DNA of 49,278 nucleotides, from positions 1 to 49,278 of the forward strand of contig JAFUJQ010000004.1 of the NCBI GenBank assembly GCA_017473705.1, given 5' to 3'. Every line of letters starts with the position of its first letter. Position 1 is the first letter of the stretch. Under the pieces are notes generated by a model. The model searched no databases, was not told where the DNA came from, and saw only the letters and a list, made by a program, of their open reading frames with translations. This document shows positions 1-49,278 of this stretch, piece by piece. The stretch comes from Bacteroidales bacterium. GTDB lineage: Bacteria; Bacteroidota; Bacteroidia; Bacteroidales; UBA932. The position numbers were made by a program, and so were the translations under genes.

Positions 1-104
1 ACAGGTATAGTATCATTGTATAACATGAGAGCTTTCACAAAATCTTTGTCTTTTGCAGAAGTGAAACGCTTGACGTAAAATGTTGCACCAACAGTATTTT
101 CCAT
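1..104 (-). CDS. Hypothetical protein, N-terminal part only (gene runs off the left edge)
   Basis: A reverse-strand ATG at 104 has an ideal AGGAGG (113-118) upstream and opens a frame of 34 codons to the window edge with no stop. The visible protein begins MENTVGATFYVKRF. The start resembles small proteins found beside integrases in Firmicutes elements, some of them acetyltransferase-like, but that is only an impression from memory and no function is assigned. It lies downstream of the integrase on the same strand, separated from it by a strong terminator. Confidence 0.6.
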   Translation of the reverse strand, partial: MENTVGATFYVKRFTSAKDKDFVKALMLYNDTIP

Positions 105-120
105 GCTGTCATCCTCCTGA

Positions 121-139
121 GGATAATTAGGTATTATCC
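121..139. promoter_or_regulatory. Perfect inverted repeat, candidate operator of the partial gene
   Basis: GGATAAT and ATTATCC arms of 7 bases flank a 5-base centre, immediately upstream of the ribosome-binding site of the gene starting at 104. The position suggests a repressor site, perhaps one that tunes an element maintenance gene. This is inferred from position only. Confidence 0.4.
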
Positions 140-148
140 TTTATACAA

Positions 149-194
149 ACAGCGCGACCGTCCATTGGCATATGCCGGAAGACGATCGCGCTGT
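149..194 (-). terminator. Terminator of the integrase gene
   Basis: Arms 149-162 and 181-194 form a 14-bp stem with one wobble. Between them is a GGCATATGCC palindrome. On the reverse strand a short T-rich stretch follows, and the hairpin lies directly after the integrase stop codon. Confidence 0.7.
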
Positions 195-195
195 A

Positions 196-1125
196 TTATT
201 TTGCTCTGATTTTATTTCTTGGATGCTTGGCAGAAAGAATGTCACGTTGCTTTTTCGAAGTGACATGAGTATATATCTGTGTCGTTACGATGGAACTATG
301 CCCCAGAAGTTGCTGTATGTATCTAATATCTACATCTTCTTCGAGTAATAGGGTTGCAAAAGAGTGTCGGAACATATGTGGGGTGATATGCTGGCTAATC
401 CCGGCAAGATTGCAATACTTATTGATCATTATACGCACGGACTGGTCTGATAGCTGATGAGATAAACGATTTACGAAAAAATAGCCTGTGGTTTCAATGC
501 TTTCTGAAAACGCCTGATGGTAGTTATTTGCTGCAATGAGAACATCTTGGTTACTGATTTGGATTAGCCGTTCTTTAGAGCCTTTTCCATAAATCTTGAC
601 AGTTCCTTCTATTAGATTTACATCGCCGGGTCGCAAAGCACACAATTCAGATATACGCATACCCGTCGCAAATAAAAGCTCAAGTACTGCAATGTCACGC
701 AGATTGGCACTATATTGATATGAGTTCTTGTTTGCATTATTTAACTGCTGATAAGCACACTGAAGTAACAAATTGACTGTTGACAGCGGAATTGTTCGAG
801 GAAGCAAAAAAGGCTCATGCAGTTTGATCCGCAATTTTGAAAAAGGATTTATAGATATCTGCTCTTCAAATTCCAGATAGCTAAAGAACGCTTTAAGACT
901 GGCAATTTTCCGCTTTACACTTTTGACAGCATATTTGCCGTGCAGACTAGCCGTATAGGCTTGAATGCTCTCTTTATCGTATTTTCCCCTTATCTCAGTT
1001 ACAAAAGCGTCAAATTGAGTTAGGTCGATTCTATATGCTTTTAGAGTTTTGGCATCTAATCCTTTCTCATACTTACAATGGTTGAGATAGTTCTGAATAA
1101 TTGGGTTAATGTTTGATTCATCCAT
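196..1125 (-). CDS. Tyrosine recombinase / integrase (XerD-like)
   Basis: This 309-residue site-specific recombinase matches the usual XerC/XerD/phage-integrase length. Residues 1-100 form the SAM-like core-binding domain. The catalytic domain follows, with Arg157 (GMRISELCAL), the GKGSKER hairpin holding the catalytic lysine (181-187), His250-x-x-Arg253, His276 (LLGHSS) and the nucleophile Tyr285. The full R-K-H-R-H-Y set is present, so the enzyme should be active in cutting and rejoining DNA through a 3'-phosphotyrosine. It has its own promoter (1171-1198) and terminator (149-194). As a lone integrase at the edge of a region rich in mobile-element genes, it probably drives integration or excision of this element. 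No attachment site could be identified. Confidence 0.93.
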   Translation of the reverse strand: MDESNINPIIQNYLNHCKYEKGLDAKTLKAYRIDLTQFDAFVTEIRGKYDKESIQAYTASLHGKYAVKSVKRKIASLKAFFSYLEFEEQISINPFSKLRIKLHEPFLLPRTIPLSTVNLLLQCAYQQLNNANKNSYQYSANLRDIAVLELLFATGMRISELCALRPGDVNLIEGTVKIYGKGSKERLIQISNQDVLIAANNYHQAFSESIETTGYFFVNRLSHQLSDQSVRIMINKYCNLAGISQHITPHMFRHSFATLLLEEDVDIRYIQQLLGHSSIVTTQIYTHVTSKKQRDILSAKHPRNKIRAK

Positions 1126-1170
1126 ATTCTGCTCTCCTTATCTGTTTTCAGCTCCCGGTGTAGCATAATA

Positions 1171-1198
1171 AGTATACTGGATTCAATAAAACAGACAA
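1171..1198 (-). promoter_or_regulatory. Promoter of the integrase gene
   Basis: On the reverse strand, TTGTCT (1193-1198) and TATACT (1171-1176) are separated by 16 bases and lie about 45 bases before the integrase ATG. Confidence 0.55.
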
Positions 1199-1240
1199 CA
1201 TATAATTTGAAGAATAGATACAGGGTATACCCGGGAAGAT

Positions 1241-1275
1241 CAAAAACGAGGAGCAGTTCAAACCAGCTCCTCGTT
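1241..1275 (-). terminator. Terminator of the DUF4241 gene
   Basis: A perfect 10-bp stem (1245-1254 with 1266-1275) is followed on the reverse strand by a T run. It begins 4 bases after the stop codon of the gene at 1280-1915. Confidence 0.85.
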
Positions 1276-1279
1276 ATTT

Positions 1280-1915
1280 TTAGAGATATGTAAAGAAGTC
1301 GCCAATAAGGCAGCAGACATTACCTTTAGAATCCTTACCCCAGTACCAATAATAGCAGCCTTTGGCGACTTCCAGGCGGATTGCATTAAGCCTATTGTCA
1401 CGTGCGTATCCGATTCCGTAGGGGAGTACCTCATTTCTTTCATCATCGTCCCACTCGTCGAAGCTGACTACAGGCTTCCAATGCATTCCTTTTGAACGGC
1501 TGCAGTTTGCCTTGAATGCTTCAGCATCCATAAGGCCGGTCTGATTGTCATGGACGATATAGCCATACCGTTTACGGTTACTGTTTTGAGCATCATAAAC
1601 AGACTTTGCCGAAACAAATGTTACTGGCTTATTGTTATTAAAACGAATCTCCGCAAAGGCAATACGACTTGTATCCTCTGTGGCAGCCATATATAGGATC
1701 ACCGGATAAACTCCAGCGGGTACCTTAACTGAGAATGTCTTTCGAGACAGATCTTCAATCGCATGTCTTCGCTCCGGATCGCACATTACGATTTCTCCAG
1801 AAGGGAGGAGTATTTCACCAATATCAATGCAAGATACTTTTGCAGTATCATAGGTATTTTGCAAAGTAACACCTTCAACAGTGTGGATGAGCTTCAGATT
1901 TCTCTTTGCGTCCAT
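1280..1915 (-). CDS. DUF4241 domain protein
   Basis: The 211-residue protein has the features of DUF4241 proteins: a 'G-E-I-x-L-P-S-G-x-I-V-x-C-D-P' segment near residues 33-47 and a mixed beta-rich body ending in a Trp/Tyr/Asp-rich tail. The family has no established biochemical role and often appears in genomic islands. The reading frame is open further upstream, to 2077. I place the start at ATG 1915 because AAGGGG sits about 8 bases before it, while the upstream extension has unusual composition and no ribosome-binding site. The gene is a single transcription unit ended by the hairpin at 1241-1275. Confidence 0.65.
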   Translation of the reverse strand: MDAKRNLKLIHTVEGVTLQNTYDTAKVSCIDIGEILLPSGEIVMCDPERRHAIEDLSRKTFSVKVPAGVYPVILYMAATEDTSRIAFAEIRFNNNKPVTFVSAKSVYDAQNSNRKRYGYIVHDNQTGLMDAEAFKANCSRSKGMHWKPVVSFDEWDDDERNEVLPYGIGYARDNRLNAIRLEVAKGCYYWYWGKDSKGNVCCLIGDFFTYL

Positions 1916-2164
1916 AATTTGCCCCTTAAACGTATTATTAGGAATCATAACACGATAAAGCGAAAAGAACAATAGTTTTGTAATTTTGCTCCATCGGAAA
2001 AAACGGTTCTCTGAATGATTTAATGCGGTCCACCATAGGAATGCAACTGCTGTCTTTTTTTGCAAAGACTTTTGCATTCAACGGCTATGTACATTATGCC
2101 AGTGGTTCAGTCCAATAAAACGGGCAGGATTGCTCCCATACTGATTTTATCCAGCATTTGCATC

Positions 2165-2192
2165 TTGACTTTTCGAACATCTGTTTTATAAT
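2165..2192 (+). promoter_or_regulatory. SOS promoter with LexA box for the polymerase/yolD operon
   Basis: TTGACT (2165-2170) and TATAAT (2187-2192) are 16 bases apart. Between them, 2174-2187 reads CGAACATCTGTTTT, close to the Firmicutes LexA consensus CGAAC-N4-GTTCG. A repressor bound there would block polymerase, which fits the SOS-type gene downstream. A second GTTCT half-site follows near 2205-2210. Confidence 0.75.
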
Positions 2193-2254
2193 AATAGCAC
2201 AAATGTTCTAATATATTAAGATAAAAAAGGGTATGGCAGGAAGGGGAGAGCATC

Positions 2255-3517
2255 ATGCCGGAGCGGCAGTATCTATGCATCGATCAAAAGAGCTTTTACG
2301 CAACCGTGGAATGCGTTGCCCGTGGTTTGGATCCCATGACCACCAATCTGGTGGTTGCAGACCCTGATAGGTCGGAAAATACGATCTGCCTGGCAGTTTC
2401 GCCCTCCATGAAGGCACTTGGCGTCAAGAACCGGTGCCGGATCAAGGATATCCCCGGCAATATCAAGCACATCGTTGCGAAACCCCGGATGCAGCTTTAC
2501 ATTGACTGCGCCGCTGAGATATACGGTGTGTTCCTGAAATATATCGCACCAGAGGATATCCATGTCTATTCCATCGACGAATCCTTCCTGGATGTGACCC
2601 CTTATCTGACCATGTACGGCATGACTGCAAAGGAAATTGCTATCATGATCATCAAGGATGTGAAGGATACCGTGGGCACCATTTGCACCTGCGGTATCGG
2701 TACAAATCTGTATCTGGCGAAAATCGCCCTTGACATTAAGGCCAAACATGCGGTAGACTTCATCGGTATGCTCGACGAAGAGACCTACCGGAATGAGTTA
2801 TGGGATCACAAGCCTATCACAGACTTCTGGCAGATCGCAGACGGTAAGGCTACCAGGCTCAGGAACCACGGGATTACCACGATGCGTGAAGTGGCCATGA
2901 TGGATGAGGATTACCTGTATGACTGGTTTGGGATCGATGCAGAGCTTCTGATCGACCATGCCTGGGGCCGTGAGTCCACCACCATCGCGGATATTAAGGC
3001 CTATAGATCCAAATCCAAAAGTCTATCCAGTGGCCAGGTCCTCATGCGGGATTACCAGTATGAAGAAGGTCTGATCATTGCAAAGGAAATGATGGACCAA
3101 CTGTGCCTGGATATGGCGGCCAAGAAGCTTGCCACGGACTCCGTTTCGCTGTATGTGGGTTATTCTCATACCCAGGGTGTTCCTGGCTCAGGCGGCTCAG
3201 CAAAGCTTGGGATTGAAACAAATACCGCATCCATGCTTGTGCCGGCAATTGAGACTTTATACCGGCGGACTGTAGATCCAAGATTCGTAATCCGACGCGT
3301 ATGCTTGTCCTGCAATAATGTGGTCGAGGACAGGGGAGTGCTGCAGCTGAGTATGTTCGCGGATACCACCAAGCAGCTCCGGGACAAGGCTCTTCAGGAA
3401 GCGATGCTGGGTATCCGGGCGAAGTACGGCAAGAATTCGATTCTCAAGGGTATGAACTACGATCCGGCAGCTACCGGGCGTGAGAGGAATGTTCAAATAG
3501 GGGGGCATCATGCTTAA
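2255..3517 (+). CDS. Y-family translesion DNA polymerase (UmuC/UvrX type)
   Basis: This 420-residue protein is of the ImpB/MucB/SamB (UmuC-like) class that copies past damaged bases. The first metal-binding acidic residue is Asp10 in YLCIDQKSFYA. The catalytic pair Asp108-Glu109 lies in YSIDESFLDV. A helix-hairpin-helix region and a little-finger domain follow. The gene starts at ATG 2255, with AAGGGGAG about 7 bases upstream. It overlaps yolD by 8 bases, the usual pairing for Firmicutes UvrX/YqjW on chromosomes, phages and conjugative elements. The promoter carries a LexA box, so induction by DNA damage is expected. It could give the element or host mutational tolerance during stress. Confidence 0.9.
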   Translation: MPERQYLCIDQKSFYATVECVARGLDPMTTNLVVADPDRSENTICLAVSPSMKALGVKNRCRIKDIPGNIKHIVAKPRMQLYIDCAAEIYGVFLKYIAPEDIHVYSIDESFLDVTPYLTMYGMTAKEIAIMIIKDVKDTVGTICTCGIGTNLYLAKIALDIKAKHAVDFIGMLDEETYRNELWDHKPITDFWQIADGKATRLRNHGITTMREVAMMDEDYLYDWFGIDAELLIDHAWGRESTTIADIKAYRSKSKSLSSGQVLMRDYQYEEGLIIAKEMMDQLCLDMAAKKLATDSVSLYVGYSHTQGVPGSGGSAKLGIETNTASMLVPAIETLYRRTVDPRFVIRRVCLSCNNVVEDRGVLQLSMFADTTKQLRDKALQEAMLGIRAKYGKNSILKGMNYDPAATGRERNVQIGGHHA

Positions 3518-3848
3518 ACGCGGCCCAAGGGCACCAATGCCGCCCTCCAGACGAGCAAAGCAATTCGTCCCATTTGACGCCCTCAAGGGGCTGAAAGAGG
3601 CCATTGCAGCCAAAGAAAAGAGGCCGGAGCCTCGCAGGGAGTTAACGGACTATATGAAAGAACAGATAAACAATGCCCTTTCTGAATTAAGAAAGGGTCA
3701 GCAGGTAACCGTGGTGTACTACGGTAGAATGGAGCAGGAAACGCTCCAGATCACAGGAACCATCATGAAGGTGGATGCCTACTGGCAGACACTGCAGGTC
3801 AATAAGCTAGTTATTGACTTTTCAGAGATCTATGAAATAATACAATAA
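3510..3848 (+). CDS. YolD-like family protein
   Basis: The 112-residue protein has the YolD family layout: a basic, Pro-rich N-terminus (RAKQFVPFDAL is a characteristic opening), a charged helix, then a small beta barrel containing VTVVYYGRMEQ and ending near DFSEIYEIIQ. Members are regularly co-transcribed with UvrX/UmuC-type polymerases and are thought to act as their accessory proteins, replacing UmuD, though the mechanism is not established. The gene overlaps the polymerase by 8 bases, so translation is probably coupled. It is the last gene of the operon, before the terminator at 3870-3895. A fragment matching its last codons recurs at 5609-5660. Confidence 0.85.
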   Translation: MLKRGPRAPMPPSRRAKQFVPFDALKGLKEAIAAKEKRPEPRRELTDYMKEQINNALSELRKGQQVTVVYYGRMEQETLQITGTIMKVDAYWQTLQVNKLVIDFSEIYEIIQ

Positions 3849-3869
3849 GGGAATAATCTCAGTCATCTA

Positions 3870-3895
3870 ATCGCCCTCGTTGCAGGGCGATTTTT
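3870..3895 (+). terminator. Terminator of the polymerase/yolD operon
   Basis: ATCGCCCT and AGGGCGAT form an 8-bp stem with a 5-6 base loop, followed by five T. Confidence 0.85.
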
Positions 3896-3913
3896 AACTC
3901 TACCATTGGTAGA

Positions 3914-3942
3914 TTGACATTCAAGTTGCTTTATCGTTTATA
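3914..3942 (+). promoter_or_regulatory. Promoter of the MerR-RDD gene
   Basis: TTGACA (3914-3919) and TTTATA (3937-3942) are 17 bases apart and lie 27 bases before the ATG. The spacing is normal, not the 19 bases typical of MerR-activated promoters. Confidence 0.55.
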
Positions 3943-3969
3943 TTGACACCAAAGAAAGGGGGAATAGCC

Positions 3970-5556
3970 ATGAAAATCAAAGAAGTTGAACAGCAGACCG
4001 GAATCACAAAGGCGAATATTCGATATTATGAGTCTCAAGGTTTGATTTCGCCCAACCGTGAGTCCAACGGATACCGTACCTATGACGAGTCGCACATTAA
4101 GGGATTGCTTCGAATCAAACTTCTCAGGTCCCTAGGATTACCAATTGAATCGATCAAAGCTCTGTGTGACGGTAAAGTAACGCTGGAAGAAGCTTTGGCT
4201 GAACGCAAGGCGCAATTTCAGGGACAGCATCAGGAATTGGCCATGTCAGAGAAAATCATTACCATTATACTTGATGCTGACTCCGGTTTTTACGAACTGA
4301 AGGCTGAAGAGTATCTGGCTTTGTTTGATCACGAGGATGAAAACCCCATTGAGCGAGATGTTAATACCAAACCGATTTTCCCAATACGCCGCTTATGGGC
4401 CAGAACGTTGGATTTCACAATCTACAATCTGATTCTATATCTTGTAGCACCTGGCCTGTTCCAGACGGAAGGATTCAATTTATTCCTCATCGTTGCTGAA
4501 ATCTTGATGCTCATTGTAATAGAGCCTTTCTTGTTGAGTACAGTTTATACCACTCCGGGCAAGCTTGTTTTTGGTATGACTGTAACCAGTCTGGATGGTA
4601 GGCGGCTGACCTATAAGGAGGCTCTAAACCGTACGTTGCTTGTTCTCCAGCATGGTTTAGGCTTCTGCGCACCGTTCTTGAAAGAATACATGCAGATCAG
4701 CAGCTACGTCACTGTCGATAATGGCGGAGAACTCATTTGGGAACAGAACTCTGAGTTAAATATCAGAGACTCCAAGGCATGGAGATACATCGTATTTGCA
4801 TTGTTATTTGCTGCTGCGATGGCATATCCCGCTAAAATGGAATTTGTTCGGATCTTCAACAGCTACGAGACCGAAGCAAAGTACGAAGGTGAGACGCCGT
4901 TCCGTGGCGATTATGCAGTTGATGAAGTCCTGTATTCTACCGATGAAGAAACAGGGACACTACCACTTATTCGGCTAACCGCAGAAGGAATGCGGATATC
5001 TTATAGCGGTAACACATCTGTTCCCTTTGATTTGATAGGAAAGTTCAGCTATGCTCCGCCTGCTGACGATCCCACTGCTGGCGTATGGGAGCTCCAGACC
5101 GGTACAGCTTCGGGTGACCTATACCGTTTGACGGTGAATAGCGAAGGCGATGTAATCCTGGATCACTATGAAAATCTGGAATTGGAGAGTAGCTGGAAGC
5201 TAACTCTGCTGGATGTTCTGCAGGTAGAATTCAAGAACAAGGTAACCAGAACATATATTACCCCTGAGTGGTTTGAGTACGGCGATTTCTCCAACAACAT
5301 TGACCTTCTCAAACCCAGGCGTTTTGGTACGGAATTTCTAATTACATTGATGTTTTCCTGTGAAATTCCGGATACCATTACAATCGAAGAAGAGATACAT
5401 CGTGCAGATGAAATCAAAATCAATAGTCTTGAACTAATCAAAGATGAAAAGGGGTTGTTCAGCTTTGAATTTCCTGATGTAGATGAAGATGCAGCCTATG
5501 TCATATATCGCATTGCTCATGCTGATGGTGAAATCATATTCTGTGTTTTGTGTTAA
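3970..5556 (+). CDS. Membrane-tethered MerR-family regulator with RDD domain
   Basis: This 528-residue protein has three parts. Residues 1-75 are a MerR winged helix (ITKANIRYYESQGLISP), with a dimerisation helix to about 110. Residues 135-235 match an RDD membrane domain: RRLWARTLDFTIYN, then a hydrophobic pair, TPGKLVFGMTVTSLDGRRLT and ALNRTLLVL. A further membrane segment near residues 266-285 (WRYIVFALLFAAAMAY) leads into a C-terminal region of about 240 residues that may sense an outside signal. The start is ATG 3970, 7 bases after AAAGGGGG. Binding DNA from the membrane would make it a one-component signal transducer. The signal and targets are unknown. It stands alone between a promoter and a hairpin. 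Confidence 0.75.
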   Translation: MKIKEVEQQTGITKANIRYYESQGLISPNRESNGYRTYDESHIKGLLRIKLLRSLGLPIESIKALCDGKVTLEEALAERKAQFQGQHQELAMSEKIITIILDADSGFYELKAEEYLALFDHEDENPIERDVNTKPIFPIRRLWARTLDFTIYNLILYLVAPGLFQTEGFNLFLIVAEILMLIVIEPFLLSTVYTTPGKLVFGMTVTSLDGRRLTYKEALNRTLLVLQHGLGFCAPFLKEYMQISSYVTVDNGGELIWEQNSELNIRDSKAWRYIVFALLFAAAMAYPAKMEFVRIFNSYETEAKYEGETPFRGDYAVDEVLYSTDEETGTLPLIRLTAEGMRISYSGNTSVPFDLIGKFSYAPPADDPTAGVWELQTGTASGDLYRLTVNSEGDVILDHYENLELESSWKLTLLDVLQVEFKNKVTRTYITPEWFEYGDFSNNIDLLKPRRFGTEFLITLMFSCEIPDTITIEEEIHRADEIKINSLELIKDEKGLFSFEFPDVDEDAAYVIYRIAHADGEIIFCVLC

Positions 5557-5569
5557 GTAAGTTAGTTTC

Positions 5570-5599
5570 CGCCCAGATAATCTGCTGATTGTCTGGGCG
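5570..5599 (+). terminator. Hairpin after the MerR-RDD gene, weak terminator
   Basis: CGCCCAGA (5570-5577) pairs perfectly with TCTGGGCG (5592-5599). The tail ATCTTCAT is only weakly T-rich, so termination may be partial. Confidence 0.5.
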
Positions 5600-5608
5600 A
5601 TCTTCATA

Positions 5609-5660
5609 TGCAGATCAGATAAATGTTGACTTTTCGGAGATCTATGAAATAATACAGTAA
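5609..5660 (+). pseudogene. Relic of a second yolD 3' end
   Basis: This stretch closely matches the last 50-odd bases of yolD (about 3797-3848). Read in frame it ends DFSEIYEIIQ-stop, identical to the final ten residues of the intact copy, with only scattered synonymous differences such as CAA/CAG. There is no start codon or ribosome-binding site. The MerR-RDD gene lies exactly between the two copies. Either a segment was inserted behind yolD with duplication of its tail, or a second polymerase/yolD locus was deleted. Confidence 0.8.
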
Positions 5661-5695
5661 AGCATTCTGATATTTCTGATTTGTGAGGGCACAGT

Positions 5696-6208
5696 ATGAC
5701 TCAGTATTTGGACATGACACAAACCGAAGGTTGCTTCGGTGTAATTCCTGACAATGGCGAGACCATTGTTTTGACTGGTGTGTCGGTTAATTCCATGCCA
5801 CTCTCTGTAAAACGGAAAGAAGGCGAAGCTTACGATGACTTTGCCCGAAAGTATGGAATTTACTTTATTTTTGATGACTGCATTCCGGAAATTGACTTCT
5901 ATACCATCCCAAAGATCGAGATTGCTGCAATGGATGCCGATGGCGGTTTTATCGCCAGTGTCGGCGAGCCTTTCTCCTTGCGCGATCCGGTGCCTCTGGT
6001 TTACATCTCCGCAGAGCGAAAGGTCTATTTGATTACGGAGGATAGTAGTAAGTTTCTGTCCATAGCTTCTGAATGGAGGGAAAGGCTTACTCCGTTTGAT
6101 GGAATCACTCTGTACGCATCCAAAGAGGATGCCCGGAAAGTATGTCCAATCATCGACCTTGAACAAACAGAAGCATATAAGCGCCATATGCAGATGTTTG
6201 GAGAATAA
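5696..6208 (+). CDS. Hypothetical protein
   Basis: The 170-residue soluble protein has no signal peptide or membrane segment and I recognise no domain. It begins MTQYLDMTQTEGCFGVI and is acidic, with alternating beta-like stretches (IYFIFDDCIPEIDFYTIPK) and a C-terminal helix. The start is ATG 5696 with GAGGG 6 bases upstream. The gene is flanked by the yolD relic upstream and a strong terminator downstream, so it was probably the former neighbour of the lost yolD copy and may be read from the same promoter as the MerR-RDD gene. Confidence 0.6.
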   Translation: MTQYLDMTQTEGCFGVIPDNGETIVLTGVSVNSMPLSVKRKEGEAYDDFARKYGIYFIFDDCIPEIDFYTIPKIEIAAMDADGGFIASVGEPFSLRDPVPLVYISAERKVYLITEDSSKFLSIASEWRERLTPFDGITLYASKEDARKVCPIIDLEQTEAYKRHMQMFGE

Positions 6209-6216
6209 GTAGATAT

Positions 6217-6253
6217 ATCCGCTCAGTCCTCTTGATTGACTGAGCGGATTCTT
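6217..6253 (+). terminator. Terminator
   Basis: A perfect 12-bp stem (6217-6228 with 6238-6249) is followed by TCTTT. It closes the unit ending at 6208. Confidence 0.8.
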
Positions 6254-6356
6254 TAATTCGAATGGTTGCAAAAATAACGAAAAAATAATAAGATAATTTG
6301 AGATATCCGAACAGAAAAAAGTACTGTATAGATGTAACGGAAAGGATGTGATGTGT

Positions 6357-6914
6357 TTGAAAGATCATGAAATCGTGGAACTGTTCTTTGAGCGCTCGGA
6401 ACAGGCCATAACAGAACCGATCCTCAAATACGGAGCGGCCATCAAAAACGTGGCATCTAATATCTTAAAGAACCCACAGGACATGGAAGAGTGTCAAAGC
6501 GATACATATCTTCAGGTATGGAATCGGATTCCTCCCACAAGGCCCAATCATCTTGGTGCCTATGTTTGCCGGATTGCCCGGAATGTTTGCCTGAAGCGGT
6601 ATCATGCCAACACCGCAGAAAAGCGAAACAGTCATTATGATGTTGCCCTGGAGGAGCTGGAAGCAACCATTCCTTCCCTTTCTACGGTGGAATCTGATTA
6701 CGATGCCAAGGAACTTACCGAGTACTTAAATTCATTCCTGAAGGAATTGGGTAGGGAAGACCGGTATCTCTTTATGCGCCGTTATTGGTACGGTGATGGT
6801 GTCAGTGAGATTGCAAGGAATCTTGATATCTCCGCTCATACCGCATCCGTCCGTCTTTTCCGTTTACGTCAGAAACTCCAAACCTATCTTCAGAAGGAGG
6901 GGATGATCCTATGA
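6357..6914 (+). CDS. Sigma-70 family RNA polymerase sigma factor (first copy)
   Basis: The 185-residue factor has a sigma region 2 (about residues 30-95: EECQSDTYLQVWNRIPPTRP, then RNVCLKRYHA) and a region 4 helix-turn-helix (about 130-180: VSEIARNLDISAHTASVRLF). It redirects RNA polymerase to a specific promoter set. In-frame starts exist at 6348 (GTG), 6351 (ATG) and 6357 (TTG). I chose TTG 6357 because it gives the family opening 'M-x-D-x-x-I-x-E-L-F-F' and exactly the same length as the paralogue at 18433-18990. The ribosome-binding site is AAAGGATGTGAT. The gene overlaps its membrane partner by 4 bases (ATGA). Confidence 0.82.
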   Translation: MKDHEIVELFFERSEQAITEPILKYGAAIKNVASNILKNPQDMEECQSDTYLQVWNRIPPTRPNHLGAYVCRIARNVCLKRYHANTAEKRNSHYDVALEELEATIPSLSTVESDYDAKELTEYLNSFLKELGREDRYLFMRRYWYGDGVSEIARNLDISAHTASVRLFRLRQKLQTYLQKEGMIL

Positions 6915-7951
6915 ACCGTAAACTGGTATCAAAGGCAATCAGCAACATTGATGACGCCTTTATCGCAGAAACCCTGTCCCCACCGGGAGCCGCTCTGGAT
7001 CGTGCCCCGGAAAGGACAATCCAAATGAGCAAGTTTGAATCTAAGAAATCTAAAGTTCGCTCCAGACGCCTGTTTAGTCTGATTCTGGCTGCCTGTCTGG
7101 TATTTGCCATGGCACTGACCGCCTATGCCTGCAACCTGTTCGGTATCCGTGATTTCTTCACAATGCTTCCTGAAACCGCCGATCCCTATATCCAGGAACA
7201 CACCGAAACGAAGGCAGCAGAGGACTGGAGTGCCAGAATTACCGAGTCTCTGTGTGATGAGACTCTGGTCTATGTAACGGTTACCGTATCCGGCGGCGAT
7301 AAGTACATCATCGCACCCACTGATGCAGATCCCGATACCCTTGCCGTCAATATCGGCATCGAAGGAGATATGACTCTGGGCGAATATGTAGCGCAGCAGG
7401 GCAAGCAACTCCTGTTCGTAGGCGCATCTCTGGAGCAGAATGATTCTCTGGGCGGCGTTGGCTCTCAGAGCTTCCGAAACGCATCCGACAGCGAGATGAC
7501 CATTCTGATTACCGCAGAGAAGACTGCGGCTCTGACCGAGAACGAAATCATCTGTCACGTGTACGCGGTTGACGAGGAGTGGAACAAGCTGACGCTGGAT
7601 ATCCCGTTCAATCTTGCAGAAGCTCCCTCCGAGGGTATTGGCACCTATGTACCCGTGGATGCAGAATCAATTCCTGGTATGATCATTGGAGAAGCCACGA
7701 TTACTGAGACTCCTCTGGGCATCAGCATTCGCTATATGGAAACCATCACCGACGAGGAAGCAGTCTCTAACATCAAGAAGGTGGAATTTGACGGACTTGT
7801 TTATGGCAAGGGCGGTACAGTGCTGGAAGATGACGGTAACTGGTGGTTCACCGTTTCCGGCTGTACCGGTGATGTCGGTGATACCTTGATTGCACGATAT
7901 TATGATTGGGACAACCAGTTGGTTGGCACAATTCAGTTCGTGAAGAAGTGA
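6911..7951 (+). CDS. Single-pass membrane protein, probable anti-sigma partner
   Basis: This 346-residue protein has a cytoplasmic N-terminus of about 52 residues rich in basic amino acids, a membrane segment near 53-72 (LFSLILAACLVFAMALTAYA), and about 270 residues outside the cell that look beta-rich. The layout, and the 4-base overlap with a sigma gene, match membrane anti-sigma factors of the DUF4179 kind. I cannot confirm the family from motifs alone. The short cytoplasmic part would hold the sigma factor and the outer domain would receive the signal. The hairpin at 7962-7990 ends the two-gene operon. Confidence 0.65.
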   Translation: MNRKLVSKAISNIDDAFIAETLSPPGAALDRAPERTIQMSKFESKKSKVRSRRLFSLILAACLVFAMALTAYACNLFGIRDFFTMLPETADPYIQEHTETKAAEDWSARITESLCDETLVYVTVTVSGGDKYIIAPTDADPDTLAVNIGIEGDMTLGEYVAQQGKQLLFVGASLEQNDSLGGVGSQSFRNASDSEMTILITAEKTAALTENEIICHVYAVDEEWNKLTLDIPFNLAEAPSEGIGTYVPVDAESIPGMIIGEATITETPLGISIRYMETITDEEAVSNIKKVEFDGLVYGKGGTVLEDDGNWWFTVSGCTGDVGDTLIARYYDWDNQLVGTIQFVKK

Positions 7952-7961
7952 ATAAATCGAT

Positions 7962-7990
7962 ACAGGCAGGACTTCGGTCCTGCCTGTTTC
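7962..7990 (+). terminator. Terminator of the first sigma/anti-sigma operon
   Basis: An 11-bp perfect stem (7962-7972 with 7977-7987) with the very stable TTCG loop is followed by TTTC. Confidence 0.8.
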
Positions 7991-8183
7991 ACTTTGCTAC
8001 AGTAACACTCATCAGGAAACAAATTGCGAAACCAGTTTCCTTTTTTGTGATTTTTGTTCGATTCGTAATAGAAGTATTGTCGCAGCAAAGGTCTTTGGAA
8101 TCATGTTATTACTAACAAATAGCGTGATTTCATATTGTGCAAAAAGATCATTTTGGAAAGGAAACTACTTTCGCAATCAATCG

Positions 8184-8212
8184 TTGACCATTGGAAAACT
8201 GGGTGCTATATT
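8184..8212 (+). promoter_or_regulatory. Promoter of the starch/maltodextrin operon
   Basis: TTGACC (8184-8189) and TATATT (8207-8212) are exactly 17 bases apart, 35 bases before the start codon of the starch-binding protein gene. Just upstream, 8171-8186 holds a loose CGCAAT/AATCG arrangement that could be a LacI-family operator, but the symmetry is poor. Confidence 0.7.
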
Positions 8213-8246
8213 GGGTTTAGCGATAAAAATACAGGAGGGAAAATCT

Positions 8247-9422
8247 ATGAAAAAGACAATCGCTATTCTCATTGCGCTCATGCTGATGGTATCTTGCTTG
8301 TCTTTGACGGCCTTTGCCGCAGAAGACAGCGAAATAGTTCCTGTGGTGGTCAAAGTACCCGAAGGCTGGGATGCTCCCAACCTGTGGGCATGGGCAGACG
8401 ATGGACGAAATGCCTTTGCAGCATGGCCCGGTGATCCCATGGAAGAACTGGCCGAAGGCTGGTACTACATTTGGGTTCCCAGCTTCGTTCAGAACGTCAT
8501 CGTCAACGCAAACCAGGGCACGGACGCAGCTATTCAGACCGATGGCATCGTAGTCGAAGCCGGTAAGGAAGTCTGGATCACCGTCGCTGAAGATAAGACC
8601 GCTGAAGTTTCCTACGAAGCACAGCTCCGTGGCGAGATTCCTGCTTACGTTGAGAAGTTTGTTGTTCACGCATACGTACCTCTGTCCTGGAAGACCGTGA
8701 ATATGTGGGCATGGTCCGCACCCGATGGCACCAACGCTTTCGAGGCATGGCCCGGCGAGGCTCTGGTCGAGGGTGAGGACGGCTGGTTCACCGGTAAGGC
8801 TCCCACCTGGGTTAACTCCCTGATTATTAACGGCAACGAAGGTACTGTTCAGACTGAAGACATTACAATTGAAGGCAAGGAGCTCTGGATCACCGTTTAC
8901 GAGGATCTGACCTACGAGCTGAGCTATGAAGATCCCAACAAGGCAGTTCCCAACATCACCGTTCACGCACAGGTACCCGCTGACTGGTCTGCTCCCAGCT
9001 GCTGGGCATGGTCCGCACCCGACGGCACTAATGCATTTACTTCCTGGCCCGGTGAAGCTCTGACCCAGGACGGCGATTGGTACACCATCGAAGTTCCCGG
9101 CTGGATCAATTCCGTGATCATCAACGCAAACGAGGGCAGCGTTCAGACCGCAGACCTCTCCGTCGAAGCCGGCAAGGATGTTTGGGTCGTTGTGACCGAT
9201 CCCGAAAACGCTACCGTTTCCTACGGGGAGCCTGCTACCCAGGCAACTCCTTCTGAGACTGAAGAACCTGCACCTGAGACCGAAGCTCCTACAACGGAAG
9301 CTCCTGCGGAGACACCCGCAGAAGAGGGTGGCAGCAATACCGGTGCCATTATCGGTGTCGTGGCAGCGGTCGCAGTCATTGGCGGTGGCGCGGCCCTTGT
9401 TATGAAGAAGAAAAAGAAGTAA
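8247..9422 (+). CDS. Cell-surface starch-binding protein with three CBM26-like repeats
   Basis: The 391-residue protein has a signal peptide (1-24, ending LTAFA) and three tandem modules of about 90 residues (31-123, 137-227, 237-326). Each carries the starch-binding pattern 'VP-x-x-W-x-A/T-x-N/S-x-W-A-W', 'NAF-x-x-WPG' and a final aromatic/Val-Thr strand, as in CBM25/CBM26. A Pro/Thr/Glu-rich spacer (327-361) leads to a C-terminal membrane segment (364-385) and five lysines, so it is anchored by a tail, not by an LPXTG sortase motif. No catalytic domain is present. It should hold starch at the surface for the transporter encoded next. ATG 8247 has AGGAGGG 7 bases upstream; the longer upstream frame adds a sequence without signal-peptide character. 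Confidence 0.85.
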   Translation: MKKTIAILIALMLMVSCLSLTAFAAEDSEIVPVVVKVPEGWDAPNLWAWADDGRNAFAAWPGDPMEELAEGWYYIWVPSFVQNVIVNANQGTDAAIQTDGIVVEAGKEVWITVAEDKTAEVSYEAQLRGEIPAYVEKFVVHAYVPLSWKTVNMWAWSAPDGTNAFEAWPGEALVEGEDGWFTGKAPTWVNSLIINGNEGTVQTEDITIEGKELWITVYEDLTYELSYEDPNKAVPNITVHAQVPADWSAPSCWAWSAPDGTNAFTSWPGEALTQDGDWYTIEVPGWINSVIINANEGSVQTADLSVEAGKDVWVVVTDPENATVSYGEPATQATPSETEEPAPETEAPTTEAPAETPAEEGGSNTGAIIGVVAAVAVIGGGAALVMKKKKK

Positions 9423-9457
9423 AATAGTACAGCACAATAACTGATCATCCGTAATGA

Positions 9458-9488
9458 AAGCGGGTACACGGTAACCGTGTACCCGCTT
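9458..9488 (+). terminator. Long hairpin between the starch-binding gene and the transporter genes
   Basis: Two 15-base arms (9458-9472 and 9474-9488) are perfect complements around one base, giving a very stable stem. The T tract is weak (CTTCTTG), so read-through is likely. It probably makes the surface protein more abundant than the transporter, or protects the upstream mRNA end. Confidence 0.65.
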
Positions 9489-9518
9489 CTTGCAACCTAT
9501 CCCAAAGGAGGAAACCCT

Positions 9519-10727
9519 ATGAAACGGTTACTTTCCATTCTTCTGTGTGCCTGCCTACTGCTTTCTCTGGCAGCCTGCGGAGAGCAGACATTAGATCCAG
9601 ATGAAGCAAACAAGCTGGTCATTTGGCATGACAAAGAAGATGCTGTCATTGCTGCGCTGGAGAGCTATCTGGCAACCGCAGTACCGGATCTGGAAGTTGT
9701 ATTTGAAAAGAAAACCAGTCTGACAGATTCTCTGAAACTGGTCGGTAACGATCCCAGTGCAGCGCCCGATATGTTTATCTTTGCCCATGATAAGATCGGT
9801 GTCTTTGCGGAGATGGGTATTCTGGCTCCCATCGAGTCCCTTCTGGAAGAGGGTGCCTTGGAGAATTATCTGCCCATGACGCTGGAGGCCGCTACCTATA
9901 AAGATACTTTGTATCAGCTTCCGCTGTACTTTGAAACTCTGCTCTTTATGTACAACCACCGCTACATGCAGGACGAGGAAGTTCCTACCACAACTGACGA
10001 GCTGCTGGCCTACATGGAAAACAACACCGGCCGTGGACGATATGGTTTTGTAGAGCAGCACAGCACCGCCTATTACTCCGCAGCTTGGATTCATGGATTC
10101 GGCGGATCCATCATTGACGATACCGGTGTTCCGTTCCCGGATGCACAGGCAGTCAAGGATGCCCTGAACTATCATTCCCAATTTGTGGCTCTGATGCCCG
10201 GTGAAACAGAGTACAACACCGTAAATACGCTGTTCCTTGAGGGTAAGGCAGATGCCACCATCGGCGGTCCCTGGATGGTTCCTTCCGCAAGAGCTGCAGA
10301 GATCGATCTGGGTATCGCGCCTATGCCTACGGTGGATTCCACCGGTAAGGCTCTGGCACCGTACTCCGGTGTCCAGGGCATCCATGTGTTGAACTTTGCA
10401 GCCGAACAGAAGACTGAAGCTGTAAAGAAGCTCCTTTCGGTATTGACTGCCCCCACCATTGGTATCGATCTGGCACTTGCAAGCGGCTGTGCTCCTGCAA
10501 ACTCTTTGTGCTATGACGATGAGCGGGTAGCAAATGATGAATTGGTTCAGTCCATGCGTACCACTGCTGAAATCGCTGTTCCCATGCCCAACATCCCGGA
10601 GATGGACGTGATGTGGACGGTGGTTGGCAATCTCTTGACCGATGTGAACCTGTCTGGCAAGGACATCGATGATAGCTTCGATGCCGCTCTGGCACAGGCA
10701 AACCAGTTGATCGACGCAATGAAGTAA
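9519..10727 (+). CDS. Maltodextrin-type ABC transporter, substrate-binding lipoprotein
   Basis: The 402-residue family 1 extracellular solute-binding protein resembles MalE. A lipoprotein signal peptide ends in LSLAACG with lipid-bearing Cys20. The mature part shows the family course: an early NKLVIWHDKED strand, then LYQLPLYFETLLFMYN, and the GGPWMVPSA turn. It would deliver oligosaccharides to the two permeases encoded directly downstream. ATG 9519 was chosen because AAAGGAGG lies 8 bases upstream. Substrate specificity for maltodextrin is inferred from the neighbouring starch-binding and GH13 genes. No ATPase gene follows, so a shared MsmX-type ATPase elsewhere is probably used. Confidence 0.88.
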   Translation: MKRLLSILLCACLLLSLAACGEQTLDPDEANKLVIWHDKEDAVIAALESYLATAVPDLEVVFEKKTSLTDSLKLVGNDPSAAPDMFIFAHDKIGVFAEMGILAPIESLLEEGALENYLPMTLEAATYKDTLYQLPLYFETLLFMYNHRYMQDEEVPTTTDELLAYMENNTGRGRYGFVEQHSTAYYSAAWIHGFGGSIIDDTGVPFPDAQAVKDALNYHSQFVALMPGETEYNTVNTLFLEGKADATIGGPWMVPSARAAEIDLGIAPMPTVDSTGKALAPYSGVQGIHVLNFAAEQKTEAVKKLLSVLTAPTIGIDLALASGCAPANSLCYDDERVANDELVQSMRTTAEIAVPMPNIPEMDVMWTVVGNLLTDVNLSGKDIDDSFDAALAQANQLIDAMK

Positions 10728-10743
10728 ACAGGAGAGTGCGCCT

Positions 10744-11637
10744 ATGAAAAATCGTAAAAAAGATACATTAATTTCATATGCGTGGTCCAGTCCTTCGCTG
10801 ATTCTCATTGCCCTGATGGTGGTATTTCCGATCCTCTATACCGCGTACATATCTCTGACCAACATGAATGTGTACCACTGGTTCGATTTTACTGTTGTTG
10901 GCCTTGAGAACTACATCAAAGCACTGTTTGTCTTTGACTCCGGCTTTCTGTCTGCTCTGTTTGCAACCATCCTCTGGACCGTCGTTAATATGATCCTGCA
11001 GCTGGTCATCGCATTTGTTCTGGTGAGCCTGCTGAATATCCAGAAGCTGAAACTGCGCAAGCTCTATAAGACATTTTTGATGTTCCCCTGGGCCATGCCC
11101 GGTTATGTGTCCATCCTGCTGTGGAAGACCGGTATGTTCAACACCCAATTTGGACTCCTCAATCAGTGGATGGAAAAACTTGGACAGGAAACCGTTCGCT
11201 GGCTAAGCAATGATGTGTCCGCGTTCATTTGCTGCACCGTGGTGAATCTTTGGCTGGCGCTGCCTTTTATGATCATGATTATGGACGGCGCCATGCAATC
11301 CATCGACCGGAGCTATTTTGAAAGTGCCATTCTGGACGGTGCCACATGGCTGGACAGAACCCGGTATATCACCATCCCAGCGATCACGCCCATTATTTCT
11401 CCGGCAGTCATCATTACAGTCTTTACCACCTTTAAGCAGTTCGATGTGGTGTATCTGCTGACACAGCAGGCAGGCGCCAAGACTGGCTCCGGTTTCCACA
11501 CGATCCTGACCTACGCATATGAAAACGCATTCATCACCAATAACTACGGCTATTCTTCTGCCATTTCCATTATCATTTTCATTCTGCTGCTTGTGTTCTC
11601 TGCCAAGTATCAGATGAAGGAGGAGGGTGACAGATGA
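10744..11637 (+). CDS. Sugar ABC transporter permease, MalF type
   Basis: This 297-residue integral membrane protein has about six membrane spans (starting SPSLILIALMVVFPILYTAY) and the ABC permease 'EAA' loop: ESAILDGATWLDRTRYITIP near residues 198-217, which docks on the ATPase. The pattern, length and gene order correspond to MalF/MsmF/UgpA-type permeases for di- and oligosaccharides. The start is ATG 10744, with AGGAGAG upstream. The gene is 16 bases after the binding protein gene and overlaps the next permease by 4 bases, so the complex is made from one transcript. Confidence 0.92.
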   Translation: MKNRKKDTLISYAWSSPSLILIALMVVFPILYTAYISLTNMNVYHWFDFTVVGLENYIKALFVFDSGFLSALFATILWTVVNMILQLVIAFVLVSLLNIQKLKLRKLYKTFLMFPWAMPGYVSILLWKTGMFNTQFGLLNQWMEKLGQETVRWLSNDVSAFICCTVVNLWLALPFMIMIMDGAMQSIDRSYFESAILDGATWLDRTRYITIPAITPIISPAVIITVFTTFKQFDVVYLLTQQAGAKTGSGFHTILTYAYENAFITNNYGYSSAISIIIFILLLVFSAKYQMKEEGDR

Positions 11638-12479
11638 CTAAGAAGCAAATCAAAGAGCGTGTGGGCCTCACTGCGCTGAATGCCTTCTTCATTGTACTGT
11701 GCTTTGTGACCCTGATCCCGATTCTCTATGCGGTAAGTGTTTCGCTGAGTGGGCAGAACAGCCTGCTCAGCTCCGACTTTTCCTTTATCCCCAAGGATTT
11801 TACCTTGGATAACTACAAAGAGGTCATCTTCGGAGAGGATATCCTGACGTGGTTTAAGAATACCATATTCCTTGCTGTTGTCACGGTATCGCTGTCCCTG
11901 CTGATTGCGGTACCTGCGGCATACTGTTTCTCCCGCAGAAGATTCCCCGGAAGAAAGACAATCCTAAAATGTCTGGTTCTTCTGAACTCCTTCCCGGCGA
12001 TCCTTTCCATGTTCGCCATATACCGTCTGCTCCGTCCCATGGGGCTGATCAACCACCGGGTTGGCCTTATCCTGGTCTACACCGGAACCATGGCGGTGTT
12101 CAGCCTTTGGAATACCAAAGGTTACTTTGATACCATCCCCACGGAAATTGAAGAAGCGGCTAAGATCGATGGAGCCAGTGACATTCAGGTGGTCTTGAAA
12201 ATCGTTCTGCCTTTGGCAAAGCCCAGCATCATCACAACAGCCTTGCAGGTGCTGATCTATGTCTGGAATGAGTACATCTATGCAACGACCTTCATGACCG
12301 GGGAAAGCAAGTACACCCTGGCAGCAGGCCTGAACTCCCTGCAGGCAACAGAAATGACCGGCTCCTGGCCTGTGTTTGCTGCTGCCTCCATCACGGTATC
12401 CATCCCGGTGCTGATTATCTTCTTCATGTGCCAGAAGTATATGACTTCCGGCCTGACTGCGGGAGGTGTGAAAGGATGA
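11634..12479 (+). CDS. Sugar ABC transporter permease, MalG type
   Basis: The 281-residue second permease has about six spans and the conserved loop EEAAKIDGASDIQVVLKIVL near residues 178-197, which is typical of MalG. The C-terminus QKYMTSGLTAGGVKG is the classic MalG-family ending that contributes to substrate contact or closure. The gene overlaps the upstream permease and the downstream glycosidase by 4 bases each, so translation of the three genes is coupled. Together with the upstream lipoprotein it makes an importer lacking only its ATPase. Confidence 0.93.
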   Translation: MTKKQIKERVGLTALNAFFIVLCFVTLIPILYAVSVSLSGQNSLLSSDFSFIPKDFTLDNYKEVIFGEDILTWFKNTIFLAVVTVSLSLLIAVPAAYCFSRRRFPGRKTILKCLVLLNSFPAILSMFAIYRLLRPMGLINHRVGLILVYTGTMAVFSLWNTKGYFDTIPTEIEEAAKIDGASDIQVVLKIVLPLAKPSIITTALQVLIYVWNEYIYATTFMTGESKYTLAAGLNSLQATEMTGSWPVFAAASITVSIPVLIIFFMCQKYMTSGLTAGGVKG

Positions 12480-14200
12480 AACTGGACGCGATTCTCCATG
12501 TTCCCATGTCAGAATACTGCCATGGTTTGGACGAAAATCACATCGTTTACCGAATGCGATCTTCCAAGGATGATCTGAAGAGTGTGACCCTTTATTATGG
12601 AGACACCGCCTGCCGAGTGACACCCATTATCTTCACTCCTGTTCCCATGGAACTGGTTGCCAGTGATCTCCTGCATGACTACTGGCAGGTAATTGTGGAC
12701 AGCCCCTACAACCGGGTCTATTACTACTTTGAGCTGGACGATGGGATTGAAACGAAACTCTATTACGGAGATGTGTTTACCGACCATTTGGTAGATGATC
12801 GTTCCCAGTATTTTAAGCTGCCTTTCAACCACAGGGCGGATATTGCCAAAGTACCTGACTGGGTGCATGATGCAGTGGTTTATAACATCTTCCCTGATAG
12901 TTTTGCAACTTCTCACAAGCACATTTCTATGGAATCTGCTCATATGGCCTATCATGGCCAGTCCGTCAAGGGTAAGCTGGGTGGCACTCTGCGAGGTGTT
13001 GCAGAGAATGTAGATTATCTAAAAGACCTCGGCATCAACTGCGTGTATGTCAATCCCATCTTCGCTGCCGGTGAGTACCACAAATATGATCTGCTGGACT
13101 ATTTCCATGTAGATCCTGTTTTCGGCGGTGACGAAGCCTTCCGGGAGATGGTGGATACCCTGCACACAAACGGAATCCGCATTATCATTGATGGTGTATT
13201 CAATCACTGCGGCTGGTACTTCTTCGCTTTCGACGATGTGGTGCGAAATCAGGAAAAGTCCAAATACTGCGACTGGTTTTATCATCTGGAGTTCCCAGTG
13301 GTGCGACCGGAAACACCTGAAATCTACCCGACATATGCTTGCTTTGCCTATGAACGGATGATGCCGAAACTGGACACCGCAAACCCGGAAGTACGGGACT
13401 ACTTCTGCAAGGTGGGTCGCTACTGGGTAGAGGAATTCGGTATCGACGGCTGGCGGCTGGATGTTGCCAGCGAGGTGGATGATGGCTTCTGGAGAGCCTT
13501 CAGAAAGGCTGTAAAGGAAGTGAACCCGAATGCTTTGCTGATTGGTGAGGTCTGGGAGAGCGCCAACCACTGGCTCCAGGGCGATATGTTCGACTCTGCC
13601 ATGAACTACGATTTCCGCAAGCACTGCACCCTCTTCTTCGCAGAAGACGCCATCGATGCTGCGGACTTTGCCGGACGGATCACCAATATGCTCATGCGCT
13701 ACCGGGTCCAGACTGTTCCGGCACAGCTCAATCTTCTGGACAGTCATGATGTGAGCAGGTTCCTGTCCCTGTGTAATGGAGATACCACCAAGTATAAGCT
13801 TGCGATCCTGTTTATGATGACCTTTGTGGGAATGCCTACGGTATTCTACGGCGATGAGCTGGGTATCCAGGGTGTTCTGGAAGAAGAGTACCGCCATCCA
13901 ATGCCGTGGAACGGTGGAAATAATGATCTTCGTGCGTTCTTCAAGAAAGCCATCGCTATGCGTCATGAACTTGCGCCCTTGCACCGAGGAGACTTCCGGA
14001 TGGAATCAGCAGAGCAGGGAAGTGGTCTAATTATTTTCTTCCGCAAACTTGATAATCAGACAGTCACAGTTTGCATCAATCACGGCAAGGAAAGCGCCGT
14101 TCTTCATGAAATTGCAGGTTCTCTTTATTGGTCCGATGGCCTGAATGGCAAAACGCTCGCAGCCAGCGGCTTTGCAGTATTTTCCTCCTGCGAAGCTTAA
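12476..14200 (+). CDS. Cytoplasmic GH13 alpha-glycosidase (neopullulanase/cyclomaltodextrinase type)
   Basis: The 574-residue enzyme has an N-terminal CBM34-like beta domain (1-120), then a GH13 barrel. Conserved region I is DGVFNH (Asp239, His244). Region II is GWRLDVA with Arg327 and nucleophile Asp329. Region III is IGEVWE with acid/base Glu358. Region IV is LDSHD with His424 and Asp425. It lacks a signal peptide, so it should hydrolyse alpha-1,4 (and perhaps alpha-1,6) bonds of imported maltodextrins inside the cell. The N-terminal domain and length point to neopullulanase, cyclomaltodextrinase or maltogenic amylase, which cannot be told apart here. ATG 12476 overlaps the permease stop codon. 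Hairpin 14203-14234 ends the operon. Confidence 0.9.
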   Translation: MKLDAILHVPMSEYCHGLDENHIVYRMRSSKDDLKSVTLYYGDTACRVTPIIFTPVPMELVASDLLHDYWQVIVDSPYNRVYYYFELDDGIETKLYYGDVFTDHLVDDRSQYFKLPFNHRADIAKVPDWVHDAVVYNIFPDSFATSHKHISMESAHMAYHGQSVKGKLGGTLRGVAENVDYLKDLGINCVYVNPIFAAGEYHKYDLLDYFHVDPVFGGDEAFREMVDTLHTNGIRIIIDGVFNHCGWYFFAFDDVVRNQEKSKYCDWFYHLEFPVVRPETPEIYPTYACFAYERMMPKLDTANPEVRDYFCKVGRYWVEEFGIDGWRLDVASEVDDGFWRAFRKAVKEVNPNALLIGEVWESANHWLQGDMFDSAMNYDFRKHCTLFFAEDAIDAADFAGRITNMLMRYRVQTVPAQLNLLDSHDVSRFLSLCNGDTTKYKLAILFMMTFVGMPTVFYGDELGIQGVLEEEYRHPMPWNGGNNDLRAFFKKAIAMRHELAPLHRGDFRMESAEQGSGLIIFFRKLDNQTVTVCINHGKESAVLHEIAGSLYWSDGLNGKTLAASGFAVFSSCEA

Positions 14201-14202
14201 AC

Positions 14203-14234
14203 TTTTCCCCCTCTACTTCCATAGAGGGGGAAAA
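14203..14234 (+). terminator. Terminator of the starch/maltodextrin operon
   Basis: A 13-bp perfect stem (14203-14215 with 14222-14234) with a 6-base loop has AAAA/TTTT ends, so it could work in both directions. A strong forward T tract after the stem is missing. Confidence 0.65.
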
Positions 14235-14270
14235 TGTGCTATATTACGATTATGATAAGGGGTGAAAGAT

Positions 14271-15278
14271 ATGAAAGTCACCATTCGCAAAGTCTCCGAG
14301 GTTGCGGGTGTGTCCGTTTCCACGGTATCCAAGGTCATCAATGGGCATTACAGCATTTCCGAAAAGACCGCCGAGCATGTGCGCAAGGTCATGGAAGATC
14401 TGAACTACTATCCCAATGCCAGTGCCCAGAGCTTCGCAACCGGTGATACCAAGACCATTGTTCTTCTTGCAGAAATGTCTCCCAACACCGCCTTCCGGAA
14501 TCCGCATATGTTTGAGATCGTGGCTGGTCTGGAAGAATCGCTGCGCAAGCGGGGATATCGCCTGGTACTTCACGGAACAGACAGCACATCTGCCTGTGCG
14601 CTTGCAAAGGATATCATTTCCCGAAAAAGTGCGGATGGAATTGCCGTCCATGTCGGCATCATGTCCCACCCCTTAGCGGCCTTACTTACTCAGCTTCGAT
14701 TTCCACATATTATTCTCGGTATGCCGGACTTCGATAGTCAGGTCTGCTGGATCGATAATAACAACACTTACTCCGGCACAGTCGCTGCGTCCTATCTGGT
14801 CTCTAGAGGGTACCGGAATATTGCTTTCATCGGCGGTAAGTCCTACGACCTCGGCTCTACGCATCGGCTCAATGGTGTCAAACAGGGGCTTACAGGCAGT
14901 GGAATACAGCTGGAGGACAAGAATATCTGGCTGGGCGATTCTACCCGGGCAGAGGGCTACCAGATGACTGTGAGCCTCTTGAATCAGAAGCCGCTGCCGG
15001 ATGCCATCATATGTGCCAATAACTATATTGCCCTTGGCTGTGTTGATGCCATTCGGGATAAGGGCATGAAGATTCCTAAGGACATTGGTGTCATGACCTT
15101 TGATGATTATCCCTTCTCCCAAATCATCGAACCTCAGCTGACCGTGGTGGATATCAATGTCCGCGATATGGGTGCCCAGGCAGCCAAATTCTTAGTCGAT
15201 ATCATCCGCCATCCCAATATGCAGATCCAGACCTACATCACGACTTCAAATGTGATCACAAGGCAGTCAACTAAGTAA
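14271..15278 (+). CDS. LacI-family transcriptional regulator
   Basis: The 335-residue repressor has the helix-turn-helix and hinge in residues 1-58 (VTIRKVSEVAGVSVSTVSKV, then NYYPNASAQS). A periplasmic-binding-protein-like effector domain follows, with NNTYSGTVAASYLVSRGYRN and GVMTFDDYPFS motifs near residues 163-285. It most likely controls the starch operon directly upstream in response to a maltodextrin. I chose ATG 14271 over GTG 14262 because AAGGGGTG is best placed for it. It is separated from the GH13 gene by a hairpin and probably has its own promoter in the short gap. The operator was not found with confidence. Confidence 0.9.
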   Translation: MKVTIRKVSEVAGVSVSTVSKVINGHYSISEKTAEHVRKVMEDLNYYPNASAQSFATGDTKTIVLLAEMSPNTAFRNPHMFEIVAGLEESLRKRGYRLVLHGTDSTSACALAKDIISRKSADGIAVHVGIMSHPLAALLTQLRFPHIILGMPDFDSQVCWIDNNNTYSGTVAASYLVSRGYRNIAFIGGKSYDLGSTHRLNGVKQGLTGSGIQLEDKNIWLGDSTRAEGYQMTVSLLNQKPLPDAIICANNYIALGCVDAIRDKGMKIPKDIGVMTFDDYPFSQIIEPQLTVVDINVRDMGAQAAKFLVDIIRHPNMQIQTYITTSNVITRQSTK

Positions 15279-15353
15279 TTTGCTATTTGGAAAGTAAGAG
15301 GGGTAGTTTACCTCACATCGTAATATATTAGCTTAATGAAAGTAGGAAAAAGC

Positions 15354-16034
15354 ATGAATGAACTTGTACCAGCTCTTAAAGATACGCTATTTGCACCAAC
15401 ATATGAGCTTGTAGCAGAATACGCTGAAATTGGTATTGATTCCTTGATGGAGAGTGATGCCCTAAAGGGAATTCCCGTAGTAGGCACTTTGGCTGCCATT
15501 TGCAAGGTGGGGTACAATATCCATGAGCGCAATCTGATAAAACAAACTCTTGATTTTATCATTGGGTTTAATGCAGGTACGATTTCTCAAGAAAAAATTG
15601 ACGAACATAGGTATGAATTAGAAAACAATCCCCACAAAGCAGAAAAAGAACTGGGACGTGTACTTATCATTTTGGGAAATCATATTGAGAATATACAGTC
15701 TCAAGTGCTTGGTAGCTTTTACTGTGCATATGTTAAGGGAGCTATTTCGTGGGACAAGTTCTGTGAACTTTCGGAAGCCAACCGCCGTATGTTCGTCAAT
15801 GACTATAATATTCTCCGGGAAGCTGCTCGCAACGGCGGCATTAACATAAATGACCGGGAACTGTACCAAGTTGACCGTTTGATTTCGTTAGGCTTATTGC
15901 AAAACAAAAACCGCCTTGGAGGTACGGTGATAATTGACTTGGATGAAGAACCGGCAAAAACACATGATATAATCATTACTTCATTTGGCAGAACATTTTG
16001 CCAGCACTTTCCAACAATGGCTTTTACATTTTAG
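15354..16034 (+). CDS. Hypothetical protein, phage/island-type
   Basis: This 226-residue protein begins MNELVPALKDTLFAPTYELV. It has a hydrophobic Gly/Ala stretch near 35-55 (LKGIPVVGTLAAICKVGYNI), which could be a membrane helix or a buried hairpin, then a helical middle and a C-terminal winged-helix-like part (LYQVDRLISLGLLQNKNRLG, later IIITSFGRTFC). I recall similar proteins scattered in Firmicutes islands without known function. The start is ATG 15354, with AGGA 6 bases upstream. The local sequence is more A+T-rich than the starch operon before it, suggesting a separate acquisition. Confidence 0.6.
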   Translation: MNELVPALKDTLFAPTYELVAEYAEIGIDSLMESDALKGIPVVGTLAAICKVGYNIHERNLIKQTLDFIIGFNAGTISQEKIDEHRYELENNPHKAEKELGRVLIILGNHIENIQSQVLGSFYCAYVKGAISWDKFCELSEANRRMFVNDYNILREAARNGGININDRELYQVDRLISLGLLQNKNRLGGTVIIDLDEEPAKTHDIIITSFGRTFCQHFPTMAFTF

Positions 16035-16039
16035 AATAT

Positions 16040-16070
16040 TGAACTCCGTCTATTCCATGGGCGGAGTTCA
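16040..16070. terminator. Hairpin after the hypothetical gene
   Basis: TGAACTCCG (16040-16048) pairs with CGGAGTTCA (16062-16070). It is followed by A-rich, not T-rich, sequence on the forward strand, so its terminator role is uncertain. Confidence 0.4.
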
Positions 16071-16164
16071 AAATGTATAGTAGAGAGATTTCGAAATAAA
16101 ATTTCTATTTGGGAATAAAAACGTCTGCTTCAAACGTCTAATGGGCAAAGGAGGTGAAGTGGCA

Positions 16165-16635
16165 GTGAATAATGAAGAATTTGCAAAACGAGTTGATTCC
16201 GTCCGAACCAAACTCTACAAGACCGCTCTTACTTATCTGGGAAGCGAATCTCTGGCGATGGACGCAGTAGATGAAGCCGTCTACAAAGCCCTCTGTGGCA
16301 AATGGAAGCTCCGCCAGCCGGAATTCTTTGATACCTGGATCACGCGGATCCTGATCAATGAATGCCATAATGAGCTGCGCCGGCAGAAACGGTATCATCC
16401 GCTGGATGAGCTGCCCGAGACAGCGGCTGAAGAATTTGACTCTCTGCCATTGAAAGAAGCGCTGCGGCGTCTGCCCAAGGATCTGAAGGATGTCATCATC
16501 CTACGGTTCTTTGCAGGATATACCGTAGCCGAAACTGCCCAGACGTTACACATTCCTGCTGGAACTGTTGCCACACGCCAGAGAAAGGCGCTTCAGTTGC
16601 TCCGGCTGGAACTTGAAGAGGAGGTGTCTTCATGA
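16165..16635 (+). CDS. ECF-type sigma factor (second sigma/anti-sigma pair)
   Basis: The 156-residue factor has region 2 in its first 80 residues (YKALCGKWKLRQPEFFDTWI, then LINECHNELRRQKR) and region 4 near 100-150 (LPKDLKDVIILRFFAGYTVA, then IPAGTVATRQRKAL). It resembles the SigV/SigW group. The start is GTG 16165 because AAAGGAGGTG is 8 bases upstream; the frame opens at ATG 16141, but that codon lies before the ribosome-binding site. The gene overlaps the following membrane protein gene by 4 bases, the normal arrangement for a sigma and its anti-sigma. Confidence 0.9.
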   Translation: MNNEEFAKRVDSVRTKLYKTALTYLGSESLAMDAVDEAVYKALCGKWKLRQPEFFDTWITRILINECHNELRRQKRYHPLDELPETAAEEFDSLPLKEALRRLPKDLKDVIILRFFAGYTVAETAQTLHIPAGTVATRQRKALQLLRLELEEEVSS

Positions 16636-18011
16636 ATCGAAAAAATGAGTTTGAGGCTATGATCGAGGAACTGAACCAGCCTGCTCCCGGGCTGGAGGCA
16701 ACTCTGGATCGTGCCTACAAAAGAAAAAGAAAGAGAACTACCCAGATGATCGTCCGTCCGCTGGCTGGCCTTGCCGCCTGCTTTGCGGTATTCGTCCTGC
16801 TGGTAAACTTCTGTGCGCCGGTTGCCTATGCCTGCAGTTTGGTACCCGGTCTGCGGGAACTGGCTGCAGCAGTGACTTTCTCCAAATCCCTGACCGATGC
16901 CGTGGAAAATGAGTATGTGCAGCCCATGGATCTCTCCCAGACTGATACTGATATCACGGCAGAAGTCGCTTATCTCATTGTCGATCAGAAGCAGGTCAAT
17001 GTGTTCTATCGACTGGATTCTGACAAGTATGAATCCCTCGAAGCAGACCCTGAGGTGTTGAACACGGACGGAGAGCGCCCTGCTTCCTGTAGTTACTCAA
17101 GTACCGGCTTTGGAGCTGAGAACGGTGAGCTTCGCTGCCTGAGCATTGATTTTGTGGATGATAATGTACCCGACAGCCTGCGAATCAAGCTGGATGTTTA
17201 CACCAACGGCATCCGAAACGAGAATGTGGCACCGGAGCAGGCTGTTGATGATATTTACTCTGATGATCCTTATGAAGAACCCGATTATCTGGCGCATTTC
17301 GATTTCCTGCTGGAGTTTGATCCCAAGTTCACTGCAACAGGCAAGGTATTCCCGGTTAATCAGACAGTGATCCTGGATGGTCAGGCAATCACCATTACCG
17401 ATATCGAGGTATATCCCACCCATATGAGAGTTGACATTGCAGAATCTGCAGACAATACCGCATGGCTGAAGAAGCTCGATTTCTACATTGAAACCGATTG
17501 GGGTATGCGGTTTGAGCCTGGAGCAAACGGAATTCTATCTACTGGTTCCGCAGATTCTCCGTCCATGGTGTCCTATCGGGCAGAAAGTACCTACTTCTAT
17601 GAGGCCGACCACCTGAAACTGGTTATTACAGGCGCCCAGTGGCTGCGTAAGGATATGGAGACCACTTATCTGAATCTGGTTACTGGTGAGCACGGTGAGC
17701 TTCCTGAAGGCGCAGAGTTTGATTCTGCCAGAAAGCAGGGAAGTGGTTGGGTCATTATGTTCCGGGCTGCATGGGAAGAAGATGAGCCGATGTACCAGCT
17801 GTTCGGACACCTGTTCTATGATGCTGACGGAAATGAGTATGAGATCAATCAGTGGAGCAGTATGTATGGCGATGCCGACAAAGAAGGCAACATCACCTAC
17901 TTCTACGACGAATTCCCGCTGCTGAACTTCACAGAAGACGAAGTCTGGCTTACTCCCCATTATTCCCATAACTGGGTAGCAGAAGATCTGATCGTAATTA
18001 CCGTTCAATAA
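16632..18011 (+). CDS. DUF4179-like membrane protein, probable anti-sigma factor
   Basis: The 459-residue protein has a short cytoplasmic part (1-38, ending in KRKRKRTT), one membrane span (41-62: VRPLAGLAACFAVFVLLVNF) and a long outer part. Just outside the membrane it reads YACSLVPGLRELAAAVTFSK, then DITAEVAYLIVDQKQVNVFY, both of which I associate with DUF4179 proteins encoded after ECF sigma genes. It should bind the upstream sigma factor and release it on an envelope signal. It overlaps the sigma gene by 4 bases, and a strong terminator begins at its stop codon. Confidence 0.72.
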   Translation: MNRKNEFEAMIEELNQPAPGLEATLDRAYKRKRKRTTQMIVRPLAGLAACFAVFVLLVNFCAPVAYACSLVPGLRELAAAVTFSKSLTDAVENEYVQPMDLSQTDTDITAEVAYLIVDQKQVNVFYRLDSDKYESLEADPEVLNTDGERPASCSYSSTGFGAENGELRCLSIDFVDDNVPDSLRIKLDVYTNGIRNENVAPEQAVDDIYSDDPYEEPDYLAHFDFLLEFDPKFTATGKVFPVNQTVILDGQAITITDIEVYPTHMRVDIAESADNTAWLKKLDFYIETDWGMRFEPGANGILSTGSADSPSMVSYRAESTYFYEADHLKLVITGAQWLRKDMETTYLNLVTGEHGELPEGAEFDSARKQGSGWVIMFRAAWEEDEPMYQLFGHLFYDADGNEYEINQWSSMYGDADKEGNITYFYDEFPLLNFTEDEVWLTPHYSHNWVAEDLIVITVQ

Positions 18012-18046
18012 AGATTAGGCGCCTGATTTCTCAGGCGCCTAATCTT
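18011..18046 (+). terminator. Terminator of the second sigma/anti-sigma operon
   Basis: A perfect 16-bp stem (18011-18026 with 18031-18046) with TTTC loop ends in TCTTTTG. The stem begins at the last base of the stop codon. Confidence 0.9.
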
Positions 18047-18432
18047 TTGAAACCCATATAGTATTGTCTAATTCCATGAGGAAAACAATATCACTTATGA
18101 ACAACAGCATGTCCGTCTGAATTGTAAAGGCACATTGCTACTGCATTTGGAGAGAACATATAGAGAATTATTTTGTCTTGGACTTGATTGTTGGGAACTT
18201 CTTTAGTTCAGATAAAGTCGTTAGAGAAAGATATGCCGAAAGCCAGCGTATGTGTTTGCTCCAGCTCTGAAAAAATATTTTTATATGTAGTTTTTTGACA
18301 CAAATCCGTAGTAATATAATAGGAGTATTCTTTTGACTCTGTATCATAAAGAAATTTGCATCAGTGAAAAGTAATATTGGCTTTTTCGTAGATGAAGGAT
18401 AGATATTTTAGGTAGAAAGGGTGATTGGCTTC
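18047..18432. other. Gene-free stretch upstream of the third sigma factor
   Basis: No frame longer than about 22 codons with a ribosome-binding site is visible, and I see no RNA gene. A TTGACA (18295-18300) and TATAAT (18315-18320) pair is present but only 14 bases apart, shorter than normal. It may be a weak or sigma-specific promoter for the gene at 18433. The segment is A+T-rich compared with its flanks. Confidence 0.5.
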
Positions 18433-18990
18433 GTGGAAGACTCACAAATCATTGAATTATTCTTTATCCGATCCGAACTGGCGATCGCAGAATTGGATGC
18501 CAAGTATGGAAGCGTGTGTCACAAGCTCTCCTATCAGATATTAAACAACCAGCTTGACGCAGAGGAATGTGTAAATGATGCTTACTTAGGAACATGGAAC
18601 GCGATTCCACCTACACGGCCAAACCCGCTGGTGACATTTCTCTGCAAGATCGTTCGTAACCTGTCCATCAAACGTTTTCATGCAAACATGGCCATCAAAC
18701 GAAACAGTCTTTATGACGTGGCCCTGGGCGAAGTGGAGCGAGATGTGATGGCACCGGAGTCAGTGGAGGACGAAGTGGAAGCAAAAGCACTTGCAAAGAT
18801 GATAGAGACATTTTTGGATTCCCTCACGGTAGAAAATCGAGTGATCTTCATGCGCCGGTACTGGTTTTCTGACTCTTATGCTGATATTGCTCAGCGTGTG
18901 GGTATGACCGAGAAGAATGTCTCCGTACGACTGACCCGCCTGCGCAAACAGCTGAAAGATCATCTGGTCAAAGAGGGGGTATTTGTATGA
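18433..18990 (+). CDS. Sigma-70 family RNA polymerase sigma factor (third pair)
   Basis: The 185-residue factor is paralogous to the one at 6357-6914. It has the same length, the same opening (MEDSQIIELFFIRSELAI), the same EECVNDAYLGTWNAIPPTRP region 2 and the HANMAIKRNSLYDVAL segment. Region 4 includes YADIAQRVGMTEKNVSVRLT. The frame is open from GTG 18421. I choose GTG 18433 because it gives the family N-terminus and equal length with the paralogue; AAAGGGTGAT lies upstream. The gene overlaps a DUF4367-type gene by 4 bases. The two related factors flank the starch region and may recognise similar promoters. Confidence 0.85.
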   Translation: MEDSQIIELFFIRSELAIAELDAKYGSVCHKLSYQILNNQLDAEECVNDAYLGTWNAIPPTRPNPLVTFLCKIVRNLSIKRFHANMAIKRNSLYDVALGEVERDVMAPESVEDEVEAKALAKMIETFLDSLTVENRVIFMRRYWFSDSYADIAQRVGMTEKNVSVRLTRLRKQLKDHLVKEGVFV

Positions 18991-20024
18991 GTACAGAGCT
19001 ATTTTCCCTTGCAATGAATGAGATCAGTGACTGCTACATAGAAGAAGCCCTGACCTATCAGGCTCATGCTAAATACTATCGTGCAAAATCGATGCTACGG
19101 ATCGCGCTTGTGGCCTGTCTGGCAGTCATAATGGTGCTGAGTACAGCTCTTGTGGTCAGTGCGGAACTCCGTGAGATAGTGTTCAGCTGGATCAAAGAGC
19201 AGTATGGAACCTTTACTCATTACGAATACCGGGAAGAGGAAGATACAGTCAAACCAGATATCAGCATCAGCGAAACGTTTGTACCTTACTACATGGCAGA
19301 AGTGCCGTCCGGCTATACAGAGATAACCAACGAATGCGATGAAGAAATTGGAATGCAGCTTGTAGTCTGTCGGAACGAGGATAACGGAAAGCAGTTCATT
19401 TTTACTGCCAGCAGTATTGGGAATGCTTATGTGGAGACAGAAGGCTACACCATCCAGTTGGTGGAAGTGGCCGGCGTGACAGGTGAGCTATATGTACCAG
19501 ATGATACGACCAAGGACAGCTGTTTGGTATGGACGAAAGAGAATATGTTCTTCTACATCAGCGGCTTCTTCACGCAGGAAGAGATGGTCTATTACGCCGA
19601 GTGCTTTCAGCCAGTACTTGAGACGGAAGACGTGCAGAACAAAAACATTAACCCCAAAACGTATCGCCTTGGTTACATTCCGGAGGGGTACACCTATTAT
19701 GGTAACAGTGATACGCCCTCACATAATGCGGCCATATATGTCAATGACGAGGGACATGCACTGTCCTTCTACTGTATTACAGAGCCGGAAGGCAGTGCGA
19801 TGACCATTATCCACAAAGACCACACCCATGCCACGGCCACCGTCCACGGTGTGGAAGCAGACCTGCAAATCTCAAATATCCCAGACGAAGACAGCAGCAG
19901 TATTACCTGGGAGGAAGACGGCGTTCTGTTCTACCTTGCCGCCTACCTTCCCGAAGATGAGTTGATTGCCCTGGCGGAGAGTGTGGAAGAGATTCCCTCA
20001 ACGGAATTGGAGGAAGAATCATGA
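18987..20024 (+). CDS. DUF4367-like membrane protein, probable anti-sigma factor
   Basis: The 345-residue protein has a cytoplasmic segment (1-35), a membrane span (about 36-58: LRIALVACLAVIMVLSTALV) and an outer region with two similar halves. Each half ends in a Trp-containing strand and a 'E-E-x-x-x-x-A-E-x' helix (SCLVWTKENMFFYISGFFTQ; SITWEEDGVLFYLAAYLPED), the pattern of DUF4367 domains. It is translationally coupled to the sigma gene upstream and overlaps the LemA gene downstream by 4 bases. The role as anti-sigma factor is inferred from this arrangement. Confidence 0.72.
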   Translation: MSTELFSLAMNEISDCYIEEALTYQAHAKYYRAKSMLRIALVACLAVIMVLSTALVVSAELREIVFSWIKEQYGTFTHYEYREEEDTVKPDISISETFVPYYMAEVPSGYTEITNECDEEIGMQLVVCRNEDNGKQFIFTASSIGNAYVETEGYTIQLVEVAGVTGELYVPDDTTKDSCLVWTKENMFFYISGFFTQEEMVYYAECFQPVLETEDVQNKNINPKTYRLGYIPEGYTYYGNSDTPSHNAAIYVNDEGHALSFYCITEPEGSAMTIIHKDHTHATATVHGVEADLQISNIPDEDSSSITWEEDGVLFYLAAYLPEDELIALAESVEEIPSTELEEES

Positions 20025-20668
20025 AGCAAAGCAATGTAGTTTGGGAGCTGTTTAAGAGCCTGGTCGCAATCCTGCTGGGTATGTTTATCTGGGTGTGGAT
20101 CATCGCCTGTTTGCCCGGCGATGGTTCTGTGGACGATAAGGAGTTTTTCCCCGGAGCTATCTGCGTACTGGGTATAGCCACAGGTTTTGCAGCCACCATG
20201 GTTTTGAAGTTCAATGGCTTGCAGCAGGCCAGGCAGCATATCAAGGCGGCCTTCAGTGACATTCAAATCCATGAGGAGAAAGCGGAGCGTCTGCTGGACA
20301 AGGCAAACCGTGTGGCGGACAAGTACATGAACTATGAGGAGCGGGTGCAGCTCGGCATAACCCAGCAGCGCAGCGATACGCAGCGGCGAAGCATCCGCAG
20401 CGCACATCAGTTCCAGGCTCTATTGGAGAATTACCCGGACCTGAAAGCCAACGGTAGCATTATGGAACTGCTGCGGCAAATTCAGGAATGCGAAAACTCT
20501 ATCTTGTATCAGAAGGTAGCCTATAACCGGGCCGTCGAACAATACAACACCATGATTTACAGCTTCCCTGGCAATCTGATCCGGTTAGTGGGCCGACTGA
20601 AAGAGGCGGATTTTTACACCAAGACAATTGAGGCTGAAATGATCTCAGATGAAGAATTAGGTATTTGA
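20021..20668 (+). CDS. LemA family membrane protein
   Basis: The 215-residue protein has two N-terminal membrane helices (about 12-32 and 42-62) and then a long helical domain. The LemA signature is clear: HQFQALLENYPDLKANGSIM near residues 128-147, and VAYNRAVEQYNTMIYSFPGN near 166-185. LemA proteins are of unknown function and often lie near proteases or envelope stress genes. The gene overlaps the DUF4367 gene by 4 bases, which places it in the third sigma operon and suggests a link to an envelope response. Confidence 0.85.
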   Translation: MKQSNVVWELFKSLVAILLGMFIWVWIIACLPGDGSVDDKEFFPGAICVLGIATGFAATMVLKFNGLQQARQHIKAAFSDIQIHEEKAERLLDKANRVADKYMNYEERVQLGITQQRSDTQRRSIRSAHQFQALLENYPDLKANGSIMELLRQIQECENSILYQKVAYNRAVEQYNTMIYSFPGNLIRLVGRLKEADFYTKTIEAEMISDEELGI

Positions 20669-20684
20669 CATGGAGGAAACAATT

Positions 20685-21326
20685 ATGGGAACCAAAGAAA
20701 CTATCCAGAGAAACGCATCCTATAAAGACACTGATGTCTATCGCCCTGGGACATACAACCCCGGCCTGTTCGACCTGAACAAGAAGAAGCTGAAGGCCCT
20801 GCGGCCGCAAATCTTCGGCTTGCGTCTCGGACAAAAGAATATCGATACCTGGTAGAATGTTTATACCCAGCTTAATGACGGCGATATTCAGCCTGCACTG
20901 GTCATGTCGGTCAGCCCCCTGCTGGTTGCCTGTTATACTGATGACATGGATGCCATCGCTATGCTGCACTTCCCGGAAGAATTGGGATACAAATTTGGCT
21001 GGACCTTGGGACGAAAGCTGATCGTCACTGCCGCTTATAACAATCTCTTCATGAAAGCCAATAAGGATCTGGACTGTGGCCCTCGCAATAGCGGCAAGTT
21101 CAAAGCCTATGGCCCCATCATTGCTGACCTTTATACCGACAACACGGAGCGGTTGGAGCGTAAAAAGCGGGAGATCCCTCAGGAGAAGTGGGCTTATGTG
21201 GAGTCTATGGCACGCCAGTATATGGCGAACCACCCCGGAATGGCACGAAATGGCTTGGGGTATCCCTATGCTGACGCAGAACCCATTGAAGATATTAAGT
21301 TTAATCCGCGTATCAAGCTGGATTGA
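20685..21326 (+). pseudogene. Hypothetical gene interrupted by an in-frame amber codon
   Basis: The start is ATG 20685 (MGTKETIQRN), with GGAGGAA 6 bases upstream. The frame stops at TAG 20853-20855 after 56 codons but continues open in the same frame to 21326. The reading across the stop is smooth: NIDTW-stop-NVYTQLNDGD, then IQPALVMSVSPLLVACYTDD. Without the TAG the product would be 213 residues, soluble, ending near IKFNPRIKLD. The natural residue is probably Tyr (TAC or TAT to TAG). I do not recognise the family. It lies between the LemA gene and another unknown gene, all co-directional. A nonsense mutation, a sequencing error or suppression could each explain it. Confidence 0.75.
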
Positions 21327-21374
21327 ATTTGATGCGCATGATGCTTCCATGATCAGTGGATGGGAGGAGCAGAT

Positions 21375-21974
21375 ATGAACTGCAACAAGAGAACTTATCA
21401 GGAACTTGCCAAATTGTTGGAGGACTTTGGTATCACTGGCATTTCAAACGAATTGATTGAATCACTGGAGCAACAGTTGACCGAGTTCCCGCCGGAAGCG
21501 CTGGACTCGATGAACAAAATGGCGCTTCTACTGACTGCCATCAGCACAGGGCGGTATGATTTCCAAACAGGGGTGTGGAAGCCCACATCAGATAATGTCT
21601 ACAGCTTCGATATTGAGGCTCTTGACAGTGGAAATATGTACGAAGTGTTGTTCCAAGGGCTCTCATCTATAGCCGGGGATCAGCTGCAGATCAGCGATGT
21701 AAGACAGGATGATGGTGAGAACTACTACGACCGAAAGGTTCATTTTACCGTAGATGGTACAGAGCACTGCTTCCGAGCAGAGTTTGGAGGCGACTGGTAT
21801 GATACAAAGGTTCTGGACGAACTCAATAAAATTCTGGAAGAGAAAGGCTCACTATACCGCCTGTGGTTTATGACAGACGGTTACCAACAGGTGATTGTTT
21901 TCTTCTGTAAGGAAGACTGGGCACACAGGTTTACGGAGAAAACGGGCTGCGCGCTTGTGTCAAATACAAACTGA
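21375..21974 (+). CDS. Hypothetical protein
   Basis: This 199-residue acidic soluble protein begins MNCNKRTYQELAKLLEDFGI. The N-terminal third is helical, followed by alternating beta strands with aromatic residues (VYSFDIEALDSGNMYEVLFQ, later HFTVDGTEHCFRAEFGGDWY). No catalytic motif is visible and the family is not recognised. The start is ATG 21375, with GGGAGGAG 5 bases upstream. It follows the interrupted gene by 48 bases, so it is probably the next gene of the same operon. Confidence 0.65.
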   Translation: MNCNKRTYQELAKLLEDFGITGISNELIESLEQQLTEFPPEALDSMNKMALLLTAISTGRYDFQTGVWKPTSDNVYSFDIEALDSGNMYEVLFQGLSSIAGDQLQISDVRQDDGENYYDRKVHFTVDGTEHCFRAEFGGDWYDTKVLDELNKILEEKGSLYRLWFMTDGYQQVIVFFCKEDWAHRFTEKTGCALVSNTN

Positions 21975-22010
21975 TATTAGATATAATTTTACTGATCGAG
22001 GAGGAAAACG

Positions 22011-23366
22011 ATGAAAATGAAGAAATTGATTTCTTTGTGCTTGGCTGCAGTATTGGCAGTTGCTTGCTGCGGCTGCTCTGCTGAGCCCGAGACACCGGCT
22101 CAGGTGGTGGAGAAGATGCGGACTGCACTGCTTGAAACTCCCTGTGGCCATGCCCAGATTGTCATGGATATGACCTTGACTTTGGATGGTGGCGAGTACG
22201 GCACCATAGAAATGAGCAGCAAGACCACCAATGATATCAAAATCTCTCAAGAACCTGTTTCCGGCTACACCACGGCAACGGTCGATGTGGACTACGGTGG
22301 AGAGAAGAGCAGTAGTTATACTGAAAACTATTCCGTAGTGGAGGATGGAGAGATTGTATCCTACATTCAGGCCAACGGTGTCTGGATGAAGGTCTCTACC
22401 GGACAGACCCCGGAGGGGTTGGCGAGATCCGCGTCCTCTGTCAGCGTGGATGACACTAATGTGGCCATTGACGAAGCGGTAACTGAGTATGAGGGTAAAG
22501 AGGTCATCTGCCTGGTCACCCAGATCACCGGTGATGCGCTGCAGGGAGCTATCGGTGGTATGTTGGAGGCCATCGGTCAGGAGGGCGGTTCCCTGGAGGA
22601 AGCTGCTGGTACTGTAGGTGCCATTGATTACTCTGCTTTGACCTGCGATGTACGTATTTATCTGGACAAAGAGACATACCTGCCTATAGCTGAGGAGATG
22701 ACCTTTTCTGGAATGAACAATGTTCTGAATCCCCTGTATGAGCAGATGGGTATGTCGGCAGAGGTCACCACCTGTACTGCTTCTGCTACATTCCTCTCCT
22801 ATGACTCACAGGAGGAAACCGTACTCCCTGAGGGTGCAAAGGAAAAGGCTGAAAAGTGGATGCGTCTGCTCTCCGGTGAGCCTGACAATGGTGATGGCAC
22901 CTACACCATCCGTGAGGGCACGGCAATCATCGACATTGTTCCTCCCGAGGGTTTTGAACTGACCGATAAGGGATACGACCATGTCTACTTTAAGCGCGAT
23001 GACTACCGTGAAGTCAGATACACCGTACATTACGGCACTGCCGAATATTTCACATCCAAGATGGATCGTCAGCTCAACCGTTACGGCAATCTCCCCAAAA
23101 ATGTGTCCCGAGAGCAGATATCCCTGGCTGGTGATGTTTTAAATTTTGAAACTGACATTGTGGGCGTAGAGTGGCAGTCCTACGAAGAGGGACTGATGTA
23201 TGCGTGGGCTGACCTCGGCAGTGATGGCAACGCCAATTACTTTATCTTCATTGAGGTCGAGGATGGCTACAATGATGGCACCGGCAATAAGAAGAGTGCG
23301 GATGTCACGCCGGATGAATTCATGGCTTACTTAAATGCTGCCATGCTCAGCGATTTGATGGAATAA
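22011..23366 (+). CDS. Secreted lipoprotein, LppX/DUF6612-like
   Basis: The 451-residue protein has a signal peptide (MKMKKLISLCLAAVLAVACC) with closely spaced cysteines at 19, 20 and 22; the lipidated one is uncertain. Residues 25-260 show a repeated beta pattern (TLTLDGGEYGTIEMSSKTTN, then VWMKVSTGQTPEG) resembling LolA/LppX-type or DUF6612 lipoproteins that hold lipids or hydrophobic ligands. The second half is a further alpha/beta domain. The start is ATG 22011 with GAGGAGG 7 bases upstream. A shared terminator at 23387 separates it from the converging reverse-strand genes. Function beyond an envelope role is not known. Confidence 0.65.
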   Translation: MKMKKLISLCLAAVLAVACCGCSAEPETPAQVVEKMRTALLETPCGHAQIVMDMTLTLDGGEYGTIEMSSKTTNDIKISQEPVSGYTTATVDVDYGGEKSSSYTENYSVVEDGEIVSYIQANGVWMKVSTGQTPEGLARSASSVSVDDTNVAIDEAVTEYEGKEVICLVTQITGDALQGAIGGMLEAIGQEGGSLEEAAGTVGAIDYSALTCDVRIYLDKETYLPIAEEMTFSGMNNVLNPLYEQMGMSAEVTTCTASATFLSYDSQEETVLPEGAKEKAEKWMRLLSGEPDNGDGTYTIREGTAIIDIVPPEGFELTDKGYDHVYFKRDDYREVRYTVHYGTAEYFTSKMDRQLNRYGNLPKNVSREQISLAGDVLNFETDIVGVEWQSYEEGLMYAWADLGSDGNANYFIFIEVEDGYNDGTGNKKSADVTPDEFMAYLNAAMLSDLME

Positions 23367-23386
23367 AAAAGACCAATAACGCAATT

Positions 23387-23412
23387 GGGCGCCTGAAATA
23401 ACTCAGGCGCCC
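23387..23412. terminator. Bidirectional terminator between converging genes
   Basis: A perfect 10-bp stem (23387-23396 with 23403-23412) lies between the stop codons of the forward lipoprotein gene and the reverse gene at 23418. Its core GGCGCCTGA is also found in the terminator at 18011. Confidence 0.75.
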
Positions 23413-23417
23413 TGTTC

Positions 23418-23723
23418 TTATTTGATTTCCTTCAAGGATCCAATGTTGCTGATCTGAATAATCTTCTGAACGGTTTTCTTCTTGTCGGTAACTTCGATGA
23501 CGACCCACGCTTCGTCACAGTCAATGATCTTGCCGGTGACGGAGTACATGATATCAATGGCATAGAGAGCTTCCTTTAAGATCAGCTCACATTCTTTTCC
23601 GATATACTGGGGCATTACTTTGCTATAATCCATGGACGTTTTTTCTCCCTTTTCGGGCTTTTTCATGTAGTGGATCACATATGCCAGCTGGCATACGATA
23701 ACAATCAGCAAAAAATCAGTCAT
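23418..23723 (-). CDS. Small membrane protein with barrel domain related to its XRE neighbour
   Basis: The 101-residue protein has one N-terminal membrane helix (FLLIVIVCQLAYVIHYM) and a small soluble domain (about 38-101). The soluble part, with VTGKIIDCDEAWVVIEVTDK and VQKIIQISNIGSLKEI, mirrors the C-terminal domain of the XRE regulator encoded just upstream (YSGIVKVLEVTDDWLRIEY and VVKLMEIGTLNGFEL). The two genes overlap by 4 bases (ATGA). A paired regulator and membrane partner with the same barrel suggests direct interaction or shared ligand sensing. The family is not recognised. Confidence 0.7.
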   Translation of the reverse strand: MTDFLLIVIVCQLAYVIHYMKKPEKGEKTSMDYSKVMPQYIGKECELILKEALYAIDIMYSVTGKIIDCDEAWVVIEVTDKKKTVQKIIQISNIGSLKEIK

Positions 23724-24193
23724 TCCGCATCCTCCACCAGTTCAAAGCCGTTCAGCGTTCCAATCTCCATGAGTTTGACTACAGTTTCTTTCTTTGTCAA
23801 GCTATTCTCTTTGGTCCGGGTGTATTCGATGCGCAGCCAATCATCTGTAACTTCCAGGACCTTAACAATACCGCTGTATCCCCAGTCAAAGCCCACCTCC
23901 ATGGCAATTTCCTTGTCTTTGCAGCTGATCTTGACACGTCTGCCTTCAAGGCTTTTCAGCAGACGGTTGGGGTTCTTCTTTGATCTTACAATGATACCGA
24001 CATTATCTCCGACCAGATCGTCCAGACTCACATGGTAAATGGATGCAAGTTCAGCCGCTTTGTCCAGCGCCGGGGCACCTTGGCCACATTCCCAATTGGA
24101 GATTGTCTGTCTCGTTACAGAAATTCGATCCGCCAGCTCCTGCTGACTGAGTCCGCTCTTTCTTCTGAGACTGATCAATTTTTCACTAAGCAT
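23720..24193 (-). CDS. XRE-family regulator with C-terminal beta-barrel domain
   Basis: The 157-residue protein has a classic helix-turn-helix at residues 5-60 (LISLRRKSGLSQQELADRIS, VTRQTISNWECG, then SIYHVSLDDLVGD). Residues 80-150 form a beta-rich domain like that of the small membrane protein encoded next. It should bind DNA as a dimer and probably controls its own two-gene operon. The start is ATG 24193, with AAAGGAG about 8 bases upstream. A TATAAT in GATATAATT lies about 35 bases before the ATG on the reverse strand. The target genes beyond autoregulation are unknown. Confidence 0.85.
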   Translation of the reverse strand: MLSEKLISLRRKSGLSQQELADRISVTRQTISNWECGQGAPALDKAAELASIYHVSLDDLVGDNVGIIVRSKKNPNRLLKSLEGRRVKISCKDKEIAMEVGFDWGYSGIVKVLEVTDDWLRIEYTRTKENSLTKKETVVKLMEIGTLNGFELVEDAE

Positions 24194-24360
24194 TGTGTTA
24201 CTCCTTTCCTTAGTTGGTGCTAATTATATCATATGGAGCTTGGAATGCCTAGCAAATCGGTTTGGAAGTTACGCAAATTGCTTTTGCAGCATCAAAACAG
24301 ACTTTCCTGGGTGTGCATTTAACGTGAAAACTCCGTGAAAAAATTTGCACAAAAATGGGA

Positions 24361-24389
24361 ATGACACGAGAACAGAGCCATGTTATACT
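24361..24389 (+). promoter_or_regulatory. Promoter of the zinc-ribbon membrane gene
   Basis: ATGACA (24361-24366) and TATACT (24384-24389) are 17 bases apart. Transcription should begin near 24396, only a few bases before the leader hairpin. Confidence 0.6.
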
Positions 24390-24400
24390 ATTAGCATTCG

Positions 24401-24436
24401 ATAGTGGGTCTAAGTCAGGACCCACTATTTCTATTT
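24401..24436 (+). promoter_or_regulatory. Leader hairpin with T-rich tail before the zinc-ribbon gene
   Basis: ATAGTGGGTC (24401-24410) pairs perfectly with GACCCACTAT (24419-24428), followed by TTCTATTT. It would form the very 5' end of the mRNA, so it may stabilise the transcript or stop short transcripts. The ribosome-binding site AAAGGAG lies outside the stem. Confidence 0.55.
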
Positions 24437-24455
24437 ATGGAAAGGAGTTCATGCA

Positions 24456-24854
24456 ATGAAATACTGCCCTAATTGTGGTGCTGCCTTGGGTGACAGCACC
24501 GCTTCTTTTTGCGGCGAGTGTGGAAAATCTCTCAAAACAAAAGATGCTGACGCTGAAAAAATAGAAGTAAGTAAAGCAATATCTGAACAGAAGCAAAAAG
24601 ACAAGAAGAAACAGAAGAAAGTAAAGAATAAACAGAAGACAAAACTCAAGAAAAGAGAGACGAAACCCAAGGTGGAGATAATTGAAGATCCAATCGATGA
24701 CGGTTACGATGGCTATTACAATGATGTACTTCCGCCTGACCTGGATCGGGTCAAGGAGGGTCTGGATAAGGAACTCATCAAAAAGATCGTGGCTGTTGCC
24801 GTGGGCGTCATTTTCATCATATCTATGTGCGTTGTTATGCTTTATCTCCTTTAG
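24456..24854 (+). CDS. Zinc-ribbon protein with lysine-rich linker and C-terminal membrane anchor
   Basis: The 132-residue protein begins with a zinc ribbon: Cys4-x-x-Cys7 and Cys19-x-x-Cys22 in MKYCPNCGAALG and FCGECGKSL. Residues 40-75 are dominated by Lys and Gln and should be an extended, charged coil. An acidic stretch follows (DPIDDGYDGYYNDV), and the end is a membrane helix (IVAVAVGVIFIISMCVVMLY). The ribbon therefore faces the cytoplasm from a tail anchor. Such proteins are common in Clostridia, mostly of unknown role. It has its own promoter and leader hairpin. Confidence 0.75.
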   Translation: MKYCPNCGAALGDSTASFCGECGKSLKTKDADAEKIEVSKAISEQKQKDKKKQKKVKNKQKTKLKKRETKPKVEIIEDPIDDGYDGYYNDVLPPDLDRVKEGLDKELIKKIVAVAVGVIFIISMCVVMLYLL

Positions 24855-24917
24855 GCGTTGCACTTTTGACCTTCCAACGGTGTAATAGGATAAATTACGA
24901 AAACGAGGTGTTACATT

Positions 24918-25478
24918 ATGAAGTATATTTCTCTTGGTGCAGTTTTGGAGTCATCCACTGAGCATATCGTAAAAGTTTCCCATTGTGGTATCGACTACAC
25001 CCTCACTCAGGAACTGGCTTCTTTGTGGCTGGACGGCAGATTTAGATTCGCTGAGGCAGGAAATCCGATTGAGATGAAGGCGCTTAACCAGCTTTACAGA
25101 ATGGGGCTGGTAATGACTGCGGATGATTCTGAGGCAGGGGAGTACCGTGCCTTGACCAGATGCCGGATGGTCCCTGTGAAGCGTAAGAATCCCCATTTGG
25201 GTCTGCGTGGTGACGAAAAGACGGTCATGCTCTGGCTGCGGGAAGCAGGGCTGGTTTTGACCATGGCAGAACTGACTTACCTGATGGACCGCAAAGTACG
25301 GCCCGAACTGGGACTTCTCGGTCAGGAAAACAAGCAGGCGCTGGTCGAGCGGATCTACACCAAAGATACGATCTTTGATAATGTGCTGGAAAACCAGATG
25401 GAGCACGTACCTTCCCGCGAAAAGACGGTGAAACTGGTGCTGGGTCTACTGAAGAAAAAGCATATTGTCATGCTGTAA
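24918..25478 (+). CDS. Hypothetical protein, possible winged-helix fold
   Basis: The 186-residue soluble protein begins MKYISLGAVLESSTEHIVKV. It is rich in short helices with regular Leu spacing (LASLWLDGRFRFAEAGNPIE, LNQLYRMGLV), which reads like tandem winged-helix segments, but no DNA-binding motif can be confirmed. The start is ATG 24918, with ACGAGGTG upstream. A weak promoter is present: TTGACC (24866-24871), 17 bases, GATAAA. It precedes two small genes in the same direction with short gaps, so all three are probably one operon. The function is unknown. Confidence 0.65.
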   Translation: MKYISLGAVLESSTEHIVKVSHCGIDYTLTQELASLWLDGRFRFAEAGNPIEMKALNQLYRMGLVMTADDSEAGEYRALTRCRMVPVKRKNPHLGLRGDEKTVMLWLREAGLVLTMAELTYLMDRKVRPELGLLGQENKQALVERIYTKDTIFDNVLENQMEHVPSREKTVKLVLGLLKKKHIVML

Positions 25479-25491
25479 ACTGAGGTGGAGA

Positions 25492-25935
25492 ATGAAGGAA
25501 AGATTCAATCAGTTTCCAAAGGCACTGCAAAAGCAGGTGCTGATCCGTCTGACTGCAAGCGCTGTCAGTATGCTGATGCTGGTACTGATCCTCCTTTACA
25601 GGGGTGGATTTGAGTTGGTTCTTCCGTGTGTAGGATTTGCAGCCGTGTTTCTCATCAGTGCATTTCAGCTTTATGTGCGGTGTGAGGAAAACGAATATGT
25701 GATACTCCATGGAGTCTGCACCGAAATTGAACGGACTGGTCTGCGTCGGCGTGTTAAAGACATCTACGTCAAGGAGAACGATCATACGGTGCGACTGGTT
25801 CGTCCCACGATGAAGCTGCGTGCGCTGAATGTGGGAGATAGAATTACAATCTATCTTGCGGATAATGCACCGGTCTATGATATGGACGGCTGCAAAGTGA
25901 TCTGCAATACTCTGGCGATGGAAAAGGAGTTTTAA
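25492..25935 (+). CDS. Small membrane protein with cytoplasmic beta domain
   Basis: The 147-residue protein has two membrane helices (about 21-40 and 45-62, VLPCVGFAAVFLISAF) and a C-terminal beta-rich domain (70-147) ending GCKVICNTLAMEKEF. The latter contains VKDIYVKENDHTVRLV and LNVGDRITIYL, strand patterns of an OB-like or Sm-like barrel. I start it at ATG 25492, with GAGGTGGAG just upstream; the frame extends further upstream without a ribosome-binding site. It is 13 bases after the previous stop codon. The family is not recognised. Confidence 0.6.
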   Translation: MKERFNQFPKALQKQVLIRLTASAVSMLMLVLILLYRGGFELVLPCVGFAAVFLISAFQLYVRCEENEYVILHGVCTEIERTGLRRRVKDIYVKENDHTVRLVRPTMKLRALNVGDRITIYLADNAPVYDMDGCKVICNTLAMEKEF

Positions 25936-25938
25936 GAC

Positions 25939-26133
25939 ATGAAAGTTTCTGAGATCTACGAACAGCTGGACGAAATTCGCAGTATGGACGAGCGAAATGC
26001 AAACCCTGATGGTACTATAGACATCGATGAAACAATGGCCGGAATCGTCATGGAATATGCGGTCCAGCAGATCCACAAAGCCATAGAACTCGGAAAAAGG
26101 CCAATCTCAACAGTGGTGATTGACGAAACTTGA
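25939..26133 (+). CDS. Small hypothetical protein
   Basis: The 64-residue acidic protein begins MKVSEIYEQLDEIRSMDERN and is probably all-helical (IVMEYAVQQIHKAIELGKRP). It starts 3 bases after the previous gene, with AAAAGGAG upstream, so it is the last gene of a three-gene unit. Its 3' end overlaps the -35 box of the ssb leader promoter (26120-26125). Confidence 0.6.
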   Translation: MKVSEIYEQLDEIRSMDERNANPDGTIDIDETMAGIVMEYAVQQIHKAIELGKRPISTVVIDET

Positions 26134-26148
26134 TTCCTATGATATAAT
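26120..26148 (+). promoter_or_regulatory. Promoter of the ssb leader RNA (copy A)
   Basis: TTGACG (26120-26125), 17 bases, TATAAT (26143-26148). The same hexamers and spacing occur at 36433-36461 before the homologous leader B. Confidence 0.8.
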
Positions 26149-26154
26149 ACATAT

Positions 26155-26247
26155 ATCAGTTATCCGAGTTTTGCGTAGGCAGAACAACCGTCTATCCGAT
26201 TTATTGAAAGTGTCATTTGCATTGCTATGCGAATGGCACTTTTTTTA
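26155..26247 (+). ncRNA. Structured leader RNA A before ssb (terminator attenuator or small RNA)
   Basis: After a conserved ATCAG-TATCCGAG 5' segment, GTTTTG (26168-26173) pairs with CAGAAC (26180-26185). A conserved AACCGT-TATC joint follows, then a 12-bp intrinsic terminator (26209-26220 with 26229-26240) and a run of T. Leader B at 36468 has the same order of parts. The hairpin is changed in both arms yet still paired (GATTCAC with GTGAATC), which is covariation. Transcripts would stop at the terminator unless antitermination occurs, so it either controls ssb or acts as a free RNA of about 90 nt. I do not recognise it as a known Rfam class. Confidence 0.75.
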
Positions 26248-26328
26248 TTTCCCGGTTTCCGCCTGCGCACGCAGGTTGAAATATATATCATTACTGTTGC
26301 AGGCAGTTCCTGCAGAAAGGAGTCAATT

Positions 26329-26808
26329 ATGTTCAAGGTTATCGCATCGGAGGTCGTCGTATCCAAGGGCTTCGACAACAAGCCCGCCATCAAGTTCTCT
26401 GATAAGGGGGACTTTGTCCGGTTCCGCATCGGCACAAAGGTGTATGATTCCCGCGCCGAGAAGAACCACAGATGGGTCAATGTAGCCGTCAAGGCTTTCG
26501 GCCCTCTCTGCGAACGCATCCGCAAGATGCAGCTCAAAGAAGGTTCCTACGTCACCCTGATGGGCCGCTATGACGAGGACGTCTGGGAGGACGAGAAAAC
26601 CAAGGAGAAGCGCAGTATGCCCGTTATCATTCTGGAAGACATCGAGTATTGCTTCAGCGGCAGCAGCAAGAACTCCGGAGAAGGTAAGAATGCAACCTCT
26701 TCCTCTCCTGAGCCTGCCAACAACTATGCTGCTCCCCCTGCAAGTGATCCCATGTCCGGTGGCTTCACCGGTTTCCAGAACTATGGCGGCGGTAACTCCT
26801 TCTTCTAA
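26329..26808 (+). CDS. ssb: Single-stranded DNA-binding protein
   Basis: The 159-residue protein has an N-terminal OB fold (1-110) with typical SSB strands (DFVRFRIGTKVY, HRWVNVAVKAFG, GSYVTLMGRYDEDVW, VIILEDIEYCF), followed by a Ser/Pro/Asn/Gly-rich tail. The tail ends GGGNSFF and lacks the acidic DDDIPF tip that docks partner proteins in most SSBs. It should coat single strands during element replication or recombination. ATG 26329 has AAAGGAG 6 bases upstream. Between leader A and the gene, TGCAGG-CAGTT-CCTGCA (26297-26314) forms another hairpin next to the ribosome-binding site. A strong terminator follows the gene. Confidence 0.85.
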   Translation: MFKVIASEVVVSKGFDNKPAIKFSDKGDFVRFRIGTKVYDSRAEKNHRWVNVAVKAFGPLCERIRKMQLKEGSYVTLMGRYDEDVWEDEKTKEKRSMPVIILEDIEYCFSGSSKNSGEGKNATSSSPEPANNYAAPPASDPMSGGFTGFQNYGGGNSFF

Positions 26809-26846
26809 GAGACAAGGAGGTAGAAATCAATTGATTAAGAGCGCTT

Positions 26847-26891
26847 AAAACGCCCAGGAGTATCAGACGAGATCTTCTGGGCGTTTTTTTG
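26847..26891 (+). terminator. Terminator of ssb
   Basis: AAAACGCCCAG (26847-26857) pairs with CTGGGCGTTTT (26877-26887), followed by a run of seven T. Confidence 0.88.
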
Positions 26892-26914
26892 CGCCGTCAC
26901 AGAGGAGAATCCAT

Positions 26915-27691
26915 ATGAAAGATAAAGAATTCAAGCGTCATATGGCCTATGAAGCCCTGGTTCTGCTGGGGCTTCTGGCTTTGTTAACCTACATCACGCG
27001 GCTGTGGCCGATACTGCTGCTGATCATCCTGGGCATTTTCATTGCCACGCTGCGGCTGCTGTTCCTGTCCAGCAAAAAGGTGGAGCCTCTGGAACCGGTA
27101 CTTGCTTTGCCGGAACCTGCTGCACCTCCGGAACCCCGAGAACAGGATTTCCAGTCTATGGCGATGGTCGTGATCCAGAGAAGAATATCGCAGATTCTGG
27201 AAGCCAAATATCCCAATGTCAGATGGGTCTGGGAGAACCCCAGGGCCAGAGAGGATATCATGGCAGGCAATAAGGTCTATGTAATCCTCAACCGTGCAGG
27301 CGGATATCGCAGGGGACTTGTACTGATCCGAAATCTTCAGGTGTTCGATGTGATCTTCGAGAACCCTGAGCAGAATTCGGATACTGTATCCCAGCCGCCT
27401 GTGCCTCCTGCTCCACCGAAACCCGATCCGGAACCGGTCGAAGATGATGAGGATGAAGAGATCCCCGAGGACTTCGGCCTGATCGCATTCCAGTGGGTGG
27501 AAGCCAATATTGTCAGCCTGAACGAAAAGTGCAATGAAGCAATCGGTCAGGGTGCTAACAGTTACCTGATTCCTGCGGAGGATCTTCCGGTTCCCGACAG
27601 CTGGCTGGATATCTGCAAGGAGTTGGAACACAACGATCTGCCCGGGGCATTTTGCTGCGAAGGCGGCATCAAAATAGAATTTGAGCAGTAA
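26915..27691 (+). CDS. Membrane protein of unknown function with acidic proline-rich linker
   Basis: The 258-residue protein has two hydrophobic helices (about 12-27 and 31-50: LWPILLLIILGIFIATLRLL). A soluble domain (about 78-150) contains NVRWVWENPRAREDIMAGNK and GYRRGLVLIRNLQVFDVIFE. An acidic Pro-rich linker (about 152-187) leads to a second small domain ending EGGIKIEFEQ. The family is not recognised. The start is ATG 26915, with AGAGGAGA 6 bases upstream. It lies 22 bases before the MoxR-type ATPase gene and is probably in the same operon, so it may be the membrane attachment of that ATPase/VWA pair. Confidence 0.65.
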   Translation: MKDKEFKRHMAYEALVLLGLLALLTYITRLWPILLLIILGIFIATLRLLFLSSKKVEPLEPVLALPEPAAPPEPREQDFQSMAMVVIQRRISQILEAKYPNVRWVWENPRAREDIMAGNKVYVILNRAGGYRRGLVLIRNLQVFDVIFENPEQNSDTVSQPPVPPAPPKPDPEPVEDDEDEEIPEDFGLIAFQWVEANIVSLNEKCNEAIGQGANSYLIPAEDLPVPDSWLDICKELEHNDLPGAFCCEGGIKIEFEQ

Positions 27692-27712
27692 TACTGCAGA
27701 AAGGGAATAAAT

Positions 27713-29590
27713 ATGAGTGCTACGTCTATGAACAACCTCTTCAACTACTCCAGAGCTTTGCCGGAGCCGTTTGACAAGCTGCCTGGCAAGAAGATCAAGG
27801 TATCTTCCAAGTATGGCTCCGGTACCGAGGCGACGCTGTGTTGCACGATCATCAAAGCAGTCCATGCCATGATCGACTGTATGACCGGGAATGGCGAAGG
27901 CGCAGTCGGCATCATTGATCACCGGATGGTTGCAGAGTACAAGTCTTCTGCTGGTCCGGATGCTTATCATCTGGTGGTATTTGATAGTGCGTCCGGTAAC
28001 ATCACCGCCAGCGGCTTTGACCGCAATACTGAGATGGTGGAGAGCTACCGTCTGCACTCGACTGCTAATGACGGTGCTGCAGTCATGATGGCCATGATGC
28101 CTGTGCTTCTGAAGGATAAGGAATTCGAAGAACACTTCCAGACTTACATGGACGCAAGGACTTCCGGCTATCCGGATCTGAAGAAGGCAACGGATTCCAT
28201 GGCCATTCTGTGCGACAACGCATATCGCCGGATCAAGGATGATACGAATCCCGAGCACATCAAGGTCAACGTGGATAAATCCGGTAATGTCTACCGGGTT
28301 TCCCAGGCACAGCTGGATTCCGGTGCGTACACGCCTGCCACGGTTGTTGCAGGTGAGTTTGTCATCTTTGCAAAGACCGGAAGAGTGACTGTGTCTGCTG
28401 CTACCAGTGCCATTGACCACAAGGATTTCGTGGGAAAATACCAGCTCTCCTCAGGTCGGAAGCTCTCTGTATTGGAAGAGTCTCTGGTGCCAAAGCTGGA
28501 GGAATGGTATATCATCCCGGAGCAGGTTGTCAACATCTGCAAGCATGCCCTGAACACCACCGGAAAGCCCATGCAGATGCGTAACTTCCTGATGCGTGGT
28601 CCTGCGGGCACCGGTAAAACCCAGGGTGCCCGGGCAATCGCCGCGGGTTTGCATCTGCCGTACATGAAGTATACCTGTTCTGCCTCCACCGAAGTCTTTG
28701 ACTTTGTCGGTATGGTCTTTCCCAAGACCGACGGTATGAGTACTGGTGATGCCGAGCTTGATAAAGAGAGGGAAATGCTCATGTCCATGGGTGGAATCAC
28801 CTATGCCAATGTGGCGAAGATCATGAATCTACCGGATCTGGAGGACATGGACTTCGATCCTGCAGGGGTATTCTTTACCTTGACGGGGGTGCATAACGAT
28901 GATGCCACATCTCGTGACTGTATGGCGGTTGTTATGGATATGGTCACGGAAAAGATCAAGGCGCTGAGCAAGCCTGCGGAAACAGAATCCACTTCCGGTC
29001 AGACCTATACCTATGTGGAGACTGATTTTATCAAGGCTCTGAAGAATGGCTATTTAGTGGAAATACAGGAACCCACAGTCATCACGCAGCCCGGTGTTCT
29101 GGTCGGTCTGAACTCTCTTCTGGAGCAGAGTGGTTCAATCACGCTGCCTACGGGTGAGATCATTCAACGTCATCCGGATACCGTTGTCGTAGTTACAACC
29201 AACGTGACTTACGAAGGCTGCAGGGGATTAAATCAGTCCGTTGTCGACAGAATGAGTTTGGTGGAAGATATTGAACTTCCCAGTCCTGAAGTCATGGTAC
29301 AGCGTGCTATGGCAGTCACCGGAGCTACGGATGAGTATCAGGTGTCTCAGATGGTTCAAGTCGTCAACGACATGGCTGATTACATGCGTAAGAATGGTAT
29401 CACCGACGGCACCTGCGGTATGAGAAGTCTCATCGACTGGATTACCAGTGCAGAAATTACCGGTGATGTATATCGCTCTGCACTCAGCACGGTCATCAGC
29501 AAAGCGACTTCTGATGAAGAAGACCGCGAGGCACTGAAGACGACCATCCTGGATCCCATCTTCACCCCCAGCCGCCGTAAGGCTTCCTGA
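27713..29590 (+). CDS. MoxR-type AAA+ ATPase
   Basis: The 625-residue protein has an unusual N-terminal extension of about 280 residues before its AAA+ core. The core has Walker A GPAGTGKT (296-303), the segment STEVFDFVGMVFP after it, a sensor strand VVVTTN near 493 and the arginine-finger region LNQSVVDRMS near 507-516. MoxR ATPases (CobS, NorQ, CbbQ relatives) work with VWA-domain partners to remodel or insert metals into target proteins. The next gene encodes exactly such a partner. The start is ATG 27713, with AAAGGGAA upstream. The N-terminal extension probably confers target specificity. The target is unknown. Confidence 0.85.
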   Translation: MSATSMNNLFNYSRALPEPFDKLPGKKIKVSSKYGSGTEATLCCTIIKAVHAMIDCMTGNGEGAVGIIDHRMVAEYKSSAGPDAYHLVVFDSASGNITASGFDRNTEMVESYRLHSTANDGAAVMMAMMPVLLKDKEFEEHFQTYMDARTSGYPDLKKATDSMAILCDNAYRRIKDDTNPEHIKVNVDKSGNVYRVSQAQLDSGAYTPATVVAGEFVIFAKTGRVTVSAATSAIDHKDFVGKYQLSSGRKLSVLEESLVPKLEEWYIIPEQVVNICKHALNTTGKPMQMRNFLMRGPAGTGKTQGARAIAAGLHLPYMKYTCSASTEVFDFVGMVFPKTDGMSTGDAELDKEREMLMSMGGITYANVAKIMNLPDLEDMDFDPAGVFFTLTGVHNDDATSRDCMAVVMDMVTEKIKALSKPAETESTSGQTYTYVETDFIKALKNGYLVEIQEPTVITQPGVLVGLNSLLEQSGSITLPTGEIIQRHPDTVVVVTTNVTYEGCRGLNQSVVDRMSLVEDIELPSPEVMVQRAMAVTGATDEYQVSQMVQVVNDMADYMRKNGITDGTCGMRSLIDWITSAEITGDVYRSALSTVISKATSDEEDREALKTTILDPIFTPSRRKAS

Positions 29591-29615
29591 TTTCCTATGA
29601 GAGGAGGGACCTTAT

Positions 29616-31919
29616 ATGGCAAAGGTGAATCATAAACGAGTGAAGCAGCTTCTGAACGAAAAGCGCAGCAAGATCACGGACAGGCAGTTTTTTACCTCCC
29701 GGATCCTTGCCGGCCATTTCGAAGACGTAGCTGCTGCACAGACCAAACGATATCGGTATAACCGGCGTGTGCATGTGAATATCTACTGGGCGCCCAAGGA
29801 CCGGAACGGTGCCTGTACGAACAATACGGCGATCAAGATCAATGCCGGGCATCCCTGTGTAACGAAAATTCGTGGGCGCATGAACCGGTATGAGATGATC
29901 TCCGGTCTGTTCGCTCATGAGCTGGGTCATGTCCTCTATACTGATTTTCTGGCCAAGCAGACCTATATGAACTTCTTATCTGCATACAAATGGTACCCGG
30001 CACCGCCGATCCTGAAGGATTCTACAGATGCAAAGAACGAGAAAGACTTCTGGGAATATGTAAAGGCAGATCCGCGAAATATGCAGTTTGCCATGCACAT
30101 CGCGTTCTTTATCGCAAATGTGCTGGAAGACGGCTATATTGAGAGCAGGATGCTTTCTCAGTTTCCCGGTGTTCTCGGCTATAACCTGACGGTAATGCGG
30201 GAACACCAGTACAAGGATATGAGTACGGTAACGCAGCTGATCGAAGAGGAAGATGATGGCTCCGGCCACATCTTCCAATCGATTCTGCAGATCATGCTGT
30301 CCTATGCACTCTTCGGTGAGATCAAGTACGGCGAAACGCCTCTGTCTGATGTGCGGATCCAGACCGTTTTCAAGCTGCTGCCCCAGATTGATGAAGCGGT
30401 TACTACTACATCTGCAAAAGACCGTTGGCAGATCGTCAGTTTAATTCTCATCCGGCTATGGCCCCATATTGAGGACTACATCGAGCTGTGTAAGCATCAT
30501 CAGGATGAAGCGGCGTCTTCCGGTGAATCCAGCGAAGCAGGGGATATTCTCTCCGGAATGCTTCAGGTAATTTCCGGTTCCAGCGCAGAAGGCGAAGGTT
30601 CCGGTACACCTGTACCCGGGTCTGAGAAGATAAAGAGTTCGGGTTCCAATGCTGCGGGCCGCGCCAAGACCCGGGCCATGGCTGGTAATTCAGAAGAAGA
30701 TAACGCTTCTGGCTCGGATGAAAATGAGTCTGGGGAAGAAACTGCTGGTGCTGAGCAGGAGTCGGATTCTGATACTGATAATCAGGATCCTGGAAATCAG
30801 TCTGGTGACGATTCTGGTGCGGATAATATTACTTCTTCCGAGGATTACATGGGTTCCGGCTCTGGTAAGCAGGAGACCACTGACAAAGAAGGCGGTCGTA
30901 TCCCATTCCATCAGACGGACAGTGTTTCAGAGCCTGTTGGCGGTGAAACGACCTACGATTCGGATTACCAGCGGGAGCATAATGACCGTGCAGCAGCTGA
31001 TATCGAACGGATGCTGGAGCAGATGGCAGAAAAAGCTGCATGCAAGCAGCTGGAAAACGAGCGGATCCAGGAACTCAATGATGCTGCGCAGAGTATCTCT
31101 TACGGTGATATTCACAGCGGTGTCAAGATCACAGTTCATCGGATCCCGGAAGTAGATGAGGAGCTGGAAGAACAGTATCATGATATTTCCGCGCCGCTCC
31201 TCAATATTTCCAAGCAGCTACAGCGCAGTCTCGTCCAGAAGCTGAAGGATCAGCAGCGTGGAGGCAAGCAGACAGGCCTTGTTATGGGTCGCCGTCTGGA
31301 TGCGCACGCCCTATGCCGCAACGATGGCAAGGTGTTCTACAAGAATAACCTTCCCAATGAGATCCCGAGGATCTCTGTAGGGCTTCTGCTGGATGAGTCC
31401 GGCTCTATGAGCTGTGGCGATCGCAGTACCTACGCCAGAGCTGCAGCCATCATTCTCTATGATTTCTGTCAGGCGCTGAATATCCCTATCATGGTCTATG
31501 GTCATTCGACCAGCTGGAGCAGCGGCGTGGATCTGTATTCCTACGCTGAGTTTGACAGCTTCGACCGGAATGATAAGTACCGCCTGATGGATATCGCAGC
31601 CCGTGGCAGCAATCGGGATGGCGCCGCGCTTCGTTTTGTCGCGGAACAGCTTTCCAAGCGAAATGAGGAGGTCCGGATCCTGATGCTGGTATCTGACGGA
31701 CAGCCTGCCGATGTGGGCTACGGAGGTACAGCAGCGGAGGAAGATCTTCGCGGTATCAAGCAGGAGTATAAGCGCAAAGGTATTCTGTTCATTGCCGCAG
31801 CCATCGGTGAAGATAAGGTCAATATCGAGCGTATTTACGGTGACAGTTTTTTGGATATCACTGACCTGAACCAGCTGCCAGTCAAGCTGACCGCAGTCAT
31901 CAAGCGGTTCATGAGGTGA
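29616..31919 (+). CDS. VWA-domain protein with HExxH metallopeptidase-like N-terminus (CobT-like)
   Basis: The 767-residue protein has a zinc-protease-type motif HELGH at 101-105 and a later 'NVLEDGYIE' (Glu171-Asp172), the spacing expected of a gluzincin-like third ligand. Residues 300-440 are a Ser/Gly/Glu/Asp-rich disordered stretch, as in CobT. The C-terminal VWA domain carries the MIDAS motif Asp593-x-Ser595-x-Ser597 (LLLDESGSMS) and later LMLVSDGQPADVG. It is the partner of the MoxR ATPase 26 bases upstream. The pair probably forms a hexameric motor plus adaptor acting on a client protein. ATG 29616 has GAGGAGGG upstream. Whether the HELGH site is proteolytic or structural is unknown. 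Confidence 0.85.
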   Translation: MAKVNHKRVKQLLNEKRSKITDRQFFTSRILAGHFEDVAAAQTKRYRYNRRVHVNIYWAPKDRNGACTNNTAIKINAGHPCVTKIRGRMNRYEMISGLFAHELGHVLYTDFLAKQTYMNFLSAYKWYPAPPILKDSTDAKNEKDFWEYVKADPRNMQFAMHIAFFIANVLEDGYIESRMLSQFPGVLGYNLTVMREHQYKDMSTVTQLIEEEDDGSGHIFQSILQIMLSYALFGEIKYGETPLSDVRIQTVFKLLPQIDEAVTTTSAKDRWQIVSLILIRLWPHIEDYIELCKHHQDEAASSGESSEAGDILSGMLQVISGSSAEGEGSGTPVPGSEKIKSSGSNAAGRAKTRAMAGNSEEDNASGSDENESGEETAGAEQESDSDTDNQDPGNQSGDDSGADNITSSEDYMGSGSGKQETTDKEGGRIPFHQTDSVSEPVGGETTYDSDYQREHNDRAAADIERMLEQMAEKAACKQLENERIQELNDAAQSISYGDIHSGVKITVHRIPEVDEELEEQYHDISAPLLNISKQLQRSLVQKLKDQQRGGKQTGLVMGRRLDAHALCRNDGKVFYKNNLPNEIPRISVGLLLDESGSMSCGDRSTYARAAAIILYDFCQALNIPIMVYGHSTSWSSGVDLYSYAEFDSFDRNDKYRLMDIAARGSNRDGAALRFVAEQLSKRNEEVRILMLVSDGQPADVGYGGTAAEEDLRGIKQEYKRKGILFIAAAIGEDKVNIERIYGDSFLDITDLNQLPVKLTAVIKRFMR

Positions 31920-31923
31920 GTCT

Positions 31924-32340
31924 ATGCGATACAGAACTCTCAAAAATATGGAACGGGCTGTAAGGCTGATCATGGAGAAAGGATATGACCATGACACGGC
32001 TAACGATGTTGCCATTCATATCTTTGATATTGTCAGTCGGCGTTCGCCACCGGTTGAACACTATATTGGCCTTCTTATTACCAAAGAAGAGCAGGACAGA
32101 AGACGCCAACAGATAGTAAAGATCTATGAGTTTAAAGAACATGAGCTTACAATCTCTGGTGAGAAGCATGACCTACTTTACCTGGCTAATCTTCTTAGCG
32201 AAGCTGAAGGAACCGTAGGAGACCTCAGATATCAGATAGAGTATGCCTTCGATGTTGATGGTGTCCGCTCTACAAATACCGGAAGTGTAGGCTTTGATGA
32301 CCCAGACTACGCAGATATGTATCTCAAAAGAAGAACATAA
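31924..32340 (+). CDS. Hypothetical protein following the MoxR/VWA pair
   Basis: This 138-residue protein begins MRYRTLKNMERAVRLIMEKG. The helical N-terminal half (about 1-60) looks like a small binding domain, and a beta-rich half follows (VGDLRYQIEYAFDVDGVRST). It starts 4 bases after the VWA gene stop codon, with GAGGTGAG as ribosome-binding site, so it is translated with the pair and may be a client or inhibitor. No family is recognised. Confidence 0.6.
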   Translation: MRYRTLKNMERAVRLIMEKGYDHDTANDVAIHIFDIVSRRSPPVEHYIGLLITKEEQDRRRQQIVKIYEFKEHELTISGEKHDLLYLANLLSEAEGTVGDLRYQIEYAFDVDGVRSTNTGSVGFDDPDYADMYLKRRT

Positions 32341-32382
32341 TCTCTATCTGAATAGCGATTTCTGACAGGATCACAGAAAGAA

Positions 32383-32491
32383 CAGTTGCCCGTCGGCTGA
32401 AATCTTACTATCAGCCACAGAAGCTATATCATTATCAAGATGGGCAACTGGGATTATTCCTGGCTGCCCATCTGTCTATATTCAAGATAGA
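32383..32491 (+). ncRNA. Leader RNA with mutually exclusive pairings
   Basis: CAGTTGCCCGTC (32383-32394) pairs over 12 bp with GATGGGCAACTG (32439-32450), enclosing a hairpin GGCTGA/TCAGCC (32395-32400 with 32411-32416). The first eight bases of that 3' arm, GATGGGCA (32439-32446), can instead pair perfectly with TGCCCATC (32465-32472). A further small hairpin TCTAT/ATAGA (32475-32479 with 32487-32491) borders the ribosome-binding site of the next gene. A two-state switch acting on translation is suggested; no T tract follows, so termination is unlikely. No known riboswitch is recognised. Confidence 0.55.
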
Positions 32492-32504
32492 AAGGGAGTT
32501 AATT

Positions 32505-33626
32505 ATGCATTTTCATTCTTTAGCAGTTATTCAAATTCCTTATATGGAAGAAGACATGGAGGAAAACGCAAAGGTTTCCGCCTGCCTGACTCAGTTGGAG
32601 CAACAGTATGCAGCAGATCCGAAAAACATCGTGTATGGCTTTTACATTGAGAAGCTGAAAGGAAATCTCAACTCTTTTGCCAGAGAGGTTTTCAGATCTA
32701 TCGATTCGCTCATGCACCCCTATGGCAGCGAAAGTGAGGATTGTTACGAGTTTTGTGATCAAAAGGATCAAGTTCAGTCCGACTATGAAAATCGCAGCTG
32801 TGACTGCATCCGTCTGCCGGATGGCAGGATCGTCAGCCGTTATGATTACGCTGTGTCTGGTAAGTTTGAAATTCGGAACGGTCAAGTATACGAGCGAAAT
32901 TCTGGGCAGTTGAAGCAATCCAAGAGAACGCACAAGGCCAAAAAGATGAAGGCTCTGCCGGATTATCCGTTCAAGAAGCTGTACAAGACCATGCACGATT
33001 ACGCCATCAACTACTGTAATTATGAGTATGATGAAGAATCCCTTGGGTACGGCTTCTACTGCAATCCCTATGCCATGTGGGACTGGTTTCAGATCGGCGG
33101 CAGATGGCCCGTGACTTTCCTTGTCAAGGACACCTGTACTGAGTATTCGTACGGTGAGCGCAGCTGGGGTAATAACGAGCTGGAGTATCCCGCCCCGGAA
33201 GGATATATGTGGGTCAGTGCAGCCCGTAAAAAAGATATCGAATGGGCAGTCATGAAAGACTGGTATATCCAGCAGGCAAAAAAACGATTCAATGCGCTGG
33301 AGGCGATGTTTGTTTCCGGACTTGCCGAGCCAGATGATCATCTACGAGTCGAAGATGGATGCGTTTATAGTTATTGGGATCTGATCTATAAGATCGGCGA
33401 GACCGAAGAGGAATATCTGAACCGTTTGGGTTATCCGGATTCCAGGCAGTATCCGGTTTCTTTCTGTGATTTGATCGATGAAAACCATTGGAATGCGCAG
33501 GAACATGACTATAAGTCCCCTGAAAATGACGAGGTACTGGCACAAACATGGGAAGAAACCATTCAGCAGTATATCGATGATCTGGACGACGATGATGTTC
33601 TGGTCAGCATCGACTACCATATGTGA
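32505..33626 (+). CDS. Hypothetical protein with 'WDWFQIGGRW' motif
   Basis: The 373-residue soluble protein begins MHFHSLAVIQIPYMEEDMEE. The middle part has NPYAMWDWFQIGGRWPVTFL (about 187-206), a motif I remember from phage and element proteins of unknown function. The C-terminus is acidic (DDLDDDDVLVSIDYHM). AAAGGGAG lies upstream of ATG 32505, next to the structured leader at 32383-32491. The next gene begins shortly after it. Its role is unknown, but the leader suggests that its level is tightly controlled. Confidence 0.65.
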   Translation: MHFHSLAVIQIPYMEEDMEENAKVSACLTQLEQQYAADPKNIVYGFYIEKLKGNLNSFAREVFRSIDSLMHPYGSESEDCYEFCDQKDQVQSDYENRSCDCIRLPDGRIVSRYDYAVSGKFEIRNGQVYERNSGQLKQSKRTHKAKKMKALPDYPFKKLYKTMHDYAINYCNYEYDEESLGYGFYCNPYAMWDWFQIGGRWPVTFLVKDTCTEYSYGERSWGNNELEYPAPEGYMWVSAARKKDIEWAVMKDWYIQQAKKRFNALEAMFVSGLAEPDDHLRVEDGCVYSYWDLIYKIGETEEEYLNRLGYPDSRQYPVSFCDLIDENHWNAQEHDYKSPENDEVLAQTWEETIQQYIDDLDDDDVLVSIDYHM

Positions 33627-33649
33627 TCAGAAAGAAAGGAGCAAGAAAC

Positions 33650-34363
33650 ATGACGCGAATTCTTGGTAATCCTTATCAGGAAGGAATCTGTCCTTGCTGT
33701 GGCTCCGAGGTCGAATATGGTCAGCGTAACCAGATGGACAACGGTGGCACAATCGACTGGGAATGCCCGGCGTGTGGAGCTTCCGGGGAAGAAGGCTTTA
33801 ACGAAACATTCGACGGAATGCACTACAACGTACAGGATGCTGATGGAAATGCGTGCGTATATGAACCTGAACACCCCCATAAACCCTGGCTCGATCCCGC
33901 ACTGTACAAACCCATAAGTACCATACTTCCGGCAGGTCATCTATGTGAGGAGACTCAGGATTTGCTCTTCCGTGCCCAAACACGGAGAAAAAGGGAAAGG
34001 GTCTGGATGGATGGTTCTCCCGTCGACAGCAATTGGGTTTACGGCGGCGTTGCTTTGGGCGCAGGTACTTTTTCCATTATTTACACATACAGTCCCGTCG
34101 ATAAGTATCCCGTCTATACGGATACCGTGTGTCAGTACACCGGCATCAATGATATGAACGGATTGAAGATCTTTACCGGTGACATTCTTCGTGTCAACTA
34201 TGGGGATATCTGGTTCACAGTGCTGGTTCGGCTCGTAAACGGTGCTTTTATCTGCCAGCTTCCTGATAACGAAGGCTATGTCCACTTTGATAGTTGGAAT
34301 ACTGCCAATGTAAAGCTGGAAGTTATCGGAAACAAGTATGACACACCGGATCTGTTCGAATGA
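33650..34363 (+). CDS. YopX-domain protein with N-terminal zinc ribbon
   Basis: The 237-residue protein has two Cys pairs in its first 43 residues (CPCCGSEVEYG and WECPACGASG), a zinc ribbon. The C-terminal half matches the YopX family: VCQYTGINDMNGLKIFTGDI near residues 164-183, followed by beta strands. YopX proteins are found in phages and conjugative elements, and their function is unknown. The start at ATG 33650 follows AAAGGAG. An earlier in-frame codon at 33623 overlaps the previous gene and has no ribosome-binding site. Confidence 0.78.
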   Translation: MTRILGNPYQEGICPCCGSEVEYGQRNQMDNGGTIDWECPACGASGEEGFNETFDGMHYNVQDADGNACVYEPEHPHKPWLDPALYKPISTILPAGHLCEETQDLLFRAQTRRKRERVWMDGSPVDSNWVYGGVALGAGTFSIIYTYSPVDKYPVYTDTVCQYTGINDMNGLKIFTGDILRVNYGDIWFTVLVRLVNGAFICQLPDNEGYVHFDSWNTANVKLEVIGNKYDTPDLFE

Positions 34364-34385
34364 TTGTGATAGAAAGGAGATAGCA

Positions 34386-34832
34386 ATGGGTTCAGTAATT
34401 GACTACGTCCGTTGCCCGCAATGCGGCGGCACTTACTTCCGGGACTATAAGTACAGAACTTCCGAGGAATATTGTAGTTGTGTTCGTTGTGGCAAGACCG
34501 ACCGCTGGTTTATCAAAAGAGATGATGCAGGCAATGCCTGCCTGGACGACGCAGGAAAACCTCAATATGTGGAGGAGTCCCATACTGGCTATGGCGTTGC
34601 TTATATTACGGGGAACAAGGGTGTGGGACGGATCCTACACTTCATTGAACCTGTTAACGAGCAGACCAAGGATGCTTTCTTTGAAACACTGTCTACGGTT
34701 CCTGACATTGACAAAGCAAAGTGCTACTTAACCTCGTGGGACGACGAAAAAGGAGAAGTCATTGCACTTTTTGGAAGCATTCCACCGCTTTTCGAGGAGG
34801 AGATGGGAACTTCCGCGGAAGTGTCTGAATGA
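34386..34832 (+). CDS. Zinc-ribbon hypothetical protein
   Basis: This 148-residue protein has Cys10-x-x-Cys13 and Cys30-x5-Cys-type positions in VRCPQCGGTYFR and YCSCVRCGKTDRW, an N-terminal zinc ribbon. The rest is an alpha/beta region (GYGVAYITGNKGVGRILHFI) of unknown fold. ATG 34386 is 5 bases after AAAGGAGAT. It belongs to the run of small accessory genes behind the MoxR/VWA operon, which share strong ribosome-binding sites and no obvious biochemical theme. The role is unknown. Confidence 0.65.
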   Translation: MGSVIDYVRCPQCGGTYFRDYKYRTSEEYCSCVRCGKTDRWFIKRDDAGNACLDDAGKPQYVEESHTGYGVAYITGNKGVGRILHFIEPVNEQTKDAFFETLSTVPDIDKAKCYLTSWDDEKGEVIALFGSIPPLFEEEMGTSAEVSE

Positions 34833-34890
34833 TGATCTCATTCCTTTGCTCGATCCCGTTATTACCCTTAATCAAATGACATCCATACAA

Positions 34891-34918
34891 GGAGGGCAGT
34901 CCAGCTGGATTGTCCTCC
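34891..34918 (+). terminator. Hairpin, probable terminator
   Basis: GGAGGGCAGTCC (34891-34902) pairs with GGATTGTCCTCC (34907-34918) over 12 bp with two wobbles and an AGCT loop. A modest T-containing tail follows (GAAGTTTATTT). Confidence 0.5.
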
Positions 34919-34947
34919 GAAGTTTATTTACGAAAGGATTATCCGCT

Positions 34948-35927
34948 ATGATTATTAACCGCAATGGTGCAAAACTCCATTACAAAGACGGCATCTATAC
35001 AGTAGGTGGAAAAATCGTTGCAAACGATGAGAGTGAATACGAAGGGCTCTATGGCACCATCCTGGAGATTCGTGATGGTGATGACAAGGAAACAGACAAT
35101 GATACCCCTGATATCTACTGTGCATTCATCCCTCCTGTGATTCCAGATGAGATCAAGGCCATTGAAGAGCGTTCTCCCGTCTGTACCGTACAGAAAAGCA
35201 TCTGGACGATATTGGAATCGATATGGTTATCATGGCTCCGGAAATGCTTGATATTCTTGACCCTCCCGCAAATGTACAGAAGACGGAGATTTTTCTTATT
35301 CGTGAGGACTGGGCGTATGATGGTGATTTTGGGACATCAACTCAAGTTGTTGCTGACCCCCAAATGGCCAGATTCATTTTCAATAACCTGATTTACCAAG
35401 AACATCTGGATGGCTGCATAGCTGATTGGAAAGGCCGTGCAGATCTGGAAGTAGATGCACGAACAGATTGCTATGAATGCTGGCTTCATGATGAATATTT
35501 TGAAAATCACTATAAGATCGCCATTGATCGGGCAGAGCTTTCCGTGCCTGAACAGCTATTCCAGCAGTTCGGCAAAGGGTATATTGCCAGGAGCCTAAAG
35601 GAAGATCTGGCTTCTCAGGTAGAGCAATGGGAGGAAGTATCCCGACTGACCGAGGACCAGTTTCTGAAGTTCATTTCCGATCCCAATATTCCCGAACGCA
35701 TCGAATCTCATTTGAGTAAGAACGACAGCTACTGGGATAGTTATTGGGAAAGTATTTCTGAATGCGCGCACAGTATGCTTCACGATTATCTGATGCAGAT
35801 ATCGAAAGAAGATTGCTTCCGTCCGGAACCCAATAACCTCTATCCGTTATGTGAGGGGAATGGAACTGAAAGCTGCCTAAAGTGCTGCGTCTATAAAGAT
35901 TACAGTGAAGGAAACGGTCAGGATTGA
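34948..35927 (+). pseudogene. Hypothetical gene with a one-base frameshift near 35171
   Basis: The first part opens at ATG 34948 (MIINRNGAKLHYKDGIYTVG) with AAAGGAT upstream. At about 35171-35175 the frame shifts: the sequence reads GCGTTCTCCCG, whereas GCGTTTCTCCCG would give EERFSRLYRTEKHLDDIGID and join directly to the open frame ending at 35927. Restoring one T makes a 326-residue protein, exactly divisible by three. In its second part it has LNKIDR-like acidic helices and ends with a Cys-rich tail (ESCLKCCVYKDYS). I do not recognise the family. The cause is either a true single-base deletion in a T run or an error in the assembly. Confidence 0.75.
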
Positions 35928-35947
35928 CTGACTCAAAAATCAGTATG

Positions 35948-35980
35948 GGGAGCGAAGCTGTATGGCTTTGCTCCCTTTTT
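35948..35980 (+). terminator. Terminator
   Basis: GGGAGCGAAGC (35948-35958) pairs with GCTTTGCTCCC (35965-35975) with one wobble, followed by five T. Confidence 0.85.
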
Positions 35981-36009
35981 ATTATCAATCAAAAATGAGG
36001 AGGATTTAT

Positions 36010-36267
36010 ATGAGTATAACTTGTTCTTTCTGCCACGAAAAACTTCCGTCTTTGGAAAGCTGCACCTGTGAGTCGATTCATTATTGCGGAGAAGTTGTTC
36101 CCAGGATAAGATTCGGAGAAGAAGAGTACGATTGGGGGACTTCACGGTGCAGAAGTTGCGGTACACACAGAGGTGGATATCACCATGAGAACTGCAACCG
36201 CGAGATTTGCCCGCTGTGTGGGGAGTTGATACATATCTGTGATTGTGAGGTTACATTTGATCCTTAG
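36010..36267 (+). CDS. Small cysteine-rich (double zinc-ribbon) protein
   Basis: The 85-residue protein has many Cys pairs: CSFCHEKL, a CTC motif, CRSCGTHRGGYHHENC and CPLCGELIHICDC. This could bind two or three zinc ions, and the His-His pair may take part. The start at ATG 36010 follows AGGAGGA. It is the last protein gene before the RNA-rich gap at 36268-36668. The function is unknown. Confidence 0.65.
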   Translation: MSITCSFCHEKLPSLESCTCESIHYCGEVVPRIRFGEEEYDWGTSRCRSCGTHRGGYHHENCNREICPLCGELIHICDCEVTFDP

Positions 36268-36316
36268 AAACGAGTAGAATAGGCAGGCTTCGACATTTTT
36301 CTTTGATGAAATATGG

Positions 36317-36408
36317 TATTATCTAATGGAAGCCACAAGCTTACTGCGTTGTGTGTGGCGGGTAATATTGATCAGGGGAGGCTTACTGCTTCGGTGGCAT
36401 CCTTTTTT
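36317..36408 (+). ncRNA. Candidate small RNA or attenuator (element C)
   Basis: A -10-like TATTAT (36317-36322) is followed by GCCACA (36332-36337), which can pair with TGTGGC (36354-36359) or, in part, with GTGGC at 36394-36398. The repeated segment AGCTTACTGC/GGCTTACTGC underlies the alternatives. The end is a hairpin (GGA-GC with GC-TCC, one mismatch) followed by six T (36403-36408). No good -35 box was found. It lies directly before leader B in a 400-base gap without genes. Confidence 0.4.
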
Positions 36409-36432
36409 ATATTCTCCAAATGGCTATTTTGA

Positions 36433-36461
36433 TTGACGAACAAAGAGATCTGTGGTATAAT
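36433..36461 (+). promoter_or_regulatory. Promoter of leader RNA B and the recombination operon
   Basis: TTGACG (36433-36438), 17 bases, TATAAT (36456-36461). It is identical in hexamers and spacing to the ssb leader promoter at 26120-26148. Confidence 0.82.
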
Positions 36462-36467
36462 ATCCAT

Positions 36468-36560
36468 ATCAGTATCCGAGATTCACATCCAGTGAATCAA
36501 CCGTTTATCAGATTTTTTTGAGTGTCATTTGCCCGTATGGGGTAAATGGCACTTTTTTTG
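36468..36560 (+). ncRNA. Structured leader RNA B before the recombination operon
   Basis: Homologous to leader A. It has the same ATCAG-TATCCGAG opening, then hairpin GATTCAC (36480-36486) with GTGAATC (36492-36498), the AACCGT-TATC joint, and a 13-bp intrinsic terminator (36521-36533 with 36541-36553) followed by seven T. Similarity continues a little past the terminator (TTTCCGG). The hairpin arms differ from those in A but remain complementary. A second hairpin terminator follows at 36588. Readthrough of both would be needed to express the operon at 36669. Confidence 0.78.
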
Positions 36561-36587
36561 TTTCCGGCCAATTTCATATTTGGTAAC

Positions 36588-36622
36588 AAGCCAGTAGTCC
36601 TTCGGGGTTACTGGCTTTTGTT
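36588..36622 (+). terminator. Second terminator-like hairpin in leader B
   Basis: AGCCAGTA (36589-36596) pairs with TACTGGCT (36609-36616), with further G-C and G-T pairs closing a TTCG loop. TTTTGTT follows. It lies between leader B and the ribosome-binding site of the gene at 36669, so two terminators precede the first gene. Confidence 0.7.
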
Positions 36623-36668
36623 ATATATCCGGCGGCAAGACCGTCTCAAAAATGAAAGGAGAATATCT

Positions 36669-37808
36669 ATGTTACCCTGTCAAGACAACTATGCAACAAC
36701 CTTCGATTCCTATCCTGCCATGCTCAGTTACCACGAAACCATGAGCAAAGAAACTACCTGGCGCCGCTGCAAAGTCAGTGAGCTGCACATTGAACCTCTG
36801 GACACCGGTTCTCCGTTGTTCAGTAAGCCCGCGGACTTTGCCGAAGGAATCAGTGAGGAGGCTGTGATCGACACAGCAGCCAATCTGGGTCTGGCACTTC
36901 GCGTGGGTGACGATCTGTATCCCATTCGGACGACGGCCTATAAGACTCTGCTGGACCGCGCAAAGATCGGTGGTACTGCATTGCCCAAGCTGAAGCGGAA
37001 GGACCTTGCGGACGTTCTGAACGCCTGTCTGGCCCTGTATTCTTCGGAGGCGTTGCTGCTTGTCCGCGATGAGAAAGTGTCTGCTGCCCATTCCGGTGAC
37101 CTGAAGGACTATTCTGTGCTTCCGATGGATGAACTTCTCCATGCTCTGGAGAAGAACATGGAGGCCAGATTCCCCGGTTATCAGTTTGAAAGCGGATACT
37201 CAGACCACGCCTTTACAAGCGGCTGCTGGACATTCCCTGCACAGAAAGATGATCTGCTCGGAACCTACAGCAAGATGCTGGCTTCCAAGGGAAAGAGTAC
37301 CATGGCCGCAAAGTTGGTACCTGGTATCCGGTTCATGACTTCCGATACCGGTATCGCATCTGCGAAGGTATCTGCAATGCTGATGGGCACCCAGCACCCG
37401 ATCCACATTGGTGGTTGTATTTCCGTGGATCACCGTCTGCAGAAGAAGGTATCCGACTTCGAGAAGGAGCTGGACCAGCTGTTTGCTCAGTTCTGTGATT
37501 CTGTTGGCAAGCTTCAGACCCTTCTGGAGATCGAACTGGATTACCCGGTCAATGCCATGACCCGCATCTGCAAGAAGCTTTCTCTTCCTAAGAAAGAAGC
37601 ACTGGAAGCTATTGCGATGTTTGAAATGGCATATGGCGGCGGTACCGCCACAGCTCATGACGTATTCATGGCGCTGCAAGAGATCCCGTACCTGATGAAG
37701 ATCCATAAGATGCCCGAGGCCAAGATGCTGGTCGTGGAAGAAAACATGGCAAGAGCCCTGTCCCTCAAGTGGAGTGAGTATGATCTTGCGAAGGCGGTGA
37801 ACTACTGA
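36669..37808 (+). CDS. Hypothetical mobile-element protein, first gene of the recombination operon
   Basis: The 379-residue soluble protein begins MLPCQDNYATTFDSYPAMLS. Length and course faintly recall DUF932-type phage/plasmid proteins encoded near exonuclease and annealing genes, but I see no decisive motif. There are several helical segments, including VSDFEKELDQLFAQFCDSVG, and a Gly-rich AYGGGTATAHDVF. ATG 36669 follows AAAGGAGA. Its stop codon overlaps the start of the yqaJ-like gene by one base (TGATG). It is expressed behind leader B, so it belongs to the recombination regulon. Confidence 0.6.
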   Translation: MLPCQDNYATTFDSYPAMLSYHETMSKETTWRRCKVSELHIEPLDTGSPLFSKPADFAEGISEEAVIDTAANLGLALRVGDDLYPIRTTAYKTLLDRAKIGGTALPKLKRKDLADVLNACLALYSSEALLLVRDEKVSAAHSGDLKDYSVLPMDELLHALEKNMEARFPGYQFESGYSDHAFTSGCWTFPAQKDDLLGTYSKMLASKGKSTMAAKLVPGIRFMTSDTGIASAKVSAMLMGTQHPIHIGGCISVDHRLQKKVSDFEKELDQLFAQFCDSVGKLQTLLEIELDYPVNAMTRICKKLSLPKKEALEAIAMFEMAYGGGTATAHDVFMALQEIPYLMKIHKMPEAKMLVVEENMARALSLKWSEYDLAKAVNY

Positions 37809-38267
37809 TGGCAGCTCCCATTATGCTTTGCGACACTGCCGGTATGTCCAATGACCGCTGGCTGGAATGCCGAATGCATGGCCCCAAAGGAGATATCCCT
37901 TATACCGTAGGCGGTAGTGATGTGGCAGCCATATTTGGTGTGTCACCCTGGACGACTCCGCTGGAACTGTGGCTCATCAAGAAGGGGAGAATGAAGCCTC
38001 CCAAGAAGATGAACCAGGATCAGCTGGCTATGGGTCATATGCTGGAACCGATCGCCGCAGAATGGTATGCCCGAAAGTCCGGCAACCACGTGTATCAGGA
38101 CACAGGACTCTATCAGCACGCGGATCACCCTTACGCACTGGCCAATTTTGACCGCAGATACACCCGCGCATCAGATGGTGGCGATGGAATTTTGGAGTGC
38201 AAATCCTGCACTTACCACAACGCGGACCATTGGGCTGACGGAGCGATTCCACTTTACTATGATTTTC
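37808..38267 (+). CDS. YqaJ-type recombinase/exonuclease, exon 1
   Basis: This is the 5' exon of a gene split by a group II intron. It codes for residues 1-153 and the first base of codon 154. The YqaJ nuclease core is visible: GGSDVAAIFGVSPWTTPLEL near 38-57, MGHMLEPIAAEW near 77-88, and ILECKSCTY near 130-138, with the E-x-K metal site. Joining to exon 2 (39721-40298) gives 460 + 578 = 1038 bases, an exact multiple of three, and restores YYDFQLRFYLSV across the junction. Unspliced transcript would stop after RATRS. YqaJ proteins resect DNA for single-strand annealing. The start is ATG 37808, overlapping the previous stop codon. Confidence 0.88.
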
Positions 38268-38305
38268 GTGCGACACGTTCCTAACTGAAAAGGTTAGGCA
38301 CTAAG

Positions 38306-38337
38306 AAAAAAGGTGGACGCTCATCTGAGCCCCCACC
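38306..38337 (-). terminator. Terminator of the antisense XRE gene inside the intron
   Basis: On the reverse strand, GGTGG-GG-GCTC pairs with GAGC-GT-CCACC around a 4-base loop and is followed by six T (38306-38311). It lies 15 bases after the regulator stop codon. Confidence 0.8.
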
Positions 38338-38351
38338 CGTAAATTAGACAA

Positions 38352-38792
38352 CTATTTGCTGTCGGGTTCTTTATTCTTTGAGTAAAGGTATATGTTGACA
38401 CCAGAAAGAGTTGCATTCACAACAGCCAAAATAAAATAAACTGCTTCCAGCGTGCTTATTGCTTGAACTAACCAAGCAATGGCACCCAACAGAAAGGCAA
38501 CAGAGGCAAAGAGCGATAATGAACCATATTTCTTCCTTTTTGAATCGAGCGCAGTACACGCTTCCTTCAGACAAGGAATATCGTTGTCACTTGTATAGTC
38601 CTCGTTCAGCAAGTAATCGGCTGTTACATGGAATAACTTGCTCAACTGAAGAAGGTTGTTGGAATCAGGCAAAGCGGTCCCGTTTTCCCAACGGCTTATC
38701 GCCTGCCGAGAAACGTCCAGTCTTTCAGCTAAGTCTTCCTGTGACCACCCATTTGCTTTTCTTAGGTTTATTATTTTGTCTGACAGTTTCAT
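38352..38792 (-). CDS. XRE-family regulator with two membrane segments, inside the intron
   Basis: The 146-residue protein has a helix-turn-helix at residues 4-60 (IINLRKANGWSQEDLAERLD, VSRQAISRWENG). After a charged linker with one Cys (NDIPCLKEACTAL) come two hydrophobic helices (about 93-110, LFASVAFLLGAIAWLVQAI, and 115-135). This HTH-plus-membrane layout is common in Firmicutes. The start at ATG 38792 follows AGGAGG. An inverted repeat flanks its promoter region. It is transcribed against the intron and the host gene, so its mRNA is antisense to intron domain I and could affect folding. It is a regulator cassette captured by the intron. Confidence 0.88.
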   Translation of the reverse strand: MKLSDKIINLRKANGWSQEDLAERLDVSRQAISRWENGTALPDSNNLLQLSKLFHVTADYLLNEDYTSDNDIPCLKEACTALDSKRKKYGSLSLFASVAFLLGAIAWLVQAISTLEAVYFILAVVNATLSGVNIYLYSKNKEPDSK

Positions 38793-38825
38793 AATGAAAT
38801 CCTCCTATGGTATAGTGATTTCATT
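38793..38825 (-). promoter_or_regulatory. Inverted-repeat operator before the intron-borne XRE gene
   Basis: AATGAAATC (38793-38801) and GATTTCATT (38817-38825) are perfect complements around 15 bases that contain a TATACC -10-like hexamer and the ribosome-binding site. This suggests autoregulation by the XRE protein. Confidence 0.55.
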
Positions 38826-39576
38826 GTAATAAAATGCACTTACAAATTCCACCGCGTCAACTTTACATTTGCGCAACAAGACTTTACATCGCAAATAGAA
38901 TTGAATTTATGTTTTATTATACAGATATATGGCAAGATTGTAAAGCCATATGGTCTGGATTCTTAGGAGAACTGATTATCCGAGGAGTGGAATGACGGAG
39001 TAATGTCCCGAAACGCTCCCACTGATACTCCGGCTGGCTCTGCTCAAAAGGCAGATGTTCAGAAGCCCGGTGAAGTCGGCAGAGAGTAACCGTAGTGTGG
39101 CTTGCCACAACCGAAAGCAACCCAGAGGTGGGCTGTGTTACCTATATGTCGGGTGTCGATATCCCATGGTGAGAATGTTCATAGCGAACTGACGAACCCT
39201 TGAATGTACGTGTCTATACGTAGACTGCATAGAAATGTGCAGACACCTTTCTTGGTGGTGTGTGAGGTAAAGTAAAACTGGAATTTATGAAATACCTTAT
39301 GTCGTTATAGGCGACATCAAGCACACAGGCATATAGAGGGCACCCAAAGGATATCTATGATAGGATTATTGGAACGTGGAAAGCAGTAAAACGCAAATCT
39401 GCGGTGATGACGAAAAAAATAAGCATCTTTATTTACTGTGAGAGCGATGGCATGACCGATGAAGTTTCTGTAATGGAAACTGAGGAATAGCCATTAGTCA
39501 ATGGACTATATGACATCTATTTCTAAGTAACTACGGCTTCGAGTAAGACACAGAAAATCGACTCTGAAAGGAGGCG

Positions 39577-39633
39577 ATGCCCGTGACGGATACGAAGCAG
39601 AAACTTAGGAAAAAGATGGAGTACAGCCAATGA
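39577..39633 (+). pseudogene. Remnant of the intron-encoded reverse transcriptase/maturase
   Basis: An 18-codon frame with AAAGGAGGCG upstream encodes MPVTDTKQKLRKKMEYSQ and stops at TGA 39631-39633, immediately before domain V. The segment TKQKLRKKMEY is the start of LtrA-like intron proteins in this class, as I remember them. The remaining several hundred codons are missing, so the intron cannot make its own maturase. Confidence 0.7.
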
Positions 39634-39637
39634 TGGA

Positions 39638-39671
39638 ACGCCGTGTGAGGGGAAACTCTCACGCACGGTGT
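39638..39671 (+). other. Group II intron domain V
   Basis: The 34-nt helix ACGCCGTGTGAG / GGGAAACTCTCACG / CACGGTGT has the fixed domain V layout: lower stem, 2-base bulge, upper stem and a GNRA-type loop. The catalytic triad reads CGC in place of the more common AGC. Confidence 0.82.
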
Positions 39672-39720
39672 GGGCCGGGGGGAAATCTGGAGATAACATC
39701 AAATGATTACCTATCGGCAT

Positions 39721-40298
39721 AGCTTCGCTTCTATTTATCTGTCGGAGATGTCCAACATGGTGCCTATTCCTGCATCTGGGGCAATAACCCGGAAAACGAC
39801 CTGGCTATGCCGGAGATCGAACGGGATATGGCGATGGAGGATATGATCTTCGAACGGCTGGATGAGTGGATCTGGAGTCTGGAGAATGATAAACCGCCTA
39901 CGATGAGTGGCGTGTCGTCTTCTCTGGCGATGGAATCCCTGGCACGTATCTACGGCGCAAGCCAATCCGGCCTTCCGACCATTGAATTTCCCAGGAAATA
40001 CGAACGGTCGCTGCGGCAGATCGCAATGCTGCAAGGTAAGGTCAGAGACTGCGAAAGTGAAATTAAACTATATGAAAAGGAGATAGAGGCACATTCCGTG
40101 CGGATTGCGGAATTGATGAAGGAACATGAACACGGTATCTTAACGACTACCACCGATAAGCTCCTCATCGATTTCGTGACAAAAAGAACCAAGCGACCTG
40201 ACTCTAAAGCGCTGAAGACCAAGTATCCTACGGTCTATGCAGATGTTATCAAAGAGTCTCAGAGCCGCAAGGTGAAAGTCTCGGTACAACCGATTTGA
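39721..40298 (+). CDS. YqaJ-type recombinase/exonuclease, exon 2
   Basis: The 3' exon begins at AGCTTCGC, completing codon 154 (C|AG, Gln), and reads LRFYLSVGDVQHGAYSCIWG onward. The complete spliced protein has 345 residues. The C-terminal part is a helical region rich in Glu/Lys (KEIEAHSVRIAELMKEHEHG), ending VKVSVQPI. An internal ATG at 39807 is only a codon within the gene, with no ribosome-binding site. The following gene begins 15 bases after the stop codon. Confidence 0.85.
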
Positions 40299-40312
40299 TA
40301 AGGAGAATCTTT

Positions 40313-40849
40313 ATGCATAACATCTTTGAACTTTGCTGTGAAGGCTACGACCAGCGACTGGAGCGTCAGTTCCAGAAACCCGACCGTGCCAAGAAGAAGG
40401 TCTATATTTGCTCACCGTTTAGCGATCCGGATCCTGACAAGCAGCAGGAGAATATGCGCCGTGCCCGTCTTTATATGCTCTATGCCAACGAGCATATGGG
40501 CTATCTTGCCCGGGCACCTCATGCATACCTTCCGATGCTGGTCTGTGATAAGATCCCTGCCGAGCGTGCAATGGCCCTTCGGTTTGGCCTGGAACTTCTG
40601 GAGCGGTCTGATATGCTTCTGGTTTGCGGTACGGAACTGAGCAAAGGCATGAGAGGGGAGATCGCCCATGCTGCGAAGCTTGGGATCCCTATCATGGTCT
40701 TCGATGACGACCTGTATGTGCAGACCCGTAAGCTGGTGACGAAGGCCGGAGCTACCAAGCATTTGGTGACCCTGGATCGTAAACATGCTGTACTCGGTCT
40801 CGGTCAGGCGCTCATTGTGCCTGAGGAAGGCGGTGAAGTGCATGCGTAG
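40313..40849 (+). CDS. DUF4406/nucleoside-2-deoxyribosyltransferase-like protein
   Basis: The 178-residue protein contains KKVYICSPFSDPDPDKQQEN near residues 28-47, then a helix, then a LARAPHAYLPML segment and ERSDMLLVCGTELSKGMRGE. This strand-helix course is that of DUF4406/DUF7768 and nucleoside 2-deoxyribosyltransferase folds common in phages. Catalytic function is not established. The start at ATG 40313 follows AAGGAGA. It overlaps the next gene by 8 bases and belongs to the recombination operon. It might modify or salvage nucleotides for element replication. Confidence 0.7.
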   Translation: MHNIFELCCEGYDQRLERQFQKPDRAKKKVYICSPFSDPDPDKQQENMRRARLYMLYANEHMGYLARAPHAYLPMLVCDKIPAERAMALRFGLELLERSDMLLVCGTELSKGMRGEIAHAAKLGIPIMVFDDDLYVQTRKLVTKAGATKHLVTLDRKHAVLGLGQALIVPEEGGEVHA

Positions 40850-41501
40850 ATTCTCTGAATCCGTGGATCTTCGATCCCGGAAAGAGATGACTGCGTACCT
40901 TCAGACCCATTTTCGATACTCCACCATGAACTCCTGGAATGGAGCGGATTCATATGCCCACAATCTTAAAATCTACAAACTGGGTTTGTGTTCTGAGATT
41001 GAAGATAAGCTTTATGATCTGCTCAGCTTCCAGGAGTTTTTTGATTCCCTGCGGGAACTGATGGACGACTTTGCGAGTCGCCATCAGTACCGCTGGCAGG
41101 TTGGAATGAACGGACGCAGCGGTGGGTATCTGGTTCTCTATGAAGGAGAATTAAGGCCCACCGGGTACCTGTCATTCTGCACCCGCTGCGGTCAACGGAA
41201 TTACAGGAAAGTGGAAGAAACGGGAAATATCTGCGGAAAATGCGGCCGTCCCGCAAGAGTGAACTATCGGCAGACACCGATGCAGGCAGTCACTTTCCCG
41301 GGCAGAGGCGTGGATATGGACGAGGACTTCGATGAGTGGTCTTTGGAGGATCTGCGTGACCGGGTTAGACTGGTGCAGGACTTTGATCGTCTGGCAGATG
41401 AAATGGTCGCTCAGGCGATCCAGTTTGCTAAGAATTATTCAATTGAGGAGGTTGAAGTTTGCGTTCCCCAGACCCAGCGGGTACTGGTTGCGAATAGATA
41501 A
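40842..41501 (+). CDS. Zinc-ribbon hypothetical protein
   Basis: The 219-residue protein begins MRRFSESVDLRSRKEMTAYL. Residues 1-105 are a mixed helical/beta domain (YRWQVGMNGRSGGYLVLYEG). A zinc ribbon then follows with Cys-x-x-Cys pairs (SFCTRCGQRN and NICGKCGRPA) about 17 residues apart. The C-terminal helical tail has regular Leu/Val spacing. It overlaps the upstream gene by 8 bases, so translation is coupled. The family is frequent in Clostridia elements, from memory, without known function. Confidence 0.68.
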   Translation: MRRFSESVDLRSRKEMTAYLQTHFRYSTMNSWNGADSYAHNLKIYKLGLCSEIEDKLYDLLSFQEFFDSLRELMDDFASRHQYRWQVGMNGRSGGYLVLYEGELRPTGYLSFCTRCGQRNYRKVEETGNICGKCGRPARVNYRQTPMQAVTFPGRGVDMDEDFDEWSLEDLRDRVRLVQDFDRLADEMVAQAIQFAKNYSIEEVEVCVPQTQRVLVANR

Positions 41502-41530
41502 GAGAAATTCAATCAGAAAGGAGTAATCAA

Positions 41531-43714
41531 GTGCTTTGTCAATTTGAAAGAGTCATTTTTCCCAGAGATGCTACAGCATCCGTCAATGGATTCATGATCG
41601 CGGTGTACAAGCCCTGCGGTACGATCCGGGATGCTGCAGGACGGATCCTGGATCAGTTCAAGGCGGTCGGCTATTGCCTCCCCACATCCAATAAGGTCAA
41701 GTACCGGATGGAAGGCAGATGGACCAAGAATTCCAAGCACGGTCTGCAATATGAAGTGGAGCGTTATGAGGAAGTGATCACCCCTACTAAAGAGGGCATC
41801 ATTACTTATCTTGCTTCCGGGCAGATCAGAGGAATCGGCAAGAAGACTGCGGAAAAGATCTACGACACCTTTGGTCAGGAAACACTGGAAATTCTGGACA
41901 AGGAGCCGAGAAAGCTGTTAAGCGTACGTGGCATCAGTGAGAAGAAGCTGAAGAAGATCATTGACTCGTATCTGGCCAACCGTGGTGCCCGGGATGTGAT
42001 CGCATTTCTGGCGCCTCATGGTGTTTCACCCAACCGAGCAGTAAAGCTGTACCGGGAGTATGGTGAGGAGACCATGGACATCGTCCGAAACCATCCGTAT
42101 CAGTTATGTGAGCTGGCAGGCATCGCCTTCCGGACCGCGGATAAGCTGGCCATGAGCATGGGTATCGATCCACGCTCTCCGGAGCGAGTGGATGAAGCTC
42201 TGATGTACACGCTGACCGATGCGGAAAGTAAAGGGCATTTGTGTATGGAAAAGCATGAGTTTCTGCGCAGCTGTCTGAAGCTTCTGGATACAGAAGGTCT
42301 AACAGAAAATATGCTGGCTGCACGTGCCGTCAAACTCATTCAGGATGAACGCCTGGTGACCTATGGCGACAGTGCATTCCGGAGTATCACTGCCAGGGTG
42401 GAATCGAATCTGGCATACGAGATCGTGAAGAAGCTGGACGGATATGTCCCGCCTTATGATGATCTCGATAATGCCATTGCTGCAGAGGAACGAAAGTTGA
42501 GATTCCGGCTTGCCCCGGAGCAGAAGGAAGCCATCAAGATGGCCCTGACATCTAAGTTCTGTGTCATCACAGGCGGTCCTGGCACCGGCAAGACGAGCGT
42601 TCAGAAGGCACTGCTGGATTTGTACCGGGAACGGTTTCCGTCTGGCAAAATTGCCTGCTGCGCCCCTACCGGAAAGGCGGCTCGCCGGATGGAGCATTCC
42701 ACCGGTCTACCTGCTTCCACCGTGCATCATGCACTGGGCCTGCTTGCTAACGAAGACGGTCAGTATGGTGACCCTGAGACACTGGATGCCGATCTGATCC
42801 TCGTGGATGAGGTGTCCATGTTGGATGTTTACCTGGCAGAAAAGCTTCTGAAGGCGACACCGCGCAATGCCAGACTGATTCTCGTAGGTGACAGTGATCA
42901 GCTTCCTTCTGTAGGACCTGGTGCTGTACTGAAGGAGATCGTCGGCAGCGGACTGGTACCGGTTGTGAAGCTGGATCAGGTGTTTCGTCAGAAGGAAGGC
43001 AGCCGTATCGCAGCCAACGCCAAACTGATTCGGCATGGAAATCTTAGTCTGGAGTATGGTCCGGATTTTGAGTTTTACGATTCTACGGATCTGGCAGTAT
43101 CTGCGGATATGATCGAGTCGATCTATCTGCAGGAAATTGCGAAGTATGGTGTTGACAATGTTGTCCTACTGTCTCCGTACCGTCAAAAGACGGAAACCGG
43201 TGTGAATGCACTGAATCAAAGGATACAGGGAAAAGTCAATCCACCCGATCCTTCGAAGAATGAGGCGGTATACGGTCAGCGCCGGTTTCGTGTTGGTGAC
43301 AAGGTCATGCAGACGAAAAACTGCGAGCAGATCAATAACGGTGATGTAGGCTATATCACCAGCATTACCGGAACGGCATCTGATGCTGTCGTTCGTATTG
43401 ATTTTGGTGATGACCGGGTCGTCGAGTATGAGAACAGTGAATTGGAGATGCTGGACCTTGCTTACGCCTGTACGGTTCATAAGAGCCAGGGTGATGAGTT
43501 CAAGTCCGTGATTATCAATCTCCAGTGTGCCCATTCCGTAATGCTGGTAAGGCCTCTGATCTACACCGCAATTACCCGCGCTAAGGAGCGTGTGATTATT
43601 GTGGGTGAACGCAGGGCTCTTTGTATTGCGATCCGGCGGACAGATACGGAACAGCGCGGCACAAAGCTTGCAATGAGAATTCAAGAATTTATGAAATACA
43701 GAAGGGAGAATTAA
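41531..43714 (+). CDS. RecD2-like SF1 DNA helicase
   Basis: The 727-residue ATPase has an N-terminal helix-hairpin-helix region (IRGIGKKTAEKIYDTF, VRGISEKKLKKIIDSY), as in RecD2. The helicase core has Walker A GGPGTGKT (348-355), Walker B LILVDEVSMLD, motif III LILVGDSDQLPSVGPG and motif VI YTAITRAKERV near the end. RecD2 moves 5' to 3' on single-stranded DNA. The start is GTG 41531 with AAAGGAG 7 bases upstream. It sits within the yqaJ/annealing/primase operon, so it is probably an element-encoded helicase for recombination or replication restart and not the cell's own copy. The domain order is complete and no key motif is missing. Confidence 0.92.
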   Translation: MLCQFERVIFPRDATASVNGFMIAVYKPCGTIRDAAGRILDQFKAVGYCLPTSNKVKYRMEGRWTKNSKHGLQYEVERYEEVITPTKEGIITYLASGQIRGIGKKTAEKIYDTFGQETLEILDKEPRKLLSVRGISEKKLKKIIDSYLANRGARDVIAFLAPHGVSPNRAVKLYREYGEETMDIVRNHPYQLCELAGIAFRTADKLAMSMGIDPRSPERVDEALMYTLTDAESKGHLCMEKHEFLRSCLKLLDTEGLTENMLAARAVKLIQDERLVTYGDSAFRSITARVESNLAYEIVKKLDGYVPPYDDLDNAIAAEERKLRFRLAPEQKEAIKMALTSKFCVITGGPGTGKTSVQKALLDLYRERFPSGKIACCAPTGKAARRMEHSTGLPASTVHHALGLLANEDGQYGDPETLDADLILVDEVSMLDVYLAEKLLKATPRNARLILVGDSDQLPSVGPGAVLKEIVGSGLVPVVKLDQVFRQKEGSRIAANAKLIRHGNLSLEYGPDFEFYDSTDLAVSADMIESIYLQEIAKYGVDNVVLLSPYRQKTETGVNALNQRIQGKVNPPDPSKNEAVYGQRRFRVGDKVMQTKNCEQINNGDVGYITSITGTASDAVVRIDFGDDRVVEYENSELEMLDLAYACTVHKSQGDEFKSVIINLQCAHSVMLVRPLIYTAITRAKERVIIVGERRALCIAIRRTDTEQRGTKLAMRIQEFMKYRREN

Positions 43715-43717
43715 CCT

Positions 43718-44161
43718 ATGGCAACCGTTTTGGACCAGTATAATCAGAAGAAGGTGCAGATTTCTGCACAGATCGCAGCAGGCAAGTTCCCGGCGGAGCA
43801 GATGCTTCAGTATCAGGAGATGCTATACCGGATCGATGTTCTGGAGACCTGTATGTCTTTTTGCCGGACTGCTCCTGTTACCGCTGACCAGCGTGTATTG
43901 GGCAACCACTATCGGCTTTTTGACTGCTTCCTGAACTGCGTTTTGCAGGAACGTCGGTTTGGTTATCCCACCGACGAAGCGGGCCAGAAGCAGCGGGAGA
44001 CGGCTTTCAATAACTTCCTGACGGTGATCAATAGCTTTCGTAAGAAGTTCCAGAGCTTTGCACCCAAGTCCCAGGATGAATACCGCAACATCATCACTCA
44101 GATGATCGAAACGATTCTTCCTGCATGGATGGCCTACCGCAACACGTTTGTCAGTCTGTAA
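43718..44161 (+). CDS. Hypothetical helical protein
   Basis: The 147-residue protein begins MATVLDQYNQKKVQISAQIA and appears almost wholly helical, with Gln/Lys-rich stretches and no recognisable domain. Several Cys (LETCMSFCR, FDCFLNCVL) lie in the middle but are not spaced as a zinc ribbon. It starts 3 bases after the helicase stop codon, with GGGAGAA upstream, and precedes the putative annealing protein gene by 16 bases. Co-expression suggests an accessory role in recombination, but none is demonstrated. Confidence 0.6.
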   Translation: MATVLDQYNQKKVQISAQIAAGKFPAEQMLQYQEMLYRIDVLETCMSFCRTAPVTADQRVLGNHYRLFDCFLNCVLQERRFGYPTDEAGQKQRETAFNNFLTVINSFRKKFQSFAPKSQDEYRNIITQMIETILPAWMAYRNTFVSL

Positions 44162-44177
44162 TAGGGAGGGTGTCACA

Positions 44178-44918
44178 ATGGCAAAGATTATTGTACCTGC
44201 AGCACAGATGGAGCTGCTGAACACGATCAATAAAGTGGAAGGCTTCGATCCTGAAGCATTTACCACAGAGTATACGGATCTGAACTCCAACGAGAGCAGA
44301 AAGCATCTGCCGGTCATGGCGCAGATGGCCTGGTTTCGGCTGAAGTATCCCGAAGGGAAGATCGCTGTTTCCATCGAAAGCGGAAACAACTGCTTCGTGG
44401 CAACGGCCCGTGTCTATCCCAGTTATAAAGATCCTGTGGAGTGCTATCTGTCCGAGGCTACGGCATCCCGCGGCGCTGATCCCTCCAAGCCGACTGTTTC
44501 TCCCAGAGAATGGGCACAGACAGCGGCAGTTGGTATTGCGTTGCGTAACGCCGGATTCGGCCTTCAGTTCGGTGCAGCTGGCGATGAATTCACCAATCAG
44601 CTGCCGAACGAGTTCTCTTCTGATGTATCTCCTGTGTTTCCTCAGGTTGATACTCCGGTAGACGCAGGTTTCTCCCAGAGTCAGGTTCCCGTACTTCCCG
44701 CAGTAGTAAAGAAGGAACTGACGCCCGAGGAGAAATACCAGCAGGCCTGCGCAGTCATGTGGCCCAATAAGAAGTTCGAAGGCCGCACGCTAGGCGAGGT
44801 TCTTCTGATGGATCCGAGTGCTATCAACTGGCTGGCTAACAAATATACGAATAATCCCGAGGCTTCTGCAGCAGCAAAATTCATGTGTGAGTATGCGATG
44901 AAGAACGCCGGTGCCTGA
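44178..44918 (+). CDS. Putative single-strand annealing protein
   Basis: The 246-residue protein begins MAKIIVPAAQMELLNTINKV. Residues 45-110 contain WFRLKYPEGKIAVSIESGNN and FVATARVYPS, a pattern I associate with Erf/Rad52-like annealing proteins, followed by a conserved 'ALRNAGFGLQFG' helix. A linker leads to a C-terminal domain (KKFEGRTLGEVLLMDPSAIN) resembling the small exonuclease-X-type tail. Position beside YqaJ, SSB control and a helicase supports the role. It would pair with YqaJ as exonuclease/annealase, as in phage recombination. ATG 44178 follows AGGGAGG. The fold assignment remains a hypothesis. Confidence 0.5.
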   Translation: MAKIIVPAAQMELLNTINKVEGFDPEAFTTEYTDLNSNESRKHLPVMAQMAWFRLKYPEGKIAVSIESGNNCFVATARVYPSYKDPVECYLSEATASRGADPSKPTVSPREWAQTAAVGIALRNAGFGLQFGAAGDEFTNQLPNEFSSDVSPVFPQVDTPVDAGFSQSQVPVLPAVVKKELTPEEKYQQACAVMWPNKKFEGRTLGEVLLMDPSAINWLANKYTNNPEASAAAKFMCEYAMKNAGA

Positions 44919-44968
44919 TCAATTTCCAATATTGGGGGATGTTACGCATCCCCCAGAAAGGAGGCATG

Positions 44969-46039
44969 ATGGAAGTAATCACCATGGCAGATGTCATTTC
45001 GCTGCTCGGTCTGCCGGGGCCTAAAGATGGTAGGGTAACCTACAACATTCAGTGCCCCTGCTGCGATGAGAATCCGAGAAAGAAGCACCTGAATATCAAT
45101 CTGGAAAAAGATGTGTTTAGATGCCCCAGATGCGGATTTTCCGGCGGTATGTTCGATCTGTATGCGTATTATTCCGGCGTTGATCGGAGAAAAGCCAGGG
45201 AAGCACTTCTAGCCAGACTCAACATCCAGGATTCAGAGACTCCTGTGACGCAGATGAGGCGAAAGCCAAAGCAGAAGGCCATCGTAGAGTGTCCCATCAC
45301 CGATGTGGATACCAGAGATGAAACGTATAGGGCCCTTTTGGACAAACTTTCTCTGGCATCTGACCACAAGGAAAATCTGCTTGCAAGAGGCCTTACGGAA
45401 GATGAAATCAAAAGGCATGGATACAAAACGATGCCGGTTGCTGGAAATGCCATCCTGGCCAAGCAACTTCTTTCTGAGGGGAAATACCTTGCAGGTGTCC
45501 CTGGATTCTATCATGACAGGGATGGCAGGTGGAGTTTCGTCCACGAAAAACGCGGGATCTTAATTCCAGCCAGAGATCCTAATGGAAAGATCCAAGGCTT
45601 GCAGATCCGGATGGACAATGCTTCCAAGAGAAAGTTTCGATGGATTTCAAGCATCGGCAAGCAGGATGGAACGAAGGCGGAATGCTGGACGCATCTTGCC
45701 GGGAAGCCGCAGAGAACTGTTATTCTGACGGAAGGCCCCCTCAAGGCCGACATCATACATCAGTTGACAGGAGACACAGTTCTGGCTGTTCCCGGCGTCA
45801 ATTCCCTGAATCATCTGGAAGAGTCACTCATACATCTGAAGGAGCAGGGGACATGTCATATCATGACTGCATTTGATATGGATTATCTCACAAATCCAAA
45901 TGTGGAGAATGGGTATGCCCGGCTTCAGGAAGTTCTTTCAAAAGTGGGAATTCAGTACGGTACATATCTTTGGGATCCGCAATATAAGGGGCTTGACGAT
46001 TATGTATGGCAGTATTGTTTCCAGAGTATCAGACGGTGA
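44969..46039 (+). CDS. DNA primase-like protein (CHC2 zinc finger and Toprim)
   Basis: The 356-residue protein has an N-terminal CHC2-type zinc finger (CPCCDENPRKKH near residues 30-41, then FRCPRCGFSGGMFDL) and a C-terminal Toprim-like domain with VILTEGPLKADI (metal-binding Glu) and MTAFDMDYL (Asp-x-Asp). This is the layout of phage/plasmid primases that lay RNA primers for lagging-strand synthesis. The start is ATG 44969, or ATG 44966 one codon before, with AGGAGG directly upstream; both are close to the ribosome-binding site. It is the last gene of the recombination operon, before the terminator at 46045. A decayed copy of its 3' end recurs at 47507-47584. Confidence 0.85.
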   Translation: MEVITMADVISLLGLPGPKDGRVTYNIQCPCCDENPRKKHLNINLEKDVFRCPRCGFSGGMFDLYAYYSGVDRRKAREALLARLNIQDSETPVTQMRRKPKQKAIVECPITDVDTRDETYRALLDKLSLASDHKENLLARGLTEDEIKRHGYKTMPVAGNAILAKQLLSEGKYLAGVPGFYHDRDGRWSFVHEKRGILIPARDPNGKIQGLQIRMDNASKRKFRWISSIGKQDGTKAECWTHLAGKPQRTVILTEGPLKADIIHQLTGDTVLAVPGVNSLNHLEESLIHLKEQGTCHIMTAFDMDYLTNPNVENGYARLQEVLSKVGIQYGTYLWDPQYKGLDDYVWQYCFQSIRR

Positions 46040-46044
46040 GGAAG

Positions 46045-46074
46045 GGGCGGACGTAATGTTCGCCTCTTTTTTTC
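46045..46074 (+). terminator. Terminator of the recombination/replication operon
   Basis: GGCGGAC pairs with GTTCGCC around a 5-base loop, flanked by more G-C pairs, and is followed by seven T. A similar stem follows the primase relic at 47583. Confidence 0.85.
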
Positions 46075-46091
46075 TGCACATTCAATAATAA

Positions 46092-46121
46092 AAATGCGCA
46101 TTCTCGTTGCAAATGCGCATT
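46092..46121 (+). repeat. parC-like centromere repeats
   Basis: Two copies of AAATGCGCATT (46092-46102 and 46111-46121) are spaced 19 bases apart, about 50 bases before parM. Each is self-complementary (AATGCGCATT). Plasmid ParM/ParR systems use short repeats upstream of parM as the centromere and autoregulatory operator. A related half copy (AAATGCGCA) is seen near 47714. Confidence 0.6.
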
Positions 46122-46167
46122 TAGAACAGTGTAATCAAATATAAGCAAATTTAAGGAGGAACCAATC

Positions 46168-47085
46168 ATGTTAATCGCAATCGACCACGGTAACTACAAC
46201 ATCAAGACTCCCCACAGCAGCTTTATGGCTGGCCTGGCGGAGCATTCTGTTCGTCCACCCATGGCAGATGAAGTTCTGGAGTATCAGGGTAGCTTCTGGA
46301 CCCTTTCCGGCAAGCGTCTGAACTACCGCAGGGATAAGACGAAGGATGAAAGCTACTTCATTCTGTCTCTGTTTGCAATCGCAAGAGAGCTGCTTCATAC
46401 CGGTTCTTACAGTGCCGTGGAGAAGGTAGATTTGGCAGTAGGCCTGCCTCCGGAGCATTACGGAATTCTGCGCGACAAGTTCGCACAGTATTTTAAGCGC
46501 TCTGAGTCTATTCACTTCATCTACAATGACAAACCCTTCACCATCATGATCGGCAATGTGTTTGTCTACCCTCAGGCCTATGCTGCAATCGCACCTCAGA
46601 AGAGCCAACTGAACCACCATCTTCGCGTGTTCCTGGTTGATATCGGCGGATACACTACCGATGTTCTGCTCCTGCGCAGCGGAAAGCCCGATATGCAGTT
46701 CTGCCGCAGTTTGGAGATGGGTGTGATCACTATGAACAATGATATCATTCGCCGAGTGGGCGCTCTTCATGATATGCGGATCGAAGATGAACATATCAGT
46801 GCAGTTCTGTCTGGTAAGGAGACGATCCTGCCTGAGGAAGTAAAGAGAACCATTCGGGAGTCTGCCGGCCATCACGCAAAGGATATCCTGGACAAGCTCA
46901 GAGAACTGCAGGTAGATCTGCGATCCAATCCCGCTGTGTTCATTGGCGGCGGCAGTATCCTGTACCGGGACTATCTTGAGAAATCCCCCATGGTAGCATC
47001 CGCCACTTTCGTTGATGATCCAAGTGCCAACGTAATTGGCTACCAGGCATTGGCTGAGGCCCAGATGTCCATTTCCCGGTATTGA
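46168..47085 (+). CDS. parM: ParM-like actin ATPase for plasmid/element partition
   Basis: The 305-residue protein has actin/ParM phosphate and nucleotide motifs: LIAIDHGNYNIKTPHSSF at residues 2-19, VFLVDIGGYTTDVLLLRSGK near 154-173, and VFIGGGSILYRDYLE near 254-268. ParM filaments push plasmid copies apart. The start at ATG 46168 follows AAGGAGGA. Centromere-like repeats lie upstream, and a small gene in the position of parR follows with a short gap after the stop codon. The presence of parM supports a circular replicating intermediate or plasmid. Confidence 0.85.
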   Translation: MLIAIDHGNYNIKTPHSSFMAGLAEHSVRPPMADEVLEYQGSFWTLSGKRLNYRRDKTKDESYFILSLFAIARELLHTGSYSAVEKVDLAVGLPPEHYGILRDKFAQYFKRSESIHFIYNDKPFTIMIGNVFVYPQAYAAIAPQKSQLNHHLRVFLVDIGGYTTDVLLLRSGKPDMQFCRSLEMGVITMNNDIIRRVGALHDMRIEDEHISAVLSGKETILPEEVKRTIRESAGHHAKDILDKLRELQVDLRSNPAVFIGGGSILYRDYLEKSPMVASATFVDDPSANVIGYQALAEAQMSISRY

Positions 47086-47102
47086 TATTAACGGTGGTCG
47101 CT

Positions 47103-47465
47103 ATGAAAAAGGATGGGAAATACAGATACTCGCTTCAATTTGGTATGAACTCTGAAGAGGAAAAACGTGTAGGTGAACTGTTAGAGCGCCTTGGAAACCG
47201 TAAAAGCAAGGTGCTGGTCGCAGCCCTGAATGAGTATATTGCAAATCATCCGGAACTCGAAAACGAACACTGCGAAATAAAGGTAAACTACCAGTCGGTC
47301 CCAATGAAGCTGTTGGAAATGAAAATCAGAGAACTGATCAAGGAACAGTTTGGTGGCTTAACCATATCTTCAGAACTTAATAATGAAAAGAACGAACAAG
47401 TCTATAATGTTAGTCAGGATATCGTAGATATGTTGGGAGATCTAGAATTGTTTCAGCTACGATGA
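47103..47465 (+). CDS. ParR-like centromere-binding adaptor
   Basis: The 120-residue protein begins MKKDGKYRYSLQFGMNSEEE and has the ribbon-helix-helix look of ParR: a beta segment (YRYSLQFGMN), then helices (EEKRVGELLERLGNRKSKVL, VAALNEYIANHP). ParR binds parC and links it to the ParM filament. The acidic C-terminus (IVDMLGDLELFQLR) may contact ParM. I start it at ATG 47103, with GGTGG 6 bases upstream; an earlier in-frame codon at 47082 overlaps parM and has no ribosome-binding site. Assignment rests on gene order and fold pattern. Confidence 0.7.
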   Translation: MKKDGKYRYSLQFGMNSEEEKRVGELLERLGNRKSKVLVAALNEYIANHPELENEHCEIKVNYQSVPMKLLEMKIRELIKEQFGGLTISSELNNEKNEQVYNVSQDIVDMLGDLELFQLR

Positions 47466-47506
47466 GCAACACAATCCATAAAGCACATGGACATCAGAAA
47501 TTGTCA

Positions 47507-47584
47507 TATCTTTATTGCATTTAAAAGGGATCTGGTGACTATGTATGGGAGCAGTGTTTTATAAAAATGGTAAATAAGGGATGA
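47507..47584 (+). pseudogene. Relic of a primase-like gene 3' end
   Basis: Read in frame this stretch gives YLYCI-stop-KGSGDYVWEQCFIK, clearly parallel to YLWDPQYKGLDDYVWQYCFQ at the end of the primase gene (44969-46039). One in-frame TAA replaces a Tyr codon. There is no start codon, and the terminator behind it is also homologous to the one behind the primase. It seems to be what remains of a duplicated or lost second primase. Confidence 0.75.
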
Positions 47585-47612
47585 GGCGGACTTAGTTTCC
47601 GCCTCTATTTTT
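47583..47612 (+). terminator. Terminator behind the primase relic
   Basis: GAGGCGGA (47583-47590) pairs with TCCGCCTC (47598-47605), followed by TATTTTT. It is related to the terminator at 46045 and may now end the parM/parR unit. Confidence 0.8.
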
Positions 47613-47905
47613 GTGTATTCATAGACTATTTGAACCAATCCCCATGGCCAAACTTTGGAACAAACACAGCATGTCAGAAAAAAGTTATTTGCTTGACGAT
47701 TTGAATTTGCATAAATGCGCAAAATTGGGCCCTCTGCTTTGCAAGCAGGAGACCCATTTGCTATATTATCGGTGATCGTAATATTTTTTGATTTTTTGGA
47801 TATTTCTATATTCTGACTAAAAGCCTTAAGGGCCATCAAATCCACACAATCACACTACTGGTGCGTGTTTCGGATTTATACTTTCTTCAAAATGTGAATA
47901 TTTGA
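47613..47905. other. Gene-free stretch before the XRE gene
   Basis: No credible gene is seen. It contains a parC-like half repeat near 47714 and a hairpin, CTCTGCTT with AAGCAGGAG, around 47731-47752. The end is T-rich and contains TATATTATC. A reverse frame of 113 codons crosses the relic and lacks a ribosome-binding site. Confidence 0.5.
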
Positions 47906-47920
47906 GTGTAAAATATACAC
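47906..47920 (+). promoter_or_regulatory. Operator of the XRE gene
   Basis: GTGTA and TACAC arms flank AAATA, forming a perfect short inverted repeat directly before the ribosome-binding site AAGGAG (47923-47928). Typical of XRE autoregulation. Confidence 0.5.
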
Positions 47921-47936
47921 ACAAGGAGACGAAACT

Positions 47937-48272
47937 ATGGTTGATTACGCAGCTTTAGGCAAAAGAATAAAGAAATTACGTGAGGATGCCAATATGAGGC
48001 AGGAAGATCTCGCGGAGAGATGCAATTGCAGCATCAGTCATATTGGTCAGATTGAGCACGCTAGGAGCATTCCAAGTATTGATATGCTGGTAAATATCGC
48101 AAATGCTCTGGAAGTATCTCCTGATGCACTTTTGCTTGAATCAATTGACAAACCTGAAGATGCGTATCTGCGTAAGATAAAAGATAAGTTAGCAGTGCTG
48201 CCCACCGCAACAAGAATAAAAGTCTGTGAATCGTTGGACAATCTGTTAGGTATTATTGGAGAATTGAACTAA
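47937..48272 (+). CDS. XRE-family transcriptional regulator
   Basis: The 111-residue protein has a single helix-turn-helix at residues 7-62 (IKKLREDANMRQEDLAERCN, CSISHIGQIEHARSIP, SIDMLVNIANALEVSPDALL) and a short helical tail (about 75-111) that may support dimerisation. It is of the small Clostridia type often found in islands and phages. The start at ATG 47937 follows AAGGAG. The operator at 47906-47920 suggests that it controls itself. A strong terminator follows, separating it from the GAF/winged-helix gene. Confidence 0.88.
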   Translation: MVDYAALGKRIKKLREDANMRQEDLAERCNCSISHIGQIEHARSIPSIDMLVNIANALEVSPDALLLESIDKPEDAYLRKIKDKLAVLPTATRIKVCESLDNLLGIIGELN

Positions 48273-48288
48273 TTGCATAAGTTGAAGT

Positions 48289-48325
48289 GGGCTGCCTGAT
48301 GATTCAGGCAGCCCTTTGGCTTTTT
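48289..48325 (+). terminator. Terminator of the XRE gene
   Basis: GGGCTGCCTGA (48289-48299) pairs perfectly with TCAGGCAGCCC (48304-48314), followed by TTTGGCTTTTTT. Confidence 0.88.
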
Positions 48326-48344
48326 TAGAAAGGAGCTGATCCAA

Positions 48345-49278
48345 ATGTTGAACAAGCAGGACGAAAAAAGCAAACACAACGATTTCCTGAGTGAATATCA
48401 GGAACAACTGCAGATGATCGAGGAAAAGCTCCGCGATATTGAAGATAGCGCGGCGATCATTCACAGTCTTCTGGAGGCGATGCTCATCTTCTATGGAGCT
48501 GACCGTGCATATGTTATAGAGGCCGACTGGGATTTGATGGTCGGCGTCAATACATATGAAATCTGTGCCGATGGAGTAACCTCCCATTTTGATGCGCTGC
48601 AGTACTTGCCGGGTGAAATCTTCCCCAGATGGGCCAAGCAATTAATGAATAACCAGCCGGTAATCATTACTGACACGGAATTGATTAAAGAAGAATCTCC
48701 TGACGAATACGCTCTTCTGAAGCTGCAAGATATTCGCTCCTGCCTCGCAACCCCGTTTTCTAAAAAATTCAACAAAGGATTCATTGGCGTAGATAATCCT
48801 ACAAGATTTGAAGATAATCCTAGTTATCTCCTCATTCTGACCTACGCAGTTGTTGCAGAGTTGAATGAGATAAAGCTGGAAAAACGCGTAAATGACGCAG
48901 TTGCCCACTTTACGCAATCCTCGGGTTCGGAACTATATATCAATTGTTTTGGCGGACTCGAAATAAAGAGCGCCAATGGTATTATTCTGGATGATTCGAT
49001 TTCCTCTGACCAGTGCTATCAGTTGCTGGCTTACCTGATTATGAATCGTAAACGAGTCAAACCTGTACGAGAATTAGCAGACATCTTATGGCCCAATGCA
49101 GCAATAGAGGATCCATACCACGATGTTAAGAATGTAGTTTATCGCCTAAAACGGTTTCTAAGTGCAGCTGATTTGGACGATCTTGTTATCGGATCAAATG
49201 GCACGTATATTTTGAATCCAAAGTATGTGATCCGAACCGACTTCGATAGATTCGAGGAAGCATATGAAAGATTCTTCT
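48345..49278 (+). CDS. GAF-like sensor with winged-helix DNA-binding domain (runs off the right edge)
   Basis: At least 311 codons are visible from ATG 48345 (AAAGGAG upstream) without a stop. Residues 8-40 are a coiled coil (SEYQEQLQMIEEKLRDIEDS). Residues 35-190 look like a GAF domain (AMLIFYGADRAYVIEADWDL; later RSCLATPFSKKFNKGFIGVD). From about 215 comes an OmpR/SARP-type winged helix: LLAYLIMNRKRVKPVRELAD, ILWPN, then VKNVVYRLKRFL. The layout matches GAF-linked transcription factors of Clostridia that respond to small molecules. The C-terminus, probably a BTAD-type helical region, is outside the window. Confidence 0.75.
   Translation, partial: MLNKQDEKSKHNDFLSEYQEQLQMIEEKLRDIEDSAAIIHSLLEAMLIFYGADRAYVIEADWDLMVGVNTYEICADGVTSHFDALQYLPGEIFPRWAKQLMNNQPVIITDTELIKEESPDEYALLKLQDIRSCLATPFSKKFNKGFIGVDNPTRFEDNPSYLLILTYAVVAELNEIKLEKRVNDAVAHFTQSSGSELYINCFGGLEIKSANGIILDDSISSDQCYQLLAYLIMNRKRVKPVRELADILWPNAAIEDPYHDVKNVVYRLKRFLSAADLDDLVIGSNGTYILNPKYVIRTDFDRFEEAYERFF

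Follow-up and report, generated by a model that had tools for sequence, protein, structure and literature searches.

Positions 38268-39720 of the window (the whole stretch of DNA analysed, 49,278 nt of contig JAFUJQ010000004.1 from a Bacteroidales bacterium) are confirmed as an ORF-less group II intron, predicted to be self-splicing, within a YqaJ-type DNA-recombination gene; the second hairpin of domain I has its loop taken up by a complete XRE transcription unit on the opposite strand, between the arms CTAAGAA and TTCTTAG. Natural bacterial group II introns are viewed as a ribozyme plus a maturase, with any gene lying in domain IV. What is new here is the exact site of the unit, the IB loop (named by the order of the domain I hairpins), and the company of three other cargo introns. 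In these three, also bacterial, the same position holds other genes, and the IB loop may therefore serve naturally as a site for passengers.

The intron and the gene it interrupts

The exons and the ribozyme parts of the intron are as follows.

37808..38267 (+), yqaJ exon 1, 153 codons plus 1 nt; PF09588 (YqaJ), E 7.5e-27, 94.9 bits, cut-off 22; protein match to homologue MT837153.1, 77.1%
38261..38267 (+), IBS1, GATTTTC, 6/7 pairing with EBS1
38268..39720 (+), group II intron, 1453 nt, GTGCG...AT; RF02004 and RF00029 matches, empty-site homologue
38967..39163 (+), domain I block; RF02004, complete model, 159.8 bits, cut-off 34.5
39280..39286 (+), EBS1, GGAATTT, pairs with IBS1 with one mismatch
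39577..39633 (+), maturase remnant, 18 codons, MPVTDTKQKLRKKMEYSQ*; resembles by eye the KLR..E(Y) of the IEP starts of relatives
39638..39671 (+), domain V, 34 nt; RF00029
39672..39720 (+), domain VI and 3' end; RF00029
39721..40298 (+), yqaJ exon 2; protein match 76.3% to the same record as exon 1, without a Pfam match alone

The intron ends follow both the GUGYG and the AY rules (GTGCG at 38268, AT at 39720), and RF02004 and RF00029 are the only two Rfam matches when the whole window is run at gathering thresholds, the latter covering 39636-39720 (63.2 bits, cut-off 40). The two models fit the domain I block and domains V-VI. Excision joins exons of 460 and 578 nt into 1038 nt and restores a Gln codon split as C|AG. 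The intron is a clean insertion relative to the uninterrupted yqaJ homologue in MT837153.1, where exactly 3 nt, the intron-split codon, lie between the two exon matches and the protein reads ...YYEL-Q-LRFYLAV...; a search with the exact 21-base junction pattern gave no match. The boundaries, domain V, the restored frame and the reduction of the maturase gene to 18 codons had all been called from the sequence at first reading, and all prove right.

Pairing between EBS1 and IBS1 averages 6.09 over 76 introns versus 3.63 when shuffled, with six pairs in 38/76, as in the window, and seven in 26/76. Domain V of the window intron fits the family pattern; the regular expression used demands conserved positions, so a fit is no proof of conservation by itself. 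A chance or mis-called intron is ruled out by the Rfam matches, the empty-site homologue and the EBS/IBS pairing. ORF-less members occur elsewhere, accounting for 6 of the 39 introns in which domain V was found (the window included) and for 888 of 13,041 in PMC8919778.

An antisense XRE unit in the IB loop

The first-pass annotation placed an antisense XRE unit in "domain I territory"; the more exact location is the second hairpin of that domain, with these features.

38301..38307 (+), IB 5' arm, CTAAGAA; assigned by stem test and position
38306..38338 (-), terminator-like hairpin (38338-38312) followed by TTTTTT (38311-38306)
38308..38959 (-), cargo segment in the IB loop, 652 nt; relatives have 50-102 nt from the 5' end to the D1 block
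38352..38792 (-), XRE regulator ORF, 146 aa with a hydrophobic C-terminal part; HTH_3, E 6e-18, 65 bits, cut-off 23
38793..38825 (no strand), dyad AATGAAATC/GATTTCATT adjoining the XRE start codon, possible operator
38793..38889 (-), XRE leader, conserved 5' of free-standing XRE genes in alignments to loci L279 and L281
38916..38944 (-), promoter TTTACA-17-TATAAT, 11/12 consensus match
38960..38966 (+), IB 3' arm, TTCTTAG; assigned by stem test and position

The leader alignments to L279 (73%) and L281 (67%) begin at the same base, and the conserved leader and dyad suggest a DNA-binding autoregulator. A scan for promoter-like sites in the region gave 2 versus 1.3 expected, not enriched over shuffles, so the promoter match alone is weak evidence. 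The 51-nt terminator-like stretch of the minus strand has a predicted fold of -20.1 kcal/mol; a terminator scan of the region listed no site, that at 38306-38338 included. With a predicted start at about 38909 and the terminator at 38306, the XRE mRNA would span the cargo and two bases of the IB arm. The XRE protein matched the window alone among 393 genomes of the host order at 1e-15, and a search of viral_contigs gave 14 pattern stretches, none of them confirmed.

The IB stem is not shown by RNAalifold on a MAFFT alignment because the loop lengths vary, and the arms were then tested directly. Over 108 introns they form 6.58 bp on average versus 4.15 when shuffled, and they pair in all three cargo introns tested (7, 8 and 5 bp), so that in the window the ORF lies inside the IB hairpin with the cargo between pairing arms.

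Cargo in related introns

The distance from the 5' end to the D1 block is 50-102 nt in 105 of these 108 introns (11 of 150 5'-end hits were dropped, having no anchor since the locus ends) and 276, 678 and 702 nt in the other three; a fourth long-loop case has 619 nt. Of 201 anchors, 33 had no clear 5' end and were set aside; among the 168 distinct introns that do show one, 164 have a short loop and four carry cargo of about 220-650 nt; L237 and L253 were flagged as long and are short on inspection. An XRE gene is thus not a regular domain I component, being absent from 164/168. RF02004 has matches in 28 of 394 genomes from the order of G429 and in 57 of 363 from that of G432; part of these matches were fetched as loci, and those that were read held no further cargo intron. 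In one set of 124 anchors, 107 are short and 17 flagged, two of the latter being L036 and L071 again; none of ten flagged loci inspected is new. A 14-base arm pattern occurs in at least 120 stretches, with no D1-anchored locus among the matches listed. Related introns are also present in plasmid and phage collections, where loop lengths were measured for the fetched loci L003-L007.

The four cargos are the XRE gene of the window, a 34-aa membrane peptide, a Big_14 lipoprotein, and an XRE gene with a second ORF. Antisense units with a promoter and a hairpin followed by a T-run are seen in the window, L071 and L292, and the latter two keep RT ORFs (RVT_1). L036 fits this scheme only in part, since the regular-expression list recognised no domain V, its antisense XRE gene lacks a clear terminator, and it has a plus-strand ORF as well.

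The cassettes share some pieces. L292 and L071, whose cargos are unrelated, have a common promoter-to-start leader (0/300 shuffles), and shared pieces also link the window with L292 (5/300) and L071 with L036 (18/300); in a first tree, built when three cargo introns were known, these fell in one 32-row group (support 94/92). These observations would suit one ancient cargo intron that gained a cassette once, had its gene replaced later and lost the cassette in most lineages, the site then not being a recurrent target. We think this rather unlikely, however, as in a second tree, with five long-branch rows dropped, the cargo backbones are rejected as one clade (p-AU 1.3e-63), four changes are needed and four are forced by starred branches, while the nearest relatives of each cargo intron have short loops and similarity between the cassettes of the remaining three cargo pairs is not beyond shuffles. 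The three other introns carry their different cargos on unrelated backbones.

Predicted splicing and carriage of the cargo

A probable scenario is that this is an ORF-less intron with a cargo site in the IB loop, in which the antisense XRE unit is tolerated, the pre-mRNA is spliced and the regulator is made independently. The intron splitting yqaJ is of a type common in Clostridia, and in this reading the loop of its second domain I hairpin has turned into a cargo site for the antisense unit. Tolerance of the cargo may stem from the peripheral position of the loop, from arms that still pair and from a terminator that would act on the minus strand only, its T-run being an A-run ahead of the hairpin on the plus strand; the yqaJ pre-mRNA would therefore be read through and spliced. 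We infer that a maturase probably acts in trans and that full-length YqaJ comes from the spliced mRNA only. The regulator would be made from the opposite strand, with probable autoregulation via its own leader.

One claim of the first-pass annotation stands in part and another goes too far. A maturase from elsewhere agrees with the lack of a GIIM match in the intron's own genome (one MAG), but the completeness of that bin is 71%, and the intron could also splice without a maturase. Gating of the recombination operon by splicing is overstated: full-length YqaJ does need splicing (the unspliced mRNA has a stop after 158 codons), but splicing need not gate the remainder of the operon, whose downstream ORFs have starts of their own.

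The remnant of only 18 codons, the bin without a GIIM domain, the EBS1-IBS1 mismatch and the window intron's terminal branch, long at 0.36 in the second tree, could instead reflect decay, in which the maturase was lost, domain I took up a gene by chance, splicing has gone and yqaJ is permanently interrupted. This is unlikely, given that the exon frame is exact, exon 2 is still open and 76% conserved, domain V matches its family, the IB arms still pair, one mismatch is the commonest level of pairing, and RT-keeping introns carry cargo in the same loop. It is very improbable that the regulator or its mRNA controls splicing or the recombination genes, as a switch and not a passenger, for although the antisense overlap and the autoregulator-like leader and dyad point that way, the predicted mRNA ends inside the cargo, short of the 5' splice site and clear of the ribozyme core, so that the earlier suggestion that it could alter intron folding is not supported, and among the other cargos are a membrane peptide and a lipoprotein, neither of them a regulator.

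The window intron resembles bacterial RF02004 introns in its Rfam matches, GTGCG start and EBS1-IBS1 pairing, in the maturase of its relatives and in the occurrence of ORF-less members, but differs from them in carrying a complete unrelated antisense gene in the second domain I loop. Engineered targetrons also take passenger DNA into a group II intron, usually in domain IV, whereas the cargo here is natural and in domain I. The nearest precedent found, from PMC13190283, is that of the fungal mitochondrial group II introns cox1-381 and cox1-926, which likewise have a gene, a LAGLIDADG ORF, in the domain IB loop; those encode an organellar homing endonuclease, whereas the window ORF is a bacterial HTH protein, antisense, and the cargos are non-mobility genes with their own promoter and terminator. 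Twintrons (PMC4424553) also have an insertion within a group II intron, but the insert in the window has no intron match in Rfam and shows no hint of its own removal by splicing.

More tentatively, it is possible that these introns are natural gene-carrying retroelements, with an insulated cargo bay in IB and antisense cassettes swapped between unrelated backbones and moved by the retrohoming of RT-bearing members (L292, L071); antisense orientation would then permit expression of a gene that does not cut the intron transcript short. If recurrent, antisense passenger genes in domain I would add a kind of bacterial cargo-carrying retroelement, hint at how introns become useful to their hosts and give intron vectors another position, besides the first, in which to place cargo.

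The window intron itself has the maturase remnant and no full RT/maturase, and is absent from 36 genomes of the same genus and 24 others, one other genome having 33-nt matches only. Its own genome, searched for a full intron or maturase as the first-pass annotation had proposed, has one RF02004 match and one RVT_1 match in the bin. The RVT_1 protein (G000:C168) was rejected as a trans maturase, as it adjoins a template/variable repeat pair in a genome with no GIIM match; the differences between these repeats fall at A in 14/17, as in a diversity-generating retroelement.

Division of the yqaJ gene

Judging from its closest homologue, the predicted group II intron at 38268-39720 (plus strand) divides the yqaJ-type gene exactly. 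The landmarks from which the first-pass annotation had proposed it are all located in the window sequence, and two comparisons that annotation had named as checks agree with it. A search of the whole window at curated Rfam thresholds gave two matches, RF02004 (group-II-D1D4-5, the D1 block; 38967-39163, complete model, 159.8 bits) and RF00029 (domains V-VI; 39636-39720, 63.2 bits). The uninterrupted homologue MT837153.1, a record from human faeces that was deposited as phage, is the top match for both exon proteins (separate queries; 77.1% and 76.3% identity); it lacks the intron, and its two matches lie three nucleotides apart, which is the codon split by the intron (...YYEL-Q-LRFYLAV... across the junction). 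Exon 1 encodes most of the YqaJ domain (E 7.5e-27), and because the frame of unspliced mRNA closes 17 nt past the 5' end of the intron, after 158 codons, full-length YqaJ would require the predicted splicing.

Among 76 introns with a locatable EBS1, a mean of 6.09 of the seven bases 5' of the intron pair with it, a mean that falls to 3.63 when partners are shuffled and to 2.5-3.4 when the register is shifted; scores of 3 or less occur in two, and the window has the score of 6 that is seen in 38 of the 76. L012, a virus-contig intron that carries a maturase, is 74% identical over 633 columns, from the D1 block start to about 39573. The intron-encoded protein (IEP) of the window is reduced to an 18-codon remnant at 39577-39633, with no maturase in cis. 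Of 39 introns with an identified domain V, the window included, six are ORF-less; a passage of PMC8919778 counts 888 of 13,041 in bacteria, and one in PMC4424553 describes them as rare there, with related IEPs nearly always in the same genome. The first-pass annotation had supposed a maturase from elsewhere; the own genome, a single MAG (2.35 Mb, 171 contigs, 71% complete), yielded a single RF02004 match and no GIIM domain, and the intron was not found in any of 36 same-genus genomes searched.

A regulator unit in the IB loop

Relatives carry, after the first conserved hairpin and ahead of the D1 block, a second hairpin of variable length, named IB from hairpin order. Its arms pair over a mean of 6.58 bp, versus 4.15 with arms shuffled (108 introns). 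In the window it encloses the following cargo, read right to left.

38301-38307 and 38960-38966, plus: IB arms CTAAGAA and TTCTTAG, enclosing 652 nt
38944-38916, minus: promoter TTTACA-17-TATAAT (promoter-like sites show no excess over shuffles)
between promoter and XRE ORF, minus: leader, aligning to leaders of free-standing XRE genes
38793-38825, next to the XRE start codon: dyad AATGAAATC/GATTTCATT
38352-38792, minus: XRE ORF, 146 aa
left of the XRE ORF, last element, minus: hairpin followed by TTTTTT

The leader is 73% and 67% identical to those at two loci with free-standing XRE genes (L279 and L281), both alignments starting at the same base; with a third such locus (L280) alignment starts only at the ribosome-binding region. 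This leader match suggests that a regulatory unit was captured whole. The XRE protein is matched at 1e-12 in 164 of 363 genomes (the order of genome G432), mostly across the HTH part and at best with 77% identity over residues 1-78. The G+C content is 40% in the cargo, 46% in the rest of the intron and 48% in the window. An inverted repeat, ATATGGC-N11-GCCATAT, straddles the promoter (38927-38951), and others, seen by eye, cross the cargo promoters of introns L292 (AACGGAT/ATCCGTT) and L071 (CAGTTTA/TAAACTG); these may be operators or RNA hairpins.

The intron core could fold because the cargo would loop out from a hairpin at the periphery. Read on the intron strand, the T-run becomes an A-run ahead of the hairpin, so that the cargo terminator would not stop the yqaJ transcript, and the predicted cargo-strand mRNA would end within two bases of the IB arm; together these would allow a normal gene, in antisense orientation, inside an intron. 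The regulator probably binds its own leader. No report of an antisense passenger gene in a bacterial group II intron was found in the one full-text library searched, within the terms used, and the bacterial variants in the passages covered of PMC4424553 include none. The IB-loop ORFs on record in the passages covered of PMC13190283 are homing endonucleases of the fungal cox1-381 and cox1-926 introns, whereas the window carries an antisense XRE gene in a hairpin called IB by order; the bacterial family described there has its ORF in domain IV.

Other introns with cargo

Among the matches listed, 108 distinct introns have the 5'-end pattern, the window included, and in 105 the 5' end lies 50-102 nt from the D1 block; the exceptions are L071 (276 nt), L036 (678 nt) and the window (702 nt). 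The anchor pattern revealed a fourth cargo intron, L292 (virus contig, 619 nt). Over all loci there are 201 distinct anchors; the 5' end is clear for 168 of them, and four of these carry cargo. The sample was driven by patterns and is not a census, and genome contigs contribute to it at least the matches listed. Two further introns flagged as long have short loops on inspection.

L071, antisense: 34-aa membrane-type peptide; TTGACA-17-TATACT; hairpin and T-run
L292, antisense: lipoprotein-like ORF, Big_14 (E 2e-12); TTTACA-17-TATAAT; hairpin ahead of a T-rich tail, -20.2 kcal/mol
L036, antisense: XRE gene; plus strand, 385-675 from the intron start: 85-aa ORF ending at the IB 3' arm

RT frames are kept in L071 (633 codons) and L292 (664 codons). 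Neither a clear terminator nor a domain V was found in L036; its 85-aa ORF, which is divergent from the XRE gene of the loop they share, matched no known family, and the two could be a regulator-partner pair. The L071 intron (minus strand, from 6047 downward) also interrupts a yqaJ-type gene, at a different site; the gene fragment downstream of it gives a PF09588 match that starts at model position 45 (E 2.9e-18). At L253 (G990:C72), two D1 anchors lie 407 nt apart in a twintron-like arrangement, one intron starting inside domain I of the other.

Backbones and cassettes

By the trees, the backbones of the cargo introns are independent; their cassette ends are similar. A first tree, built from 87 rows with three of the cargo introns, gave three changes, of which two were forced. 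A tree of 85 introns gives four changes for the four cargo introns, all forced by starred branches, and a constraint that keeps the four in one group costs 170 log units (p-AU 1.3e-63). A leader reaching from the -10 to the start codon is common to L292 and L071 (0 of 300 shuffles score as high), a promoter block to the window and L292 (5 of 300), and the 14-mer GTAATCAGCTTAAA to L071 and L036 (18 of 300); among 278 loci the 14-mer is present only in these two introns. The remaining three pairs show no similarity beyond shuffles (77, 162 and 288 of 300). Cassettes drawn from a common pool would explain the shared ends, as would one old cargo with losses; the tree favours the common pool over the single old cargo.

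The left part of the window carries integrase, alpha-amylase, CBM26 and transporter genes, and 27.7-47 kb an AAA_5 and CobT/VWA pair, YqaJ, RecD2 helicase, primase and partition genes; the window (1-49278) looks like a mobile element adjoining chromosomal genes. The same bin also contains a diversity-generating retroelement (L002, G000:C168), in which repeats of about 128 nt (about 580-708 and 994-1122), with an RT ORF downstream, differ at 17 positions, 14 of them at A in the copy closer to the RT.
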